Shown: positions 1 through 64,000 of the stretch, one piece after another
Position numbering within the stretch: the first letter of the stretch is position 1
How the letters are laid out: every line of letters begins with the position of its first letter
Translations under genes and position numbers: made by a program
Origin: an uncultured Marinococcus sp.
GTDB lineage: Bacteria > Bacillota > Bacilli > Bacillales > Marinococcaceae
Length of the DNA stretch: 64,000 bases
Assembly (NCBI RefSeq): GCF_947493875.1
Contig: NZ_CANLSU010000003.1
Coordinates: 62,001 to 126,000 of the forward strand
Reading direction: 5' to 3'
The notes under the pieces: generated by a model
Seen by the model: the letters and a program-made list of their open reading frames with translations, nothing else
Databases searched by the model: none
Told to the model about the DNA's origin: nothing

Positions 1-1
1 T

Positions 2-1471
2 ACGCTGAATGGTGTTCATATTTTACCTTTTTATCCATACAGCTCGGATGACGGCTTCTCGGTGATAGATTATTTTCAGGTGGATCCTGAGCTCGGGGAA
101 TGGAAAGATATCGAGAATATGGCCACAGATTATGACTTAATGTTTGACGCAGTGATTAACCATATTTCGGCAGGAAGCAACTGGTTTCAAGGTTATTTGA
201 AAGGAGAACCGGCATACAAAAATTATTTTATCGAGGCAGATCCTGAAGCTGACTACAGTAAAGTCACCAGGCCAAGAGCGCTGCCGCTCCTGACTAAATT
301 TGAAACAGCCCAAGGCTCTAAACACATTTGGACCACGTTTAGCGAAGATCAAGTTGACTTAAACTATAAAAATCCGGATGTGGTGGCGAAGATTATTGAA
401 TTACTTCTTTTTTATATTAGTAAAGGAGCAAAAATGATCCGCCTGGATGCCATCGGGTTTTTATGGAAGGAGATGGGGACTACGTCTATCCATCTGGATC
501 AGACTCACAAAATGATTCAGGTTTTTAGAATAATTATTGAAGCTATTGCGCCGGAAGTTATTTTAATAACAGAAACGAATGTGCCTCATAAAGACAATAT
601 TAGTTACTTTGGCTCCGGGTACAATGAAGCGGGCATGGTATATCAATTTCCCCTCCCTCCATTAACACTGCACGCATTTTTGACGGGAAATGCTAAACAT
701 TTGTCGGAATGGGCGGGAAGTTTGGAAGAGACAACAGAGGAAACGACCTTCTTTAACTTTTTAGCTTCGCACGACGGTATTGGTGTGCGCCCGGTAGAGG
801 GGATTCTTGCTAACGAAGAAGTGGAAAAAATGATTGAAACAGTATATGAACATGGTGGGAAGGTGTCCTATAAAGATAATGGAAATGGCATGAAAAGTCC
901 TTATGAACTAAACATCAATTATTTAGATGCGCTCTCCCATCCGAAGGACGAACAGGAATTGAAGGTAGCACGTTTTCTCGCAGCTCAGTCAGTACTGCTG
1001 TCTATGGCCGGTGTTCCCGGAATCTATATACACAGTTTATTCGGCTCGCGCAATTATCATCAGGGAGTAGAAGAAACTGAACGTTTCCGTACGATTAATA
1101 GAGAGAAGATGGACCGGCAGATGCTGGAGGAGGAATTGAACGACCCTGGGTCGCTTCGTCACAAGGTCTTCTCTAAGTTCAAACAGCTTATTGCTATTCG
1201 GACCAATGAAAAAGCTTTTCATCCGAATAGTGCTCAACAGGTGCTGTTTTTGAATAACCAGGTTTTTTCTTTAGTGAGAACAGATAAACACAACTCAGAA
1301 GAGCAAGTCACTGTATTAGTGAACGTATCAAATGAAGAACAAGAAGTAGCTATAGATGTTCGAAATAATCAAAAGACGATGAGAGATCTTATAAGTGGTC
1401 AGCAATTGGAAGTGAGGGATAAAAAAGTTAATACAACACTGAAGCCGTATGCAGCTGCCTGGCTTAAATAA
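2..1471 (+). CDS. GH13_18 sugar phosphorylase (sucrose / glucosylglycerate phosphorylase-like), 5' truncated
   Basis: The reading frame is open to the window edge: bases 2-61 encode a conserved family segment containing LPFYPYSSDDGFS, so the GTG at 62 is not the start and the true N-terminus lies outside. Counting from base 62, the catalytic Asp nucleophile sits in IRLDAIGF (about residue 129), the acid/base Glu in LITETNV (about 171) and the transition-state Asp in ASHDG (about 239). The form LDAIGFLWKEMGT is typical of the GH13_18 branch that includes glucosylglycerate, glucosylglycerol and sucrose-6-phosphate phosphorylases rather than classical sucrose phosphorylase. These cytoplasmic enzymes split an alpha-glucoside with phosphate to give glucose 1-phosphate. 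The sodium symporter 45 bp downstream probably imports the substrate. The exact acceptor is not readable from sequence; an osmolyte glucoside is an inference from the halophilic context. Confidence 0.9.
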   Translation, partial: TLNGVHILPFYPYSSDDGFSVIDYFQVDPELGEWKDIENMATDYDLMFDAVINHISAGSNWFQGYLKGEPAYKNYFIEADPEADYSKVTRPRALPLLTKFETAQGSKHIWTTFSEDQVDLNYKNPDVVAKIIELLLFYISKGAKMIRLDAIGFLWKEMGTTSIHLDQTHKMIQVFRIIIEAIAPEVILITETNVPHKDNISYFGSGYNEAGMVYQFPLPPLTLHAFLTGNAKHLSEWAGSLEETTEETTFFNFLASHDGIGVRPVEGILANEEVEKMIETVYEHGGKVSYKDNGNGMKSPYELNINYLDALSHPKDEQELKVARFLAAQSVLLSMAGVPGIYIHSLFGSRNYHQGVEETERFRTINREKMDRQMLEEELNDPGSLRHKVFSKFKQLIAIRTNEKAFHPNSAQQVLFLNNQVFSLVRTDKHNSEEQVTVLVNVSNEEQEVAIDVRNNQKTMRDLISGQQLEVRDKKVNTTLKPYAAAWLK

Positions 1472-1516
1472 GGGGCCGACAGCCACATATAGAAGATATC
1501 AAAGGAGGAGCACAGA

Positions 1517-3139
1517 ATGAATAATTTTACGATGATAGATTTCGTAGTCTTGATTGTGTATGTTGTTGGGATTGCTTTATTTGGGGCTTTCTTCGGAAGA
1601 AATCAGAAATCGACGAAGGATTATTTCTTAGGCGGGCGCAGCATCCCCTGGTGGGCCGTCGGCCTGTCAGTGATGGCCACCCAGGCAAGCGCAATAACGT
1701 TTATAGGGGCCCCGGGCTGGGGCTACGAAGGCGGGCTTGACCGTATCAATACCTATATCAATTTACCGCTTGTTATGGCTTTTTTAATGGTGACGCTAGT
1801 GCCATTTTTTTACCGTACAGAAGTGTATACAGCCTATGAGTATCTGGAAAGAAGATTTGATACGAAAACAAGATCGCTGACAGCGGCGTTATTTCTGGTA
1901 TCACGGGGCTTGGCCACTGGAGTTGTATTGTATGCGCCGGCCCTGGTTCTTTCAGTGGTAACTGGGTGGAACGTCAATCTGACGATTGCTCTTATGGCCG
2001 TAATCGCTATTGCGTATACAGTGTTAGGCGGGATTTCCGCCGTCATTTGGACAGATGTAATTCAAATGTTTGTTTTATGGCTTGGTGCTATTTTAGCGAT
2101 CTTTACGATTATCGGCACGCTCCCGGACGGGTTTTCTGGCGCGGTTTCATTAGGCGCGCATGAAGGAATGCTTGAGTCACTGGATTTTCAATTCGACCTC
2201 TCGGCGGAATATAGCATTTGGGCAGGTGTGATCGGCGGTTTTTTCCTTCACGCTGCATACTTTGGTGCTGACCAAAGCCAGATTCAGCGTGTATTGACTA
2301 GTAAGTCGATCAAGGAAAGCAAAATGTCTTTATTAATAAGCGGTTTGTTTATTTTTCCTCAGATGCTGCTGTTTTTATTTATCGGTATTTTGCTTTACGC
2401 TTACTACCAGTATGTGGGCCAGCCTGACATAGAAAACTTGAACGAATTGTTCCCGCTGTTTGTAGTGAATAATTTACCGGTAGGAATTACAGGATTGATT
2501 ATTGCAGGGGTATTTGCTGCCGCAATGTCAAGTTTGGACTCTGCTTTGAACTCTTTGTCGGCAGTAACTGTTCGTGACTTTTACGCGAAATTTTTCAAGA
2601 AAAACGGATCGGAAGAGCACTACTTGAAAGCGTCAAGGTGGGCAACTGTTTTCTGGGGAATCTACGCCACTATTTTTGCATTCTTTGCTGGCAACCTGGG
2701 GCCGGTGATTGAAACGGTCAACCAGATCGGTTCTTACTTTTATGGTGCTTTGCTCGGTGTGTTTCTGTTGGCCATTTTTGTTCGGCGTGCGAACGGCACA
2801 GGGGCTTTCGCAGGTGTCATAGCGGGTATGGCAGCTGTTTGGCTTGTTATTACGTTTGCCGAAATTTCATTTTTGTATAATAACGCCGTTGGCGCTATCG
2901 TTTCGGTAATTATAGGGTATGGGGTGAGTCTGCTGGCTCCTGCACCGGAAAAGAAGAAAACACAGGGCCTAATCTTTGGAGATAAAGAGCCTCTTCAGGA
3001 AGAGCTGCAGAGGCGACAGTCGCAGGCAGAAAAGGTAAAAGAGCAGGAAGAGGAACGATCGATGAAAAAATGGCCGTACATTCTTGTGGCGTATTTCTTC
3101 GTTACGCTGATAATTCTTTATCTATTCCAGATAGCATAA
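1517..3139 (+). CDS. Sodium:solute symporter (SSF family)
   Basis: A 540-aa protein with about 13 hydrophobic segments. The N-terminus reads KDYFLGGRSIPWWAVG, the SSF hallmark, followed by ATQASAITFIG around residue 55 and an AAAMSSLDSALNS segment near 335, which matches the family region lining the sodium site. It should import a sugar or other organic solute using the sodium gradient, the usual driving force in halophiles. AAAGGAGG lies 7-8 bp before the ATG. It sits 45 bp after the GH13_18 phosphorylase, so the substrate is probably the glucoside cleaved by that enzyme; this is inference from context. The charged C-terminal tail (about residues 480-515, rich in E, K and Q) before a last TM helix is longer than in many homologues. 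Confidence 0.9.
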   Translation: MNNFTMIDFVVLIVYVVGIALFGAFFGRNQKSTKDYFLGGRSIPWWAVGLSVMATQASAITFIGAPGWGYEGGLDRINTYINLPLVMAFLMVTLVPFFYRTEVYTAYEYLERRFDTKTRSLTAALFLVSRGLATGVVLYAPALVLSVVTGWNVNLTIALMAVIAIAYTVLGGISAVIWTDVIQMFVLWLGAILAIFTIIGTLPDGFSGAVSLGAHEGMLESLDFQFDLSAEYSIWAGVIGGFFLHAAYFGADQSQIQRVLTSKSIKESKMSLLISGLFIFPQMLLFLFIGILLYAYYQYVGQPDIENLNELFPLFVVNNLPVGITGLIIAGVFAAAMSSLDSALNSLSAVTVRDFYAKFFKKNGSEEHYLKASRWATVFWGIYATIFAFFAGNLGPVIETVNQIGSYFYGALLGVFLLAIFVRRANGTGAFAGVIAGMAAVWLVITFAEISFLYNNAVGAIVSVIIGYGVSLLAPAPEKKKTQGLIFGDKEPLQEELQRRQSQAEKVKEQEEERSMKKWPYILVAYFFVTLIILYLFQIA

Positions 3140-3151
3140 GGCGGGAAAAGA

Positions 3152-3700
3152 ATGAATAAATTTGTCTTAAATGCGAATCTAGGTCACTCCGAGGCTGTAA
3201 AAAACATTAAAGAATATCAACAGAATATTGTAGAGAAATGGCGGCGTCTATTTAAAAATGACAAAAGCAGGCTTGTAGCAATCGAAAAGCTGTATCTTCC
3301 TTTCTGGTGCTTCAATTACGAGTACCAAAGCAGACAAATGAAAAATAAAATCGAAGGAAAAGTAGCAGTGGAAACATACAAGCATCATACAGCGATTTTA
3401 CCGGACAACACCGCTTTTTTTGAATTAACAAAAGACCTTACTATACTTCCGGTAAAGGGAAAACCAGTGCCTGAAGTAGCCCGGAACGAAATTTACTGGG
3501 AAGCGTTTGGCAGAGAAAAAAAACGAAAAGATATTAAAATTGAGATTGTTGATACTGGTTTGTTGTATGTTCCCTACTGGGTAGGTTACGTAAATAAAGA
3601 AGAGATAGATATTGTAATTGTGGATGCGACGACTGGGAAAATTGACCTCGGCTTGAAAGAGTCTATGCTCGAGGCAATAATGGCGAATTCTGAAAAATAG
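3152..3700 (+). CDS. Conserved-looking soluble protein of unknown function
   Basis: I do not recognise this 182-aa protein. It has no signal peptide or membrane segment and is rich in Lys, aromatic residues and alternating beta-type stretches. Two similar short stretches, YLPFWCFNYEY (about residue 50) and LLYVPYWVGYV (about 142), suggest an internal two-fold beta repeat. The ribosome binding site is weak (GGCGGGAAAAGA). It begins 12 bp after the symporter stop and is the last gene before a strong hairpin at 3841, so it is most likely cotranscribed with the phosphorylase and symporter. The coupling to sugar use is inferred only from position. Confidence 0.6.
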   Translation: MNKFVLNANLGHSEAVKNIKEYQQNIVEKWRRLFKNDKSRLVAIEKLYLPFWCFNYEYQSRQMKNKIEGKVAVETYKHHTAILPDNTAFFELTKDLTILPVKGKPVPEVARNEIYWEAFGREKKRKDIKIEIVDTGLLYVPYWVGYVNKEEIDIVIVDATTGKIDLGLKESMLEAIMANSEK

Positions 3701-3840
3701 TGTGTACAGTCATAAAGGGAAGAAAACTATAATAGATAAAGATAAGGTAATTATTCATATGCAAGAGGATTTTACTAAAGTTATATGTAAGCGATTTCGA
3801 ATTGCAGTTCATACATGTTGAATTTTCTATACAATGATTA

Positions 3841-3876
3841 AAAGAAGGCCAACTGTTTAGGTTGTTGGCCTTCTTT
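3841..3876 (+). terminator. Rho-independent terminator
   Basis: A perfect 13-bp stem AAAGAAGGCCAAC / GTTGGCCTTCTTT with a 10-nt loop, ending in T-rich sequence. It lies 140 bp after the gene ending at 3700 and closes the phosphorylase-symporter operon. The A-rich left arm means it could also work weakly on the other strand. Confidence 0.75.
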
Positions 3877-4033
3877 AAGCGAAGTTAAGAATCTACCTGT
3901 TTCAGTATAGAAGAAATCGAGATTATGGAAACGTATTTTATTAGCATAGGAATTTATCTCATTTGGAAATATTACTTTTGTTTACTATAAGGAGAAGGCG
4001 TATAGTTCAAAAATAAGGACACTGGTTCCTGCA

Positions 4034-4065
4034 TAAAAAAAGCAGAACGCTAGCGCTCTGCTTTC
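4034..4065 (-). terminator. Rho-independent terminator
   Basis: The stem AAGCAGA / TCTGCTT extends through an inner CGCTAGCG palindrome with one mismatch. On the minus strand it is followed by a run of six or more T, so it terminates the permease-remnant / Nudix transcript. Confidence 0.75.
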
Positions 4066-4110
4066 CGGGAGACGTGAACATAGAGTGTTCTATGACGTGT
4101 CTTTTGGTTA

Positions 4111-4635
4111 TTATTCACTGTCTAATCCGTTTTTCTTATAGACGTACATAAATATGCCCAATGTGAGGACAAGCCAGGCGAGAAGGACGCTGGTGTCTGT
4201 GATGTTCCACTTGTACTCCGTGCTTGAAGATAGCGTTTCGGCCAAATTGGCCAGCACCCCGCTGTACGTGTAATTCAATATCTCCGCAAACGTCTCATTG
4301 AATACTTTGAGCACTGGAGTCGAGGTGAAAAGTACTAAAATAGGCGTGCTGACGAGCGTCGCCTGTGCCTGATTTTTAGCGAAAACACCAATAATGTAGC
4401 CAATCACAATACTGATCAGGGTGGCGAGGGTCGTAATGACAAGATACGTGAGAATCGGAATATCCCCCAGAGAGACACCGCTCGCAGGAACGAGCAGAAT
4501 GTTGGTGGCTACCAGGATCCGGAGAGTGCTGATCAATGTGATTGTATTTACGTAAGCGTAGTTTATAAGTTTGGGCTTAAAGGCATTAGCTGTCGAGGGG
4601 GAGGCAGCCGTGAAGATGGGCCTGGAAAAGCGCAA
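4111..4635 (-). pseudogene. Truncated ABC-2 type permease remnant
   Basis: The frame encodes up to 174 aa. From about residue 25 on it shows five hydrophobic helices with the spacing of the C-terminal half of an ABC-2 family membrane subunit, ending YVYKKNGLDSE, a common type of tail. The first 25 codons are the out-of-frame end of the upstream Nudix gene, they lack a membrane or soluble N-terminal domain, and the only start is a TTG inside that gene. Intact ABC-2 permeases are usually 230 aa or more and are accompanied by an ATPase, absent here. I read it as the 3' end of a permease gene left after a deletion that placed it against the Nudix gene. A translated short protein coupled to the Nudix gene is possible but less likely. 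Confidence 0.55.
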
Positions 4636-5086
4636 AGCTTAATTCTCCGTCAGAGAACGTATTGTCTTTGACTTTATGGATGCATTCGGTAATAGGGAGA
4701 GAATAAACCTGAATGTTTTCGTGGTCTTCGAGCTGCTGCTCCTGCTGGAGGTTCACGTCATCGGTAAAGAAAACGTGGGTGCGGTCGTTACTTCGCCAGG
4801 AGGCCGGAAGCATCGTTCCTAAATAACTTAAGTCTCCACATATGTATCCTGTTTCTTCAGCCAGCTCTCTCCGGGCGGCTTGAACGAGTGTTTCACCCGG
4901 TTCCACTCCGCCGCCTGGCAGCTGCACAACCACAGCGTCGACTGCCGGACGGTATTGTCTGATAAGAAGAAAAGCATCTTCTTTTTTGGCCAGAACAACG
5001 ACACCGTCCGGTTCGTCCAGCGTAATGAACTTTCTGCCCCGTTGATCCGAAATGACGTGCTCGCCCTGTTCCTGCTTTTCATTCAT
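4586..5086 (-). CDS. Nudix hydrolase (ADP-ribose pyrophosphatase-like)
   Basis: The 166-aa cytoplasmic protein has a full Nudix box at about residues 58-80: GGGVEPGETL, then AARRELAEETGY, which matches GX5EX7REUXEEXGU. The upstream RQYRPAV segment is typical of NDP-sugar / ADP-ribose hydrolases. It should split a nucleoside diphosphate linked to another group using magnesium. AGGAGG-like GGAGG lies 8 bp before the ATG. The gene runs into a permease remnant with a 50-bp overlap, so its C-terminus may have been altered by the same deletion. The exact substrate cannot be told. Confidence 0.85.
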   Translation of the reverse strand: MNEKQEQGEHVISDQRGRKFITLDEPDGVVVLAKKEDAFLLIRQYRPAVDAVVVQLPGGGVEPGETLVQAARRELAEETGYICGDLSYLGTMLPASWRSNDRTHVFFTDDVNLQQEQQLEDHENIQVYSLPITECIHKVKDNTFSDGELSFALFQAHLHGCLPLDS

Positions 5087-5120
5087 ATTATCTGCCTCCG
5101 TTTATTAGTTAGTGGTGGTG

Positions 5121-5684
5121 CTACTTGCCCCGAAGCCTGTCCGCTAATTCGTGCTCCGAAAAACGGATGCGGGTGATCTGGTGGTTGTCGTTCATCCACG
5201 CCTGACCCTGAATATTCTCGGTGTCCTGTTGGGCATTATCCTGATAGGCCACCTGAAGATGAAAGTCATAGGCCCGGTCGGCGGTTTCCCATTGGGTAAG
5301 GCGAAGATCTTTGACATTCATTTCCATCTGGTTCTCCTCCGCAATCATGTGGTAGTGGGCAGCGTGAACACGTACAAATTCTTCATAGGCATCCGCTGTA
5401 AAATATTCTCTGTACTGCTTCTGGTAATACGCGTCGAGCTCGGAATTTCCTTCGGTATTATCCGTTTCGTTTTCTATATCCCCAATCACCGTGGCATGTT
5501 CGGTGTCATTCAACAGCTGTACTAACGTTTCATCCGGCCCACTGAATTGGTTCGTTAACACGCGTTTCAAATTTGATCGATCCTGTTGAATGTTAATGTC
5601 ATTCATACCGGTACAGCCTCCGGAAAAAACGAGAAGAAAAATTGCTACAGTTAAAATGAGCGGTCTTTGCAGCAATAGCGGCAT
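5121..5684 (-). CDS. Lipoprotein of unknown function
   Basis: The N-terminus is a lipoprotein signal: short, hydrophobic (LILTVAIFLLVF) and ending in the lipobox SGGC with Cys at about residue 24. The mature part of about 160 aa is acidic and rich in Asn, Gln and Glu, with a long helical stretch (about 85-115) that carries many Tyr and His residues. I do not recognise a family. AAGGAG precedes the ATG by 8 bp. It sits 34 bp upstream of the Nudix gene on the same strand, so the two may be cotranscribed. Confidence 0.75.
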   Translation of the reverse strand: MPLLLQRPLILTVAIFLLVFSGGCTGMNDINIQQDRSNLKRVLTNQFSGPDETLVQLLNDTEHATVIGDIENETDNTEGNSELDAYYQKQYREYFTADAYEEFVRVHAAHYHMIAEENQMEMNVKDLRLTQWETADRAYDFHLQVAYQDNAQQDTENIQGQAWMNDNHQITRIRFSEHELADRLRGK

Positions 5685-5834
5685 TCTATTCGCTCCTTTT
5701 CAAAGAGAAAGTACAATTTACCCTCTTTCCCCATTTATTGTAAAAAAGTATCATAGAGGGAAAGAAAAGTAAATTCAATAACTGAAAACATGGTTTACAT
5801 TAAATGAGGCGGCTCTATTTGAACAAGGAGGGTT

Positions 5835-6053
5835 ATGATGCGCGCCAGGGTCAGAATGATATGTATAGTTCTTCTTTCGTTAGCCTGTCTCGTCCTTGGT
5901 GTAATCGTTTTGGTGTCGATTCCAGAGCGGGAGACACCAACATCGCTGATGGTCGCGCAGGGCGTGGTCCTTCTTTTAGTCGGGATTAAGTTTCTGATAA
6001 ACCTGAAACGACCATCGAAACAAAATCATCAGAAAAGCGGTTCCCGCCCATGA
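5835..6053 (+). CDS. Small membrane protein, two helices
   Basis: A 71-72 aa protein with two hydrophobic segments (about residues 8-28 and 40-58) and a basic tail ending KQNHQKSGSRP. AAGGAGG at 5825-5831 lies only 3 bp before the ATG at 5835 but 6 bp before the second ATG at 5838, so translation probably begins at 5838. It is divergent from the lipoprotein at 5684. No function can be assigned. Confidence 0.6.
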   Translation: MMRARVRMICIVLLSLACLVLGVIVLVSIPERETPTSLMVAQGVVLLLVGIKFLINLKRPSKQNHQKSGSRP

Positions 6054-6162
6054 TAAAGAGAGGCGGCAGTAGCCAAGTAACCATCACAGCTTCAATTCTG
6101 ACAGGTTCTAAGCAGGCATCTGAAGGATTGCTGTTGTGAAGCTGGAATGAATTTAAGGACGA

Positions 6163-6297
6163 GTGACAGCCGTTCAAAGCATTCACCGTATTCTCCACGA
6201 TCTTGATGTGTATGACAATGGCCATGGTCAGCATCCTTATGGAGTCACTCATATGCAGGATGGAAAAAACGTTGACGAAATGGCCAGCTCTTATTAG
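6163..6297 (+). CDS. Possible 44-aa ORF, weak
   Basis: A GTG-started frame with AAGGAC 3 bp upstream. The product is soluble, ends VDEMASSY and contains the stretch VYDNGHGQHPYGVTHM rich in His and Gly. It could be a remnant of a longer gene or chance. No homology is recognised. Confidence 0.2.
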   Translation: MTAVQSIHRILHDLDVYDNGHGQHPYGVTHMQDGKNVDEMASSY

Positions 6298-6309
6298 AAA
6301 ACTAAGAGA

Positions 6310-6453
6310 GTGAACACCTATAACTCTAATTACTGGAATAACTTGAGAAAATATAAATTTGAAGCATGCAGTCCAAAATTAAAAGGATTATCGGCGACTC
6401 CGCGGCTTTGCAAAGGCTGTGAAAATAGATTCTGCCATATAAGGAAAAGTTGA
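6310..6453 (+). CDS. Possible Cys-rich 47-aa ORF, weak
   Basis: A GTG-started frame without a good ribosome binding site. Its end reads RLCKGCENRFCHIRKS; with an earlier Cys it has four cysteines, which resembles a zinc-knuckle layout. The stop overlaps the -35 box of the arsR promoter. It may be chance. Confidence 0.2.
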   Translation: MNTYNSNYWNNLRKYKFEACSPKLKGLSATPRLCKGCENRFCHIRKS

Positions 6454-6477
6454 CATATCGAGTTGACTCGATATACA
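6450..6477 (+). promoter_or_regulatory. arsR promoter with embedded palindromic operator
   Basis: TTGACA (6450-6455), a 16-bp spacer and TATACA (6472-6477) form a good SigA promoter. The spacer is almost filled by a perfect palindrome, ATATCGAG-TTGA-CTCGATAT (6455-6474). A dimeric ArsR repressor bound here would block RNA polymerase, so autoregulation is likely. Confidence 0.7.
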
Positions 6478-6486
6478 ATGCTGGTT

Positions 6487-6801
6487 ATGGACCCAATAGA
6501 TCTGTTTAAAGCACTTTCAAACGAAACCCGTCTGAAGATTCTCTGGTGGCTGAAGGAACCGGAAAAGCATTTTCCTAAACAGCAGGCCCACCTGCCGAAG
6601 GAGGTAAGCATTGAAGGGGGCGTCTGCGTGGGAGATATTCAGGAAAAAGTGCAGGCTTCCCAGTCCACGGTGTCGCACTATCTGAATATGATGCAGAAGG
6701 CCGGGCTGCTGGAATCCGTCCGCTACGGCCAATGGACGTACTACAGACGAAATGAAGACACACTTCAACGGCTGGCGGAGTATCTGAAAACAGAAATCTA
6801 G
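6487..6801 (+). CDS. ArsR family transcriptional regulator
   Basis: The protein of about 104 aa has the compact winged-helix fold: LFKALSNETRLKIL (about 5-18), the recognition helix region ASQSTVSHYLNMMQKAGLL (about 57-75) and the wing SVRYGQWTYYRRN. The usual ArsR alpha-3 metal site (CxC) is absent, so the signal may not be a metal. ATG 6487 is preferred because the -10 box ends at 6477, giving a nearly leaderless transcript; TTG 6463 lies inside the operator and ATG 6478 would precede the expected transcription start. It probably controls itself and the MFS efflux pump 85 bp downstream. Confidence 0.85.
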   Translation: MDPIDLFKALSNETRLKILWWLKEPEKHFPKQQAHLPKEVSIEGGVCVGDIQEKVQASQSTVSHYLNMMQKAGLLESVRYGQWTYYRRNEDTLQRLAEYLKTEI

Positions 6802-6823
6802 TCATTCAGGTTTCTGTTTTTTT
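6787..6823 (+). terminator. Rho-independent terminator after arsR
   Basis: The stem AAAACAGAAA / TTTCTGTTTT followed by TTT overlaps the arsR stop codon. It would partly separate arsR from the MFS gene, which then needs its own promoter or readthrough. Confidence 0.65.
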
Positions 6824-6886
6824 ACGGCCCATTAAATCGAAAAATCTAGATATTTAATTATAGTGAAATGAATTGAGGTTGAAAGA

Positions 6887-8113
6887 ATGAGTGTACATGA
6901 ACAGGAAAATCATTTGAGCCGCAAACAAAAAGTGCTGGCGTTTACGCTGACGCTGCTGACGTTTGTGATGGGAACGAGCGAGTTTGTTATTGTCGGGCTG
7001 CTTTCAGAAATCTCCTCCGATCTGGGTATACGCCTGGCCACAGCTGGAACGCTCGTATCTGGATTCGCGATTGCCTATGCGATCGGTACGCCGGTATTAA
7101 CCGCTTTTTTGAGCCGGTTTCCTAAATACAGCATTATGATTATGCTGAGCATACTGTTTATCGCTGGCAATGTGGTCAGCGCCTTTGCAGGCACGTACGC
7201 AGTGCTGCTGTTATCAAGGATTGCTACGGCGATGGTAAGCGGCGTATTAACGGCCCTCGCCATGTCGGTTGCAGGGGACACGATGCCGGCGGCCAAAAAG
7301 CCGGCGGTGATCGCTTCCATTTTTGCCGGTTTTACGATCGCCAACGTGCTGGGCGTACCTCTGGGTACGTTTATCGGCCAGCTGTCGAACTGGCAGGTAA
7401 CGTTCTGGGTGACAGCGCTTCTCGGGGTCGTGGCGCTCCTGATTAGTTTAGGGGTTCTTCCGAAGGATATAAAAAGTGAAAAAAGCTCGATCAAGGACCA
7501 GGCTGCCCTTTTTACACAGCCAAGGATTCTGTTAGCCTTCTTGATTCCCATTTTCGGCATCGCCGGCACGTATACGATTTATACGTATATCACGCCTATT
7601 ATTGAAGACGGGCTGTCGATCCCAAGCAGCTATGTGAGTGTCGTGCTTCTCGGCTACGGTGCTTTTTCGATTTTCAGCAACGTATTGGCAGGAAAAATTG
7701 CCAGCCGTAACGGCATCTCGAGGCTCAGGTATGTATTCGTTGTTCAAAGCGTGGTGCTGCTTTCGCTCTATTTCACCATGGCCTCCACCATCGCCGGTTT
7801 AATCAGCATTATGCTTATCGCGGTCATGATTTATGCCATGAACGCCACTATCCAGCTGTATTTAATGAATCTCGCAGAATTGTATTCTCCTTCCGCGAAA
7901 GATTTAGCGTCTGCGCTGACGCCTGTTGCGGTAAACGTCGGGATCGCTTTGGGCTCTGCGGCGGGAGGAGTCGTAGTGGCAGCGGGAAGCATTGCGTTCC
8001 TTCCCTGGGCCGGCGGCCTTTCCGCCCTGATAGCTGCAGGATTGGCTTCGTTAAGCTACGTTCTGGATAGGAAGGAAGCGCGAACTCGGACAGTAAGTAT
8101 TTCATCGGAATAA
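6887..8113 (+). CDS. MFS transporter (DHA1 drug-efflux type)
   Basis: A 408-aa integral membrane protein with 12 predicted helices. GTSEFVIVGLL in helix 1 is the signature of the DHA1 / chloramphenicol-arabinose efflux branch, and SGFAIAYAIGTPVL and the GVPLGTFIGQ motif C-like stretch (about residue 155) mark an antiporter. It should export a small compound in exchange for protons. GAGG lies 8 bp before the ATG. The ArsR gene upstream is the likely regulator; the substrate is unknown. Confidence 0.88.
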   Translation: MSVHEQENHLSRKQKVLAFTLTLLTFVMGTSEFVIVGLLSEISSDLGIRLATAGTLVSGFAIAYAIGTPVLTAFLSRFPKYSIMIMLSILFIAGNVVSAFAGTYAVLLLSRIATAMVSGVLTALAMSVAGDTMPAAKKPAVIASIFAGFTIANVLGVPLGTFIGQLSNWQVTFWVTALLGVVALLISLGVLPKDIKSEKSSIKDQAALFTQPRILLAFLIPIFGIAGTYTIYTYITPIIEDGLSIPSSYVSVVLLGYGAFSIFSNVLAGKIASRNGISRLRYVFVVQSVVLLSLYFTMASTIAGLISIMLIAVMIYAMNATIQLYLMNLAELYSPSAKDLASALTPVAVNVGIALGSAAGGVVVAAGSIAFLPWAGGLSALIAAGLASLSYVLDRKEARTRTVSISSE

Positions 8114-8130
8114 AGACGGCATATATTACT

Positions 8131-8168
8131 AAAAGCATCTCTGGCAGAAAAACAGAGATGCTTTTTTT
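8131..8168 (+). terminator. Rho-independent terminator
   Basis: A perfect stem AAAAGCATCTCT / AGAGATGCTTTT with an 11-nt loop and a run of seven T. It ends the MFS transcript. Confidence 0.85.
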
Positions 8169-8234
8169 GATTGGAGGCTGCAGCAATGGGTATAATAAAG
8201 CCAAACAATGAGCGGTGAAGGGCGGAGAGAAATA

Positions 8235-9317
8235 GTGGAAAAAACAAATCAGAGCGGCGGTAAAATGAAAGCTGTACAGGTGACGGGCTATGGAGGCCTG
8301 GATAAGCTGGAGCTCGCAGAGGTTCCTGTTCCGGAGCCTAAGGACGGGGAAGTACTGGTCAAAGTAAAGGCGTGTGCGATTAATAACACAGAAATCTGGA
8401 TGAGGGAGGGCGCTTACGGAACCGGGAAAGATTCCGGCTGGCGGCCGGAGGGCGTCCAGTTTCCGCGCATTCCCGGATCAGATATCACTGGGGAGGTCGT
8501 GCAGGCAGGGAGCAGAGAAAACGAAGAGCTGCTCGGCAAACGGGTAGTATTGTTTCCGTTCACCTCCAGCGGCGAGCCTGGTTATGAGCATATTTCAGAG
8601 GATATGTCTTTTATAGGCTCAGAATACGATGGAGGCTACGCTGAATATGTCGTATGGCCGGCTGAGCTGTGCTTTGATATGCCGTTATCCAGCTATTCAG
8701 ACAGTGCCGCGTTCTCGGTGAGCGGACTGACGGCCTGGCATATGGCCCGGCAGGTGAACATTCAGCCGGGGGAAACGATTATGGTTACGGGAGCCAATGG
8801 CGGCGTAGGATCATTAAATGTGCAAATTGCCTCAAAGGTGTTTGGAGCCAGAGTGATCGCCCTCGCAGGAAGTTTCGAGCACGAGGAAAACCTCAAAGCA
8901 TTAGGCGCTTCCCTGGTGCTATCTTACAAATCCGATCAGCTTCAGGAAGAGATTTTGGAGTGGAACGGCGGGCCCATCGACGCAGTGTTGGACGTTGTTG
9001 GAGATGCGCTGTTTTCCCTGTCCCTTGACGTGCTGAAAAAGGGCGACAGATTTTGTACCTCCGGATCTGCCGGCGGACAGATAACTACGCTTGATTTACG
9101 GACGCTGTACTTAAAGCATATTACAATGTATGGTTCTGTCCTGGGTACAAAAGCAGAGTTTAAAGAGTTGATAAACGCTGTTTCTGATGGACGGATCAAG
9201 CCGGTCATCGATAAATATTTTCCTTTAGAGGAAGCAAGAGAGGCTCAGAGATACTTTAAAAATAAAGGCAAAGCAGGAAAAATCGTTCTGCTTCCTGATA
9301 CGCCCAGTGTCCAGTAA
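8235..9317 (+). CDS. Zinc-independent MDR alcohol dehydrogenase / quinone oxidoreductase family
   Basis: A protein of about 350-360 aa of the medium-chain dehydrogenase/reductase superfamily. After MKAVQVTGYGG, it has the GroES-like domain with GSDITGEVV (about residue 80), then a Rossmann NADPH site VTGANGGVGSLNVQIA (about 180-195). The catalytic zinc Cys of true ADHs is not visible, so a quinone-oxidoreductase or enoyl-reductase role is likely. GTG 8235 has GGAG 6 bp upstream and is chosen over ATG 8208, which lacks one; ATG 8265 is a third option that matches the family's usual N-terminus. It begins just after the MFS terminator and stands alone. Confidence 0.85.
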   Translation: MEKTNQSGGKMKAVQVTGYGGLDKLELAEVPVPEPKDGEVLVKVKACAINNTEIWMREGAYGTGKDSGWRPEGVQFPRIPGSDITGEVVQAGSRENEELLGKRVVLFPFTSSGEPGYEHISEDMSFIGSEYDGGYAEYVVWPAELCFDMPLSSYSDSAAFSVSGLTAWHMARQVNIQPGETIMVTGANGGVGSLNVQIASKVFGARVIALAGSFEHEENLKALGASLVLSYKSDQLQEEILEWNGGPIDAVLDVVGDALFSLSLDVLKKGDRFCTSGSAGGQITTLDLRTLYLKHITMYGSVLGTKAEFKELINAVSDGRIKPVIDKYFPLEEAREAQRYFKNKGKAGKIVLLPDTPSVQ

Positions 9318-9386
9318 ACAGGAAGCAGTATAGAAGTTGCTCGTGTTTGGGCCAATTATCGTCTAATCCTATGGAAGTATAAAGAA

Positions 9387-9434
9387 AAAACCCGAATCAT
9401 ACACGCTGTTTTTTCGTGTTAATGGTTCGGGTTT
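9387..9434. terminator. Bidirectional terminator
   Basis: The stem AAAACCCGAA / TTCGGGTTTT extends with mismatches through CAT and ACACG/CGTGT. Both arms have A/T runs, so it serves the convergent MDR oxidoreductase and FMN reductase genes. Confidence 0.8.
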
Positions 9435-9461
9435 TAATTTATTTTTTCTCATTACAATCTG

Positions 9462-10019
9462 CTAAAAGTCATATTGGCTTTCCCGTATTTGTTCAAAGGT
9501 CTGCGAGAGGACAACAGTATCCTCCGCTAAGCGGTCCAGACGGTCGAGCACATCGGTATTAATAATTTCTTTCTGGTGAAAGTCTTTTTCTTCAATAAAT
9601 ACATACGTCTGAACGATTTGGGCCTTCATATAGGACAAAATCGGCTTAAGCTGCAGGTCTGCAACTAAATAATGCTTAGGCGACCCGGCGGTGACGAGCA
9701 TACTCACTGTTTTGTCACGAAACGCGTCAACCGGCAGCAGATCGAATACGTTCTTTAAAGCTCCTGGAATAGATGCCTGAAAGATGGGCATGCCGATGAT
9801 AACAGCGTCTGCTGCCATCAGCTGCTGGGTGACATAGCCGGTGTCTCCTTCGTAGTCGAGGTAATGACGGCCGTCGCTGAACAGCATCGAGTATTCCGCC
9901 AGATCAATCACCTCTGTTTCAATATCAGGATATCTCTCATTAACCTTTTTTATCGCTTCGTTCATGGCCGTTCTCGTTTTGGAACCGACCTGTGAGCCGG
10001 ACAAGCCAATTAGTTTCAT
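9462..10019 (-). CDS. NADPH-dependent FMN reductase
   Basis: The 185-aa flavodoxin-like protein starts MKLIGLSGSQVGSKTRTA, whose GS...SKT stretch is the FMN phosphate loop of the family. MPIFQASIPGALKNVFDLLP (about 97-117) is the conserved PxYxxSxxGxLKxxID region that contacts flavin. It should reduce FMN with NAD(P)H. AAGGAG lies 8 bp before the ATG. It follows the luciferase-like monooxygenase gene with a 12-bp gap, so it most likely supplies reduced flavin to that enzyme in a two-component system. Confidence 0.88.
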   Translation of the reverse strand: MKLIGLSGSQVGSKTRTAMNEAIKKVNERYPDIETEVIDLAEYSMLFSDGRHYLDYEGDTGYVTQQLMAADAVIIGMPIFQASIPGALKNVFDLLPVDAFRDKTVSMLVTAGSPKHYLVADLQLKPILSYMKAQIVQTYVFIEEKDFHQKEIINTDVLDRLDRLAEDTVVLSQTFEQIRESQYDF

Positions 10020-10031
10020 TTGTTATTCTCC

Positions 10032-11090
10032 TTATTTTTGTGCCGTGTATTTTTTAACAGCCGGCAGAATGGTGTCTCCGATCAGTTCGATATTTTTTCT
10101 TATTTTATCCATTGGCATCCCGCCGAAATCAATCTGGGCAATGTAGCGCTGATGCCCGAATACTTCATGCTGGTGCAGGATTTTTTCGATAATTTCCTGG
10201 GGACTGCCCGTATTCATAATATTATGCGGCTCGGCCCCCTGGGCAAATAGCTGCTTCGGAAAGCCTCCGCCGTTGGTGCGCTTCATGCCTTCATTAATGT
10301 GGGGATACAGGTCCTTGAGCGCCTGCTGGGTTGTCTCGGCTGCGTAAAAGAAGCCAGCTGTGGCCACCGGAAGCTCCGCCGGATCATGGCCGCCGGCACG
10401 GGCTGCATCCCTGTAAGCATCAACGGTTTGTTTAAAACGATCCGACGATCCGCCTAAATGAGCCATAAACATAGGAACCCCGGCATAGCCCGCTTTCATC
10501 GCGCTGGCCGGAGTTCCGCCGACGGCACGCCAGATGGGAAGCGACCCTTCCGCAGGGCGGGGGAGCACTTTGGCATTCGTTAACGGTGCCCGGAACTCTC
10601 CTTCCCAATTTATATTTTCCTGTTCATTAATCTGCCGGAGCAGATCAAATTTTTCTTCATACAGGGCCTCATAATCGCGGACATTATAGCCGAGCAGGTC
10701 AAACAATCCAATCCGGGAGGCGCGTCCTGCCACAAGCTCGGTGCGTCCTTTGGAAATCAAGTCAATGGTGGCGAAATTCTCATATACCCGGACAGGATCC
10801 GAGGTGCTGATGATCGTGGAGGAGCTGCCGATTTTTATTCGATTTGTTGCCTGGGCAATAGCTGAAAGAACAACCGCGTGGGCCTGGGTGGCGAAATATT
10901 CCTGATGGCTTTCCCCGACGCTGAAGAAATCCAGTCCCGCCTGTTCAGCAAGCGTGGCGTATTCGATTAATTCATGAATCCGTTCCTGAGCTGATATTCT
11001 CTCTCCCGTATGCGGATCGGGCAGATGATCTCCCAGGGTATAAATGCCAAATTCCAGTCCATTCTCCGGATGAATGCGATATTGTTTCAT
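10032..11090 (-). CDS. LLM class flavin-dependent oxidoreductase
   Basis: A 352-aa luciferase-like monooxygenase. It shows the TIM-barrel pattern with GLDFFSVGESHQEYFATQAH (about 50-69), IKIGSSSTIISTSDPVRVYE (about 84-103) and LVAGRASRIG (about 119). The substrate is not deducible; related enzymes oxidise alkanes, long-chain aldehydes or xenobiotics with FMNH2. ATG 11090 is chosen because AAGGTGG stands 10 bp upstream; the frame runs 20 codons further without support. It forms an operon with the FMN reductase. Confidence 0.88.
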   Translation of the reverse strand: MKQYRIHPENGLEFGIYTLGDHLPDPHTGERISAQERIHELIEYATLAEQAGLDFFSVGESHQEYFATQAHAVVLSAIAQATNRIKIGSSSTIISTSDPVRVYENFATIDLISKGRTELVAGRASRIGLFDLLGYNVRDYEALYEEKFDLLRQINEQENINWEGEFRAPLTNAKVLPRPAEGSLPIWRAVGGTPASAMKAGYAGVPMFMAHLGGSSDRFKQTVDAYRDAARAGGHDPAELPVATAGFFYAAETTQQALKDLYPHINEGMKRTNGGGFPKQLFAQGAEPHNIMNTGSPQEIIEKILHQHEVFGHQRYIAQIDFGGMPMDKIRKNIELIGDTILPAVKKYTAQK

Positions 11091-11452
11091 AACGTAAAGG
11101 CCACCTTTTTTTATTTTGTCTAATGCTATTATAATTAATACCCAACACATTAGTAAGTACGTACATCAAAGTGGCATAGTATAAAAAAGGGTACCTGGGA
11201 TAGTAAATTTTCCCGGGCTATCGATCAAAATCATCAGAACAGCTATCCGGGCGAGGGAAAGGACGACGCGTTCCATCAGCAAAGTAAAAAAACTCCGGTT
11301 TTTATGGAGCCGTTTTCCAGTTAAAAAGGTTATAAAAAAGGACAGGAGGGAATGGTTGAGTACCATCTTTAACGATAGGAAGGGCGTCTTCTTCAAAAGG
11401 AGACAGAAGGCGTGGAAGAACACGGTTATCCTGAAAAACAAGGAGGAGAAAT
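11091..11452. other. Divergent intergenic region
   Basis: This 360-bp gap separates the monooxygenase operon from a universal stress protein gene. Apart from the minus-strand promoter at 11128 I see no clear element. A SigB promoter for the stress gene was looked for and not found. Confidence 0.4.
11128..11167 (-). promoter_or_regulatory. Promoter and possible operator of the monooxygenase operon
   Basis: On the minus strand TTACTA (11151-11156), 17 bp and TATAAT (11128-11133) form a promoter with a strong -10. The -35 is embedded in AGTAAGTACGTAC (11152-11164), which resembles half-sites bound by HxlR-type redox regulators before flavin enzyme genes; that assignment is an inference. Confidence 0.5.
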
Positions 11453-11893
11453 ATGGCTCATTATCAACGGATTTTAGTAGGAATTGATGCTGTTGAGATT
11501 CCCACCTATACAGTGTTCGATGAGGCAAAGAAAATGGCGGCCGACCACGGGGCCACATTAATCATAGCTTTTGTGTTCGATCAAAAAAGGTATGCAACAC
11601 TGCAGCGCATGGACCCCAAGGGGATTGAACAATTGCGGACGAAAGCCGCTCTGTATCTCGAAGCTTGTCAGCAGGCGGCGTGGGCTCATGGAATAGAGAA
11701 TGTGGAAACAGTTATGGATTCCGGGGTCCCGAAGAAACGATTAGCGGTCGATTTAGCTAACCGTTATCAGGCGGATGCTATTATTGTAGGCGAAAGCGGT
11801 GGTACGCGGTTCGAACGTCTGATGTTTGGCCACACGTCTAAAGCCATCCGCCGAAAAGCAAACTGTGATGTGCATGTAGTGCAAAACAGCTGA
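11453..11893 (+). CDS. Universal stress protein (UspA family)
   Basis: A 146-aa single-domain Usp. ILVGID opens the fold and the ATP-binding loop is IIVGESGGTRFERLMFGHTS (about 116-135), fitting G-2x-G-9x-G(S/T). It should be a small cytoplasmic dimer binding ATP under stress. AAGGAGGAG lies before the ATG. A paralogue at 59815-60249 shares the unusual inserts FERMDP/LQRMDPKG and ETVMxxGxPK, so the two arose by duplication. It stands alone between divergent and convergent neighbours. Confidence 0.9.
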   Translation: MAHYQRILVGIDAVEIPTYTVFDEAKKMAADHGATLIIAFVFDQKRYATLQRMDPKGIEQLRTKAALYLEACQQAAWAHGIENVETVMDSGVPKKRLAVDLANRYQADAIIVGESGGTRFERLMFGHTSKAIRRKANCDVHVVQNS

Positions 11894-11945
11894 AAGGCGT
11901 CTTAGATATAAAAATAGAGAACGTTCTATATTGGGGTAAACAAAG

Positions 11946-11977
11946 AGACGCTCCCGCATGGAAGCGTCTTCGTTTTA
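11946..11977. terminator. Terminator between convergent genes
   Basis: The stem AGACGCT / AGCGTCT with a 10-nt loop is followed by TCGTTTTAT on the plus strand and CTCTTTG on the minus strand. It serves mainly the Usp gene. Confidence 0.65.
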
Positions 11978-11993
11978 TCCTGCTATCCAGCCG

Positions 11994-13349
11994 TTAAACA
12001 AAAATCAGCCATAAAGCGAATGTAACAAAAATCGCGGTCACGCCCTGAATCAGCGTCCCCGTAGTCTGCGCCTTGTACGCCTGAGTGACCGACATGCCGC
12101 TGAACTCCTTGACGACCCAGAAGTAGCTGTCGTTCACGTGGGAGACGACCATCGCCCCTGCGCCGACAGCCATGACCACGAGCGCCAGCGGCAGGGCTCC
12201 TTCGATGCCCAGCTCGCCCAAGAGCGGTGCGACCAGCGACGAAGTAATGACAAGTGCCGCAGTGGACGAGCCCTGGGCGGTTTTCAGGGCGGCTGCAATC
12301 AGGAACGGGATAAAGACAAAGATGGCACCGGCGAAGGCTTCATTGGCGGCGACGCCCTCGATGAACTGGGCCACCGACGTTGCCGTAATAACCGAGCCGA
12401 AAGCGCCTCCTGCGCCGGTAATAAGAAGAATCGGCGCGGCTTCTTTAATGCCGGTCCCTACCCATTCCGTCAAGGTTTCCTCATCGTACTTGGGCAGGAG
12501 ACTAAATGCGGACAGAAGGCCGATCAAAAGAGCCACTGCCGGCGCGCCGAGGAAAAGAAAAACCTCAAATACCGGGCCCTGCCAGCCGGCAAACGTAATG
12601 ACCGAGCTGAACCCGATAAGAAGAATCGGCACCACTATAGGGGCAAAGGACTTAATAGCCGACGGCATTGCCCCAAATTCGTTTACGATGGCATTATAGT
12701 CGAACGAATGGTCATCCTCGCCTTCGATATGTATGTTAGTTCCTGCCTTCATCGCCCACAGGTAGCCGGCCATGATGGTTGGAACAGCTACAACAATACC
12801 GATTAAAATGATCGTGCCCAGATAGTCTTCCGCCCCAATATTTCCGGCAGCTGCGATTGGTCCGGGCGTTGGAGGCACGAGAGTATGAGTGGCAAACAGC
12901 CCCGTAGACAAGGCGATGGCCATGGAAGCGACGGTGACCTTCGCTCTGCGCGCAAGAGCCTTCTTCAAGGACGACAATATAACGTAGCCGGAATCGCAAA
13001 AGACGGGGATACTGACGATGCTTCCAATTACACTCATGGCGAGCTGGGGCCGCCGTTCCCCTACAAGACGCAAAACGACCTCCGCCATGCGCAGCGCTGC
13101 CCCGGATTTTTCCAGAATCACTCCAATGATCGTTCCAAACACAATCACCAGTCCGATGCCGCCCATCAGATCCCCGAAGCCGCTGTTCACAGCCTCCACC
13201 ACGTCCGGCAGCGGAAGCCCTGCGGCAATCCCAAGGCCAAAGGCAGCAATTAACAGGGACAAAAACGGATGAAGCTTTAATTTCGCCGTAGCAAAAATAA
13301 CAAACAGCACTCCCAGCGCGATTACTACAATCAGACCGAAGCCTTCCAT
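11994..13349 (-). CDS. GntP family permease (gluconate / related hydroxy acid transporter)
   Basis: A 451-aa protein with about 12-14 helices. PVFCDSGYVILSSLKKALARR (about 114-134) and VSHVNDSYFWVVKEFSGM near residue 405 are signatures of the GntP family. It imports gluconate or a similar sugar acid such as glycerate with protons. GGAGTGATCG precedes the ATG. No kinase or GntR regulator is adjacent, which is unusual for a gluconate system and leaves the substrate open. Confidence 0.9.
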   Translation of the reverse strand: MEGFGLIVVIALGVLFVIFATAKLKLHPFLSLLIAAFGLGIAAGLPLPDVVEAVNSGFGDLMGGIGLVIVFGTIIGVILEKSGAALRMAEVVLRLVGERRPQLAMSVIGSIVSIPVFCDSGYVILSSLKKALARRAKVTVASMAIALSTGLFATHTLVPPTPGPIAAAGNIGAEDYLGTIILIGIVVAVPTIMAGYLWAMKAGTNIHIEGEDDHSFDYNAIVNEFGAMPSAIKSFAPIVVPILLIGFSSVITFAGWQGPVFEVFLFLGAPAVALLIGLLSAFSLLPKYDEETLTEWVGTGIKEAAPILLITGAGGAFGSVITATSVAQFIEGVAANEAFAGAIFVFIPFLIAAALKTAQGSSTAALVITSSLVAPLLGELGIEGALPLALVVMAVGAGAMVVSHVNDSYFWVVKEFSGMSVTQAYKAQTTGTLIQGVTAIFVTFALWLIFV

Positions 13350-13486
13350 TCGATCACTCCTTTTTAAAATTTGATTGCCGGAGCTGAAAATACATATACC
13401 AATGTGTCTCCATTATATGGGAAAGACAGCAGTCAAAGAAGGGTATAAAAGGAAAAATCAGTGAATTATAACTCTTTGACTGTATT

Positions 13487-13529
13487 AAAAAAGCAGACGC
13501 ACCAAACTCAGAAGTAAGCGCGCCTGCTT
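13487..13529 (-). terminator. Terminator of the POT transporter gene
   Basis: An imperfect stem AAGCAGACGC / GCGCGCCTGCTT whose minus-strand product ends in a run of six T (complement of 13487-13492). It lies directly after the stop of the gene ending at 13540. Confidence 0.7.
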
Positions 13530-13539
13530 GCTATTTTTA

Positions 13540-15033
13540 TTAATTAACGCCCCGCATCAATCGCTGAATCAGCGGAGACAGAGCTAAGAGAAGGGCGCCC
13601 AATAGAATAGAAGCGCCTCCGATCACTCCGAAATAAACGATTTCCGAGTCGGGGGAGTAAAACTTCACAATTTGCGCGTTAATCGCCTGTGCGGAGGCAT
13701 TTGTTAAAAACCACAGGCTCATCGTCTGGGCAGAGAAGGCAACTGGCGCTAGCTTTGTGGTGGATGAAAGGCCGACGGGAGATAAACAGAGCTCCCCGAG
13801 AACGACCAGGAAAAAGCTGAGCACGAGCCACCATGGGCTGACGAGAGACGACGTGCCATTGATGACGGCAGGAACAATCATGACTAAAAATGACAGCCCG
13901 GCAAAAAATAAGCCGAAGGCGAATTTTTTAGGAGTGGAAGGCTGGCGGTCGCCCCATTTCAGCCAGAGCCAGGCAAACAACGGCGCAAGAAAGATGATAA
14001 ACAGCGGGTTGAGCGACTGAAACCAGGAAGACTGCAGCTCAATGCCGAAGGAGCTGAGCTCTGTCCGCTGATCGGCATAGCGTGCAAGAATCACTGACCC
14101 CTGCTCCTGAATGGCCCAGAACATCATCGCAGCCACAAACAAAGGAATGTAGGCGAGCAGCCGGGACTGCTCTGTCGTCGTGGTCTTCGGACTTTTATAC
14201 ATTACGATAAAGTATATCGTAGGAATAACCACCCCGAGAATACTGATAAGAAAAATAAAGCTATCAATGGTCAAAATGCCGAGGTAGCTTGAAGCGGCAC
14301 CGAGAAGGCCAAGAATGATGATGCCAATGCCCAGGCGGCCGGCGACAGTTTTTCTCTCCGCTTTGGATAACGGGTTCGGAACATTGGTTCCGGCGAGCCC
14401 GAGGTATTTCTTTTTGGTGACGATAAATACGATCAGTCCTGCGAGCATTCCGACAGCGGCAATACCAAATCCAAGATGGAAATTGTAGCTCTGGCCGACG
14501 GTGCCGACAATTAACGGGGCAATAAAAGCACCCAGATTAATGCCCATGTAAAAGATACTGAAGCCGGAATCTCTCCGGTTGTCTGTTTCGCTGTATAAAT
14601 CTCCAACCACGCTCGAGACGTTCGGCTTCAACAGCCCGGTCCCGATAACGATCAGAAACATGCTGACAAATAATGCCTGCACGCCTCCGGGGAAGGAAAG
14701 GGCTACGTGCCCGAGCATAATGAGAATGCCCCCGTAAAAAACGGTGCCTGTGCTGCCAAGCAGCCGGTCGGCAATCCAGCCGCCAATAATCCCTGACATG
14801 TAAACGAGCGACCCGTAGATGGCCATGATCGAAGCCGCTGTTCCTTCGTCCAGGCCGAGGCCCCCGTTAGAAACTTCGTTATACATGTAAAATAACAGAA
14901 TGGCCCGCATTCCGTAGTAGGAGAACCGTTCCCAGAACTCCGTGAAAAATAATGTGAACAGCCCTTTAGGATGGCCTAAAAAACCCTTTTGAGGCACGCT
15001 GTCCAGAATCTCCTGCTTGCTTTTCCCATTCAT
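13540..15033 (-). CDS. dtpT: Proton-dependent di/tripeptide transporter (POT family)
   Basis: A 497-aa protein with about 13-14 helices. EFWERFSYYGMRAILL (about 32-47) contains the ExxERFxYYG proton-coupling motif and FSIFYMGINLGAFIAPL (about 168-184) is the second PTR2 signature. It imports small peptides with protons. AAGGAGAG lies before the ATG. It is monocistronic, with its own promoter at 15115 and a hairpin in its leader. The symbol follows the bacilli dtpT name by similarity. Confidence 0.9.
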   Translation of the reverse strand: MNGKSKQEILDSVPQKGFLGHPKGLFTLFFTEFWERFSYYGMRAILLFYMYNEVSNGGLGLDEGTAASIMAIYGSLVYMSGIIGGWIADRLLGSTGTVFYGGILIMLGHVALSFPGGVQALFVSMFLIVIGTGLLKPNVSSVVGDLYSETDNRRDSGFSIFYMGINLGAFIAPLIVGTVGQSYNFHLGFGIAAVGMLAGLIVFIVTKKKYLGLAGTNVPNPLSKAERKTVAGRLGIGIIILGLLGAASSYLGILTIDSFIFLISILGVVIPTIYFIVMYKSPKTTTTEQSRLLAYIPLFVAAMMFWAIQEQGSVILARYADQRTELSSFGIELQSSWFQSLNPLFIIFLAPLFAWLWLKWGDRQPSTPKKFAFGLFFAGLSFLVMIVPAVINGTSSLVSPWWLVLSFFLVVLGELCLSPVGLSSTTKLAPVAFSAQTMSLWFLTNASAQAINAQIVKFYSPDSEIVYFGVIGGASILLGALLLALSPLIQRLMRGVN

Positions 15034-15058
15034 GATTTAATCTCTCCTTGATGATGGC

Positions 15059-15101
15059 AGGGGAAGCTGTATTCTTTTTGAAAAACGACTTGCTTTCCCC
15101 T
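15059..15101 (-). promoter_or_regulatory. Inverted repeat in the dtpT leader
   Basis: AGGGGAAGC (15059-15067) and GCTTTCCCCT (15092-15101) can pair with one bulge. The repeat lies between the predicted transcription start (about 15108) and the ribosome binding site, so it could be an operator or a leader hairpin. Confidence 0.45.
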
Positions 15102-15114
15102 GGATAGTCCAGCT

Positions 15115-15142
15115 ATTATATGTAAGCCGTGTTCATTTTCAA
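15115..15142 (-). promoter_or_regulatory. SigA promoter of dtpT
   Basis: On the minus strand TTGAAA (15137-15142), a 16-bp spacer and TATAAT (15115-15120). Confidence 0.7.
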
Positions 15143-15175
15143 ACTTTCCTATAAAAAATGCAACCCTGAAAAATG

Positions 15176-15208
15176 AAAAAACCAGGGGCGGGTTCGCTCC
15201 TGGTTTTA
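15176..15208 (-). terminator. Terminator after the HD-GYP gene
   Basis: AAAACCAGGGGCG / CGCTCCTGGTTTT with one G-T pair; the minus-strand RNA ends in six T. It lies 60 bp after the gene ending at 15271. Confidence 0.8.
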
Positions 15209-15270
15209 ACGACTGCTTTAGAAAAAAATAAATACTACGTTTTTTTGTTTTCCGGGCTTAAAGTAATAGA

Positions 15271-16326
15271 TTAGGATTCATGCTGCAGCATGGTATCCAC
15301 CTTGAGTGACCGGTTGGTGGGCATGGTGAATACGTGCTTGGATTGGGCGTCCTTCAACAGAGGAAAGGTAGGAATTTTGCTGTCCACACGCATGACCTTT
15401 GCGATGCTTTTATCTGTCAGGCTTACGGTGGCTCCCACCGGATAAATCTCCAGAATTTCACACAGCATTTTTATAAGCTCCAGTTCGAGTCCGTGCTGCT
15501 CTTCAAACAATATTTCAATGGCTTGATGCGAAGGCATCGCCGGCCGGTACGGACGGTCGAGGGATAGGGCTGAATAGACATCCACGACACTTAGTATCCG
15601 AACAGCTTTGGGAATATGAAGGGCTGAAAGCTCCCAGGGATAGCCGCTGCCATCAAGCCGTTCATGATGGCTCTGCGCCAGCATGGCAACCTCTTCGGGG
15701 AACCCATAATCTGTCAGGATCTGATAGCCATAGAGCGTATGAAGCTTTACGAATGTCATCTCCTGCGACGTGAGAGCACGGGGTTTATCCAGAATGGCTG
15801 AAGGAATTTTGGTTTTACCAATATCATGCAGTAAAAACCCGGCTGCCACATTCTGAAGCTCCGTTATACCGGACTTGGCAGCTATTAAGCTTCCAAGCAC
15901 AAAGGTGTCGAACGAATGCTGATATGTATAATCGTCCACTGCCTGAATTTTTTCCAGCAGGGTAATCATGGCTGGATGCTCATGTAACGAGACAAATAAG
16001 GCTTCGAGCCAGTGCAGGGTATCAAGATCATTTAAAGCAAACCCAAGCCCGTATTCGTTTCCGATCCCGGCGATACCCTGAAAGAAATTGCCCTTAATAC
16101 GGAATAATTCTTCCTCTGAAAAAGGTTCTTTTGCCGGAGGGGCTTTGGGCTCCGGAGAAGCGTCCCGGGTTTCACCCGTAATTGTCACTTCTTCGATACC
16201 CCAGTGCTTTAATTTCTCAACCAGCCGTGGGGTAAGTACCGTTCCACGCCGCAATACCACTGTATTTTTACGCACCACGTCTTTAGTCAGAACATCGCCG
16301 GGCTGTATATCAAAAAGTCTGGTCAT
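15271..16326 (-). CDS. HD-GYP domain protein (cyclic di-GMP phosphodiesterase)
   Basis: A 351-aa cytoplasmic protein. An N-terminal domain of about 60 aa (FDIQPGDVLTKDVV...GTVLTPRLVEKLKHWGI) of the kind common in Bacillales HD-GYP proteins is followed by the catalytic domain with HSFDTFVLG, LHDIGKTKIP (about 168) and HHERLDGSGYP (about 221). All metal and GYP residues are present, so it should hydrolyse c-di-GMP. ATG 16326 is chosen: GAAGGGA stands 5 bp upstream, whereas the upstream codons to 16362 have no such site. It is divergent from a GAF-GGDEF-EAL gene, a pairing that suggests shared c-di-GMP control. Confidence 0.88.
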   Translation of the reverse strand: MTRLFDIQPGDVLTKDVVRKNTVVLRRGTVLTPRLVEKLKHWGIEEVTITGETRDASPEPKAPPAKEPFSEEELFRIKGNFFQGIAGIGNEYGLGFALNDLDTLHWLEALFVSLHEHPAMITLLEKIQAVDDYTYQHSFDTFVLGSLIAAKSGITELQNVAAGFLLHDIGKTKIPSAILDKPRALTSQEMTFVKLHTLYGYQILTDYGFPEEVAMLAQSHHERLDGSGYPWELSALHIPKAVRILSVVDVYSALSLDRPYRPAMPSHQAIEILFEEQHGLELELIKMLCEILEIYPVGATVSLTDKSIAKVMRVDSKIPTFPLLKDAQSKHVFTMPTNRSLKVDTMLQHES

Positions 16327-16669
16327 CCAATCCCTTCTTTCTAACGGATAGTATATATTCATTTATAGCACAAAAGTACTACAAAAAGACATAGTTAATA
16401 CATATTTTTTCGGCAAGTTTTATTTTGTTTATTAAATGAAAAAATTAGGTTATTTCCTTTAACTTTTATTTTAATAATTGTTTAATAAGCATTTAACTGC
16501 TATACGACCAAAATGGTTGTTTTCGTAAGGAAGAAATACGGTGCCAACTACGATGATTTCCTAGGCTGATAAAAATATTTTTACAATAAGAGTAGTAAAA
16601 TTATCCATTTAAGGTATACAATATATGTAAGAAAAAGGACCTATTTACTTGAATGGAAGGGGCAATGCA
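16327..16669. other. Divergent intergenic region between two c-di-GMP genes
   Basis: A 343-bp AT-rich gap. TATACAAT at 16615-16622 could be a -10 box for the plus-strand gene, but no good -35 is placed 17 bp upstream. No gene seen. Confidence 0.4.
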
Positions 16670-18392
16670 ATGCTACACACCGATGTACCGTATTATACGC
16701 AGCTGCATCACGCTCTAAGTGATCTGTTGCGTGATATCGGCCAGGTCTTCCCCCGTCATTCGGTATTTTTTGCCACTCATGACGGAGTCACGAATACGAT
16801 TCGGCAGGTAGATGACCAGGTCGGCCTTGCTATTCCGGGGGCTACACGGAACCATTTCAGCAGTCGCTCTGCCGGTTAGCCGCAGCCGCTACAGCCAGGG
16901 TGGTAGCCATTCCCGACTTGACCGCTCATGCTGACACCAGGAGCCACCCGTTCACGCTTCAATGTGGAACCGGCAGCTTTTTAGGCGCCGCGGTAACTCG
17001 CCCGGACGGGAGCACTATGGGCAGCTTATGCCTGATCAGCGATGAACCCTACCCATTCACCGATCGGGAGGAGAAGTGGGTGGGGAGTCTGGCCCGCATG
17101 GTCAGCGAAGTAGTTCGCATGGAGCAGGGACAGGTGCGCGACGGGCTCACGCATCAATACCACGCGAATGTACTGCCGACTATGTTTCAGGAGATGGCCG
17201 CCCGTGACGCCGGAGTAATGTTTTTTGTCATATCAATCAATGATTTCCAGTGGATCAATCAGCAGCATGGGTGCGAGCAGGGAGACCAGCTGCTGCGAAC
17301 ATTCGCGCAGGTGCTGCAGGAGGAATTCTCGGCGAAGGCAGTTCCATCCCGGATCGAGCCGGATACGTTTTTGGTGATGCTTCCCTGTGCAGAGGATGAG
17401 CATCCGGAGCACCGGGCCCACACACTGGCCAGCCGATTCCTGTATCATATCCACAGTACTCCGTTTCGGATGAAGGACCGGGACCAGTATGTGCAGATTA
17501 ACATGGGTATTTCTTATTATCCCAAGGAAGATACCCATTTCGAACACTGCCTCGAAGCCGCCCGGAAACGCATGAAACGGGCGAAGCAGCTGCCTGCCGG
17601 AGAACACGTGGTGGACAGCGATGAAGCTCTGCTTGTCAGTGAACGTGAATTTCGGCTGCGCAATGATTTGAACCACGACGGACTGTATCAGCAGCTGTGT
17701 CTTCAGTATCAGCCGCAGGTGCATCTCTCCGACCGCAGCTTGCAGGGAGTGGAAGCCCTTGTGCGCTGGAACCATCCGACCTACGGCTGGCTCGCGCCAA
17801 ATATCTGGATTCCGATTGCTGAAGCCTACGGTCACATCCACGCCATAGGAAAATGGGTTATCCGGCAGGGGTGCATCGACATGCTTGCATACGAAGCACA
17901 GCATGAACCTATAGATCTGGCTGTTAATATTTCGCCCCTGCAGCTGCGTGAGGCTGATTTTGCAGAACAGGTGCTGGCTATTGTGGCCGAGGTCGCCTTT
18001 CGGGCGGACCGGCTCGTGCTTGAGATCACTGAAACGCTCTGCTTGAGGAACATGCCCACGTGATGAATAACCTGCAGAAGCTCCGGAGCCGCGGGATTCG
18101 CATTGCAATTGATGATTTTGGGGTCGGCTACGCGTCATTTCACCTGCTGCACAAGTTTCCAATCGACATTTTAAAAATTGACCGGCAGTTAAGCCGTCCA
18201 TTGACGTCGCCGGCTAATAAAAAAATCGTCAGCGCCCTACTGGAGCTGGCCTATTCCCTGGGAATGCACTGTATTGTGGAAGGCATTGAAACCGCCGAAC
18301 AGCATGCCTTTTACCAGCAGTACGATAACTATTGGGGTCAGGGATACTACTACCACCGGCCTGTCGTCCCGGATGAGCTGCCAGCGCTGTAG
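16670..18392 (+). pseudogene. GAF-GGDEF-EAL c-di-GMP phosphodiesterase gene, interrupted by two frameshifts
   Basis: Three consecutive frames form one protein of about 570 aa: a GAF-like sensor (about 1-145), a degenerate GGDEF domain (about 175-320; the site reads RIEPDTF instead of RxGGDEF) and an EAL domain (about 330-570). EALVRW, AVNISPLQL, LEITET, IDDFGVGYASF, ILKIDRQL, IVEGIET and QGYYY are all present, so the ancestral enzyme was a competent phosphodiesterase. The frame shifts by minus one near 16853-16860 (CATTTCAG) and again near 18040-18050 (TGCTTGAGG); adding one base at each restores an uninterrupted reading frame. The second shift separates the EAL motif from IDDFG, so a truncated product would be inactive. 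ATG 16670 follows GGAAGGGG. Either a recent pseudogene or two sequencing errors. Confidence 0.8.
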
Positions 18393-18448
18393 AGCGAAGC
18401 CGGCATAAATCAAAAAAGATGGAATGGGCAGCTTTTTAAGTTTGTCAT

Positions 18449-19843
18449 TTAATCGCTACCGCCGCCTGTCTGAAAATAATGGTTAAGCCTTCGCAGCCCT
18501 TCAGTTGAATGGGTGGCCGAAAGGGAGAGGCGGAGATACTTTTGCCCCGACGATTGTCCTCCGCTAATAAAACGGTCGGAATGCAGCATATGCACCTGCT
18601 TTCGTTTAATATCCTCCTCGACCTCGCGCCCGGGGGCCCTGAAGGAAATGGGCAGCCACCGAAAGTAACTGAGCGGATTGCCCTGAGCCTGCCCGGCCGG
18701 AAAATACGAATCATAAATGCGGTTGGCCTGCTTAAGCAGGGCTTTTTTTTGATTAAAAATCGTTTGTGCCTTCCCGTTATGAATGAGCTCAGAGACCACC
18801 TCCGTATCAAGCGAAGATGGCTTGGTATTGAGGTTGTAGATGCCCTCCGTAATTTTTCCCGCCAGCGTACTGCCAAAAATCATATAAGCTACCCGCAGCC
18901 CGGAGCAGATCGTTTTGGAGGTGCTGTTAATATACACGGTCTGCTCCGGCAGTAAATTCAACATAGGCTGCTGGTAATGCGGAGTGTCTGCAATAAAGGA
19001 GGCGGTAATTTCGTCTTCGATGAGAAGCAGCCGGTGCCTGGAAATGACGGAGGCGAGCTCCTGTTTTCTCGCTTCGGAAATCATATGGGTGGTCGGATTA
19101 CACCCCGACGGCATGAGAAACACCCCGTGAATGTTGATGTTCGAGCATTTTTCCGCGAGCTCTCCGGGGGACATTCCATGGGCATCAGCGTGAACTGGGA
19201 TCAATTGAATATGATACATCTGGGCGAGCTGAATAAAATTGGCATAGGTGAAAAAGTCAGTGGCAATACGGCTGCCCGGTTCAAACAGGCTGGATAAAGC
19301 AATGGCCAGGGCGCTCTGGGCGCCGGATACGATGGCCAGCTGACTAGTCTCTGATTCAATATTCAACGGCTGCAGCCATTTAAGGGCTGACGTTTTATGA
19401 TGGGGGTGTCCAGTCGGATGATCATAGCTGAGGAGTTCTTCCACGTGGTTCTTGGCAGCCACGTCCCGGATCGTGTCGACCACCATCAGGTTCGTTTGTT
19501 CGAAGGTGGAGCCAAAGGCCAGATCGATATCTGCGGAGCCGGCTTCCTTGGAAATAGTGACCGTTTTGGCCGCGTTCGGAGAGATGAACGTTCCTTTGCC
19601 AGTAATGGCAAAAATCAGCCCTTTGTTTTCACAAATACTGTACGCCCGGGTGACCGTGGTAAAGTTAATATCCAGAAAATCAGCTAATTCACGCTGCGGA
19701 GGGAGCTTCGTACCTGGAGGAAGCGCCCCCGAGGAAACGTCCTGTTCCAGCAGCCCGGCCAGGGAAAGGTACAGCGGTCTCGATAACGCTCGTTTGTCCG
19801 GGCGCCAGGACATTGGATAGTGCTCAAAGGAATTAACAGGCAT
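18449..19843 (-). CDS. MocR-type PLP-dependent transcriptional regulator (GntR family)
   Basis: A 464-aa fusion of a GntR winged helix (about 15-80: LPPGTKLPPQRELADFL, then INFTTVTRAY) and a fold-type I aminotransferase domain. The PLP lysine lies in INSTSKTICSGLR (about 325), and LIEDEIT supplies the Asp that contacts the pyridine nitrogen. MocR proteins sense an amino acid or PLP derivative and regulate metabolism or transport genes. ATG 19843 has AAGGAG about 10 bp upstream; the frame continues 54 codons further without one and across a palindrome. It is divergent from azlCD, its likely target. Confidence 0.88.
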   Translation of the reverse strand: MPVNSFEHYPMSWRPDKRALSRPLYLSLAGLLEQDVSSGALPPGTKLPPQRELADFLDINFTTVTRAYSICENKGLIFAITGKGTFISPNAAKTVTISKEAGSADIDLAFGSTFEQTNLMVVDTIRDVAAKNHVEELLSYDHPTGHPHHKTSALKWLQPLNIESETSQLAIVSGAQSALAIALSSLFEPGSRIATDFFTYANFIQLAQMYHIQLIPVHADAHGMSPGELAEKCSNINIHGVFLMPSGCNPTTHMISEARKQELASVISRHRLLLIEDEITASFIADTPHYQQPMLNLLPEQTVYINSTSKTICSGLRVAYMIFGSTLAGKITEGIYNLNTKPSSLDTEVVSELIHNGKAQTIFNQKKALLKQANRIYDSYFPAGQAQGNPLSYFRWLPISFRAPGREVEEDIKRKQVHMLHSDRFISGGQSSGQKYLRLSLSATHSTEGLRRLNHYFQTGGGSD

Positions 19844-19862
19844 AAATATCGTTTCTCCTTGT

Positions 19863-19885
19863 GCATACAATATGGGATTGTATGC
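19863..19885. promoter_or_regulatory. Palindromic operator candidate 1 (mocR side)
   Basis: A perfect 9-bp inverted repeat GCATACAAT-ATGGG-ATTGTATGC directly upstream of the mocR ribosome binding site. Its core ATACAAT/ATTGTAT recurs in the second site at 19958, suggesting autoregulation by MocR. Confidence 0.6.
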
Positions 19886-19957
19886 TTTTTTATTAGGATA
19901 CACTGTAGCAGGGATTAAGGATTGCAACAAGGTTTTGTGCGTATTAAACCTTGAATC

Positions 19958-19980
19958 ATAATTGTAATCCATACAATTAT
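19958..19980. promoter_or_regulatory. Palindromic operator candidate 2 (azlC side)
   Basis: A perfect 9-bp inverted repeat ATAATTGTA-ATCCA-TACAATTAT, 65 bp upstream of azlC. The spacer is again 5 bp, but the half-sites have the opposite polarity to site 1 (ATTGTA first, TACAAT second). Confidence 0.6.
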
Positions 19981-20045
19981 GGTATTTGTAGCATAAAAAG
20001 ACCATGTTATAACTAAGGAGAAGCTGATGCAGAGGAAGTGAACCT

Positions 20046-20759
20046 ATGACGAAAAAGGAAAGGGTGTATGCCTCGTTTCAGGCAGCGTTTCCCCAGACAC
20101 TGCCGATCATGGCCGGCTTTTTGTTTGTTGGAACGGCATATGGGATTTTTATGCATTCTCTGGGCTTTCACCCTCTGTATGCTATTGGGATGAGCCTGCT
20201 GATTTTTGCGGGATCGATGGAATTTGTGGCGGGGCATTTGCTGATCGGAGCGTTTCAGCCGATGTATGCAGCCCTTTTGACACTTGTATTGAATTCCCGC
20301 CATTTGTTTTACGGTCTTTCCCTGTTAAGGCCCTATCATGATGCCGGTTTGAAAAAGTATTATCTGATCTTTGGATTGTGCGATGAATCATTTGCGGTAA
20401 ACAGCTCCGCCCGGGTCCCGGATCATGTTGATACAGGCTGGTTCATGTTTTTTGTCACTCTGTTAAATCACAGCTACTGGGTGGCAGGGGCGGCGCTTGG
20501 CAGTATAGCGGGGAAGTATATGCCGGTAAACACCGAAGGACTGACATTTGTAATGACGGCCTTGTTTACAGTCATTTTTCTGGACCAGTGGATGGATGAG
20601 AGCAGTCATCAGAGCTCGGTGATCGGCTTGGGAGTGACGTTTTTATGCCTGCTTCTGCTCGGGCCAGGCCACTTTATTCTCCCGGCCCTTGTTCTGATTT
20701 TATGTGTGCTTCTGCTGATGGAAAAACGGCCGAAGCGGCGGGAGGCGCTGAACCAATGA
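20046..20759 (+). CDS. azlC: AzlC family branched-chain amino acid exporter, large subunit
   Basis: A 237-aa membrane protein with about six helices. FVGTAYGIFMHSLGF, IFAGSMEFVAG and LNSRHLFYGLS (about 75-85) are the AzlC pattern. With AzlD it exports branched-chain amino acids or analogues. GAGG lies 10 bp before the ATG. The stop overlaps the azlD start (ATGA), so the two are translationally coupled. The divergent MocR gene and two palindromes suggest amino-acid-responsive control. Confidence 0.9.
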   Translation: MTKKERVYASFQAAFPQTLPIMAGFLFVGTAYGIFMHSLGFHPLYAIGMSLLIFAGSMEFVAGHLLIGAFQPMYAALLTLVLNSRHLFYGLSLLRPYHDAGLKKYYLIFGLCDESFAVNSSARVPDHVDTGWFMFFVTLLNHSYWVAGAALGSIAGKYMPVNTEGLTFVMTALFTVIFLDQWMDESSHQSSVIGLGVTFLCLLLLGPGHFILPALVLILCVLLLMEKRPKRREALNQ

Positions 20760-21082
20760 CACTGTTACAGGAGATGGTGATGATTGGTGTTATCATCGGA
20801 ATGACAATGGCTACGAGGTTTCTCCCCTTTCTGATTTTTACGCCGGATAAGCCGGTGCCGGCGTATATCGAGGATCTCGGAAGAGTGCTCCCTCCCGCCG
20901 TATTTGGTTTTTTGGTGGTCTACTGCCTGCGGGATGTATCATTTTTGTCCGGAAACCACGGGGCGCCGGAGCTCCTGGCTCTCGTCCTCATCGCCATCGT
21001 TCATTTCTGGAAAAAGAATATGCTTGTTTCGATCGCCTCCGGGACCATTTTTTATATGGCGCTCGTTCAATTTGTCGTTTAA
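20756..21082 (+). CDS. azlD: AzlD family branched-chain amino acid exporter, small subunit
   Basis: A 108-aa protein with four hydrophobic segments; TRFLPFLIF, LPPAVFGFLVVYCLRDV and LALVLIAIVHFWKKNMLVSI are typical of AzlD. Start ATG 20756 overlaps the azlC stop by 4 bp. The frame is open upstream, but that part lies inside azlC. Confidence 0.9.
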   Translation: MTLLQEMVMIGVIIGMTMATRFLPFLIFTPDKPVPAYIEDLGRVLPPAVFGFLVVYCLRDVSFLSGNHGAPELLALVLIAIVHFWKKNMLVSIASGTIFYMALVQFVV

Positions 21083-21136
21083 TGATCCAAGGCCGGCACG
21101 GAAATCTTCATTATTAAAAGAAAGGCGGAACATCAC

Positions 21137-21601
21137 ATGAAAATCGAACAGAAAATACAAGAACTGGGTCTGCATCTGCCGGAACAATCAACCCCAAAAG
21201 CGATGTATGTACCCGTCAAGCAGTTAGGCAACGCTTTGTACGTTTCAGGGCAGATCCCTGTGGTGGACGGCGAACTGGTGTATCAGGGAAAAGCAGGAAG
21301 AGAAAGGTCGCTCGAAGACGCGCAGGAGGCGGCAAAAATATGCACGATGAACGTCCTGGCGGCAGTAAGACACTACCTCGGTGACCTGGATCAGGTGGCC
21401 CAGGTGGTGAAGCTTCAGGGATTTGTAAACAGCGAAGAAGGATTTTCTGAGCAGCATAAGGTCATTAATGCCTCCTCCCAGCTGCTGTACGACATATTCG
21501 GTGAAACGGGAAGACATGCACGTACGGCACTTGGAACGAACCAGCTTCCGATGGATGCCACGGTGGAAATTGAAGCGGTCTTCGAGGTGGAGAGCACGTA
21601 A
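21137..21601 (+). CDS. RidA family (YjgF/YER057c/UK114) protein
   Basis: A 154-aa protein of the longer RidA subfamily, with YVSGQIPVVDGELVYQGKAG (about 35-54) and ARTALGTNQLPMDATVEIEAV (about 127-147). The Arg that binds the carboxylate in deaminating RidA proteins is seen here as ARTALG. Members remove reactive enamines or imines made by PLP enzymes. AAAGGCGG precedes the ATG. It lies 55 bp after azlD, so it likely belongs to the same amino-acid-related transcript. Confidence 0.85.
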   Translation: MKIEQKIQELGLHLPEQSTPKAMYVPVKQLGNALYVSGQIPVVDGELVYQGKAGRERSLEDAQEAAKICTMNVLAAVRHYLGDLDQVAQVVKLQGFVNSEEGFSEQHKVINASSQLLYDIFGETGRHARTALGTNQLPMDATVEIEAVFEVEST

Positions 21602-21643
21602 TCCAGCAGGAGCCGGAATTCTTGAGAAGAGGAGGCAGAAGCA

Positions 21644-22642
21644 ATGAAGGCACTGATGCATGAAGGCGCAGCAGGAGTGAAGGGCCTTTCGGTACGGGAG
21701 ACGAAGCTTTCAGAACCAGCGTTCAATGAAGTAGTCGTAAAGATGAAGACGGCAGGAATCAATCACCGGGATCTGTTTGTGCTGGAGCGCCACCAGTCAA
21801 ACGAGCCGCCTTTAATTCCAGGTTCTGACGGGGCCGGGGTAGTGGAAGCGGTTGGAAACGGCGTTCAGACGCTACAGCCCGGGGATGAAGTGATCATCAA
21901 TCCTGCAATTGGCTGGAGGACCAACAGTGACGCTCCGCCTGAGGAGTTTTCCATTCTTGGCCATCCACGTCACGGCACATTTGCCGAGCAGGTGATTGTC
22001 CCGTCAGCTAACGTTTATCCAAAGCCAGCTCATTTGACGTGGGAGGAAGCGGGTGTATTGTCGCTTTCCGCGCTGACAGCATACCGGGCCCTGTTTACCA
22101 AGGGCCGGGCCCGGGCTGGGATGAAGGTGCTCATCCCGGGCATTGGCGGCGGGGGCGGTACCTTTTTGCTGCAATTTGCGAAAGCGGTGGGTGCGGTCGT
22201 GTATGTGACGTCCCGGTCGGCCGAAAAACGCCGGAAGGCCCTGGCACTCGGAGCAGACAAAGCTATCGACAGCACAGAAGACTGGGGGCAGGCGCTCGGA
22301 AACGAAAAGGTGGACCTCATAGTGGAAACCGTGGGAGCAGCGACCTTTCACCAGTCCCTGGAGCAGATACGGCCGGGAGGAACCGTAGTAACCTACGGGG
22401 CTTCGGCCGGCGACGTGGTGGAGCTGAACCTGCGACAGTTTTTCTACGGCCAATTCCATCTATTGGGAACGACCATGGGAAGCGAAGAGGAGTACGCCGA
22501 AATGCTGCATTTCATCCAAGCACACAGCATCAGGCCCGTGCTTGATCATGTCTTCGCCCTTGATCAATTCCAGGAGGCATTTGAGCGAATCGAAACGGCG
22601 AGCCAGATGGGGAAAGTTGGATTGAACATCGAATCAGCATAA
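21644..22642 (+). CDS. MDR family NADPH:quinone reductase-like protein (YogA-like)
   Basis: A 332-aa medium-chain reductase without catalytic zinc: NHRDLFVLE (about 38-46), PGSDGAGVVEAVG (about 57), LSLSALTAYRALF (about 138) and the nucleotide site LIPGIGGGGGTFLLQFA (about 163-179), which has five glycines in a row. It follows RidA by 42 bp with AGAGGAGG before the ATG, so it is the end of the azlCD-ridA transcript. The substrate is unknown. Confidence 0.85.
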   Translation: MKALMHEGAAGVKGLSVRETKLSEPAFNEVVVKMKTAGINHRDLFVLERHQSNEPPLIPGSDGAGVVEAVGNGVQTLQPGDEVIINPAIGWRTNSDAPPEEFSILGHPRHGTFAEQVIVPSANVYPKPAHLTWEEAGVLSLSALTAYRALFTKGRARAGMKVLIPGIGGGGGTFLLQFAKAVGAVVYVTSRSAEKRRKALALGADKAIDSTEDWGQALGNEKVDLIVETVGAATFHQSLEQIRPGGTVVTYGASAGDVVELNLRQFFYGQFHLLGTTMGSEEEYAEMLHFIQAHSIRPVLDHVFALDQFQEAFERIETASQMGKVGLNIESA

Positions 22643-22759
22643 AATGAATTGCCCCATGGAGAGTCTTTTGCCTCCGCGAGGAGCTTTGAATTTCAAGTGC
22701 TTATATCTGTTCTCCAAAATAAACATTTATCAGAAATTATAAAACTTTCGCATATTCGG

Positions 22760-22789
22760 TTGACATGAAAAAAACGGCCTGCGTATATT
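22760..22789 (+). promoter_or_regulatory. SigA promoter of the homocysteine methyltransferase gene
   Basis: TTGACA (22760-22765), an 18-bp spacer and TATATT (22784-22789). The transcript would have a leader of about 118 nt. I looked for SAM and T-box riboswitch features in it and found none. Confidence 0.65.
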
Positions 22790-22914
22790 AGATGCAACTC
22801 TTTGGAATATACGGACGTGGTTTTCGTATTAATGACTGAAAATACAAAAAAAGCGGTTGCCAGAGGGAGAGCAGTTAGGAATATTTAATAGGCAGAGAAA
22901 AGGGTGGAGAATGA

Positions 22915-23964
22915 ATGAAGCGAAGTTTACAGGAGCGTTTAGAGGCAGGGCCGGTTATTGCAGGAGAAGGATACTTATTTGAATTGGAGCGTCGGGGCTA
23001 TCTACAGGCAGGCACGTTTGTGCCGGAGGTGGCACTGGAAAACCCTGAGGCCTTAAAACAGACGTACCGGGATTACATGCGCGCCGGTTCGGATGTCATA
23101 CTGGCGTTCACGTATAACGCCCACCGCGAAAAAATGCGTATTATCGGAAAAGAGGATCTGCTCGAGCCGTTAAACCGTCAGGCGATCCGGCTGGCAAAGG
23201 AAGTGGCCCAGGAGCACCCGGAGGAAGAGGCGCTCGTTGCAGGCAATATTTCCAACACAAATATTTTCAATCCGGACGATGAGGATTCCAAAACCGCAGT
23301 CCGCCAGATGTTTGCCGAAATGATTGGCTGGTGCAGTGAGGAAGGCGTCGACTACATTAAAGGCGAAACCTTTTATTATCACGAAGAAGCGCTGATTGCC
23401 CTTGAAGAAATTCAAAAGCAGGGACTGCCAGCCGTCGTCACCCTGGGATTAATGGGCGAAAATGTTCTGCGGGACGGCTATACAGTGGAAGAGTCCTGCC
23501 GCATTTTATCCGAAAGCGGTGCGCTGGTAGTCGGGATGAACTGCTTCCGCGGTCCTAATACTATGCAGCCGTACGTGGAGAAGATCCGGGAAACGGTTGA
23601 TGGATATGTGGCGGCTCTTCCTGTGCCTTACCGGACAACAGAGAGTCATCCTACCTTCTTTAATTTACCTGATTCCGGATGCAGCTGCCACACTCCTCTG
23701 GAAACGACGTTTCCTACCGCACTGGAGCCGCTTTACCATAACCGGTATGAACTGGCGGAATGGGCGAAGGAAGCGACAGACGGCGGCGTGAACTATATCG
23801 GTTTGTGCTGCGGAGCGTCCCCGGCTATGCTGCGCTCAGTAGCAGAAGCTGCCGGGTTGCAGACAATAAGCTCAGAATACTCCCCGAACATGGAAAAGCA
23901 CTTCCTATTCGGCCAGGACGAAACCCTTCAGGACCACAATACAAGCTACCGCACAAAAGCATAA
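22915..23964 (+). CDS. Betaine-homocysteine S-methyltransferase family protein
   Basis: A 349-aa zinc methyltransferase. The family's zinc cysteines are in VGMNCFRGPN (about 203) and GLCCGASP (about 298), and LAFTYNAHREKM replaces the usual TxTYxA substrate region. The likely reaction moves a methyl group from glycine betaine (or another methyl donor such as a sulfonium compound) to homocysteine, giving methionine, and would link osmolyte turnover to methionine supply in a halophile. GGTGGAGA lies before ATG 22915; ATG 22911 is out of frame. The gene is monocistronic, with its own promoter and terminator. Confidence 0.85.
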   Translation: MKRSLQERLEAGPVIAGEGYLFELERRGYLQAGTFVPEVALENPEALKQTYRDYMRAGSDVILAFTYNAHREKMRIIGKEDLLEPLNRQAIRLAKEVAQEHPEEEALVAGNISNTNIFNPDDEDSKTAVRQMFAEMIGWCSEEGVDYIKGETFYYHEEALIALEEIQKQGLPAVVTLGLMGENVLRDGYTVEESCRILSESGALVVGMNCFRGPNTMQPYVEKIRETVDGYVAALPVPYRTTESHPTFFNLPDSGCSCHTPLETTFPTALEPLYHNRYELAEWAKEATDGGVNYIGLCCGASPAMLRSVAEAAGLQTISSEYSPNMEKHFLFGQDETLQDHNTSYRTKA

Positions 23965-23973
23965 ATAAGCAAG

Positions 23974-24009
23974 AAGCTCTCCCGCATTTACAATGGGAGA
24001 GCTTTTTTT
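23974..24009 (+). terminator. Rho-independent terminator
   Basis: A perfect 10-bp stem AAGCTCTCCC / GGGAGAGCTT followed by seven T. Confidence 0.9.
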
Positions 24010-24042
24010 GGTTAATGGTCGATTAAATAAATGGGAAATTTT

Positions 24043-24855
24043 TTAGTTCATGGAATTTGTGATCTGTAAGGATTCAATTGGCGGGAGGCTGGTTCGTACC
24101 GCATAAACGGTTTTCCCTTCCTGCCAGCGGATGTCCACAGTGACATCGTCACTGGACGGAGCGTAATAAATATCGACGACTCCCTGGTCAGCAGAAGCAG
24201 GTAGAGGATGGCGCTTTAGGTATTGTGCCATTTGGCGGATCACGTCTGTCTGATCGAGATTTGCCGAGGAGGAGGAAGAGAGGCTCACCAGCCACTGATC
24301 CTGTCGCCCGCTGAAGCGGTACTGGTCTGCACCTTCCTTCGCGTGCCCGGATAAGCCGTGCCGAAAGGGTTCCACCCCCGGGGTGGAGGGATTAACAGTT
24401 TTCCCTTCCTGAAAGGCCTCGATTTCACTGACGGCTTCCTGCGCATCCATGTACCGGGCAGCAGTAACGTGTGCTAAGGGCTCCCCGGCACGGGTATGAT
24501 ACTGGATACTGTAGGTAGCTGAGTTGTTGGAAGCTACCGATCCCTGAGTCTGACTGTCCTGCTGACCGGGAAATTGTGAAGGCAGCTTGACCCACGTATC
24601 GTCCATCAGAAGCTCCTTCCTTATTTTTTCAACGTCCAGTTCTGAGGGTGTAGGAGAAGACATATTTTCCCTTTGAGGCTCCGGCTGGGAAACGGGCTTT
24701 TCTTCTACATCCTTCTCGGGCAGGTCATCTTCATCCTCAATGGAAGCTCCCTGGGCATTTGATGCCTGGGGAGCTTCTTTTTCGCTCGTACAGCCAAAAA
24801 GGAAAGCTGCAAGCAGGGTTCCTGACAGAAAATACATCAGTCGTGGTTTTTTCAA
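24043..24855 (-). CDS. Lipoprotein of unknown function
   Basis: A 270-aa lipoprotein starting at TTG, with AAGGGA 5 bp upstream. The signal ends in AAFLFGC (Cys about 22). Next comes a disordered acidic and Pro/Gln-rich linker (about 25-75), then a mixed domain of about 190 aa with regular beta-type stretches (SIQYHTRAGEPLAHVTAARY, WLVSLSSSS). No family recognised. It is separated by a terminator from the glycosylase gene upstream. Confidence 0.75.
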   Translation of the reverse strand: MKKPRLMYFLSGTLLAAFLFGCTSEKEAPQASNAQGASIEDEDDLPEKDVEEKPVSQPEPQRENMSSPTPSELDVEKIRKELLMDDTWVKLPSQFPGQQDSQTQGSVASNNSATYSIQYHTRAGEPLAHVTAARYMDAQEAVSEIEAFQEGKTVNPSTPGVEPFRHGLSGHAKEGADQYRFSGRQDQWLVSLSSSSSANLDQTDVIRQMAQYLKRHPLPASADQGVVDIYYAPSSDDVTVDIRWQEGKTVYAVRTSLPPIESLQITNSMN

Positions 24856-24919
24856 AGGGTTCCCTTCTTTCTAAATGGGAGTAGCCAAAGACCGGATTGA
24901 AATTTTTTCCATAAACAAA

Positions 24920-24959
24920 GAAAAAGCCAGAAAAAGTATTGTCCTCTTTTCCTGGCTTA
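24920..24959 (-). terminator. Terminator after the DNA glycosylase gene
   Basis: The minus-strand stem AAGCCAGGAAAAG / CTTTTTCTGGCTT ends in a T run. The hairpin is part of a longer repeat also present at 60337. Confidence 0.75.
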
Positions 24960-25045
24960 TGGATCGGCTGTAGTATCCATCCATTGCTGCCTCGTATGCT
25001 GTTGTACTTTCCCTATAGAGCTAATGGTAAAACCGGTATACTCGT
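24920..25045. repeat. Dispersed repeat, copy A
   Basis: About 100 bp beginning with the hairpin AAAAAGCCAGAAAAAG and including CCATTGCTGCC (24980-24990) match copy B at 60337-60450 in the same order, with small gaps. It lies between the stop of the DNA glycosylase gene and its terminator. Confidence 0.6.
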
Positions 25046-25065
25046 AGCTTTTTCCCAGCAATTTT

Positions 25066-25629
25066 TCAGTTAATATTGAGCGTGTGAAAGCTGCAGGAGA
25101 TAATATGATCATCGACCATGCCAACCGCCTGCAGAAAGGAATAGGTAATGACCGGGCCCATGAATTTGAAGCCTCTTTTTTTAAGATCCTTACTGATTCG
25201 GACGGATAAAGAGGACTGGGCAGGAATTTCCGTGTCGGCTGTCCAGTTATTGATAATTGGTTGGAAATCCACATAGCTCCACAGAAAGTCGGCGAAGCTT
25301 CCGAATTCCCTTTGTATTTTCAGTACCGCCTCCGCATTGGAGCGAACCGATTGAAGCTTCGAAAAATGCTTGATGACTTGATAATTCTCTTTGATTGCTT
25401 CCAAATCCGCGTCCGTGAGGCCGGCGCAATATTCGATGTCAAAGTTGTTGAAGGCAGACTGGTAAGCCTGTCGTTTCGCCAATACAATATTCCACGATAG
25501 GCCAGCCTGTGCCCCCTCCAGCGTAAGCATCTCGAAAATGTACCGGTCATCCCGGGCGGGTCTGCACCATTCTTCATCATGATACGCTTGCAAACGTTCA
25601 CTGCTTTGCGGCCATAAACATTGTTTCAT
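25066..25629 (-). CDS. tag: DNA-3-methyladenine glycosylase I
   Basis: A 187-aa HhH-type glycosylase that removes 3-methyladenine from DNA. Conserved parts are CLWPQ near the N-terminus (zinc Cys at residue 4), YHDEEWCRPARDD (16-28, zinc His 17; the family usually has EEWG), LTLEGAQAGLSWNIVLAKR (35-53, with the catalytic-pocket Glu) and GMVDDHIISC near 170 (zinc His and Cys). AAAGGGG precedes the ATG. It is monocistronic. Confidence 0.92.
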   Translation of the reverse strand: MKQCLWPQSSERLQAYHDEEWCRPARDDRYIFEMLTLEGAQAGLSWNIVLAKRQAYQSAFNNFDIEYCAGLTDADLEAIKENYQVIKHFSKLQSVRSNAEAVLKIQREFGSFADFLWSYVDFQPIINNWTADTEIPAQSSLSVRISKDLKKRGFKFMGPVITYSFLQAVGMVDDHIISCSFHTLNIN

Positions 25630-25810
25630 CGACTATGTTCCCCTTTCCTTCTGTTGGACTTACTGTACCATGCAAAATAGGACAACTGTGTGTCATATTA
25701 AGAAAAAATTGTTCGTTCGACGAATGTATTATTCAAGCTTTTTATATGAATGATTTAAAAGGATTCCAGGAAGGCAAAGGAGAAAAGAATAAAAAAGAAA
25801 CGGAGGGAAG

Positions 25811-26362
25811 ATGGTGGCAAAGGTATGTCTGGGCATGATTTTATCGCTGGATGGGTATGTTAATGACCGGCACGGAAAGATGGGGAAGCTTTATGCCAGC
25901 TTTGAGCCGAATGAAGTGATTGAAGCGGCGATGGCCAATACAGGAGCTGTGGTAATGGGCCGGAACAGCTTTGATGAAAGTCCGGACCCGGATGCCTACG
26001 CGGATGATTACGAATTTCAGGTGCCGTTGTTTGTGCTGACGCACCGTCCGCCGGCGAAGCATCCCAGGGAAAATGAAAACCTTACAATCACCTTCGTGAC
26101 GAACGGCATTGAAAGCGCGGTCCAGCAGGCCAGAGAAGCAGCCGGAGAAAAAGATGTTGTGGTGCTCGGGGCGGACGTTGGCCAGCAGCTGTTAAAGGCG
26201 AAGCTCGCGGATGAGCTGCAGGTCTCGTTTGCGCCTGTCATACTCGGCAAGGGACTGCGGCTGTTTGAGCACCTGGAGGATCATGAAATTCACCTCGAGA
26301 AGCTGCGGACTATTGAGACCACCCAGCAGGTGGAAATCTGGTGTAGGGTCCTTAAGGAATAG
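25811..26362 (+). CDS. RibD C-terminal / dihydrofolate reductase-like protein
   Basis: A 183-aa protein of the RibD_C family: MILSLDGYVND at the N-terminus, VVMGRNSFDE (about 46-55), VVVLGADVGQQLLKA (about 116-130) and PVILGKGLRLFE (about 146-157). Such proteins are NADPH-dependent reductases of unclear substrate, similar to the YwjB/YyaP group of Bacillus. GGAGGG lies directly before the ATG. The gene is alone, with a terminator downstream. Confidence 0.85.
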   Translation: MVAKVCLGMILSLDGYVNDRHGKMGKLYASFEPNEVIEAAMANTGAVVMGRNSFDESPDPDAYADDYEFQVPLFVLTHRPPAKHPRENENLTITFVTNGIESAVQQAREAAGEKDVVVLGADVGQQLLKAKLADELQVSFAPVILGKGLRLFEHLEDHEIHLEKLRTIETTQQVEIWCRVLKE

Positions 26363-26456
26363 GGAGAACCTTTAATTAAAAAGAGGAAGCAAATATTTAA
26401 CTGAATTATCAAGATTTAAACCACTAAGCGGAAATTAAAAATTTTATTTAGAAGAA

Positions 26457-26486
26457 AAGGCTGTTCCAAATGGGACAGTCTTTCTT
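26457..26486 (+). terminator. Rho-independent terminator
   Basis: The stem AAGGCTGTTCC / GGGACAGTCTT with a 4-nt loop, followed by T-rich sequence. Confidence 0.65.
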
Positions 26487-26634
26487 AATGAAAACTAATT
26501 GAAAGCCCCAATTAAAATTTCAGCATATAATTTATTAGGTAAACAAAGAATAGTGAGTAATTATACTTAAACCAAGTAATAATAAAAAATATACTTATTA
26601 TTTTACTATTTTTTTAATTTTTTTGAAAACTTTG

Positions 26635-26667
26635 TTTATTAGGTATACCAACTAAATGTTATATGAT
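26635..26667 (+). promoter_or_regulatory. Imperfect palindrome and -10 box upstream of the xylanase gene
   Basis: TTTATTAGG-TATA-CCAACTAAA (26635-26656) is symmetric at 7 of 9 positions per arm and resembles sugar-repressor operators such as XylR sites in its AACTAA end. TATGAT (26662-26667) is a possible -10. The promoter assignment is tentative. Confidence 0.4.
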
Positions 26668-26682
26668 AGCATGGCATTGTAT

Positions 26683-26696
26683 TGAAATCGCTTTCA
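26683..26696. promoter_or_regulatory. Catabolite-responsive element (cre) of the xylanase gene
   Basis: TGAAATCGCTTTCA fits the CcpA consensus TGWAANCGNTNWCA. It lies 62 bp before the start codon, just downstream of the likely transcription start, so CcpA would block elongation or initiation when glucose is present. Confidence 0.75.
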
Positions 26697-26757
26697 TTTT
26701 TGAAAGGGGGGTCAGATTGTTTCAGTATGAATCCAGGGGTTAACTATTAAGGGGGAT

Positions 26758-28083
26758 ATGATGAAAAACAATAAAAAATTTATCGCTTCCGGTGTGGCTG
26801 TGGCTTTAATCAGCAGTGGCTGCCCCACTGCTTCTGCTGACGAGGGAGAAAATGTATCGGCACTGGAAGTACCAGCATTAAAGGAAAGCTATAGTGAATA
26901 TTTTCCAATGGGGGCTGCGGTAGAACCAGAGCATTTAGAAGGAACGCAGGGGGAAATTCTTGAAAAGCATTATAACAGTCTAGTTGCGGAAAACGTGATG
27001 AAACCAATCTCCCTTCAGCCGGAAGAAGGGGAATTTAACTGGGAGGAAGCCGATCAAATTGTTGAATTTGCCAACGAGCATGATATGGAGCTTCGCTTCC
27101 ATACGCTACTGTGGCACCAGCAGGTTCCGGACTGGTTTTTTCTCGATGAAGATGGCAATGAGATGGTAGACGAAACCGATCCCGAGCAGCAGGAAGCAAA
27201 CAAAGAGCTGCTTTTGCAGAGGCTTGATACGCACATCGAGGCCGTAATGACTCGTTATAAAGATGATATTGATGCCTGGGACGTCGTCAATGAAGTTATT
27301 GATCCAAATGCCGAGAATGATGAAGGTCTGCGGGAATCACCGTGGTATCAGATTACAGGAAAAGAATATATTAAAACCGCCTTTGAGTCTGCACGAAAAT
27401 ACGGCGGGGAAGACGCACAGCTGTATATCAACGATTACAATACCAATGAGTCACCGAAAAAAGAGTATTTGTATGATCTCGTCACGGAGCTCCAGGATGA
27501 AGGTGTACCAATTGACGGGGTAGGCCACCAAACGCATATTAATGTTTCATGGCCTGAAACTGAAAGCATTGAAGAATCTATTGAGTTATTCACCGATCTT
27601 GGCTTAGACAATCAGATTACTGAACTTGATATGAGTGTTTACCCGTACCCTCCGAGTGGTGAATACAAGAGCTATGAGGAAATTCCTGACGAGGTACTGG
27701 ATCAGCAGGCGGAGCGGTATCAGGATCTGTTTCAGTCATTTACAGATTTAGATGATCAAATCAGTAATGTAACGTTCTGGGGAATTGCTGATAACCATAC
27801 ATGGCTCGACGATCAATTCGAAGACCAGGAGACCCCGGGAAAAGATGCTCCTTTTGTATTTGATATCGATTATGACGTAAAGCCGGCTTACTGGGCATTA
27901 GATGAAACTCCTTCCTCACCGGCAGAACTTGAAGACGGTGCTGAAGCTGCAGAATCTGAGGACATGGAGGGCGGAGAACTTCCTGAAACGTCCACCAATC
28001 AGCTGTCTTACGTAATCGCTGGGGGACTGCTGACTGTATTTTCGCTTGCTGGACTACTTTATCGGCGTAAGAAAATAGCTTAG
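26758..28083 (+). CDS. Endo-1,4-beta-xylanase, GH10, cell-wall anchored
   Basis: A 441-aa secreted enzyme. The signal peptide covers about residues 1-27. The GH10 barrel (about 40-385) has RFHTLLWHQQVPDWF, the acid/base Glu in DAWDVVNEVI (about 179) and the nucleophile in ITELDMSVY (about 286), with WGIADNHTWL near 342. It cleaves xylan outside the cell. The C-terminus has an acidic linker, a sorting signal LPETS, a hydrophobic helix and RRKK, the layout for sortase anchoring, but the motif has Ser in place of the usual Gly. The protein is extremely acidic, as in halophile exoenzymes. A 3 bp pair of ATGs follows AAGGGGGA. No other xylan gene is nearby. Confidence 0.92.
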   Translation: MMKNNKKFIASGVAVALISSGCPTASADEGENVSALEVPALKESYSEYFPMGAAVEPEHLEGTQGEILEKHYNSLVAENVMKPISLQPEEGEFNWEEADQIVEFANEHDMELRFHTLLWHQQVPDWFFLDEDGNEMVDETDPEQQEANKELLLQRLDTHIEAVMTRYKDDIDAWDVVNEVIDPNAENDEGLRESPWYQITGKEYIKTAFESARKYGGEDAQLYINDYNTNESPKKEYLYDLVTELQDEGVPIDGVGHQTHINVSWPETESIEESIELFTDLGLDNQITELDMSVYPYPPSGEYKSYEEIPDEVLDQQAERYQDLFQSFTDLDDQISNVTFWGIADNHTWLDDQFEDQETPGKDAPFVFDIDYDVKPAYWALDETPSSPAELEDGAEAAESEDMEGGELPETSTNQLSYVIAGGLLTVFSLAGLLYRRKKIA

Positions 28084-28137
28084 AAGGAACATTGGTTTTT
28101 ACTAGAAATAGATGAAAATATCTAATACGTTTATGTT

Positions 28138-28172
28138 TGAGTACGGATCCCATTCCGTACTCATTTTATTAT
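28138..28172 (+). terminator. Rho-independent terminator
   Basis: A perfect stem TGAGTACGGA / TCCGTACTCA with a 6-nt loop followed by TTTTATT. Confidence 0.8.
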
Positions 28173-28332
28173 GTTTCGCTTTTCCATAAAAATTCTTGAA
28201 GGTTTCGAATATAAGCACCATAAAAAGAAACGTAATAAAGAAGAAAGGAACCATTAATTTGGATCGTCCCTTCTTTATTAATATCTTGTTCAACTGTGCA
28301 GCGTTCTAATGAAGGGTGTTTAATTACATATG

Positions 28333-28611
28333 CTACGAAGGCTCTATCTCTTCCCACACCTGCATCAATCGCGGCAGGGGGATGGCTTCAAGAACAACGT
28401 GGGTCTGGAGTCCGCGCCGGGAGGAATCGTCCACAGTGTCGAAATGCACAAAGTTTTCTTCGCGGAGAAAATAGAATACATCCTGCAGTTTTTGTTCTTC
28501 TTTGGCATTCAGATATAAAAATGCCGGCTCGCCCTGAATTAAGAATGTAGATACCTCTTCGCCGGCGTGTTTGTTTAAGCGGTGAAACGCCTCTTCGAGT
28601 TTCCACTTCAT
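28333..28611 (-). CDS. Small soluble protein of unknown function
   Basis: A 92-aa protein with a strong AAGGAGG 7 bp before the ATG. It is predicted to be alpha/beta, acidic, without signal or membrane segments; EEQKLQDVFYFLREENF is a clear helix. No family recognised. It stands alone between the xylanase and ABC permease genes. Confidence 0.7.
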   Translation of the reverse strand: MKWKLEEAFHRLNKHAGEEVSTFLIQGEPAFLYLNAKEEQKLQDVFYFLREENFVHFDTVDDSSRRGLQTHVVLEAIPLPRLMQVWEEIEPS

Positions 28612-28781
28612 AAGAATGCCTCCTTGAGTGATTTATCCTTGTTTGTGAGAATTCTTGTTACGTGTCAGGAATGATTTGGTCACTCCCGTTTGTTGCTATG
28701 TTTTCATTATAATGCCGTGAGATGAGTATTTTTTAATAAGAAAATGAGAAATTGATGAGAATTATAGGCGGAATGCTTTCA

Positions 28782-29696
28782 TTACATTATTTTCTTTGTT
28801 TCTTTAATCATACAGCTGAGGGCAAGGACAAACAGGCTCATGCCAATCAACGGAACGAGCACAAGCCAGTAAGCGCTGTTCAGCTGTAGAGTGTATTGGT
28901 ACATGCCAACAAGCGATCCCCAATCATAAACCACGGGGGTTGGAGGGCCGCCGCCCATTCCATATTTAACCTCGGTGCCGCCGTAAAAGAGATTGAAAAT
29001 GCCGAGGTGAGTCATAATCAGGATAACCTGAATAGCAGTGGCGAACCCCAGCGTAAACAGAGAGACGCGGAGACTGGGAAAAATATGCTTCCAAAATACC
29101 TGCCAGGAGGATGCTCCCATTAGACGGGCAGCTACGGCAAATTCCCGTTGATTAATGACGGAGGCTTCGTTGGCAATAAGAATAGCAGGCGCAGGTACGA
29201 GCACCAGGCTGATGAATATGGATTCGACGATGAGCCTATAGAGCAGTGACGTAGCAAACCCATCGGGCGACTCCCACAGTAACGGGAAAAGCGCCTGATA
29301 AATGATCAATGCGGCTGGCACAAAGTAAAAAATCATAAGGATCTGTTCGATGGCTTTATGTACCCGCCGGTAACGTTTAAGCTGCCCCATCCAGGCCCCG
29401 AGTCCAAAAGCAATGATCATGCAAACAATAGTGATAGCAAGCGTTCCAAGCATTGTATACTTTGCGCCCTGAAGCATGTAAAACAAAAGATGATTGCCCG
29501 ACGAATCCGTTCCGAGTATGGAGTGGTCAAAAGGCGCAAACGGAGGCCCCTGCAGCGTACCGGTATCATCAGTGACAAATGGCGTCCGGGGGATGTGCGA
29601 ATCGAAAAAGACAGAGTGAATAAAGCTTGCAGCCAGTGTGCCACCAAGGAAAAGAAAGCTGAGCAGCAGCAGTGGTTTCCGTAGGAGCTGTTTCAT
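28782..29696 (-). CDS. ABC transporter permease, oligopeptide type (DppC/OppC-like)
   Basis: A 304-aa protein with an N-terminal helix and five core helices. HSILGTDSSGNHLLFYMLQGAK (about 59-80) is the DppC-type start, and the EAA loop contacting the ATPase reads VAARLMGASSWQVFWKHIFPS (about 189-209). It overlaps the preceding permease gene by 4 bp. No ATPase or binding protein is encoded nearby, so it must pair with components from elsewhere or be part of a reduced system. Confidence 0.85.
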   Translation of the reverse strand: MKQLLRKPLLLLSFLFLGGTLAASFIHSVFFDSHIPRTPFVTDDTGTLQGPPFAPFDHSILGTDSSGNHLLFYMLQGAKYTMLGTLAITIVCMIIAFGLGAWMGQLKRYRRVHKAIEQILMIFYFVPAALIIYQALFPLLWESPDGFATSLLYRLIVESIFISLVLVPAPAILIANEASVINQREFAVAARLMGASSWQVFWKHIFPSLRVSLFTLGFATAIQVILIMTHLGIFNLFYGGTEVKYGMGGGPPTPVVYDWGSLVGMYQYTLQLNSAYWLVLVPLIGMSLFVLALSCMIKETKKIM

Positions 29697-30565
29697 AGAT
29701 GCACGCTCTGATTAGTTATTAAATTTGTACTTCCTTCGACGACTTTCAACAATAGATAAATAGGCAGAAAAAAGAGAACAGCTGTCACCAGAAATACTGA
29801 TGGCTGCGTGAAGGAAAACAGGAATTGCGTCATTCCGGCGTTTTCAAACAAATATTCCACGATTAATAAATTACTAACAAGCATACTGACGACGTATTTT
29901 GACCGGTAGGCGACCGATAAAAGTGTATTCCGAAGGATATGCCTCCAAAGAAGGGGCCCTTTAGAAAGTCCCTTGCTGCGGGCGAATTCTACATATAGTT
30001 CAGCAGTTTCATTTTCAATTGATTCCATCAGGGCGTGCAGCAAGTATATTGTCGGAACGATTGCTAAAATAAGTACGGGCAGGACAATCGCCGTGGAGTC
30101 CCCTGCTCCTGTGAAGCTCAGAAGGGTAAAATGAAACGTTTGAGACAGCCAGATGACCAGCATTTGGGCGGCAAGAATAAAGATGACATCCGGGATGCTT
30201 TGTAAAAAAGCAAGGCCTGCATCAATCGCCTTTTTCCCCCGATGAGAAACGTGCTGGAGCCCCAGGGACAGCAGAAATGAGCTTCCAACCGCCAGGGCCC
30301 AGGCCGAAATAAATACGGTTATGGACAACGTAAAAGGTTTGAAAACGAAGGGGAAAAGATCACGTTCAACTCCGGAATCCGGATGAACATAGGTAAGATG
30401 CTGAAGATTGGTGAGAGGATTCAAAGCCTCTGCCCATGTATGGGAAGAAGGCCAAATGATTCCCTGAGCACTAAAAAATAAAGGAAGAAAACTAACCAGG
30501 CCGATACCTAAAAACAAATATAGCACCCGCAGTAATTCCCTGCCGAAAATTTGATAGACCATCAT
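29693..30565 (-). CDS. ABC transporter permease, oligopeptide type (DppB/OppB-like)
   Basis: A 290-aa protein with about six helices. The EAA loop reads VEFARSKGLSKGPLLWRHILRN (about 195-216), followed by LIVEYLFENAGM, the typical DppB sequence before the last helices. ATG 30565 (or 30562) follows TGAGGAG; two further upstream codons are in frame. It forms a two-gene operon with the DppC-like permease. Confidence 0.85.
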   Translation of the reverse strand: MMVYQIFGRELLRVLYLFLGIGLVSFLPLFFSAQGIIWPSSHTWAEALNPLTNLQHLTYVHPDSGVERDLFPFVFKPFTLSITVFISAWALAVGSSFLLSLGLQHVSHRGKKAIDAGLAFLQSIPDVIFILAAQMLVIWLSQTFHFTLLSFTGAGDSTAIVLPVLILAIVPTIYLLHALMESIENETAELYVEFARSKGLSKGPLLWRHILRNTLLSVAYRSKYVVSMLVSNLLIVEYLFENAGMTQFLFSFTQPSVFLVTAVLFFLPIYLLLKVVEGSTNLITNQSVHL

Positions 30566-30881
30566 TAACACTCCTCAAATACTTTAAAGTGACTCCTGTA
30601 TGTAACGAATATTCATTTATTGTAGTATCTATAATGGCCAGGGAGAGGTTTTTTGTCAAATAATGTCTGAAGCTATTGAATGCGTAAAAAATGAACGAAA
30701 ATCCTGCCAAAAGAAACGCCGTAATACACAGACGGGGTGAAAAATCCATGAGGATGGACGATATAAAGAGTATATGATGTTCGGGAGGAATGCATAATGC
30801 CAGCCATTTGCGATAAATGCTTTTTACTTTCAAAAAATAATATAAATTTTTTAAAATACATCATGTCTCCCAAAAGCTTTC
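30566..30881. other. Divergent intergenic region
   Basis: About 315 bp between the permease operon and a diguanylate cyclase gene. I see no convincing promoter, repeat or small gene. Confidence 0.4.
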
Positions 30882-31928
30882 ATGCAGCGTATGCGTAAGT
30901 CGTCGTGGGAAGCACCGGGGTTTGAATATATATTTCGTTTTTTATCGACGGAACGGGAGAGAGCTGTTTTATATACTCTCTATCTGCTGTTTGTAGGTGT
31001 TTTATTCTTCGACAGTATCGTAGTGGTGGATTTTCCGTGGCCGGTTCTTATAGCATGGCTAATGTTTATAAGCGCCGGGCTTTATTTGATTCGACGTGGT
31101 TTTCAACGCCAGCAGTCCATGCTCTTAACATTCTACGTGATAGGAAGTATGGGCTGGTGGGCGGGAGCTGTCATAGCTACCGGCGGGGTGGTTCATAGTC
31201 CACTGGTGCATTACGGACAGGTGTTATGGGTGTTAAGTGCCCTGTCGGCCTCATGGCGCCTGAATGTGGCGGGGGGCACGGTGTTTGCAGCGACCCTCTT
31301 AGCTAGCTTGAGTATGTCCATGACCCGCGTCGAAATGCTTGAAGCCGGGGGCGTAGTAGCCATTCACGGGCTGACGCTCGCTTTTGGCTGCCTGGCGGCA
31401 GTAGCTGTGCACCGGCACAGGATATGGATTACTCACTGGCAGGAGCAGGCTCATACCGACGATTTGACAGGTCTGGCCAATCGGTCCGGATGGCTGAACT
31501 GGTGGAAGCAGAAGGCGCCGACCGACGGATGGATCGGTATAATTGACCTGAATAATTTTAAAACCATGAACGATACGTACGGTCATGAATGCGGGGATCA
31601 GGTATTGATGGCAATGGCGGAAGAACTGCAGGCAACACTGCCCCCGGAGTCATCCGCCGCCCGCATTGGTGGGGACGAGTTTATGATTTATCTTCCCTCT
31701 CACATGAGCGAAGCCGAGGCGGTGGAGACCGTGCGGCAGTTGGCCCAGAGTGCCGGCCAGACTATGCAGCTGCCGATAACAGCGGCGCTGGGGCTGGCAC
31801 GGATAACACCGGAGCATTGCGATTTTCAAGAGCTGTACCGGCGGGCCGATGCTCATATGTATCAGCAGAAGCAATCCAAAGCCTCATTTACGATGAATCC
31901 TGAGGCACAAAATCGAAAACAAATTTAA
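30882..31928 (+). CDS. Membrane diguanylate cyclase (GGDEF)
   Basis: A 348-aa protein with about six hydrophobic segments in residues 25-185 and a C-terminal GGDEF domain: TDDLTGLANRSGW (about 195), IDLNNFKTMNDTYGHECGD (about 223-241) and RIGGDEF (261-267). The catalytic site is intact, so it should make c-di-GMP from GTP in response to a membrane signal. The inhibitory RxxD site before GGDEF is absent. The ribosome binding site is poor; ATG 30891 is an alternative start. A strong terminator follows. Confidence 0.88.
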   Translation: MQRMRKSSWEAPGFEYIFRFLSTERERAVLYTLYLLFVGVLFFDSIVVVDFPWPVLIAWLMFISAGLYLIRRGFQRQQSMLLTFYVIGSMGWWAGAVIATGGVVHSPLVHYGQVLWVLSALSASWRLNVAGGTVFAATLLASLSMSMTRVEMLEAGGVVAIHGLTLAFGCLAAVAVHRHRIWITHWQEQAHTDDLTGLANRSGWLNWWKQKAPTDGWIGIIDLNNFKTMNDTYGHECGDQVLMAMAEELQATLPPESSAARIGGDEFMIYLPSHMSEAEAVETVRQLAQSAGQTMQLPITAALGLARITPEHCDFQELYRRADAHMYQQKQSKASFTMNPEAQNRKQI

Positions 31929-31929
31929 A

Positions 31930-31962
31930 GGGACTGTCCAAAAATTAGGACAGTCCTTTTTC
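31930..31962 (+). terminator. Rho-independent terminator
   Basis: A perfect 9-bp stem GGACTGTCC / GGACAGTCC with TTTTT. Confidence 0.9.
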
Positions 31963-32233
31963 GATTGAAGGTAAGCCCTGTGCTGTAGTTCTGGTTCTAC
32001 ATAAAGTGAAATTTACAAAGCTCTGCAAAAACAATTAAGGAAAAATTAATTCATTTGCATTTATTACATAATATGGGAAAATATTTAAAGGAAGGTTTGA
32101 ATGCTACAAGCCTATATTAAGGCATAAATAGCAGCCGTGTGAATAGGCATACTGCCTGCTAGCTTTGTATATAGTTCACATAAGGCAATTGTAGAAATTC
32201 AATTCAGATAGGTACAGGAAAAGGGTGATTCTC
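31963..32233. other. Intergenic stretch
   Basis: About 270 bp of AT-rich sequence with no convincing gene or motif. Confidence 0.4.
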
Positions 32234-32485
32234 TTGAGTAAATGGGGACCGAATACGTATCAAGATCGCAAGCAACGTCTCGAAGACCCACTGCAGCCCC
32301 GAAAAAAGGAGCAAAAGTTCGATAAATTACCTATTGGTGCTTTTTTTCTTATTTTACTGGCCATTTTCGTCGTCTATGGTTTCGTTTCTGCCGTTTTCGG
32401 CTACCATAATGAATTTATTGAACAGCTGTTTCATTGGGTGGCTAACGAACTGCTTTCAAGAGGCGGAGGTGATTTGGAAATTTAA
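32234..32485 (+). CDS. Small single-pass membrane protein
   Basis: An 83-aa protein. A basic N-terminal part (WGPNTYQDRKQRLED, then RKKEQKF) is followed by one helix LPIGAFFLILLAIFVVYGFV (about 32-51) and an acidic end. TTG 32234 is chosen since AAAGGGTG stands 8 bp upstream; GTG 32225 overlaps that site. First member of a plus-strand run of short membrane proteins (32.2-35.3 kb). Confidence 0.6.
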   Translation: MSKWGPNTYQDRKQRLEDPLQPRKKEQKFDKLPIGAFFLILLAIFVVYGFVSAVFGYHNEFIEQLFHWVANELLSRGGGDLEI

Positions 32486-32570
32486 CCGCAAGAATGCACA
32501 GAGAAAACTCTGATACTGTGTTTTATATGCATTTTTATCAAATAATATTTAAATTGCAGGTGTGTTAGCC

Positions 32571-32762
32571 ATGAAATCCTTTATGTATATTTTCAGCATT
32601 GTATTAATAGTGTTTGGTTTATTTATATTTGGAAGTACTTTTTTTCCTTTCTTTGATGGTCGGAGCACTATCATGTACAGAATACTGAGCGCGATCATTG
32701 TTATAGGAAGTGTTGTAAGAATCGTTCGTTACGAAAAACGGAAAAAATTTATGGAAGCTTGA
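32571..32762 (+). CDS. Small membrane protein, two helices
   Basis: A 63-aa protein with two hydrophobic segments (about 1-24 and 35-52) and a basic end (RYEKRKKFMEA). ATG 32571 or GTG 32562 with GCAGG upstream. Function unknown. Confidence 0.5.
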   Translation: MKSFMYIFSIVLIVFGLFIFGSTFFPFFDGRSTIMYRILSAIIVIGSVVRIVRYEKRKKFMEA

Positions 32763-32822
32763 AAATCTGATTTAAATGCCAGGAAGTTTGTTGATGGATA
32801 GGTCATTTAGGAGGGTTTTTGG

Positions 32823-32996
32823 ATGAAATTTGAACGTTTATTGGGGCTGTTCGTTGCCTTGGTGGTGTGTTTAACTGTATTTTCTGTCGACGCCTGGGCA
32901 TCGCCGCCTTTGGTAATTCTATTGAGTATAGCTGTGGTTGCAGGTGTGGCCGCCACATTTTTGGGACATAAAATCTTTATTCAAAAGAAGACATAA
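32823..32996 (+). CDS. Small membrane protein, two helices
   Basis: A 57-aa protein with a good AGGAGGG site 9 bp before the ATG. Two helices are visible (about 7-24 and 30-48), ending KIFIQKKT. It lies 60 bp after the previous short gene in the same direction. Function unknown. Confidence 0.6.
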   Translation: MKFERLLGLFVALVVCLTVFSVDAWASPPLVILLSIAVVAGVAATFLGHKIFIQKKT

Positions 32997-33101
32997 ATGA
33001 AGAAATAAGAAGCATACAGAGAAACCGGATCATAACGTGGTCAATCCCTTTGTTATGCCTCTTTTTCCATTATAGACCACAATAAAAAAAGGAATTTAAA
33101 A

Positions 33102-33614
33102 ATGAAATATACATACAGAATGTATAATGCATTCTCTGACAAAGCGTCACATATCTATCGGGAGGGCGAGTTGGTGGGATTTATTCAAAAGTATTATCCC
33201 AATGTTTTGATGAAATTGGTAGAGAACCTCTTTTCGACGACCCTCACAAATCGATACCGGGTGATTAACTCAGAGGGCGTTCTTTTGATGGAAGCAAAAA
33301 TGCATCAACCGCTTAAAAAACGACAATACGATGTTTACTATTATGGTCAGAATGAAACACAATATGTGCATTTATTGGATAACAAAGCATTTGAACTGGG
33401 AGAGAGCACAGCTTTTACCTTTAACAATGAGATATATTATTTATATAAATCAATGTTTGGTTGGGGAGAAATTAAGAACGGCAATCATGCAATTGCCAGA
33501 TGGAAGGGAACATTAAGCTGGCCGCCAGAGGCCCAGTTTGAACTTCTTGACCAGGAATACGCCCGCGCAGCTTTATTTTTCCTGGGGGTTTTTCATGCCT
33601 TTTGTTTTAATTAA
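33102..33614 (+). CDS. Tubby C-terminal / LURP-one-like protein
   Basis: A 170-aa soluble protein without signal peptide. Its alternating beta pattern and landmarks (YREGELVGFIQKYYPN, RYRVINSEGVLLMEAK, QYDVYYYGQNETQYVHLLDNKAFELG) fit the tubby-like / LURP-one beta-barrel proteins found in Firmicutes, whose role is unknown. AAAGGA precedes the ATG. The family call is by pattern and not secure. It sits inside the small membrane protein island. Confidence 0.55.
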   Translation: MKYTYRMYNAFSDKASHIYREGELVGFIQKYYPNVLMKLVENLFSTTLTNRYRVINSEGVLLMEAKMHQPLKKRQYDVYYYGQNETQYVHLLDNKAFELGESTAFTFNNEIYYLYKSMFGWGEIKNGNHAIARWKGTLSWPPEAQFELLDQEYARAALFFLGVFHAFCFN

Positions 33615-33762
33615 GAACGCTGAAGGAATTAATCAAACTGAAAAACCAATAATGTTATATTTTTTTGAGCCAACAGATGTGGAAGAATGATTTTTCTTTG
33701 AGGCTATGCTAATTCGCAGACAAAAAACTACCGGTTAAGATATGTAAGGAGCCAGGGGAAAT

Positions 33763-33945
33763 ATGCATATAAAAACATTCATTAAAGGCAGCTTATATGT
33801 TGTACTTGCACTCTATACGCTCGTGTTTCTGGCCTACAGTATAAAAACGGGGGACTGGAACCTTCTTGTGTATATTTTTGGTCTCATTTTTATGGCAAGC
33901 CCTTTTATTGGTATGTACTATGTGTTTTTTCCGCCGAGTCCATAG
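33763..33945 (+). CDS. Small two-helix membrane protein, paralogue 1
   Basis: A 60-aa protein with AAGGAG and AGGGG before the ATG. Layout: helix (8-27), short loop KTGDWN, helix (32-55), end FFPPSP. It is clearly paralogous to the 58-aa protein at 34547: both share YT-LF, (K/R)TG(D/E)WN-LV and PP near the end. Function unknown. Confidence 0.65.
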   Translation: MHIKTFIKGSLYVVLALYTLVFLAYSIKTGDWNLLVYIFGLIFMASPFIGMYYVFFPPSP

Positions 33946-33956
33946 CTGTTGAAGTT

Positions 33957-34000
33957 AAAAATATGCCTGGAGGAACATATTCTCCTCCAGGCATATTTTA
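33957..34000. terminator. Bidirectional terminator
   Basis: A perfect stem of about 17 bp, AAATATGCCTGGAGGA / TCCTCCAGGCATATTT, with T runs on both sides. It separates the plus-strand small gene from the minus-strand pseudogene. Confidence 0.9.
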
Positions 34001-34001
34001 A

Positions 34002-34291
34002 TTAAGACAGAAACATAAAACCAATCCAAAGAAAAGGCGAGAAGAACAGGGGCAGAGACAGAATAATCAGATGCCTGATCTGCAGTAGGAAAGCCAGGCA
34101 GGAAGCGAATAATCCAAAAAGCAAAACGAAAACAAAGCGCCCAGAAAGCCGAATGCTTCTTGATACATAGAAAAAATATCGTTGTTTTGAATGAAATCTC
34201 CATTTAGAGGTGAAAACACGGGGAGAAGCAATAAAATTCCAATAATAATAAAAATCCAATTCGTAACGTAAGCAATTTTATGGAGAATCAT
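34002..34291 (-). pseudogene. Frameshifted three-helix membrane protein, paralogue of 45163-45444
   Basis: The first frame begins MILHKIAYVTNWIFIIIG and the second ends LFGLFASCLAFLLQ, IRHLIILSL, FSPFLWI. Together they match the intact 93-aa protein at 45163-45444 end to end. The break lies near 34105-34125, where the intact paralogue has about five codons (YAFYI) and this copy only about five bases, so a deletion of about 10 bp explains the shift. The upstream sequences of the two copies (GATGTCAAAA, GCAGA/CAGAAG before the ATG) are also alike. Confidence 0.75.
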
Positions 34292-34546
34292 GGGAACTTC
34301 TGGAGTTTTGACATTGACAATGACGATTGTTTTTTATTATTCCAAGTCAGCGTTTTCTCCTCAAGAATATTAAACATAGAGAAGAAGATATAACCTGAAT
34401 TCTCCATTTAAGCGTAACACTTCTTCTTGAAAATAATGTAAATCACAACTAAACTAAAGTCAATTCAAGCTCATTCTAATGTCCATATCATCGAAAAGAT
34501 ACTGAATAAACAGCTCAAAAACCGGTAGGGAGAAAGGGGGCAGGAC

Positions 34547-34723
34547 ATGAAGACAGTGCTCAAGCGTTCGGCATGGATAGTATTAAGCGTTTATACGATT
34601 TTATTTATTGCTGCTGGAGTTAGGACCGGGGAATGGAATATTCTCGTTTTTATAGGAGGTTTTATTATCCTTGGCGGTGGTTTTTTAGGATCTTATTATA
34701 AAAATTATCCTCCAAAAGCTTAA
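34547..34723 (+). CDS. Small two-helix membrane protein, paralogue 2
   Basis: A 58-aa protein preceded by GAAAGGGGG. Two helices flank the loop VRTGEWN; it ends YKNYPPKA. It is paralogous to 33763-33945. Function unknown. Confidence 0.65.
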   Translation: MKTVLKRSAWIVLSVYTILFIAAGVRTGEWNILVFIGGFIILGGGFLGSYYKNYPPKA

Positions 34724-34911
34724 GACCATATTTTGAAAGCGACTTCCGTTCTGCGTGTTTGGATAATTTTATTAGGTTTACACAGATAATTTAAAAAGTA
34801 GGCATTTTTCAAGAAACTTTTATCATCACCATTTTCCTTATCTGAGAAACGATTTTTCCTTTTATTGGGTAATATTATGCAGGAGATATGAAAAGGAGAA
34901 GGGAGGTAGTC

Positions 34912-35316
34912 ATGAGTGAAAATTGGTGGTTTCTTTTAGAGCTTGTTTTAAGCCTGGGATTGATTCTTGGCGGCGTCGCTCTGATTGCCACGCTGGCCCG
35001 AAGATGGTATAGGAAGCGCAATGGTCACGAACGTTCTGAACGCTACGCGAATGATATGCATCGAAGGATAACCCTTTGGTTTTCCGTCCTTATGGTTCCC
35101 TTTTTGTTTATCATTAATCTGGAAAGGGTTCCAGGCCATCTCATCCTTCTTGTGGTTATTTTTCCTCTTTTTTTGCTGTACATGGCTATCAGTACCTACT
35201 TATGGAAACAGGAGAGCAACAATAAAGATAATTATTTGTATGATTGGTGGGGGGTGGGCGCAACGGTTGCTTGGCTAATGCTTGTTATGCTTGGTTATCA
35301 ATGGTGGGGGATGTAA
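34912..35316 (+). CDS. Membrane protein of unknown function, four helices
   Basis: A 134-aa protein with helices at about 5-27, 52-68, 75-95 and 112-131, a basic loop RRWYRKRNGHERSER and a Trp-rich end (DWWGVGATVAWL, YQWWGM). GGGAGG stands 5 bp before ATG 34912; the frame extends 8 codons further without a site. It ends 28 bp before the M29 gene, so they may be cotranscribed. Confidence 0.65.
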   Translation: MSENWWFLLELVLSLGLILGGVALIATLARRWYRKRNGHERSERYANDMHRRITLWFSVLMVPFLFIINLERVPGHLILLVVIFPLFLLYMAISTYLWKQESNNKDNYLYDWWGVGATVAWLMLVMLGYQWWGM

Positions 35317-35344
35317 CAGTTTTTATGAAAAGGAGTGAGGGATA

Positions 35345-36595
35345 ATGGACGATAGCAAAGAGCTTATCAGCGACGAATCATTAAAAAAATATGCCGAGCT
35401 TTCGATACGAATGGGAATCAATGTACAGAAGAATCAATTAGTAGTGATACATAGTGATATCAAGCATGCCGCTTTTGCGCGTCTTGTCCAAATGGCAGCC
35501 TACGAAGCGGGGGCTTCCAGTGTAGTGATGGACTGGAGGGATGAGTGGTCGGCCCGGGCCTTTTATCTTCATGCTGCGGAAGAAGCTATCGATCACTTTC
35601 CTGATTGGAAGCAGGCTCGCGTGAACGAATGGGACAATGCGGGGGCCGCCTACATTCATCTCATCTCTGAAAGCTTCGATGTCTTTGCGGATATTTCCCC
35701 TGAACGAATCAGTCGCTTTCAACAGGCTTATCGCAGCAAACTGGAGAGATATTACGCAAAGATGAGATCCCACGAGGCACGCTGGTGTCTGTTGGCTGTT
35801 CCGTCCTTCGCCTGGGCGGCGAAAGTATTTCCCCATCTAAGGAAAGAAGAAGCGCTGCAATCGTTATGGCAGGTCGTCTTACACGGAGCGCGTGCCGATG
35901 GAAGCCATCCCATCGAAGAGTGGGAAAACCATGACAGAGACTTCGAGTCCCGGAAAAGGTTTCTCAACAATCGACAGTTTGACGCTTTGCATTTTACTAA
36001 TAACCAGGGAACCGATTTGATCGTCGGCATGCCGGAAAATCACGCTTTTCTCGGCGGTGGAGTGACAGACACCGAGGGAGTTCCATTTTTTCCGAACATT
36101 CCTACGGAGGAAATATTTTCAGCTCCCCATAAACATGAGGTCAATGGCAGGATCGTAGCTACAAAACCGCTCGTGCACGAGGGAAGGATCATCCAGGATA
36201 TTTCCCTCACCTTTCAAGATGGGCGAATCACGTCCTATGCTGCGGCCACTGGCCAGGAACCATTACAGCATCTCATTGAAACCGACGAAGGTGCTCGGCA
36301 TTTAGGGGAGATTGCGCTGGTTTCGAGTCATTCGCCTCTTGCTCAAACAGATATGCTTTTCTATAATACCCTGTTTGATGAGAACATGGCTTGTCATGTT
36401 GGCCTCGGTAACGCCTCCCCCTCCAACCTTCAACACGGCAGCAGCCTATCGGAGCAAGCGTTGGAGGCAGCAGGACTGAATACATCCCTTTTGTCGGTCA
36501 ATATCGCCTTTGGCACAGAAGATATGAAGGTGACGGGTGTCGAAAAAGACGGGCAGGAAACTGTATTAATGAATGACGGGGATTTTCAATTCTAA
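35345..36595 (+). CDS. M29 family aminopeptidase homologue lacking two metal ligands
   Basis: A 416-aa protein matching M29 (AmpS/PepS) aminopeptidases over its full length: MGINVQKNQLVVIHSDIKHAA (about 23-43), NIPTEEIFSAPHK (about 250), HLGEIALV (about 316), and YNTLFDENMACHVGLG (about 340-355). These carry the Glu, Glu and His ligands. The last family motif, normally HVDFMIG, reads SVNIAFG here (about 387-393), so His and Asp are Ser and Asn. The di-metal site should be incomplete, and activity is doubtful or altered. AGGAGTG precedes the ATG. Confidence 0.85.
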   Translation: MDDSKELISDESLKKYAELSIRMGINVQKNQLVVIHSDIKHAAFARLVQMAAYEAGASSVVMDWRDEWSARAFYLHAAEEAIDHFPDWKQARVNEWDNAGAAYIHLISESFDVFADISPERISRFQQAYRSKLERYYAKMRSHEARWCLLAVPSFAWAAKVFPHLRKEEALQSLWQVVLHGARADGSHPIEEWENHDRDFESRKRFLNNRQFDALHFTNNQGTDLIVGMPENHAFLGGGVTDTEGVPFFPNIPTEEIFSAPHKHEVNGRIVATKPLVHEGRIIQDISLTFQDGRITSYAAATGQEPLQHLIETDEGARHLGEIALVSSHSPLAQTDMLFYNTLFDENMACHVGLGNASPSNLQHGSSLSEQALEAAGLNTSLLSVNIAFGTEDMKVTGVEKDGQETVLMNDGDFQF

Positions 36596-36728
36596 TTCAA
36601 AGAGTTAGATGGAAGTAATGTTCCTCAGCAAGTAATGCTTCTGCGTTAAACACATAAAATAAAATTAGCATTAAGAATTTTACTGAGAAGCTTCAAAATT
36701 CTTTCCTGCAATAGAGGAGGAACAATGA

Positions 36729-37166
36729 ATGAGACGTTCTTTTAATACTGTTCGTTTGTTATCTTCAGCAGCTGTTGCTGTGTTATTTTACGTGGCCTTT
36801 GTCCTTTTAACGTTAGAACCTTTAGCCAAAAATACATATGCTCGATCTTTAGCGGTGGAAGCACGGATGCTGGATCCAAAAATTCAGCGTGCTCAAGCTA
36901 ATGGAACGCTGGAAGTGTCTCATAGTCAATTTGCCACGGACTTTTTAGAAACGGTGAACCATTATAAATATATTCCCATAGGTATTGTTTTTGTCTCTAT
37001 CATCGTCACCCTTGTGGGATTATGGACGGCCAAATATAATCATCGAATGTCTGCAAATATATTTATGTTTGCTTCGCTCCTTTCGTTATTAACTGTTCTC
37101 CCAGCTATCCTCCAAGCTATTTCAGGATATCTCATGTTTAAGAAAGCGAAAATAGACTCCCTCTAA
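36729..37166 (+). CDS. Membrane protein of unknown function
   Basis: A 145-aa protein. One helix (about 9-30), an extracytoplasmic loop of about 50 aa with many charged residues, two or three further helices (about 78-98, 106-133) and a basic end (KKAKIDSL). The layout resembles DUF4064-type proteins of bacilli but I cannot confirm it. GAGGAGG stands 7 bp before ATG 36729. Confidence 0.65.
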   Translation: MRRSFNTVRLLSSAAVAVLFYVAFVLLTLEPLAKNTYARSLAVEARMLDPKIQRAQANGTLEVSHSQFATDFLETVNHYKYIPIGIVFVSIIVTLVGLWTAKYNHRMSANIFMFASLLSLLTVLPAILQAISGYLMFKKAKIDSL

Positions 37167-37305
37167 AGGGAGGGGCAATTAATTCCTTTCGATCAAGTAT
37201 CAAAGCTTTAGTTTAAAAACCAAAAAATTTTAATCTGGCTTTACAGGAAATTAATTCCTCCTTTAAGTTTCTTTAGTATGGTTGCTAAAGAAGGGGGGCA
37301 TACAT

Positions 37306-39926
37306 ATGAATAAACGATTAGTGTATCCCGTATCATTGACTGTCGTGGCAGGAGGTTTAATTTTAGGCGGAGCCACGTCCGCCGAAGCAGAAGGACCCGC
37401 AGACCCTGCGCCGGAGCTTTTGCCGGAGAATCCTAATGGAGAAAAGGTACTCTTCGACAATTCGCATGGCCAGACAGCCGGTGCAGCTGACTGGGTGATC
37501 GATGGAGCGTTTTCCGATTTCGGGGAAGCCCTGCAGGACGAAGGCTACGAAGTCCGGGAGCTTCGACAGGAGGATCCCATTTCCCTTGGCGATTTAAGTG
37601 CTTATGATGTGTTTGTGATGCCAGAAGCAAATATACCGCTAAAGACGTCCGAACAACAAGCACTTGAGCAATACGCCGAGCAGGGGGGCAGTATTTTCTT
37701 TATTTCGGATCATTATAATGCCGACCGCAATAAAAACCGTTGGGATTCGTCGGAAATCATGAATGGGTATCGCCGGGGAGCTTTTAACGAACCGACAAAA
37801 GGAATGAGTGAAGACGAAGCTGCGTCAGAGTCGATGCAGGGCGTTGAAAGTTCAGACTGGCTTTCAGAAGAATTTGGCGTCCGTTTCCGCTATAATTCCC
37901 CTGGGACCGTTACCGCTGACCAGGTGGTGTCTCCGGAGGAATCGTTTGGTATTACCGAAGGGATCGATGAAGTAGCGATGCATGCAGGCTCTACGGTGGC
38001 CATTACGGATCCGGAGCTTGCAAAGGGCATTGTCTATCTACCTGATAACCTGACAGAAGCCGATAAGTGGGGGCCTTCCGTCGACGAAGGTATCTATCAC
38101 GGAGGCGGCATAGAGGAAGGACCATTCGTGGCAGTTTCTAAAAAAGAACAGGGCAAAGCAGCCTTTATCGGAGACTCCTCCCCGGTCGAAGATGCAACAC
38201 CGAAGTACAAACGGGAAGAGACGGGGGATACGAAGCGTACGTACGACGGGTTCACGGAAGCCGACGATGCAGAGTTGCTTGTACAGACAGTCGATTGGCT
38301 GGCTGAACAGGAAAGCTATACGTCTTTGAACGAAACAGATGTATCCTTGGATGAGCCGTCCCCGATACTGGAAAAAGAAAAACCGCAGCAGTCCACGCAG
38401 CCAGAGCCAGAACCGTGGAGCCAGCCGGCCGATGGTTATCTCTGGTATGATCCGGATACGTTTGCTCCTGGTTCCTATGGTTCAGATGAAGCGCCAGTGG
38501 AAGATCCTTCATATACATTTAATCATTTGTCGCCGTTGCCGACTGGAGATAGCTTTACAGTAGAAGTAGAGGTAGATAATGTCGAGCCGGGAGAGACGGT
38601 ATCCGGTCTCAGCCTGGGCATTTATTTAGACGGGGGCCAACAGGTGGCCCAGGTACAAAATGAGGACGGCAGCTGGCCATCGGATTATGGCTACAGTGAA
38701 GCATTCTCGATCACCGCAGATGAAAATGGGGTGGCAAAGACAGCGTTAACCATTCGTACTGCAGAGCATACCGCAGAGAATGCCCATATGCGCATCCGGC
38801 AAAATGGAAACAATAAATACACCGAATCAGTCGATTTCAACAGTGCCTCAGAGGAAAATCCGGAAGAGGAAACGGAGTCCGTTCCGATTTCGAATGCCCG
38901 AAATGCAGCGGATGGAGAAACCGTGACCGTCGAAGGAACGATTACGACAGACCCGGGGCTGTATGGTTCCAACGGGTTCTATCTTCAGGATGAAAGTGCC
39001 GGCATTTACGTCTATCAAAGCAGCGGGGAGTGGAAGCGAGGCGACCGTGTCGCCATCACGGCTCCCGTAACAACCTATAACACGGAAAAGGAACTGATAG
39101 ATCCGGTTGCGATTGAAAAACTGGGTACAGAAGAGGTGCCCGGAGCACAAACTGTGACAACGGTTGGAGAAGAAAATCAGGGAGAACGAGTGAAGCTTCA
39201 GAACGGCACCATTTCAAACATCGAACAGGCCGGCAATTCGTTTGAATTTACCCTTGAGCATGATAATACCGAAACGCTTATTCGCGTCGACGGGCGGACA
39301 GGCTACAGTTATTCCGACTTTAACGAAGCTTATTCAAACGGGGATACGGTAGACGTAACAGGCATTTCATCCATTTACCAGGGCACGTATCAGGTGAAGC
39401 CAACAACCGAAGCGGACGTTCAGCAGGCGAAGGAGCAAGACACTGTCGCACCAGAAATTTCGGGGCTGTCAGACAGCCGGTTTTCTGTCACAGAAGCCTG
39501 GGCCCCGAAAGCTGAAATCACAGACAACAGCGGGTCTTCCGTATCTGTTGAATATGCCTTGGGGGACTGGAGAGGCGAAGTACTGCCTCCATTGACAGCT
39601 CTTCCCGGAGAGCATGAACTGACGGTAACCGCAGTGGATGCGGCCGGTAATGAAGCAGAAAAGTTTATCCCGTAGAAGCCCTTCTTGATACGGAGGACCT
39701 GGATGATTTAATGACTGAGGCTGACTCGAAAAATTGGATCACTGATGAAAAAGCACTTCAGCAATTAATGAAGCGGGCAGAAAAAGTCCAGCAGGCGCCG
39801 AATCATCAAGCCGCAGCTGGAAAATGGCAGGCAACTGTCAACTACGCTTCAGCAAAAGAAGGAAAAACGGTGACCAATCATTTGCTCACCTATATGAGCA
39901 GCTACGACGTTAGTCATGGAAAGTAA
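37306..39926 (+). pseudogene. Large secreted multidomain protein with C-terminal frameshift
   Basis: A signal peptide (1-29, ending SAEAE) leads to a GIFT/glutamine-amidotransferase-like domain (about 45-330: VLFDNSHGQTAGAADWV, YDVFVMPEANIP, GGSIFFISDHYNADRN), a Pro/Glu linker, a beta domain (about 400-500), an OB-fold like extracellular nucleic-acid-binding domain similar to the N-terminal part of YhcR-type nucleases (about 525-700: VTVEGTITTDPGLYGSNGFY, YVYQSSGEWKRGD) and an Ig-like domain (about 705-785). The frame stops at 39675. In the minus-one frame it continues directly as VYPVEALLDTEDLDDLMTEA to 39926, a helical C-terminus. One missing A in GAAAAG near 39660 explains the break. No nuclease motif is visible. 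ATG 37306 follows GAAGGGGGG. Confidence 0.75.
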
Positions 39927-39943
39927 AAAATGGAAGTAATCAA

Positions 39944-39987
39944 GGATCAGGGGAATGGCAACAATCCTCTGATCCTTTTTTTGGTGA
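39944..39987 (+). terminator. Rho-independent terminator
   Basis: The stem AGGATCAG / CTGATCCT with inner pairs and a run of seven T, just after the end of the frameshifted reading frame; its position supports 39926 as the original gene end. Confidence 0.85.
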
Positions 39988-40156
39988 TTACTGTTATCAT
40001 GAACAGAAAATGTAAATAGTTTATTCAAATAGTCTTAAGCTTTTGTAAATATAGCCAATAACTTCCAAAAAACATTTATACTGAACGATGTGTTGGAAAA
40101 ACCACTGGATTTTTCTGAACTCGCAAAAAGATACATAACACATGGGAGGAATTTTC

Positions 40157-41131
40157 ATGAAAAAGCAATGGATGGCAGGATTTACACTGGCTTCAGCTGT
40201 TATGGTGACAGCAGCCTGCGGATCTTCGGGCGGAGGAGAAGAAAGCGAAGGCAGTGAAGGAAATACAAGCGCCTCCGGTTCTGGAGGAAATTCCTCGGAG
40301 GAGCTTGAAGAACTTCGGGTTCAGTTCGTTCCTTCCCAGGATGCGGATACGCTTGAAGCGAAAGCCAAGCCACTTGAGGATCTTCTTGGTGAAGAGCTGG
40401 GTATCCCCGTAGAGGTAAGTGTCTCTACAGACTACAATTCCATCGTTGAAGCCATGAATTCTGATCAGGTGGATGTGGGCTTTCTCCCTCCTACAGCGTA
40501 CGTACTTGCCCATGAGCAGGAAGCGGCAGATGTGCTTCTGCAAGCACAGCGTTACGGAGTGAACGACGACGGAGCAGAGACCGATGAGCTGGTGGATTAC
40601 TACCTTTCCCAGTTTGTAGTCGATGCAGACAGCGATATGGAAAGCATTGAAGACTTGAAAGGAAAACGAGTGGCGTATCAAAATACCACAAGCTCTGCCG
40701 GTTTTGTATGGCCGGCTGCTGAAATGATGGATGCGGGCCTGAAGCCGCTCGAGGATGTAGAGCCGGTAACGGTGACCGGACATGATCAGGCCATTGTATC
40801 GCTTTTAAACGACGACGTGGATGCAGCGGTCACGTTCCAGGATGCGCGCAACACCGTATCGGAAGACTATGAATCCGTATTTGAGGACACAAAAATTCTG
40901 GAATACACTGAAAAAATTCCAAACGATACCGTGTCAATTCGGCCGGAAATTGAAGGCGACATAAGACAGGATATTGCTGACGCCTTTATTTCTCTCGGCG
41001 AGAATGACGAAAGCCAGGAAATCATACGAGATATTTATTCTCATGAAGGCTATGTCGAATCCGAGGACAGTAATTTTGACGTCGTCCGCGAGTATGAGGA
41101 TAAAGTATCCGGCCTTACGGGCAACGAATAA
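40157..41131 (+). CDS. phnD: Phosphonate-type ABC transporter substrate-binding lipoprotein
   Basis: A 324-aa lipoprotein with lipobox VTAAC (Cys about 21), an acidic Gly/Ser linker and a PhnD-type binding domain: VQFVPSQDADTLEAKAKPLE (about 50-69), DYNSIVEAMNSDQVDVGFLPPTAYVLA and TSSAGFVWPAAEM. It captures phosphonate, phosphite or a related anion outside the membrane. ATG 40157 follows GGGAGG; five codons upstream are also in frame. First gene of phnDCEE. No C-P lyase or phosphonatase gene is in the window, so the substrate is unproven. Confidence 0.9.
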   Translation: MKKQWMAGFTLASAVMVTAACGSSGGGEESEGSEGNTSASGSGGNSSEELEELRVQFVPSQDADTLEAKAKPLEDLLGEELGIPVEVSVSTDYNSIVEAMNSDQVDVGFLPPTAYVLAHEQEAADVLLQAQRYGVNDDGAETDELVDYYLSQFVVDADSDMESIEDLKGKRVAYQNTTSSAGFVWPAAEMMDAGLKPLEDVEPVTVTGHDQAIVSLLNDDVDAAVTFQDARNTVSEDYESVFEDTKILEYTEKIPNDTVSIRPEIEGDIRQDIADAFISLGENDESQEIIRDIYSHEGYVESEDSNFDVVREYEDKVSGLTGNE

Positions 41132-41211
41132 ACAGAAGACACAGATAGTGTCTGCAGCGAGGGGCTGTCTGTCCGGGCAGTCTCTTTTTGTTATTAAAAG
41201 GGGAGGCATAC

Positions 41212-42006
41212 ATGATTACGTTCAAGCAGGTATCAAAACAATATAAAAATGGAACCAAAGCACTGAACAATGTTGATTTGACCATCGAACAGGGCGAATT
41301 TGTCGTGATTGTTGGACTCTCGGGAGCCGGAAAGTCCACCCTTCTCCGGACAATAAATCGGCTGCATGATGTAACGGAAGGAACCGTGGAGATTGACGGC
41401 GTAGCGATCACGGAAGCGAGGGGCAAGAAACTATACACTCTCCGCCGGGATGTGGGGATGATTTTTCAGCAGTTTAATATCGTTAAGCGTTCAAGCGTAT
41501 TAAAAAACGTACTGGCCGGACGGGTTGGGTATCATTCCACCCTTCGAATGATCCTCGGCCTGTTTCCCAAAGAGGATAAAGGTATCGCATTTGAAGCTTT
41601 GCGCCGCGTAAATCTGCTGGATAAAGCGTACGTCCGGGCGGATCAGCTCTCCGGCGGCCAGCAGCAGCGGGTCTCCATTGCAAGGGCGCTTGCTCAGGAA
41701 CCGAAAATCTTTTTGGCCGATGAGCCGGTAGCATCGCTGGATCCGTTAACGACGAAGCAGGTGATGGATGATCTGCAGCGGATCAATCGGGATCTTGGTA
41801 TTACGATGGTGGTAAATCTGCATTCGATGGAAATAGCACGAAGGTACGCGACAAGAATTATTGGCCTGAAGGCGGGAGAAGTTGTGTTTGATGGGCCGAT
41901 TGAAGAAGCAACGCCGAAGCGGTTTATGGGCATATACGGAGAATCTCTGGAAGACGAGGACCAAAAGCAGAACAGTGACCATGAACAGAAGGAGGCTGTT
42001 CAATGA
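41212..42006 (+). CDS. phnC: Phosphonate-type ABC transporter ATP-binding protein
   Basis: A 264-aa ATPase with Walker [10 protein letters not shown] (about 35), signature [15 protein letters not shown] (about 147), Walker [14 protein letters not shown] (about 167) and the switch His in [19 protein letters not shown] stands before ATG 41212; the upstream codons to 41188 lack support. It powers PhnE uptake. Its stop overlaps the next start by 4 bp. Confidence 0.93.
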
Positions 42007-42800
42007 GCACCTCAACGATTCAGGCACACGACATTCCCAAGCCACCGTCCAGGCTGAAGCACCTGTTGACAGCAGCCCTGATCATTTTGATTTTAATGGG
42101 AAGCGCCTGGCAGGTGGAATTTTCGTTTGCGGAGCTGTGGTCAGGCATTCCAAACATTGGTGATCTGCTCGTACAGATGTGGCCGCCAGAGCCTTCGTAC
42201 ATCGCCAATGTTATAACACCGATTTTCGAAACCATTCGCATGGCTTTGCTGGGGACTACTTTTGGGGCCATTCTGGCTCTGCCCATAGCCCTGCTTTCGG
42301 CCAGAAATGTTTTTTCCTCCGGTTGGATTACGCTGCCGGCACGGATGGTGATGAATTTAATTCGTACGATGCCTGACCTTCTTTTGGCGGCTCTGTTTGT
42401 TGCCGTTTTTGGCATTGGCCCGGTTTCCGGGGTTTTTGCATTAACGTTTTTCTCGCTTGGCATCATTTCCAAGCTGATCTATGAAACGATTGAATCGGTG
42501 GACCAGGCGCCACTCGAAGCGATGACTGCCGTAGGGGCCAATAAAATCGTATGGATTGCCTTTGGGGTTTTCCCGCAGATTGCCGCTTCTTTTTTATCGT
42601 ACACTTTGTATTCGCTTGAAGTAAACGTACGCGCGGCTGCTATCCTCGGCCTGGTTGGGGCCGGCGGTATTGGTTTGTACTACGAAAGCACCCTTGGATT
42701 CTTCCAGTACGGCCGGGTGGCTACCATTATTTTATTAACCCTTCTCGTCGTTATGTTGATTGACTACTTAAGCACGAAAGGCAGGGAACGTCTGGCATGA
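42003..42800 (+). CDS. phnE: Phosphonate-type ABC transporter permease 1
   Basis: A 265-aa membrane subunit with about six helices. [27 protein letters not shown] (about 118-144) and the ATPase-contact loop [22 protein letters not shown] (about 174-195) are PhnE features, as is the end [20 protein letters not shown]. It overlaps phnC and the second permease by 4 bp each. Confidence 0.92.
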
Positions 42801-43600
42801 CAATGCAAACCGATTGGCCAGCGCCGCCAAAGCAAAACAAATGGAAGCTGTACGCTGGGTTCATTCTTCTGGCTCTTCTATACATCTGGGCTTTTGCGGG
42901 CCTCCCGCTGCTTGAAATCAAAGAAACGTTTGTCGAAATTATCGGCTCCATTATCGCCGGGATTTTTTCACCGGACTGGGGCTATGTGTATGATCCTGCC
43001 GGGGAAGATCTCATTCGAGGGCTGCTGGATACGCTTGCGATTGCGCTTTTGGGAACGGCCATTGCCGCTTTTTTTTGTCTGCCATTCGCCTTACTGGCAG
43101 CCCGGACCATCATGCGAATCAAACCGGTTTCCGGTTCATCAAAGTTCGTGCTCACATTCATTCGTGTGTTCCCGGAAATCGTTCTCGCCCTCTTGTTTAT
43201 TAAAGCAGTAGGACCAGGTGCCTTTGCCGGTGTACTCGCTCTCGGTATCGGGACAATCGGATCGCTTGGTAAATTGTTTAGTGAGGACATTGAAACGGCG
43301 GATTTGGCCGCCCGGGAAGCCTTAATGGCTACAGGAGCCAATCACGGAAAAACACTTTGGTTCGCCGTGCTGCCACAGGTGCTCCCCAGCTACTTTTCAT
43401 TCGTCCTGTATCGGCTTGAAATCAATCTCCGGGCTGCGACGGTACTTGGAGTTATCGGTGCTGGCGGCATTGGCACTCCGCTGATATTTGCTCTTCAGAC
43501 CCGTGACTGGGAACGGGTAGGCATTATTCTACTTGGGATCATCGTGATGGTTACAATTGTGGACATTGTCTCTGGAAAGATCCGGGCCCGTTTAACATAA
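42797..43600 (+). CDS. phnE: Phosphonate-type ABC transporter permease 2
   Basis: A 267-aa paralogue of the previous gene: RVFPEIVLALLFIKAVGPGAFAGVLAL, contact loop EALMATGANHGKTLWFAVLPQVLPSY (about 174-199) and GAGGIGTPLIFALQTRDWER. The two probably form a heterodimeric channel. Last gene of the transporter operon, with a terminator 95 bp downstream. Confidence 0.92.
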   Translation: MTMQTDWPAPPKQNKWKLYAGFILLALLYIWAFAGLPLLEIKETFVEIIGSIIAGIFSPDWGYVYDPAGEDLIRGLLDTLAIALLGTAIAAFFCLPFALLAARTIMRIKPVSGSSKFVLTFIRVFPEIVLALLFIKAVGPGAFAGVLALGIGTIGSLGKLFSEDIETADLAAREALMATGANHGKTLWFAVLPQVLPSYFSFVLYRLEINLRAATVLGVIGAGGIGTPLIFALQTRDWERVGIILLGIIVMVTIVDIVSGKIRARLT

Positions 43601-43695
43601 AATAATACACCGGATGAAAGCCATCTTCACAATGAAATACCACTTGAAAGCATCAATCGGTCTGTACTAAAAATCGAATGATACTCCTTATAAGT

Positions 43696-43727
43696 AGAAG
43701 CTGGGGGAATATTCCCTGGCTTTTTTC
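43696..43727 (+). terminator. Rho-independent terminator
   Basis: The stem AAGCTGGGGGAATA / TATTCCCTGGCTT with G-T pairs and TTTTTT. Ends the phn operon. Confidence 0.75.
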
Positions 43728-44012
43728 TTCATGGTTTAAACTTTTATTCGCAAATGATATTCAATCGAAAAGCATCCCCTTCGCCAATATCACCATTCTT
43801 AGAAATATCTCCTTGCTTGAAGCATATATAATTGCAGAGGCGATGCCCGTCGGAAGAAAAGGATCGATTTTCTTCTCTTTTATTAGAAATGATTATTATA
43901 CGATTTCTTAGAATAATACGAGAAAATTTAAGCTTTTGCTTTTTTCATGTATGATGGATTTATTAGAAAAAGGGATTATTTTACATATTTTCACCGGGTA
44001 GGAGGAAGGACC

Positions 44013-44081
44013 ATGAAACCATGGAAAGAAAAAAGGATGATCGACATTAAAGCAGTTTTCTTAATCAAGATCAAACGATAA
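44013..44081 (+). CDS. Possible 22-aa basic peptide ORF
   Basis: A 22-codon frame with a very strong site (GGAGGAAGG ending 3 bp before the ATG). The peptide is basic (MKPWKEKRM, ending IKIKR). It could be a leader peptide, a tiny protein, or a remnant. Confidence 0.3.
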   Translation: MKPWKEKRMIDIKAVFLIKIKR

Positions 44082-44107
44082 AAGTAAGAGCAAGTCGGAG
44101 GGATATA

Positions 44108-44359
44108 ATGGAAGAATCGAGAGGTTTTTATCTTATTATTTTTTGGTTGCTATTTATCTCCGGGCTGGCTTCCTATTATTATGCCTTCGTCGATTACGGA
44201 TTTATCATTACTGTCGGCGTAACATTTTTTACTGGGCTGTTAGCAACTCTGGCTGCCTTTGCTATTAATAACCGTTTACTAATGGGGCTGGGCATTTTAT
44301 TAGCGAGCAGTACCATTATTTTTATAGGGATTTTATTTCTTTCAGACGTATTTTTTTAG
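44108..44359 (+). CDS. Small membrane protein, three helices
   Basis: An 83-aa protein with GGAGGG 7 bp before the ATG and three hydrophobic segments (about 8-28, 32-53, 57-80). Function unknown. It is convergent with the minus-strand small membrane protein operon. Confidence 0.6.
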   Translation: MEESRGFYLIIFWLLFISGLASYYYAFVDYGFIITVGVTFFTGLLATLAAFAINNRLLMGLGILLASSTIIFIGILFLSDVFF

Positions 44360-44562
44360 AATCTGGGATAAACGCTTTTCTTCTAAATGATTAATTGGGG
44401 GAGGCGTAGTATGTAGTCATTTAAAACTTGAAGCTCCTCCCGATAAGCACAATGATGTAAATGATCATCGGTAACGTCGACATGATGAATATTTCTGGTG
44501 AAATAGAAAACGGGAAGCTACAAGTGAAAAAGCGAGATCGAGAAATAGAACTTAGGGAGAAA

Positions 44563-44859
44563 CTATTCCTTAGAGGGATAAAGAATAGACATTAATACAA
44601 AAAAGGTGTAAAAAAGCACACCAGCTTGAGCGAAAAAGATAGCCGAAAAGCCGAGATGAGGGATGATAAAACCAGCTGAAAAGCAAAAGATGGATAACAT
44701 TCCTAGTAGAAGTGTTAGAAGGAAATATCTTCGACTCATTTTGGAAGCATTTTTTATAAAAAAGATAATTCCTGTGGCAATAAAAGCCATGATGATGAGG
44801 AACAAAACATAGAAATAGAAGATATTATCTCCCTTCAATCCATTAATTTGATCAATCAA
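44563..44859 (-). CDS. Small membrane protein, three helices
   Basis: A 98-aa protein with helices at about 13-35, 46-66 and 70-93. Its start overlaps the end of the preceding gene by 8 bp. Last gene of a three-gene minus-strand operon of similar-sized membrane proteins. Function unknown. Confidence 0.55.
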   Translation of the reverse strand: MIDQINGLKGDNIFYFYVLFLIIMAFIATGIIFFIKNASKMSRRYFLLTLLLGMLSIFCFSAGFIIPHLGFSAIFFAQAGVLFYTFFVLMSILYPSKE

Positions 44860-45139
44860 ACTGCAAAAGAATAGCTAACAGGAGAAAAGGCGAAATGGAT
44901 AATAAAAGAGAAAAAAACATCAGGTAATAGCTTCGCAGCGTATAGGCTAAAACAAAGGCCATTAAACCAACGATGGGTAATAAGCTCATCAGATGAAAGA
45001 AATTGTAGAAAAGATTCCCGCTCAGAGGTGCAGGCAAAAAAACCGGAGGATAGGATAAAAATCCAACAAGGATGACTGTTAGACACATGACATGCATGAT
45101 TCTTCGAGCGTTCATCTTTACCTCTTGAGAGTTTGACAT
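44852..45139 (-). CDS. Small membrane protein, paralogue of the 93-aa neighbour
   Basis: A protein of 88-95 aa (GAGGTAAAGATGAACG suggests start ATG 45118 with AGAGGT upstream, or ATG 45139). It follows the pattern of the next gene: VGFLSYPPVFLPAPLSGN, then two helices and the end SISPFLLLAILL, compared with IGFLFYVPFLLPDNISEN and FVSPFLLIASFLL, so the two are tandem paralogues. Function unknown. Confidence 0.55.
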   Translation of the reverse strand: MSNSQEVKMNARRIMHVMCLTVILVGFLSYPPVFLPAPLSGNLFYNFFHLMSLLPIVGLMAFVLAYTLRSYYLMFFSLLLSISPFLLLAILLQFD

Positions 45140-45162
45140 AAAAAATGAATTGGCTTGGTAAT

Positions 45163-45444
45163 TTAATAAAACAATAGAAAAGATGCAATGAGGAGAAACG
45201 GTGATACAAATAACATCAGCGAAAGAATAATCAGATGTCTGACCTGTAAAATGAGGGCTAGAACAGAAGCAAAAAGACCAAACATAAGAACGAAAACAAA
45301 AATGTAAAAAGCGTACAAGAATCCACTGCTATATATATAAATATTTTCACTTATGTTATCGGGAAGAAGAAAAGGTACATAGAAAAGAAATCCAATCACA
45401 ATAATAATCCAATTGGTGATATAAGCAATTTTTTGAAGAATCAT
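45163..45444 (-). CDS. Small membrane protein, three helices, intact paralogue
   Basis: A 93-aa protein beginning MILQKIAYITNWIIIVIG; GCAGAGGTCACC provides a ribosome binding site. Three helices (about 6-28, 44-65, 70-92). It is the intact relative of the broken copy at 34002-34291. First gene of the three-gene operon. Confidence 0.65.
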   Translation of the reverse strand: MILQKIAYITNWIIIVIGFLFYVPFLLPDNISENIYIYSSGFLYAFYIFVFVLMFGLFASVLALILQVRHLIILSLMLFVSPFLLIASFLLFY

Positions 45445-45565
45445 GGTGACCTCTGCAATTTTGACATCATTAATAAATGGAGCCGGCTATTCCTATACCA
45501 ATAGGAGCTGCTAACCACGTTAGCACTATGTAAAGCATAACGTAATATACACTTCTATTTTTGAA

Positions 45566-45691
45566 TCAAAATAATAAGTAGAATAAGACGCCTGTAAGCC
45601 ATATCGGGATACAAATTAAAAACCATGCATTGGCATACCAAATCAATACGTACATGATCGGAAAACCCAATAATATTGTAATTAATTTCAT
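45566..45691 (-). CDS. Possible 41-aa hydrophobic peptide ORF
   Basis: An ATG frame encoding an almost wholly hydrophobic peptide with two possible helices (MKLITILLGFPIMYVLIW, then WFLICIPIWLTGVLF). No good ribosome binding site. It lies upstream of the three-gene membrane operon and could be a further decayed member. Confidence 0.25.
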   Translation of the reverse strand: MKLITILLGFPIMYVLIWYANAWFLICIPIWLTGVLFYLLF

Positions 45692-45736
45692 CAATATCTA
45701 ATTTGTTTATTGTTTAAAGCGTCATTATAGCATAGT

Positions 45737-45764
45737 TTGAAATCGTTTACATTTTTTGTATAAA
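45737..45764 (+). promoter_or_regulatory. SigA promoter with overlapping cre box, fatty-acid operon
   Basis: TTGAAA (45737-45742), a 16-bp spacer and TATAAA (45759-45764). TGAAATCGTTTACA (45738-45751) matches the cre consensus TGWAANCGNTNWCA and covers the -35, so CcpA should repress the operon when preferred sugars are present. No FadR-like palindrome was recognised. Confidence 0.75.
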
Positions 45765-45856
45765 ATGATAAATTTAAAACTGTAGGATGAAGATAAAGAA
45801 GGGGGTACATTTATGGTGAAGGTTTAGCGGTATAAATACTGTAGGGAGGTTGGGAC

Positions 45857-47455
45857 ATGGAGATTATTTCATACAATGATTTAAAAAATATTATTACCTC
45901 TGGAGATATTATTTCCGTCGCCGCTTTATCTGTCGGAAATTTACCAGCAGAAATATTAAAACATATAGTTGAAGAGTACGATGAAACTGGAAGCCCGGAT
46001 AATCTTACGTTTATTATGGCAAATGATATAAGTGATTACGAGGGCGGGATTGATCTTGATGCTTTCGTTCAGCGGGGAATGATTAAACGGTTAATAACAA
46101 GCTTACTCACAGCCTCACCAGCTACAATTGAGGCGATTAAAGATAATGCAATTGAGACCTATTTTTTCCCCCAGGGAATTCTTGCCGTACAATATCGGAA
46201 TCACTCCGTTTCCTCCCCGGGGATGATTACAAAAATAGGTTTAAATACAAGTGTCGATCCTAGAAATTCAGGCGGAATGGTTAATGATGTCACAACCGAG
46301 AGTTTAGTCTCTGTATTAGAAATCAAGGGAGAAGAATATTTACACTATGACTTTCCAGGCGTTGATGCAGCCCTTTTACGGGGCACCTACGCGGACGAAA
46401 AAGGGAATATTTTTATGACTCATGAGTCTCATCTGGGCGAAGGATACAGTGTAGCGGCCGCCACTCACCAAAATGGCGGGAAGGTGATTGTTCAAGTTAA
46501 AGAAATTGTTCAAAGCGGCAGCTTTCCCCCTCATGAGGTGTTTATTCCCGGTGAACTTGTGGATTATGTAGTTATAAATGAAAACCCCGAATATCATAAG
46601 CAGGTGATGCAGGCTTATTATGATCCCGCGTTATCAGGCCACTACCGGGTGAGTGATATACAGGAGCAGCCTATGAAGCTTAGCTCCCGTAAAATTATTT
46701 TAAGACGGGCTGCCCAGTTTTTACGTGAAGGGGATGTAGTCAGTATTGGTTTTGGTATAAATAATGAGCTGCCAAATGTATTAATAGAAGAACAGGCGGA
46801 GGATTTGGTTCAGCTTAATATTGATACCGGCGTATTCGGAGGAATTATCGGCAGCAAAGACCGCTTTGGAATGAACTATAACCTGGACGCGAGAATGCGC
46901 CATGAGCTTGCATGGGATTTTATATATCACGGCGGCCATGATATAGCCTTCCTCAGCTTTGCGGAAATTGACCGACTGGGAAATGTAAATGTCTCCTGCT
47001 TTGGCAATAAAAGGAGCGGAAGTGGCGGGTTTATCGACATAAGTCAAACGGTGAAGACTATCATTTTTTCGGGAACCCTGGTTGCGGGCAGCCAGTCCTC
47101 TTGTGAAAATAATCAGTTAATTATTGAACAGGAAGGTCACTCGCATAAATTCGTAAATAATGTACAAAGTGTAGATTTTAACGCAGCGTATTCGCGAGAA
47201 CTGAACCAACAGGTTTTTTATGTGACTGAACGAGCTGTATTCCAATTGGTGGAGGAAGGCTTAAAATTAATTGAAATCGGTCCGGGGCTGGATTTGCAGA
47301 GGGATGTTCTGTTAAAGATGGATTTTGATCCTATTATTTCTGACGAGTTGAAAATGACCGACCAAAATATTTATCAAAAGGATTGGGGGGAATTGAGGCA
47401 GTCGATCCAACATCGGACTCATATTGATAAAGGAGAAGATAAATATGAATTATGA
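45857..47455 (+). CDS. Propionate CoA-transferase-like protein with Asp at the catalytic position
   Basis: A 532-aa class I CoA-transferase (PCT/YdiF type, both halves fused). Alignment by eye to propionate CoA-transferases is good throughout: GTYADEKGNIFMTHE (about 175-189), SIGFGINNELPNVL, DFIYHGGHDIAFLSFAEID, NVNVSCFGNKRSGSGGFIDI and YVTERAVFQL. The catalytic motif, normally TVESGPIGG, reads NIDTGVFGG (about 324-332), so the Glu that forms the glutamyl-CoA intermediate is Asp. It may act as an acyl-CoA hydrolase rather than a transferase. First gene of the fatty-acid operon; GGGAGG precedes the ATG. Confidence 0.88.
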   Translation: MEIISYNDLKNIITSGDIISVAALSVGNLPAEILKHIVEEYDETGSPDNLTFIMANDISDYEGGIDLDAFVQRGMIKRLITSLLTASPATIEAIKDNAIETYFFPQGILAVQYRNHSVSSPGMITKIGLNTSVDPRNSGGMVNDVTTESLVSVLEIKGEEYLHYDFPGVDAALLRGTYADEKGNIFMTHESHLGEGYSVAAATHQNGGKVIVQVKEIVQSGSFPPHEVFIPGELVDYVVINENPEYHKQVMQAYYDPALSGHYRVSDIQEQPMKLSSRKIILRRAAQFLREGDVVSIGFGINNELPNVLIEEQAEDLVQLNIDTGVFGGIIGSKDRFGMNYNLDARMRHELAWDFIYHGGHDIAFLSFAEIDRLGNVNVSCFGNKRSGSGGFIDISQTVKTIIFSGTLVAGSQSSCENNQLIIEQEGHSHKFVNNVQSVDFNAAYSRELNQQVFYVTERAVFQLVEEGLKLIEIGPGLDLQRDVLLKMDFDPIISDELKMTDQNIYQKDWGELRQSIQHRTHIDKGEDKYEL

Positions 47456-48968
47456 TTGGATTAAAACAAGATCAGATTTTGACAGAGTGAAAGCAGCGGT
47501 TATTGATCCGGGTAAGGGCACAGAATGGTCGTATCAGGAGTTAAACATCCGTGCAGAGAATTTAGCGAATTATTTGCAGGATCAGGGAGTAAAACGCGGG
47601 GATGTAATCGGTATATTCGCACCAAATGATGTTGCGATACTGGATGTGTTGTTCGCCTCTTTTAAAATGGGAGCCGTTTTCCTTCCTATTAATTGGCGGC
47701 TGAAATCCTTAGAGATTGAAAGCATTATTTCGGATTCTAATGCCAAACTGATTTTTTACGCCTTCAATCATCTGGAGTCCCTGAGAGGAATCCCCCAGGA
47801 GCTAATCCATATGGATGTCGATTCGTCGGAGTATGATGACATTGTTAACCCTGAAAACCACCGCCCATTTAAAAGTGTCGATGTTGAAAGCGACGACCTT
47901 GCATCTTTAATATATACGAGCGGGACAACAGGATTACCAAAAGGGGTTATGTTCACTTACGAGTCGTTTGTTAATAACATGATCAATACCGCATTGACGT
48001 ATAAAACACATGCCGGTTACACAACGATTGTATCAACTCCGATGTTTCATGTGCTTGGATTTAATGATTTGTCGCTGCCGTTATTAATGGCTGGCGGAAC
48101 ATTGATTCTGCATCGCTATTTTGACGGAAAGGAATTAAATGATCTGATGGTAAAATACCAGCCCGATTATTTAATGCTCATACCAACTATGTATTATGGC
48201 ATGCTGGCAGCTGGTAATCTTGATATTCAGGGCTTTAAAAATATTGAGTTCTTAATACAGGGTGGATCTGCACCGCTTCCGGCTGTACAGAAAAAATTTG
48301 AGAGTATGGGTTACACATTAGTCAATGGCTACGGTTTAACTGAAGCTCCACTTGTTATGGTTAATACACCTCATAATGCAATAAAGAAACCAATGAGCAT
48401 TGGCAAGCCTGTCATGTATATGGATGTGCGCCTGCTGGATGAAAATTATAACGATGTTGAAACTGGTGAAATTGGGGAATTGGCCATCAACGGCAAAAAC
48501 GTTACTCCAGGCTATTGGAACAAACCGGAAGAAACAGAAAAATCATTTGCAGGCAGGTATTTCTTAACAGGTGATTTAGCCAGGCAGGATGAAGATGGAG
48601 ATATCTTTATCATCAACCGGAAAAAAGAACTCATTATTACCGGGGGTGAAAATGTTCTTCCTTCTGAAGTGGAGGGTGTATTATCAGAACATTCGCTTGT
48701 GAGGCAAACGGTGGTAGTAGGATATGAAAGTCCTGAATTTGGAGAATCTGTTTCTGCAGTAGTGCAATTGAAAGAGGACGATCCGGATTTCGAAGCTAAA
48801 CTGGACAAGCATGTGAGAGAGCACCTGGCAGGCTACAAAATACCGCGAATGTATTTGAAGGTGAAGGATATACCATTAAACTCAACTGCGAAGCCTGACA
48901 GAATAGAACTGCAAAAAATGGTGAATCAAAAAGCACAGGAAGAAAATCAAAAAAATGAATTGCTTTAA
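47445..48968 (+). CDS. AMP-forming acyl-CoA synthetase
   Basis: A 507-aa adenylate-forming ligase. SLIYTSGTTGLPKGVM (about 153-168) is the P-loop, GYGLTEAP (about 296) the A5 motif, YFLTGDLARQDEDG (about 376) the hinge and PLNSTAKPDRIEL near 490 carries the catalytic Lys. It activates a carboxylic acid with ATP and CoA, feeding the beta-oxidation genes that follow. ATG 47445 has AAAGGAG 9 bp upstream and overlaps the CoA-transferase stop by 11 bp. Confidence 0.92.
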   Translation: MNYDWIKTRSDFDRVKAAVIDPGKGTEWSYQELNIRAENLANYLQDQGVKRGDVIGIFAPNDVAILDVLFASFKMGAVFLPINWRLKSLEIESIISDSNAKLIFYAFNHLESLRGIPQELIHMDVDSSEYDDIVNPENHRPFKSVDVESDDLASLIYTSGTTGLPKGVMFTYESFVNNMINTALTYKTHAGYTTIVSTPMFHVLGFNDLSLPLLMAGGTLILHRYFDGKELNDLMVKYQPDYLMLIPTMYYGMLAAGNLDIQGFKNIEFLIQGGSAPLPAVQKKFESMGYTLVNGYGLTEAPLVMVNTPHNAIKKPMSIGKPVMYMDVRLLDENYNDVETGEIGELAINGKNVTPGYWNKPEETEKSFAGRYFLTGDLARQDEDGDIFIINRKKELIITGGENVLPSEVEGVLSEHSLVRQTVVVGYESPEFGESVSAVVQLKEDDPDFEAKLDKHVREHLAGYKIPRMYLKVKDIPLNSTAKPDRIELQKMVNQKAQEENQKNELL

Positions 48969-49013
48969 GCGACTTTTTTGAAAGCGCTATCAGAATATAC
49001 TGGAGGCTATACC

Positions 49014-50219
49014 ATGGCTGAAAAACAAGCACTGATAAAAGAATTATATCCTGAAGATTTATTAAATATTTCTAAAGAGTTAACTGAAGGAGAAGTTCAG
49101 TTTTTAAAACAAATCAATGATCTGCTGGAAGAAAAATACCGGGATTCAATTAACGATCACTGGGCTAATGCAACAGTGCCTGAAGACTTTTTTAATGATA
49201 TGGGTAAACTGAATTATTTCAATAACCCTTTGCTGTTTGAAGGCCGGGAGGGCGAACGGGCTACGAGTCAGCTGTTTCAGTTTTTCATGCTATATACAGT
49301 GGCAAGGTTTGATGTTTCCTTAGTTACTTTGATGGGCGTGCATCAGGGTTTAGGACACAATGCGTTCCTGTTTGGCGGAAGTAAAGAACAAGTGGCGTAT
49401 TATGTGCCGAAATTACAATCTCACGAACTGAGGACCTGCTTTGCTTTAACCGAACCTGAACACGGATCGGACGTAGCTGGCGGTTTAGCAACGACGGCTA
49501 AGCGTGAGGGAGATAAATGGGTAATAAACGGTGTAAAAAAATGGATAGGCGGCGCCACTCTTTCGGATGTCATACCAGTTTTTGCTACAGATGTGGACAC
49601 AGGTAAACCAAAGGGATTTATCATTAAGCCTGACCAGGATGGCGTGGATATAGATGTCATTGAAAACAAAATCGCTTTACGAATTGTCCCAAATGCTAAT
49701 ATTCACTTAAACAACGTTGTCGTCCAGGAGGAAGAGAGGCTGCAAAATATTAACGGCTTCAAAGACATTGCGAAGGTGCTGTACTCAACACGTGCTGGTG
49801 TGGCTCATATGGCGACAGGAGCGATAGCCGGGACCCTGCGGGCAACTCTGGATTATGTGACCGAACGTAAACAATTTGGCAAAGAGCTTAGTAAATATCA
49901 GTTGATTCAGGAGAAGCTGGCAATGATACAGGGAAACCTATCCCATGCAATGAGCCTGTCTGCACAGCTCGCCCGGATGCAGGGGAACGGGGAGTACGAT
50001 GAAGTGGCAACCTCAACCGCAAAAATGATGAATGCCTTAAGGCTAAGGGAGTCTGTTGCAATGGGACGGGGCATTACAGGAGGCAACGGTATTCTTGCCG
50101 AATATGATATTGCGAGATTCTTCTCTGACGCTGAAGCCATTTACACCTATGAGGGAACTCATGAAATTAATGCCTTAGTTATTGGGAGAGCATTAACAGG
50201 GGACTCTGCGTTTATCTGA
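49014..50219 (+). CDS. Acyl-CoA dehydrogenase
   Basis: A 401-aa FAD enzyme: CFALTEPEHGSDVAGGLATTA (about 132-152) binds flavin and substrate, RKQFGKELSKYQLIQEKLA (about 284) is the family signature and the catalytic Glu is in IYTYEGTHEINALVIGRALTG (about 376). It catalyses the first beta-oxidation step. CTGGAGG stands 8 bp before ATG 49014; 12 codons upstream are open but unsupported. In Bacillus subtilis the corresponding gene is fadE of the fadNAE operon; the YEGTHE form also occurs in glutaryl-CoA-type dehydrogenases, so chain-length preference is open. Confidence 0.92.
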   Translation: MAEKQALIKELYPEDLLNISKELTEGEVQFLKQINDLLEEKYRDSINDHWANATVPEDFFNDMGKLNYFNNPLLFEGREGERATSQLFQFFMLYTVARFDVSLVTLMGVHQGLGHNAFLFGGSKEQVAYYVPKLQSHELRTCFALTEPEHGSDVAGGLATTAKREGDKWVINGVKKWIGGATLSDVIPVFATDVDTGKPKGFIIKPDQDGVDIDVIENKIALRIVPNANIHLNNVVVQEEERLQNINGFKDIAKVLYSTRAGVAHMATGAIAGTLRATLDYVTERKQFGKELSKYQLIQEKLAMIQGNLSHAMSLSAQLARMQGNGEYDEVATSTAKMMNALRLRESVAMGRGITGGNGILAEYDIARFFSDAEAIYTYEGTHEINALVIGRALTGDSAFI

Positions 50220-50265
50220 TTGCAGGGAGTGGCTGAATAAATTTCAGAAATATGGAGGTTATTTC

Positions 50266-52524
50266 ATGACGATGAGAAAAGCAACCGTTTTAGGTGCGGG
50301 GTTAATGGGCAGCCAAATTGCTGCCCTTCTGGTAAATGCAGGTTTAAAAGTAAAGCTGCTGGACATGGCAGTTGATGAAAATGATCCAAACAAGATTTCA
50401 AAAAAATCCTATGATATGATTACCGATCCGAAACGGCCGCAATTATTTGATTTAAACTTCGCCTCTAATCTGACTTATGGCAATTTTGCAGAGGATTTAT
50501 CTGGGCAGGATGATTCGGATATTTTTATTGAAGCTGTAAAGGAAGAAGTGGAAATAAAGCATAGCATTTGGGATCAGGTGAGACATGTTGCCAAGGATGA
50601 TGCCTTATTTGCCACAAATACCTCAGGCATTCCAATAAAGGCAATATCCCGGGTATTTGATGATACGGAGCAGAAAAGATTTTTCGGCATGCACTTCTTC
50701 AATCCGCCCCGGATCATGAAGCTGGTAGAAGTGATTCCTGGTCCTAATACGTCCCCTGAAGTAACAAATAAAGTCCAGGCTTTTGCTGCAGACGTGCTGG
50801 GTAAAGGTGTCATCATAGCAAATGATGTGCCTGCATTTGTTGCTAACCGGATAGGGACCCAGACAATGAATGATGTAATGTATCGTGCAGAGAAAACAGG
50901 CCTGTCCATTGCGGAGGTCGATGCACTCACGGGACGCGGTATCGGAAGACCAAGCCTGGGAACGTATGGGCTTGTTGATCTGGTAGGGCTTGATATTGCA
51001 ACGACCGTGATCAAGGGCCTGCAGCAGGATCCGGAGGAACAGGAATTTTTCCACGAGACACGTATTGCAGGAAAGCTGATGGAAAACGGCGCGTTGGGGA
51101 GGAAAACCAAGCAGGGTTTTTATAAGAAGGACAAGAAATCACTGCTGGTTTTTGATCCTGAAAGCAATGAATATGTACAGCCGGAGCAGCCTGATTTTGA
51201 GCTGCTGCACAGCTTCAGTAAAGACCTGCAGTCAAATATGGACATCATCTATAACGCTGAAGATGAAGCGGGCAGGTTTTTATGGGAAACCCTTAGAAAC
51301 AATTTCTACTATGGTGCGTTGAATGTGCCGAAAGCGGCACCGGACTTTAAAGATATAGACCGTGCCATGGTATGGGGATTCAACTGGAAAAAAGGCCCCT
51401 TCCAGCTATGGGACCTGATGGGCTTCGAACGCGTTAAGGAACGCATGCAGCGGGAGCTGGGGCCATTACCGGAATGGATAGAAAAACGCAGTACGTCATT
51501 TTATGCTGAAGGTGAGTCGATTGAACGTGTGACTCCTGTATCAGCGTTTACAGATAGTGAACTATGGAACAGGGAAGACTCGAGTCTCTCTGTTGCAAAT
51601 AGAGACCAGCTGTTACTGAAGCTACAAAGTAATAATAATATTATTACCGATGGCTTTGCTGATGATTTAATCGAGTCGATCGACCTTTTAGAAAACGAGG
51701 ATTACTCAAGCATGGTCATCTATGCAGAAGGAAACAACTTCAGCGTGGGTGCCAACCTGTATCTGATGAAAAAAGCACATGAAGAAAACAAAGTGGAAGA
51801 GATCGTGGGGCCTGCCATTGAAAAGCTGCACGAGAGCTTCAGCCGCCTTAAATATGCACTTAAGCCCGTGGTGACAGCCGTCCACGGGAAAGCTTTAGGT
51901 GGCGGTTGTGAATTGGTCCTTCATTCACCGGTGGTAGTAGCTGCAAGTGAAACGTACATGGGACTTGTAGAAGCAGGGGTGGGACTGCTTCCAAGCGGTG
52001 GCGGCCTTGCCGAAATGGCGGACCGGATTCTCGGAACGAGCCATAAGCACAACGATAAACAGGAATCAATGACGAAAGTACTGACGAATGTAGGGTTCGC
52101 GAAAGTATCAACGAACGCTTATGAAGCGCTCAGGTATGGTTATCTAAGAGAAACCGACTCCATTATATTGAATACAGAGAAAAGAGTAGAAATAGCCTTA
52201 AAACGAGCACAGTTTGAAGTGGAAACAAATTATGTTCCGCAGCCGAAGTTGACCTATTTTGCATTAGGCAGAGATTATAAAGCACTCGCTCAAGGCCAGC
52301 TGGATGCCCAGCGTGTTGGAAACTTCATTAGCGAACATGATTATACAATCACTTTAAGTGTTGCCGATGTTTTATCCGGAGGAGATCTTCCGCGTAACAC
52401 CTACATTAATCAAAAATACCTTCAAAAGCTTGAAAAACAAAAATTCTTAATGCTGTTACAAAACGAAAAAACGTACGAGCGAATTACTCATATGCTGGCT
52501 ACAGGCGAGCCTCTGCGAAATTAA
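50266..52524 (+). CDS. fadN: 3-hydroxyacyl-CoA dehydrogenase / enoyl-CoA hydratase (FadN-like)
   Basis: A 752-aa bifunctional protein in FadN order. The NAD domain comes first (VLGAGLMGSQIAALLVNAG, about 8-26; GMHFFNPPRIMKLVEVIPG, about 142; NDVPAFVANRIG, about 186) and the crotonase-type hydratase domain last (about 480-680: AEGNNFSVGANL, then HGKALGGGCELVLHS, LPSGGGLAEMADRI). It hydrates enoyl-CoA and oxidises the hydroxyacyl product. Slightly shorter than B. subtilis FadN as I recall it. ATATGGAGG precedes the ATG. Confidence 0.92.
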   Translation: MTMRKATVLGAGLMGSQIAALLVNAGLKVKLLDMAVDENDPNKISKKSYDMITDPKRPQLFDLNFASNLTYGNFAEDLSGQDDSDIFIEAVKEEVEIKHSIWDQVRHVAKDDALFATNTSGIPIKAISRVFDDTEQKRFFGMHFFNPPRIMKLVEVIPGPNTSPEVTNKVQAFAADVLGKGVIIANDVPAFVANRIGTQTMNDVMYRAEKTGLSIAEVDALTGRGIGRPSLGTYGLVDLVGLDIATTVIKGLQQDPEEQEFFHETRIAGKLMENGALGRKTKQGFYKKDKKSLLVFDPESNEYVQPEQPDFELLHSFSKDLQSNMDIIYNAEDEAGRFLWETLRNNFYYGALNVPKAAPDFKDIDRAMVWGFNWKKGPFQLWDLMGFERVKERMQRELGPLPEWIEKRSTSFYAEGESIERVTPVSAFTDSELWNREDSSLSVANRDQLLLKLQSNNNIITDGFADDLIESIDLLENEDYSSMVIYAEGNNFSVGANLYLMKKAHEENKVEEIVGPAIEKLHESFSRLKYALKPVVTAVHGKALGGGCELVLHSPVVVAASETYMGLVEAGVGLLPSGGGLAEMADRILGTSHKHNDKQESMTKVLTNVGFAKVSTNAYEALRYGYLRETDSIILNTEKRVEIALKRAQFEVETNYVPQPKLTYFALGRDYKALAQGQLDAQRVGNFISEHDYTITLSVADVLSGGDLPRNTYINQKYLQKLEKQKFLMLLQNEKTYERITHMLATGEPLRN

Positions 52525-52556
52525 AAATTGTGGTAGCAAGGAAAGGGTGAAGGTCA

Positions 52557-53744
52557 GTGCAAGATGCGTATATAGTAGCTTATGGGCGTTCTGCTTCAGC
52601 TAAAGGAAAATTAAGTGGTGCCATGGCTCACGAAAGACCTGATGAAGTGGCATCACAGGTACTAAAAGGGGTACTGGACCGGGTAGGTGGTCAATTCCGT
52701 CCAGATATGGTGCAGGACGTTATCGTTGGCAATGCTTTTCCTGAAGGTCTGCAGGGACAAAATATCGCGCGTTCGATTGCGTTGCTTGCCGGGCTGTCGG
52801 AAGACGTTCCGGCCCAAACGGTGAATCGTTATTGTTCTTCAGGGCTTCAAACAATCGCGATGGCGGCTAATCAGATTGTGTCTGGCCAGGCAGATATTAT
52901 AGCAGCCGGCGGAGTTGAACTGATGAGTGCCGTTCCGATGGGGGGAAATGAGCCGGTCAACAGTCCAATACTCCAGGAGGAAGAGGCCGGAGTATCCTAC
53001 CCAATGGGGCTGACCGCCGAGATGGTAGCTGAAAAATATAACGTCTCACGGGAGGATCAGGACGCTTATGCGGTGCAAAGTCATCAGCGTGCTAAAAATG
53101 CCCAGGATTCAAGAAAGTTTGATGACGAGATTATTCCGATTAATGTAACTAAGGTTACGTACAATAATGACGGCCCAGTAGTAACAAAAGATATATTCGA
53201 TACGGACGAACTGGTGCGCCCTGATACCAATATGAAGGATTTAGCGAAGCTGCCCACTGTGTTCAAAGCCGATGGGACAGTAACAGCCGGTTCATCCGCC
53301 CCGCTTACAGATGGCTCAGGCTTTGTGGTTGTAATGTCGGGAGACAAAGTTAAAGAATTAGGTGTCACCCCTATTGCACGATTCGTGGGCTTCAAGGCAG
53401 CGGGTGTGGATCCAAAAATCATGGGGATCGGTCCCGCTTATGCCATTCCGGATGTGTTAAAATTAACTGACCTGACGGTTGATGATATGGATTTAATCGA
53501 ACTAAATGAAGCATTTGCAGCACAAACGGTGGCCTCTATCAGGCAGACAGGGTTAGATATGTCTAAAACGAATGTTAATGGAGGGGCCATCTCATTAGGC
53601 CACCCTCTCGGGGCATCGGGAGCAATGCTGACTGCAAAGCTGCTTGCGGAAATGAAAAAAAGACCAGATTCCAAGTATGGCATGGTGACCATGTGCATTG
53701 GAGGAGGCATGGGGGCTGCAGGTATATTTGAATATATCAGATAG
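52557..53744 (+). CDS. fadA: Acetyl-CoA C-acyltransferase (thiolase, FadA-like)
   Basis: A 395-aa thiolase. The nucleophilic Cys lies in NRYCSSGLQTIAMAANQI (about 92), the catalytic His in GGAISLGHPLGASGA (about 350) and the second Cys in MCIGGGMGAAG (about 381). It cleaves 3-ketoacyl-CoA to acetyl-CoA. Starts at GTG with GGGTGAAGGTCA upstream. Last gene of the operon, followed by a terminator. Confidence 0.93.
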   Translation: MQDAYIVAYGRSASAKGKLSGAMAHERPDEVASQVLKGVLDRVGGQFRPDMVQDVIVGNAFPEGLQGQNIARSIALLAGLSEDVPAQTVNRYCSSGLQTIAMAANQIVSGQADIIAAGGVELMSAVPMGGNEPVNSPILQEEEAGVSYPMGLTAEMVAEKYNVSREDQDAYAVQSHQRAKNAQDSRKFDDEIIPINVTKVTYNNDGPVVTKDIFDTDELVRPDTNMKDLAKLPTVFKADGTVTAGSSAPLTDGSGFVVVMSGDKVKELGVTPIARFVGFKAAGVDPKIMGIGPAYAIPDVLKLTDLTVDDMDLIELNEAFAAQTVASIRQTGLDMSKTNVNGGAISLGHPLGASGAMLTAKLLAEMKKRPDSKYGMVTMCIGGGMGAAGIFEYIR

Positions 53745-53817
53745 TTAACTCCGACGTTTTAATGTGTCAGTTATCCTTGTCCGCCCAAACAATTATCAGG
53801 TATCCGTAAATATCCAA

Positions 53818-53855
53818 GGGGCTGTCCTATTTTAGGACATCCCCACTTTTGTTTT
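53818..53855 (+). terminator. Rho-independent terminator
   Basis: The stem GGGGCTGTCCTA / TAGGACATCCCC (one mismatch) followed by T-rich sequence. Ends the fatty-acid operon. Confidence 0.75.
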
Positions 53856-53896
53856 AAACAAAAACTGCTGATAAATGCAGGATTAAGGAGGGAAAC

Positions 53897-54091
53897 ATGA
53901 ACGTATTAAGACTGGCCTATAAATTACTTGGTATCATATCGTTTGCTTTTATTCTCATGGACTTGCGTCATATCATTGATATACCGGGAGGGTTATTCAT
54001 ATTATTATGCCTTGTTCTGGCCAGTTCGATTGGCATTTTCTTTTACCTTCAACGAAGACAGTCAAGTACTTCCACCGATGATGGAAATTGA
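53897..54091 (+). CDS. Small membrane protein, two helices
   Basis: A 64-aa protein with AAGGAGGG 5 bp before the ATG, helices at about 8-22 and 30-50, and a polar end QRRQSSTSTDDGN. Function unknown. A 27-aa frame follows in the same direction. Confidence 0.6.
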   Translation: MNVLRLAYKLLGIISFAFILMDLRHIIDIPGGLFILLCLVLASSIGIFFYLQRRQSSTSTDDGN

Positions 54092-54102
54092 GGTGACTAT
54101 GA

Positions 54103-54186
54103 ATGGAACTAGTTTATGTATTAGCGGTATTAATAAGTACCGGAACTTTTTTATTCTATTTAGGTAAAATCAAGTACAATAAATGA
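54103..54186 (+). CDS. Possible 27-aa single-helix peptide
   Basis: An ATG frame 11 bp after the previous stop, with GAGGTG 7 bp upstream. One helix (ELVYVLAVLISTGTFLFYL) and a basic end (GKIKYNK). Layout and site support a real tiny membrane protein coupled to the 64-aa gene. Confidence 0.45.
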   Translation: MELVYVLAVLISTGTFLFYLGKIKYNK

Positions 54187-54212
54187 AAAAACGGACCCCC
54201 GGCAGGCCCGTT
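54185..54212 (-). terminator. Terminator for the minus-strand gene
   Basis: AACGGACC / GGCCCGTT with a 7-nt loop; the minus-strand product ends in six T. Confidence 0.65.
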
Positions 54213-54255
54213 CTCTCCACTGTGATAACTCTATTCCCCTTTATTATAGCGTTTG

Positions 54256-54534
54256 TTATCCATAATAAAAAATCGGGTTAAAGAAGAAGACGACCGGTAA
54301 AATCCACCCGGCAATGACTGTGAGCACAAACCATATGGTGGATTTCTTCCAAAGCGTATATAGAGTCATCAAAAAAGCAATTACCCAGCCAAAAGCTGTT
54401 AAATACCCTAAATGATAAGTCCCGCCGCCTTCTGCAAGCCCGTATATTCTTAATCCTGTAGCATAAAAGGTCAATACGGCACTTAATGCAAGGTTAAGGA
54501 TTAAAGCAACGGCGAACCATTCCCATTTCTGCAT
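54256..54534 (-). CDS. Small membrane protein, three helices
   Basis: A 92-aa protein with GGGGGCTGAC before the ATG and helices at about 5-25, 42-60 and 66-88. Function unknown; monocistronic. Confidence 0.65.
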   Translation of the reverse strand: MQKWEWFAVALILNLALSAVLTFYATGLRIYGLAEGGGTYHLGYLTAFGWVIAFLMTLYTLWKKSTIWFVLTVIAGWILPVVFFFNPIFYYG

Positions 54535-54926
54535 GTCAGCCCCCTATAAAACATTTTTCTCTATTCGCCTCCTCCTCAATTTAACATATATTTCCTTCAA
54601 GAAGTGCCATTTCCCGACCATCCCATATTGCCAGAACGTCCTGGCTTTTTTGCTTCCGGCTATCAATTTAGTTTCATATTACGCTGGATTTCCGCTTTGT
54701 ACATGGTTGATTAAATTGGAAAAGCAGAGTAAAGGCACTCTTGGAGAAAGTTGCTAAAAGATATGACGATAAGCTGCATTATTTATATAAGCATGCAGTA
54801 AAATCATCTTTTAAGCCATTTATCACGAAAAATAGAAAACAGGCATCCCTGAACTTCTTAAAGCCAGGGATGCCTGTTTCATTAAAAAGGAACTGCTGCC
54901 AGCAACGCTATGAACAGGCCGGCTGT
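54535..54926. other. Intergenic stretch with a bidirectional terminator
   Basis: About 390 bp. The only clear element is the hairpin at 54837. An 87-codon plus-strand frame at 54741 runs through the hairpin and into the antisense of the next gene and is not considered real. Confidence 0.5.
54837..54879. terminator. Bidirectional terminator
   Basis: A perfect 15-bp stem AAACAGGCATCCCTG / CAGGGATGCCTGTTT with a 13-nt loop. Confidence 0.85.
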
Positions 54927-55751
54927 TTAAGTGGAAACCGGCGGGGAGCGCTCTTGTTTGGCCTGATACATGGTGTCGTCCGCCTGAGCCAGTACCGTCA
55001 GTAAATCAGTTTCCCGGGGGCAGAAATCATATCGGCCTACACTGACCCGCACGGTAAAGGTATCCTTGTTGACGGCACAGGTTTGATCGATACGTTCATG
55101 CAATCGTTCCGCCCATTCCTCGTTCGACAGCTCGGGGGAGGGAATCGGTCCAAGGACAATAAACTCATCTCCGCTCAGTCGGTAGGCGGTATGGTCGGAC
55201 TCGATCGTATGCTGAAGCGCGTCGGCCACGCAGCGGAGTACACGGTCGCCGGTGAGATGACCATATGTATCGTTGATAATTTTGAACTGATCGACATCCA
55301 GAAAATACAGGGCATAGCGGGAGGTCGGAAGAAATGTGTGCTCGCGGAACACCTGCTGCAGCGCCACCCGGTTCGGAAGGCGGGTCAGGTCATCCGTGCG
55401 CACCTCGTTGCGGGTTTTCTCCAGGTGGGCAATCGTTCGGTTCAAATCCTTGGTCATCCGGCCAATCATCCCGGAAGAACGAAAGGACGCACGCGCACTT
55501 AAATCACCGGCACGAACCGCCGTTAAGACGGACTGAAAGTGAGTGATACAACGGCGGACGAAGGCAAAAAAGAGACAAAAGTTTAACACACCTAAAAGAA
55601 TGCCCGCACTGATGGATGCGATGGTAAATAAACGCTGAAGTTCGGCGGGGACTGGGATCACAAGCGGCATGATTAGTGAAAAAGCGATGCCCACCACGAT
55701 GCCAAAACTTAAATACACCAGTGCCATCCCATGAAGATAATTGTATCGCAT
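54927..55751 (-). CDS. Membrane HAMP-GGDEF diguanylate cyclase
   Basis: A 274-aa protein with two helices (about 8-33 and 41-66), a HAMP-like linker (about 67-115, FQSVLTAVRAGDLSARASF) and a GGDEF domain: TDDLTRLPNRVAL (about 118), LDVDQFKIINDTYGHLTGD (about 151) and RLSGDEF (about 194-200). SGDEF occurs in active cyclases, so activity is likely. AAGGAAGG precedes the ATG. It lies 33 bp after the HD-GYP gene on the same strand, so a c-di-GMP synthase and hydrolase are probably coexpressed. Confidence 0.88.
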   Translation of the reverse strand: MRYNYLHGMALVYLSFGIVVGIAFSLIMPLVIPVPAELQRLFTIASISAGILLGVLNFCLFFAFVRRCITHFQSVLTAVRAGDLSARASFRSSGMIGRMTKDLNRTIAHLEKTRNEVRTDDLTRLPNRVALQQVFREHTFLPTSRYALYFLDVDQFKIINDTYGHLTGDRVLRCVADALQHTIESDHTAYRLSGDEFIVLGPIPSPELSNEEWAERLHERIDQTCAVNKDTFTVRVSVGRYDFCPRETDLLTVLAQADDTMYQAKQERSPPVST

Positions 55752-55784
55752 ATATTTCCTTCCTTTCTGCTGCTTCTCTGGATG

Positions 55785-56495
55785 TTAGGAGAGAGGAGTT
55801 TCGGGATCTGGTTCACGGGTGTGTAAAATATCGGGAAGGGCATGAATATAGACAGCATCCAACTCCTCGGTATGCTTACGAAGATGACACAACGCCTGGG
55901 CCGGCGTCATGGCTTTCCGGTAGGAACGGGGAAGTGTCAGGGCCGAATACACATCCACGACACTAAGCATTCGAAGCGGGGCGGGTAATTCCCCTGCTGG
56001 TAGTCCGAAGGGGTAGCCCGTTTGGTTACCACGTTCATGGTGATACAAAGCCATGTGAGCTATTGAATCCTCCAGTTCATGCGCCCGGAGCAAATGATAT
56101 CCCTGCATGGGGTGCTCCTGAACAGCCTCCCATTCTTCCGGTGTTAAAGTACCTGATTTTTGAAGAATGGATGAAGATATGTATGTTTTCCCCACATCAT
56201 GCAGCAGGAAACCAGCTGCAAGTTCTGCCATCTCCATCTGCAGATAATCCGCCAGCACGTTTCCAAGGAGAAACACATCCAATGAATGATGGTACGTTTC
56301 GGGACCCAAAGATTGTAACCTGGCTATCAAAGGATGGATACGGTCGTCCCGGCAAAGCGATAGAAACAACGACTCGTATTGCTGAAAGTCCAACTCCAAA
56401 TTATGTACAAAACTCGTTTTATCTGGCCAGTGCTTTTGCCACAGCTGATGTAAATACGTTTGGGAAAGAAGAAGATCTACGGTCATGGGAGTCAA
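55785..56495 (-). CDS. HD-GYP domain protein with variant GYP motif
   Basis: A protein of about 236 aa, little more than the catalytic domain: YHHSLDVFLLGN (about 68), LHDVGKTYISS (about 98) and HHERGNQTGYPFGLP (about 152). The last motif is usually HHERxDGxGYP; here Asp-Gly is Asn-Gln. HD metal residues are intact. It resembles the HD-GYP protein at 15271 (same SVVDVYSAL and RSYR/RPYR-A region). TTG 56495 has AGGCGG upstream; ATG 56486 is the alternative; the frame to 56576 has no ribosome site. In operon with the HAMP-GGDEF gene. Confidence 0.8.
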   Translation of the reverse strand: MTPMTVDLLLSQTYLHQLWQKHWPDKTSFVHNLELDFQQYESLFLSLCRDDRIHPLIARLQSLGPETYHHSLDVFLLGNVLADYLQMEMAELAAGFLLHDVGKTYISSSILQKSGTLTPEEWEAVQEHPMQGYHLLRAHELEDSIAHMALYHHERGNQTGYPFGLPAGELPAPLRMLSVVDVYSALTLPRSYRKAMTPAQALCHLRKHTEELDAVYIHALPDILHTREPDPETPLS

Positions 56496-56828
56496 TACGA
56501 AGCACCGCCTGCCTGTTAAAATGGTACTTTTGTTATAGCACAAAGGAGAGAATAAATAAACCAAATTGCCTGTCAAATTGGTTTTCCCGTCTTTAATTTA
56601 ATCTGGGTCAGGTCGATAAGCATGAAAAATCCCCGGGTGCAATAGCGATATAAGCCCGCTATTATGCCAGTATATCCAAAAATATTTGTAATGAGGGGAA
56701 AGGAATAGAATTGGCTCAGCATGATCATTTAAGAGAAAAAATCACAGCATACTGAATGGAAAATGGATAAAAAAAGAAACCATTGTGTAAAAATGGCTTC
56801 TTACTTTTTAAAGGGAGCTTCATCAAGA
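56496..56828. other. Intergenic stretch
   Basis: About 330 bp between two minus-strand genes. No clear terminator, promoter or small gene was seen. Confidence 0.4.
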
Positions 56829-57698
56829 CTAAGAACGCAGGGATTCATGCATGATGTCCTGAAAAGCCTGGAAGGAACGGTGCTGTTCACTTTCCGGAGA
56901 ATAGATAAAGGAAATATCCACCCGGGCGTGGGCTGGTGGCACCGGCGTGCATGCGATGTAGTCATCCTGAAACGAACGAACGTATCGTTCCGAGAGCATG
57001 GCGATTCCCATCCCGGCCCGGACATGTCCCAATAATGATTCGAGGTTCGAAAAGGTGATCACCTGTTTCGGAATGATGCCTTCCTGATGAATCATCTGCA
57101 GCAGGCGTTCCCGAAACATGCACCCCGGCTCGAGCACAAGAACGGTCTGCTGATGCAAGTCCTGGAGACTCTCGAGCGGGAGCACCAGCGGGTTGGAAAC
57201 GAGCGTAAGGGTTTCTGAGGAAAATACGTGCTGATGGAGGGCCGGGTGACGCACGGGGCCGGTGACAAAGGCTCCCTGGCATTCATGCTGCAGCACCTGC
57301 TGGACCAATTCCTCCGTAATGCCGTAGCGCAGGGTTATATCGATGGATGGAAGGGCCTGATGGAGAGACGACATTAACGCCGGCAGGTGGGTTGCCGCCA
57401 TGGAATTGATGGATCCGAGCACTAGGGGCTCATAGGGCAGGGATGAACGGGAAACCGTATCCTGCAAATGCTCCCACGAGGCAAGCATGTCCTCCACGCA
57501 GGCAAGTACATAGGTTCCCTGCGGAGTGAGGGTAAGGCCTCTGGAATGCCGATGGAAAAGAGGGACCCCGAGCTCATGCTCCAGTCGCTTCAGGTGGCCG
57601 GTCACATTCGACTGTACATAATTCCATTTGCTCGCGACCCTGGAGATATTTTTCTCGTGCGCAAGGGCACGAAACAGCTGTAGGGTCTGAATATTCAT
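56829..57698 (-). CDS. LysR family transcriptional regulator
   Basis: A 289-aa regulator. The N-terminal helix-turn-helix (ALAHEKNISRVASKWNYVQSNVTGHLKRLEHELGV, about 12-45 in parts) is followed by a periplasmic-binding-like effector domain (about 90-285). GGAGG stands before the ATG. It is divergent from a pair of small transporter-like genes, which are its likely target. Confidence 0.88.
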   Translation of the reverse strand: MNIQTLQLFRALAHEKNISRVASKWNYVQSNVTGHLKRLEHELGVPLFHRHSRGLTLTPQGTYVLACVEDMLASWEHLQDTVSRSSLPYEPLVLGSINSMAATHLPALMSSLHQALPSIDITLRYGITEELVQQVLQHECQGAFVTGPVRHPALHQHVFSSETLTLVSNPLVLPLESLQDLHQQTVLVLEPGCMFRERLLQMIHQEGIIPKQVITFSNLESLLGHVRAGMGIAMLSERYVRSFQDDYIACTPVPPAHARVDISFIYSPESEQHRSFQAFQDIMHESLRS

Positions 57699-57812
57699 TT
57701 CTCGCCTCCGGGCATCTGTTTTTATGATAGCTTCTATATTATTTTATCATTATTCATGATCGATTGGGTGATGTATCGTAGAACCTATCATAGGAAGAGG
57801 GAGCGAAAAAGC

Positions 57813-58151
57813 ATGCATCACGAGGAACGAACGTGCTGGATTCTTGCTGGATTACTGGGAGCGGGGATTGGCATCTGCTGGCCGTGGCTGTGGCAGGCGA
57901 CGCAGAAATTTCCAGGCTGGACAGCGGTAGGAATGACAGCAGGTGGTGGAGAAATCGTAATGCCCGTCTGTTCTTTTATTCTGGCGGCTCTCGCATTCGG
58001 GCGGTGGCCTCTGGCTGCATACTGGGCCGCAGGGGTTGCGGTTTTGGGCACATTATATTTAACCGTGTTATGGGTTCTGCCGGGGGCTTTGAGCTGGACG
58101 GGATATGTGCTGTATCAGCAACGCAGAAGGCCAAAAGGTGAGAAACGATAG
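57813..58151 (+). CDS. Small membrane protein beside a DMT transporter
   Basis: A 112-aa protein with three hydrophobic segments (about 10-30, 38-60, 65-95) and a basic end (QQRRRPKGEKR). GAGGGAG stands 9 bp before ATG 57813. It is not a recognisable EamA protein but its size and place before a YdcZ-type gene suggest they act together; this is inference. Confidence 0.6.
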   Translation: MHHEERTCWILAGLLGAGIGICWPWLWQATQKFPGWTAVGMTAGGGEIVMPVCSFILAALAFGRWPLAAYWAAGVAVLGTLYLTVLWVLPGALSWTGYVLYQQRRRPKGEKR

Positions 58152-58205
58152 GAAGCTGAACCATACGGGTCCATAGGTTTTAAAAATTAAAGGGGGAGAA
58201 GTAGC

Positions 58206-58634
58206 ATGGCCTGGGTGTTAATAGTATTATGCTTTATCGGAGGGGCGGCGCTTGCGTTTCAGGCCGGCGTGAACGGAGAAATTGGGAGCAAAATAGGCAG
58301 TTTGCAGGCGGCCTTTATCGCTTATTTTGTCGGGACCGTTTGCTTATTTGTGAGCGCGCTGGCGCAGGGAGGACTTACGTTTTCGTGGCCGTCCTTCTCG
58401 TTCTGGAAATGGACGGTAGGAGCGCTGGGCGCTTTTTATATTGTCTGTATTATCCTGGCCGTGCCGAGAATCGGGGCATCAGCGGCAATTACCGCCGGGA
58501 TTGCCGGACAATTGCTGCTTGGAATGCTTCTGGACCATTTTGGTGCCTTTGGAACGCCGGAAATCCCGGTGGATGCCTCGCGTCTGGCCGCCGTCGGATT
58601 GATTGGAGTAGCACTGTATCTGTTTTACCATTAA
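58206..58634 (+). CDS. DMT family transporter, DUF606/YdcZ type
   Basis: A 142-aa protein with five helices; FQAGVNGEIGSKIGSLQAAFIAYFVGT (about 18-44 in parts) and PRIGASAAITAGIAGQLLLGMLLDHFG are typical of the DUF606 half-size drug/metabolite transporters, which work as dimers. AAAGGGGGAG precedes the ATG. The divergent LysR gene may control it. Confidence 0.85.
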   Translation: MAWVLIVLCFIGGAALAFQAGVNGEIGSKIGSLQAAFIAYFVGTVCLFVSALAQGGLTFSWPSFSFWKWTVGALGAFYIVCIILAVPRIGASAAITAGIAGQLLLGMLLDHFGAFGTPEIPVDASRLAAVGLIGVALYLFYH

Positions 58635-58680
58635 AGGAGAAATTTATCCTGGTCTGATTCTTTCAACTACTGCTGTACGT

Positions 58681-58714
58681 AAAAAAAGTCCCCGAAGCGT
58701 TGGACGCTCGGGGT
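58681..58714 (-). terminator. Rho-independent terminator
   Basis: CCCCGAAGCGT / ACGCTCGGGG with a short loop; the minus-strand product ends in seven T. It serves the lipid kinase gene, 124 bp downstream of its stop. Confidence 0.75.
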
Positions 58715-58837
58715 TACCATAAGCTTATGCGTTAGATAGCATAAAGGGGGCGTATATACTGGATAAATATATACATATTGGACATTCCTTCCATTACATA
58801 AAGGCAAACATGGTTTTGCAATAAATTATGAATAATT

Positions 58838-59731
58838 TTATTGGTCGTCCGGAGGTACAAACATACGGAGCTCATGCGGCAGGACGGCGGCGCTGAAAGG
58901 AAGTGGGCGTCCTTCGTCTCCGTCAATATTGACGATGTGCTTCTCATTGGTGTGCGCCTGCAGCGTGGTCGTAGTAAAGTATTCAATATCCTGATGATGA
59001 GAAAGATTTCCCTGCAGCAGCTCCGGGATCATCTGGGCGACATTGGTTATGCCGAGCTGCTTAACAATAAACACGTGGAAGCATCCATCGTGGATCTCTG
59101 CCTGGGGGGCCAGGGACTCGATGCCTCCCACGGAGTTGGTTAGAGCGACCAGGGCAAGATAAACATCACCCTCCCACACGCCCTCATCGTGGGTAAGCGT
59201 AAGAGAAAACGGCGTATGGTTTTTGAAGGCCTTGGTGCCTTCCATTACATAAGCGAACGGCCCCCACATGGACTTTTGCTCAGGGCTTACGTTATAAACG
59301 GCTTCTGCAATGGCACCGATGGCCAGAACGTTCATGAAATACGTCTGGTCGATGCGTCCGATATCGACAGGAACGATGTGCTGGTGCCGAAGCACCTGTA
59401 CAGCCTCAGCTGGATCTAAGGGCAGCTGGAGGGCGCGGGCAAAATCGTTGACCGTACCGAGCGGAAGAAAGCCAAAGGCCGGCTGATAGGCCTGGCCGGC
59501 GAGGCCGTTAATGCATTCATTAATGGTGCCGTCACCGCCTAAAGAGATCAGGGCATCAAATTCCTGCTCGCTTGCCTGCTGAGCCAGATCTCTGGCGTCT
59601 CCAGCCTGTTTGGTGTAGCGAATCGTAACGCTGGAATACAGCTCCTGTAATACCTTGATGGCAGAAGCTTCATAGGACATTGCTTCTTCTTTACCGGAGG
59701 ATGGGTTGATTATTAGCATGGCGTTCGACAT
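58838..59731 (-). CDS. Diacylglycerol / lipid kinase family protein (YegS/BmrU type)
   Basis: A 297-aa soluble kinase: NPSSGKEEA (about 9), the nucleotide loop ISLGGDGTINECINGL (about 62-77), GFLPLGTVNDFARAL (about 87-101) and the C-terminal IDGDEGRPLPF (about 269), which is the family's second active-site element. It phosphorylates diacylglycerol or a related lipid at the membrane. AAAAAGGAGC stands 6 bp before ATG 59731. Confidence 0.9.
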   Translation of the reverse strand: MSNAMLIINPSSGKEEAMSYEASAIKVLQELYSSVTIRYTKQAGDARDLAQQASEQEFDALISLGGDGTINECINGLAGQAYQPAFGFLPLGTVNDFARALQLPLDPAEAVQVLRHQHIVPVDIGRIDQTYFMNVLAIGAIAEAVYNVSPEQKSMWGPFAYVMEGTKAFKNHTPFSLTLTHDEGVWEGDVYLALVALTNSVGGIESLAPQAEIHDGCFHVFIVKQLGITNVAQMIPELLQGNLSHHQDIEYFTTTTLQAHTNEKHIVNIDGDEGRPLPFSAAVLPHELRMFVPPDDQ

Positions 59732-59814
59732 TAAAAGCTCCTTTTTCATAAAAATAGGGAATCGGATTCACATTGTTTATTCTGGCATGAGTATCATTAT
59801 ACTGGAGCTTCTAA

Positions 59815-60249
59815 TTACGTTGAAATAACTTTTACGTTGCATTCAACCTTTTTTCGGACGCTTTTGGCTGTACTGCCGAGTAACGCCCGGTCGATTTTGG
59901 AAGCTCCTGATTCCCCGAGCACGATTAGATCCGTTTTATAACGGGCACAAAGTTTTCCGATATCCCGTTTTGGAAGACCGGGCTCCATCACGGTTTCCAC
60001 GTGAGGGACTCCCTGTTCAAGGGCCCATTCTTTGGAGCGCTGAAGCTGGGAGGAGGCCTGGTCCTGAAGCCGGCGGAAGCCGTTCGGATCCATGCGTTCG
60101 AAGGAGGCGTAGCCTTTGGTATCCATCATAAAGGCAATAAGTAATGTCGCCTGGTGCTCCTGTGCTAATTGAACAGCCTGTGCAAGCGGGTCATGTGAGG
60201 TGGCTTCGAGAGTTTCAACGCCGACTAGTATACGGTGAAATTGTTCCAT
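59815..60249 (-). CDS. Universal stress protein (UspA family), second copy
   Basis: A 144-aa Usp with the ATP loop IVLGESGASKIDRALLGSTAKSV (about 114-136 in parts). It shares with the protein at 11453 the stretches FERMDP, ETVMEPGLPK and the ILVGVE start, so they are paralogues. AAAGGAAG precedes the ATG. It may be cotranscribed with the lipid kinase gene 84 bp downstream. Confidence 0.9.
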   Translation of the reverse strand: MEQFHRILVGVETLEATSHDPLAQAVQLAQEHQATLLIAFMMDTKGYASFERMDPNGFRRLQDQASSQLQRSKEWALEQGVPHVETVMEPGLPKRDIGKLCARYKTDLIVLGESGASKIDRALLGSTAKSVRKKVECNVKVIST

Positions 60250-60644
60250 AGCTGGTCTTCCTTTCTGTTAAAAACATTCGTGCGCACTATTTTTCATAGG
60301 AAATAGAAGAAATGAAAATGGTTTCATAAAAACATAAAAAGCCAGAAAAAGAGAAAGTACTCTTTTTCTGGCTGATGGTCTAGCTTTAACATCTATCCAT
60401 TGCTGCCGCATATGAGGAGGACTGGTCCCTCTCTAGAAGAACCAAAATCCTTTCTCGAACGGTTTACCCGGTAAATGAAGCGGTAAAACATGGGAGGCAC
60501 TACTCGTTGTTAAAATTATTTCTTAATGAGTATTTAAGGGGCGGGCTCCTAAGGGTGATTTTTCGTACTTAAGATGATATACTGAACAAAACATATGTTC
60601 TTCTTTAAAAGCTATGGTTATGAAGAAAAGAAGGGGGCCGACTG
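60250..60644. other. Intergenic region with repeat copy B
   Basis: About 395 bp between divergent genes. It holds the hairpin and repeat copy B (60337-60450). GATATACT near 60576 could be a -10 box for the AraC-type gene. Confidence 0.5.
60337..60450. repeat. Dispersed repeat, copy B
   Basis: Matches copy A at 24920-25045: the same hairpin AAAAAGCCAGAAAAAG, then CTTTTTCTGGCT, ATCTATCCATTGCTGCC and a TCCCTxTxTAGA stretch. The hairpin is a perfect minus-strand terminator (AGCCAGAAAAAGAG / CTCTTTTTCTGGCT) but no minus-strand gene precedes it here, so it looks like the relic of a lost gene end or an intergenic repeat element. Confidence 0.6.
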
Positions 60645-60998
60645 ATGCCACAACAGCTATATGATTCCCGATGCGACCAGCCCCTGGTTGCCATGTTTAT
60701 GCAGTATGTCGATGACAATATTCAGCACCGGCTCGCGGTGCCCCAGCTGGCCGAGGCGTTGGAAACCAAACCTTACATATTGTCCCAGGTAGTAAATACT
60801 TCGCTGGGCCAAACGATTCCCGGTTACATTCGAAAGCGGCGTATGGAAGTCGCTGCCCGCCTGCTGGTCGAAACTGATTATTCCATTCGTGCAATTGCCA
60901 AACGGCTTCGTTTTAACGGTCAGGATTACTTTACGGCCCAATTTCGTATTCACCAGGGCCTTTCGCCCAGTGCGTATCGGCATGCCTATCAATCCTGA
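60645..60998 (+). CDS. AraC-type DNA-binding domain protein without effector domain
   Basis: A 117-aa protein made up of the two AraC helix-turn-helices: HRLAVPQLAEALETKPYILSQV (about 28-49 in parts) and YSIRAIAKRLRFNGQDYFTAQFRIHQGLSPSAYR (about 80-113 in parts). The ligand-binding half of about 170 aa is absent, as in MarA/SoxS-type regulators whose level itself is the signal. AGGGGG stands 7 bp before the ATG. The target is unknown. Confidence 0.85.
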   Translation: MPQQLYDSRCDQPLVAMFMQYVDDNIQHRLAVPQLAEALETKPYILSQVVNTSLGQTIPGYIRKRRMEVAARLLVETDYSIRAIAKRLRFNGQDYFTAQFRIHQGLSPSAYRHAYQS

Positions 60999-61094
60999 GA
61001 GCTTTTGATGACGGGAAGACCATGGTCAAACCTGCAAGCCAGAAGGAGGCTGTGGCACATCCTGGAATAATTTGAAAAATATTAAAGAAAAAAG

Positions 61095-61119
61095 GTTTCA
61101 CCCGTGGACAAGCGGGAAT
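61095..61119 (+). promoter_or_regulatory. SigB-like promoter upstream of the mpsC leader
   Basis: GTTTCA (61095-61100), a 13-bp spacer and GGGAAT (61114-61119) fit the SigB consensus GTTTWW-N12-15-GGGWAW with one mismatch. Transcription would start near 61127. Confidence 0.55.
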
Positions 61120-61126
61120 GGATTTA

Positions 61127-61232
61127 CCATGTCTCCATCTTAATAGCGGTCGCAATACGAGGACATTAAGCGCCTGTCGTACAAGCCGAAGAGGATCTGT
61201 AGGTATCATGCAGACATCTTCGGCTTTTTTTG
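61127..61232 (+). ncRNA. Candidate short SigB-driven RNA or leader ending at a terminator
   Basis: From the predicted start to the hairpin at 61181-61232 is about 105 nt without a good reading frame. A full-strength terminator lies between a promoter and the mpsC gene, which fits either an independent small RNA or an attenuated leader. This is inference from arrangement only. Confidence 0.35.
61181..61232 (+). terminator. Terminator or attenuator before mpsC
   Basis: AGCCGAAGA / TCTTCGGCT with a 24-nt loop and seven T, ending 30 bp before the mpsC start codon and 230 bp after the AraC-type gene. Confidence 0.7.
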
Positions 61233-61261
61233 TGATGGATAAAAAGAAAGGAGTGTGTCCT

Positions 61262-61990
61262 ATGCTGCCTGGCGATATTCAGCAGCGATCCCGTCAAAAT
61301 CAGGAAAAGGAACTCGGAAGCTACATGAGCCGGGTGTTGCGCGAACACTTTGGCCGTGGCCCGGAGTCCGTCTACGTCAGCCTGGATCCGCATAGTGTCG
61401 TTATTCACATCCGGCGGTTTTTGGCGCCGATGGAGGAAGTGCTTTTGGAGCAGCGGGGTAAGGAAGCGATCGAAGAACTGCGTGAAACCATGATGGCCAA
61501 CATGCTGCCGGAAATGGCGCACGCGATCTATCAATTGACTGGAAAAGAAGACTGGAGCTTTTTTGTGGATTGGAATATCTCCAACCGTTCCGGCATGGTG
61601 ACGGCTTTGCACGAGCCTTCGTTCCAGCATCAGCCATCCCTGGCTGAATCCCCGCATCAAGCCAGTCTTCGCGAAGGTGTGCGTAATGTCAGTCAGCGCA
61701 CTGAGAAAGAACCTGGAACGGTCCATGCCCATCAAATTAATGATCGCACTCTAGTTGTGGTGCGAACGGACGTACTAATTATGATCGAAAAGGAATTAAT
61801 ACGCATCGGGCACCGAAAGTCACTCAAGACGGTGAAACGCCAGCTGGAAAAGCGGCTATTGTACGAAGAACAGTTCAGCCAGCGGCTGGGAGTCGGGGTT
61901 CGAGACATTTTTGTCGACTGGGATTTTGACAAGGACAACAGCGTAGTCGTGCTGCTGACCGACCCACTGCCCCGTCCGAAAGAAGAATAA
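61262..61990 (+). CDS. MpsC family protein (formerly DUF2294), two domains
   Basis: A 242-aa cytoplasmic protein with two repeats of the MpsC domain. Domain 1 (about 5-120) has YMSRVLREHFGRGPESVYVSL, RRFLAPMEEVLL and FFVDWNISNRSGMVTALHEP; domain 2 (about 155-240) has RTDVLIMIEKELI and IFVDWDFDKDNSVVVLLTDP. The Pfam family is described as part of a sodium-translocating, membrane-potential-generating system, but its mechanism is not clear. AAAGGAG stands 8 bp before ATG 61262; the frame is open 48 codons further across the terminator and is not used. Confidence 0.8.
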   Translation: MLPGDIQQRSRQNQEKELGSYMSRVLREHFGRGPESVYVSLDPHSVVIHIRRFLAPMEEVLLEQRGKEAIEELRETMMANMLPEMAHAIYQLTGKEDWSFFVDWNISNRSGMVTALHEPSFQHQPSLAESPHQASLREGVRNVSQRTEKEPGTVHAHQINDRTLVVVRTDVLIMIEKELIRIGHRKSLKTVKRQLEKRLLYEEQFSQRLGVGVRDIFVDWDFDKDNSVVVLLTDPLPRPKEE

Positions 61991-62038
61991 CGGGGAAAAG
62001 CCCCCTGTTCGATATGTATGAAGCAGCGGGCTTGAAGG

Positions 62039-62064
62039 GTTTTATCCCTGCCAAATAGGGGTAA
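62039..62064 (+). promoter_or_regulatory. SigB promoter of the yflT-like gene
   Basis: GTTTTA (62039-62044), a 14-bp spacer and GGGTAA (62059-62064), a good match to SigB promoters, 92 bp before a gene of a known general-stress family. Confidence 0.7.
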
Positions 62065-62155
62065 ATCACTGCCGGAGGCCCAAGCCTTCTTATATTGGCA
62101 GGGACCAATAAATGCTCGGGAGAGGAGCCTATTTACGAACAGGGAGGAAGCGGAC

Positions 62156-62500
62156 ATGAAGCCTCAGGTGCGAAAATATACGAATGACGAACAGATTCAG
62201 CAGGATGTTCAGACACTTGGAAAAAAAGATATCAGCCGCAATGATATTTATATCATGAGCCATGATGACGACCGGACCGACCGGATTGCCAAAAACGTCC
62301 ATGCTAATAAACCGGCAGACGATGAGTTTAATATTGATTCGGCCAACCGGTTTTCCAAAAAAGGAGATGAACTGCGCTACAAGCTCGAGGAACTCGGCTT
62401 CAGCAGTGGGGAAGCCGATGACCTGGAAGATGAGCTGGATGAAGGCAGGGTACTGCTTATAGTGCAGAGCGATCAAAGCGTAGAGAATTTGATGAAGTAA
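62156..62500 (+). CDS. General stress protein, YflT/GSP17M domain
   Basis: A 114-aa acidic soluble protein; the end (EELGFSSGEADDLEDELDEGRVLLIV) and the RNDIYIMSHDDDRTDRIAKN region match the heat-induced stress protein YflT family. Function in the cell is unknown, but in B. subtilis relatives belong to the SigB regulon, and a SigB promoter is present here. GGGAGGA precedes the ATG. Confidence 0.82.
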   Translation: MKPQVRKYTNDEQIQQDVQTLGKKDISRNDIYIMSHDDDRTDRIAKNVHANKPADDEFNIDSANRFSKKGDELRYKLEELGFSSGEADDLEDELDEGRVLLIVQSDQSVENLMK

Positions 62501-62920
62501 AGCCAGTTAAGGATCGGAGCACTTGTCTTCATTTTTTACCGGACATATGAAAAAGTTACGACAGAGATCGGGAGAGTCTTTTTTAGTGGAGAAGAGATAC
62601 GGGTTGCAGGAAAGTAAAGCCGAAGCTTTAAATGAAGAAGAAGTTTAGAAGTTTAATACAAGATACAAGATAATGGCAAACAGAGAGTCTAATAACTGTC
62701 TGTTGATACATCATTGCCTATCTACCGTGATGGTCAGTCCTCAGGGCTGACTGTTTTTTGTGTCCAAATCAGGAAGAGACATTTGGAAGAAAATTTTCTA
62801 AATAAGATTTTACTATTCAATTCTTTTTAGAAGAGAAACGAAGAAACACTAATACTCAGTGGTTTTTAAAGACGCATCGTTGAAGCAAGAAAAACAGGCA
62901 AATGAAAGGAGAGGATCTCC
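62501..62920. other. Intergenic stretch with terminator
   Basis: About 420 bp, no clear gene. A hairpin at 62731 ends the stress-gene transcript. Confidence 0.5.
62731..62761 (+). terminator. Rho-independent terminator
   Basis: GTCAGTCC / GGCTGAC with one bulged base and a run of six T. Confidence 0.65.
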
Positions 62921-63394
62921 TTGAGGAAACAACGATTGCGTCAAGTCTACGTTCTTCTCCGTCAATGGCTGCACCGAACATTCGTCACTGTCGTTCTATC
63001 CAGCGTTCGTTTTTTGATGCATCTCTGGATAAGGAATAGAAAGAAAGCAGGACCTTCGAAACGGCGAAAAAAAGATCTTCAAACTATGAAAGTAATGGGT
63101 GTGCTTGAAGAACTGCTGGCAAACACCGATCAATTGAAAAATGACCGAACGAAAGGTGCCACTCCTGTTTACACCAGTGCAGGACAGCATGTAATCGATG
63201 CATTTGTTTCCCAAAGGCCTCGTCAGCAGGAAAGCGATTATTATATTTTTGTTGCGCAAGCCTGGGTGGAGGAGTTGGAAAGAAATGAACTCCGCACGCT
63301 GCTTATATGGGTCATGCTGCTCTCAGGAATATTTATGGGAATAGTGACGTTCATTCAGTTATGGATTCTGCTAGAGGCTTGGGACGTTGAATGA
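62921..63394 (+). CDS. Membrane-anchored protein of unknown function
   Basis: A 157-aa protein started by TTG with GGAGAGG 7 bp upstream. The N-terminal 55 residues are strongly basic with a weak hydrophobic stretch; the middle (about 55-120) is soluble and helical, and one clear helix (LLIWVMLLSGIFMGIVTFIQLWILL, in two parts, about 127-151) lies near the C-terminus. No family recognised. It is followed by the TVP38 gene 73 bp later. Confidence 0.55.
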   Translation: MRKQRLRQVYVLLRQWLHRTFVTVVLSSVRFLMHLWIRNRKKAGPSKRRKKDLQTMKVMGVLEELLANTDQLKNDRTKGATPVYTSAGQHVIDAFVSQRPRQQESDYYIFVAQAWVEELERNELRTLLIWVMLLSGIFMGIVTFIQLWILLEAWDVE

Positions 63395-63467
63395 GACCCG
63401 TTCGAATACTGTTTTTTGGCCAAAATAAGAGAGAAGCCGAAGAAAAGACCGAGAGGGGAGATGCTTG

Positions 63468-64000
63468 ATGAAAACCAAATTAAAACAGTATGCATTGCGG
63501 CTTTCAATCACAGTGAGTATAGCTGCTCTTCTCCTGGTACTTTCACAGTTTTATATAGATCTTCATCCAGAACACGTAAAAGAAGAGATGAGAGATATTG
63601 GAATTTTGGGGCCGTTGCTACTGCTGCTGATATTTGCAGTTCGTCCTTACCTGTTGGTTCCATTGCCCATTATCGCCGTGGCTGCCGGCTTTTTATTCGG
63701 ACAATGGCTTGGCACAGTGCTGATTTTTCTGGGCGCCGTGCTGGGCGCTTCTATTTCTTTTTTCGTAAAACGACGCAAGAAGAAACGTTTACGTTTAGAT
63801 GAAAAGAATATGGATGAAATGGAAAATATTAAAGAAGAACTCGAGAGCAATGGTTTCAAATTTTTATTAATGCTCCGGCTTATTCCGGTGCTTCATTACG
63901 ATTTACCAACTTCGCTCAGCGCCCGGATGAACGTGGGCTGGCCACAGTATCTTGGAGCTACGATGATAGGCACCCTACCGCGGGCGGTGTTACTTGGCTT
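63468..64000 (+). CDS. TVP38/TMEM64 family membrane protein, 3' truncated by the window
   Basis: ATG 63468 follows GAGGGGAG, and 177 codons are visible with no stop before the edge. After an N-terminal helix the protein reads RPYLLVPLPIIAVAAGFLFG (about 64-83) and LGAVLGASISFFVKRR (about 94-109), then LMLRLIPVLHYDLPTSLSAR (about 138-157), the core pattern of the DedA-like TVP38/TMEM64 family (PF09335). Such proteins move lipids or support membrane homeostasis. The family often has RF in place of the K-R cluster here. Confidence 0.85.
   Translation, partial: MKTKLKQYALRLSITVSIAALLLVLSQFYIDLHPEHVKEEMRDIGILGPLLLLLIFAVRPYLLVPLPIIAVAAGFLFGQWLGTVLIFLGAVLGASISFFVKRRKKKRLRLDEKNMDEMENIKEELESNGFKFLLMLRLIPVLHYDLPTSLSARMNVGWPQYLGATMIGTLPRAVLLG

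Follow-up and report, generated by a model that had tools for sequence, protein, structure and literature searches.

The closest described relatives of the protein reported here are the M29 aminopeptidases AmpS, PepS, AmpT, and LmAmpII. In the accessible part of one report, E253 and H348 of AmpS hold one metal and H381 and D383 hold the other, both metals are bridged by E319 and a water molecule, and the contact made by Y355 is weak (PMC7023490). The same portion of that report states that a single alanine mutant at each of the six positions abolishes the activity of LmAmpII (PMC7023490). For Lmo1603, as far as the available text goes, the activity of mutants at the six positions is described as “completely abolished” in the abstract and as an “almost complete loss” in the results (PMC4661694). 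The M29 fold has also been put to other uses. NicX, a 2,5-dihydroxypyridine dioxygenase (7cup and 7cn3), is a precedent on this fold for one metal combined with non-peptidase chemistry, and the available part of the report gives its Fe ligands as H265, S302, H318, and D320, an HxD pair being included (PMC7910607). CgnB and CgnE (6zsv and 6zsu) are M29-derived proteins of crocagin biosynthesis, encoded in crocagin-type RiPP clusters, which are called peptide-binding proteins in the title of the report. According to its accessible part, no aminopeptidase activity was observed for them, both proteins largely lack the N-terminal dimer part, CgnE has two mutated site-1 (Zn1) ligands and no metal is seen in it, and CgnB keeps both sites (PMC10070186).

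The protein encoded by the locus analyzed here falls in a distinct M29-fold clade, which is conserved and partly mobile and belongs to a fold family that already has precedents for repurposing. A search of openly licensed PMC text returned no description of this clade.

Active-Site Residues of the M29-Fold Protein

In the window, i.e., the whole stretch of 64,000 nucleotides of Marinococcus DNA that was analyzed, an open reading frame on the forward strand (35345–36595, stop codon included) encodes a protein of 416 residues. A likely ribosome binding site, AAGGAG, can be read on the same strand at 35330–35335, 9 bases 5′ of the ATG. The Pfam model PF02073 (Peptidase_M29) matched the protein over its full length (residues 10–414, 488 bits), zero NCBIfam models matched it, and the related solved structures were PepS 4icq, AmpT 2ayi, and AmpS 1zjc (E 4e-78 to 4e-83). 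Since the window protein matches PF02073, the members of the clade are likely to be annotated automatically as “aminopeptidase.”

The active-site residues were mapped by aligning the window protein to Staphylococcus aureus AmpS (1zjc), in which the chain index exceeds the published residue number by 3. On the forward strand, the metal-1 ligands E253 and H348 of AmpS correspond to E256 (codon at 36110–36112) and H351 (36395–36397), and the bridging E319 corresponds to E322 (36308–36310); all three are kept. The catalytic Tyr, Y355, is replaced by S358 (36416–36418), and the metal-2 ligands H381 and D383 are replaced by S384 (36494–36496) and N386 (36500–36502), i.e., the protein retains metal site 1 with the bridging Glu and lacks the catalytic Tyr as well as metal site 2. 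The preliminary description of this gene had correctly recorded that two Glu and one His are kept and that HxD has become SxN. Its list of lost residues named the two metal ligands and missed the third loss, that of the catalytic Tyr to Ser at position 358. Tyr352 and Asp380 of B. stearothermophilus AP II are reportedly the subject of a paper from 2008.

The window protein clearly descends from an M29 peptidase, despite its E-E-H-S-S-N pattern, which falls outside the residue definition of such an enzyme. Because the mutants of the six residues in two Listeria M29 enzymes are reported to be inactive, ordinary aminopeptidase activity is unlikely in this protein. The “non-peptidase or mono-metal” role proposed earlier appears consistent with this mutagenesis, as presented in the accessible parts of the two reports (PMC7023490; PMC4661694). 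The same genome contains a second M29 gene with the normal residues, EEHYHD (L001), and the window protein is about 38% identical to this paralogue.

Extent of the E-E-H-S-x-N Clade

The best-matching named organism was Marinococcus halophilus (Bacillaceae, order Caryophanales in the NCBI taxonomy), the homologue of which is 84% identical to the window protein and reads SINVAFG at the last motif. We compared 51 clade members, which were chosen on overall similarity, with 45 other M29 rows, which were selected by similarity and not randomly. All 51 members carry E-E-H-S-x-N, where x is L in 34, S in 12, A in 3, and H in 2. Consequently, Glu, Glu, His, Ser, and Asn are invariant in the clade at positions 256, 322, 351, 358, and 386, respectively. 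Tyr, His, and Asp are replaced together in 49 of the 51, and the two members that keep His (EEHSHN) have two of the six residues replaced; Tyr or Asp is kept in none. EEHYHD was found in 44 of the 45 other rows, the remaining one being a truncated sequence, and Tyr was present in all 45. Identity was 62–98% inside the clade and 27–48% between the clade and the other M29 rows.

Because the separate M. halophilus genome (L003) and all 51 relatives match, the replacements are beyond chance. The preliminary description had allowed for the case that the orthologues all have HxD and that this gene bears a lone mutation, but HxD was found in 0 of the 51 clade members. The variant that it reported is real, and its scope is larger than that description could see. 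A lone mutation or a sequencing error is ruled out by the separate M. halophilus genome and by the agreement of the 51 relatives.

Some M29 match was present in all 397 genomes sampled from the window's order. This sample contained at least 45 near-full-length loci with at least 62% identity, in at least 43 genomes including the window's own, and, among the matches listed, the remaining loci were at most 43% identical, besides one part copy (G116). Eight of 398 genomes sampled from the class had a match at E ≤ 1e-120; the window's own is among them, and two were outside the order. At the level of the phylum, 14 of 398 sampled genomes had a match at E ≤ 1e-110, namely, the window's own and 13 relatives at 41–46% identity, all of which carry EEHYHD. 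The normal M29 paralogue was present in all eight other clade-bearing genomes that were scanned. The distribution of the clade within the order is patchy: within the genus of the window, the gene is present in G012 and G013 and missing from G014, where a normal M29 is the only one, and G015, a genome of the same species, retains no more than a broken piece, whose identity with the window protein is 74%.

The counts exclude copies that are broken or partial, namely, those in G010 (L012), G015 (L118), G021 (a second copy, of which L170, L174, and L176 are the same pieces), G024 (L119), and G116. In the broken pieces that were read, S358 and N386 are present where these positions are covered. L118 reads EGHSTN, with G at position 322, so that the bridging Glu is lost in this single copy (n = 1) and in 0 of the 51 members; the main piece of L119 has R at position 256, beside a frame break. 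Two short sequences were kept among the 51: L102 (404 residues) and L086 (392 residues), in which a stop lies near residue 6 and the reading begins at the first start after it. As read, none of the 51 members has an internal stop. The genome that contains L086 has three copies of the clade gene (G124:C14; L086, L106, and L107), one of which is that with the early stop.

Phylogeny and Selection

In a tree calculated without the three replaced columns, the 51 members formed one side of a branch with an SH-aLRT support of 100 and a stem about 1.2 changes per site long, and a single origin of the clade is likely. This origin is not settled, because the support for the branch falls to 55/77 once L198, the closest EEHYHD relative found, is added (in a tree of 19 of the 51 clade members, 37 of the 45 other rows, and 13 more); the branch was found in 56% of 200 bootstrap trees. 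The identity of L198 to any clade member in the tree does not exceed 50%, and L198 has 16 of 39 clade-specific residues, among them R92, W96, Y103, E109, K132, H143, R146, G186, F200, and F249, and the next non-member has 6 of 39. The placement of L198 is weakly supported (82/72). The simplest reading would be that some other changes of the clade preceded the loss of site 2 and Tyr, and with such a sequence the route from a co-catalytic two-metal enzyme to something else becomes testable. L198, together with L179 and L209, is from IMGVR_UViG_3300002501_000058, a contig that is filed as viral; its left part looks chromosomal, with an SMC-like gene and a transporter-like gene, and its right part looks phage-like.

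The dN/dS ratios (Nei–Gojobori) of the window gene against its two Marinococcus kin were 0.157 and 0.174, and the median was 0.169 over 1078 non-independent pairs with dS of 0.1–1.5. The ratios of the normal paralogue were 0.020 and 0.027 between species and 0.081 within species, so that the ratio of the clade gene is about seven times that of the paralogue between species. The clade gene is under purifying selection and is less constrained than the normal paralogue. These ratios, together with the shared S358 and N386 and the Glu, Glu, and His kept in all 51 members, support the earlier view that the change was selected and is not decay. In this salt-loving bacterium, the clade gene is probably kept for some other job.

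Among 95 positions that are near-invariant in the other M29 rows, 75 are kept in the clade, 16 are lost, and 4 are mixed, and the clade has 110 invariant columns out of 416. Of the 16 lost positions, seven are in the stretch 344–390 (Fisher p = 0.0076, for a stretch picked post hoc), and the clustering has p = 0.11 when the three catalytic positions are left out. Because most of the near-invariant positions are kept as well, the retention of Glu, Glu, and His alone is no proof of a bound metal.

Horizontal Transfer and Mobile Carriage

The clade gene has clearly been transferred horizontally in several lineages. Between G427, which is from another order, and G007, which is from the window's family, the clade protein is 94.9% identical, compared with 86.2% for RecA and 57.1% for the normal M29 protein. 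Between G120 and G325, which are from different families, the corresponding values are 95.9, 90.1, and 57.4%; the normal M29 pairs are the best PF02073 matches and may not all be orthologues. The identity of the clade protein exceeded that of RecA in 4 of 11 genome pairs. Recent transfer is shown for other lineages and not for the window copy, because in the window's own three pairs the clade protein (70.8–73.0%) falls below RecA (84.7–87.0%). These transfers suggest a function that is useful on its own. In phage records, 12 matched the clade protein, all at <60% identity; in plasmid records, 34 matched, 33 of them at <60% identity and one at 60–80%.

Predicted Structure and Comparison With Known Systems

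The predicted structure of the window protein had a pLDDT of 81.8, with modest values in the region of the site (block means of 52–72). It was calculated from an alignment of 17 rows (15 distinct strings), which were ordinary M29 rows besides the window protein and L003; an earlier model from 2 rows had a pLDDT of 33.9. The model matched PepS, AmpT, and AmpS with Z of 46–49, and residues 5–416 aligned to full-length PepS, but this likeness is not independent because the alignment is composed mostly of ordinary M29 rows. Against NicX, the Foldseek E was 1.3e-11 and Z was 21.9 (rmsd 3.8, 301 aligned residues), and Z was 10.8 against CgnE and 9.3 against CgnB.

Like AmpS, PepS, AmpT, and LmAmpII, the window protein has the full-length match, the fold, the metal-1 ligands, and the bridging Glu. 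Unlike in M29 aminopeptidases, Tyr and the metal-2 Asp are replaced throughout the clade and the metal-2 His in 49 of its 51 members. The overall fold is shared with NicX, but the His/Ser/His-x-Asp iron set of that enzyme is absent: SxN stands at the M29 HxD position of the window protein, and the other site is the one that is kept. Judging from their spacing, H318 and D320 of NicX may be the site-2 pair of M29. CgnB and CgnE resemble the window protein in their M29-derived fold, and the metal ligands of CgnE are also mutated, as stated in the accessible part of the report. In contrast to these two proteins, the clade has lost the HxD site, is of full length with the N-terminal dimer part, and has no constant neighbor.

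Gene Neighborhood and Regulation

A gene for a 142-residue membrane protein, DUF4181- or Frag1-like (both below the Pfam cut-offs), is located upstream on the same strand (34888–35316) and ends 28 bases before the M29 gene. Because its cluster was found only at the 3 Marinococcus loci among the 48, this gene is probably local context; no plasmid record matched its product. We collected 142 neighboring proteins of ≥95 residues from the 48 loci, taking up to two genes upstream and one downstream. No neighbor was constant across these loci, and the top cluster occurred in 8 loci without a fixed position. The 25 of 188 Pfam families listed for these neighbors included GNATs, alpha/beta hydrolases, APH-like kinases, and three phage integrases, and no peptide-modification or RiPP family was among them. 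Because the neighbor families were compared without a background control, they indicate an “accessory setting” and only that. Ten neighbors scanned singly gave no pattern. In the 200 bases upstream of the 51 genes, none of 11 consensus patterns was clearly above shuffles.

In the window, the M29 gene is flanked at 33102–35316 and 36729–39675 by genes for a Tubby-C-like protein, for small membrane proteins (DUF4181/Frag1-like and DUF4064-like), and for a large protein that matches ABC_transp_aux weakly; apart from Tubby, these matches are below the Pfam cut-offs. These flanks have little DNA similarity to genus mates besides the M29 gene and a few pieces. A phosphonate-type periplasmic binding protein (PF12974, 199 bits) is encoded at 40142–41131.

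Functional Interpretation

We tentatively interpret the window protein as a one-metal, non-peptidase protein on the M29 fold. The clade would descend from a working two-metal aminopeptidase, with metal site 1 (E256, H351, and the former bridging E322) retained and both the catalytic Tyr and metal site 2 replaced. A single divalent metal would then occupy the 1-His/2-Glu site, where a peptide-like or anionic small ligand might be bound or acted on by a chemistry that differs from the hydrolysis of two-metal aminopeptidases; the function would be accessory and stand-alone. We infer a loss of aminopeptidase activity, the retention of one metal, and a change of ligand, the last from basic residues that seem to have been gained in the N-terminal half (e.g., R92, K139, H143, and R146). 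The basic residues of the clade are R92, R130, K132, K139, H143, and R146, and the mean net charge is −14 in the clade vs. −20 in the other rows, the window protein itself having −24. From these residues and the charge, our guess would be an anionic ligand.

The main alternative, though a less likely one, is a metal-less pseudo-aminopeptidase that, like CgnE, would bind a peptide in the former substrate cavity and present, protect, or sequester it. The M29-derived CgnB and CgnE are without observed aminopeptidase activity and bind peptides according to the title of their report, and CgnE is metal-free, as its accessible part describes (PMC10070186); the model matches both, as given above. Since CgnE shows no metal when its site-1 ligands are mutated, losing one half of a shared two-metal site can leave no metal in either half, and the fact that only site-1 ligands are reported as mutated in CgnE counts against the one-metal interpretation. 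However, unlike in CgnE, none of the three site-1 ligands varies within the clade, the families listed for the neighbors include none for peptide modification, and the N-terminal dimer part, largely absent from CgnB and CgnE in the available account, is present in the window protein. We favor one metal at site 1 and a non-peptidase role over a metal-less binder because all site-1 ligands are fixed in the clade. It is quite improbable that the protein is still an aminopeptidase, with Ser, Asn, and water holding metal 2 and cleavage proceeding with a changed metal or substrate preference. The 75 of 95 near-invariant positions that are kept and the two members that retain His agree with such an enzyme, but single changes at Y, H, or D are described as abolishing activity in the accessible parts of the reports on two M29 enzymes, 49 of the 51 members have lost all three residues, and none keeps Tyr or Asp.

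More improbable still is a role as a regulatory subunit, in which the protein would join the normal M29 enzyme of its host in mixed dimers. AmpS and AmpT form dimers, according to the available part of the report (PMC7023490), and a normal paralogue accompanies the clade gene in the window's genome and in the eight others scanned. Nevertheless, a matched dimer interface is unlikely because the window protein shares only about 38% identity with the paralogue in its genome and the normal M29 proteins of the eight other genomes are 48–60% identical to that of the window's genome. Least plausible, with hardly any chance of being correct, is that this is an aminopeptidase gene now decaying toward loss. 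The broken copies in G010, G015, G021, and G024, the part copy in G116, and the stop near residue 6 in one G124 copy (L086) are what such decay would leave, but S358 and N386 are fixed in all 51 members at 62–98% identity, the members are free of internal stops as read, and dN/dS is about 0.16. For the open copies, decay is ruled out by the fixed, shared residue pattern and the low dN/dS.

Beyond the one-metal interpretation of this protein, it is possible, if rather doubtful, that the clade represents a new class of enzyme on the M29 fold: mononuclear, with a 1-His/2-Glu center that uses site 1 alone as the complement of NicX, catalyzing a non-peptidase reaction, and spread by horizontal transfer as a self-contained trait in relatives of Bacillus and in a neighboring order. 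A series on one fold would then be complete, with two metals (AmpS), presumably site 2 only (NicX), presumably site 1 only (the clade), and none (CgnE).

Another M29 Variant

A different replacement of the catalytic Tyr was observed in L165 (G247:C5:538498-539712) and L166 (G041:C1:2883270-2884484), which are another M29 paralogue with EEHIHD, i.e., Tyr is replaced by Ile and HxD is kept. In the tree, L165 was located outside the E-E-H-S-x-N clade.
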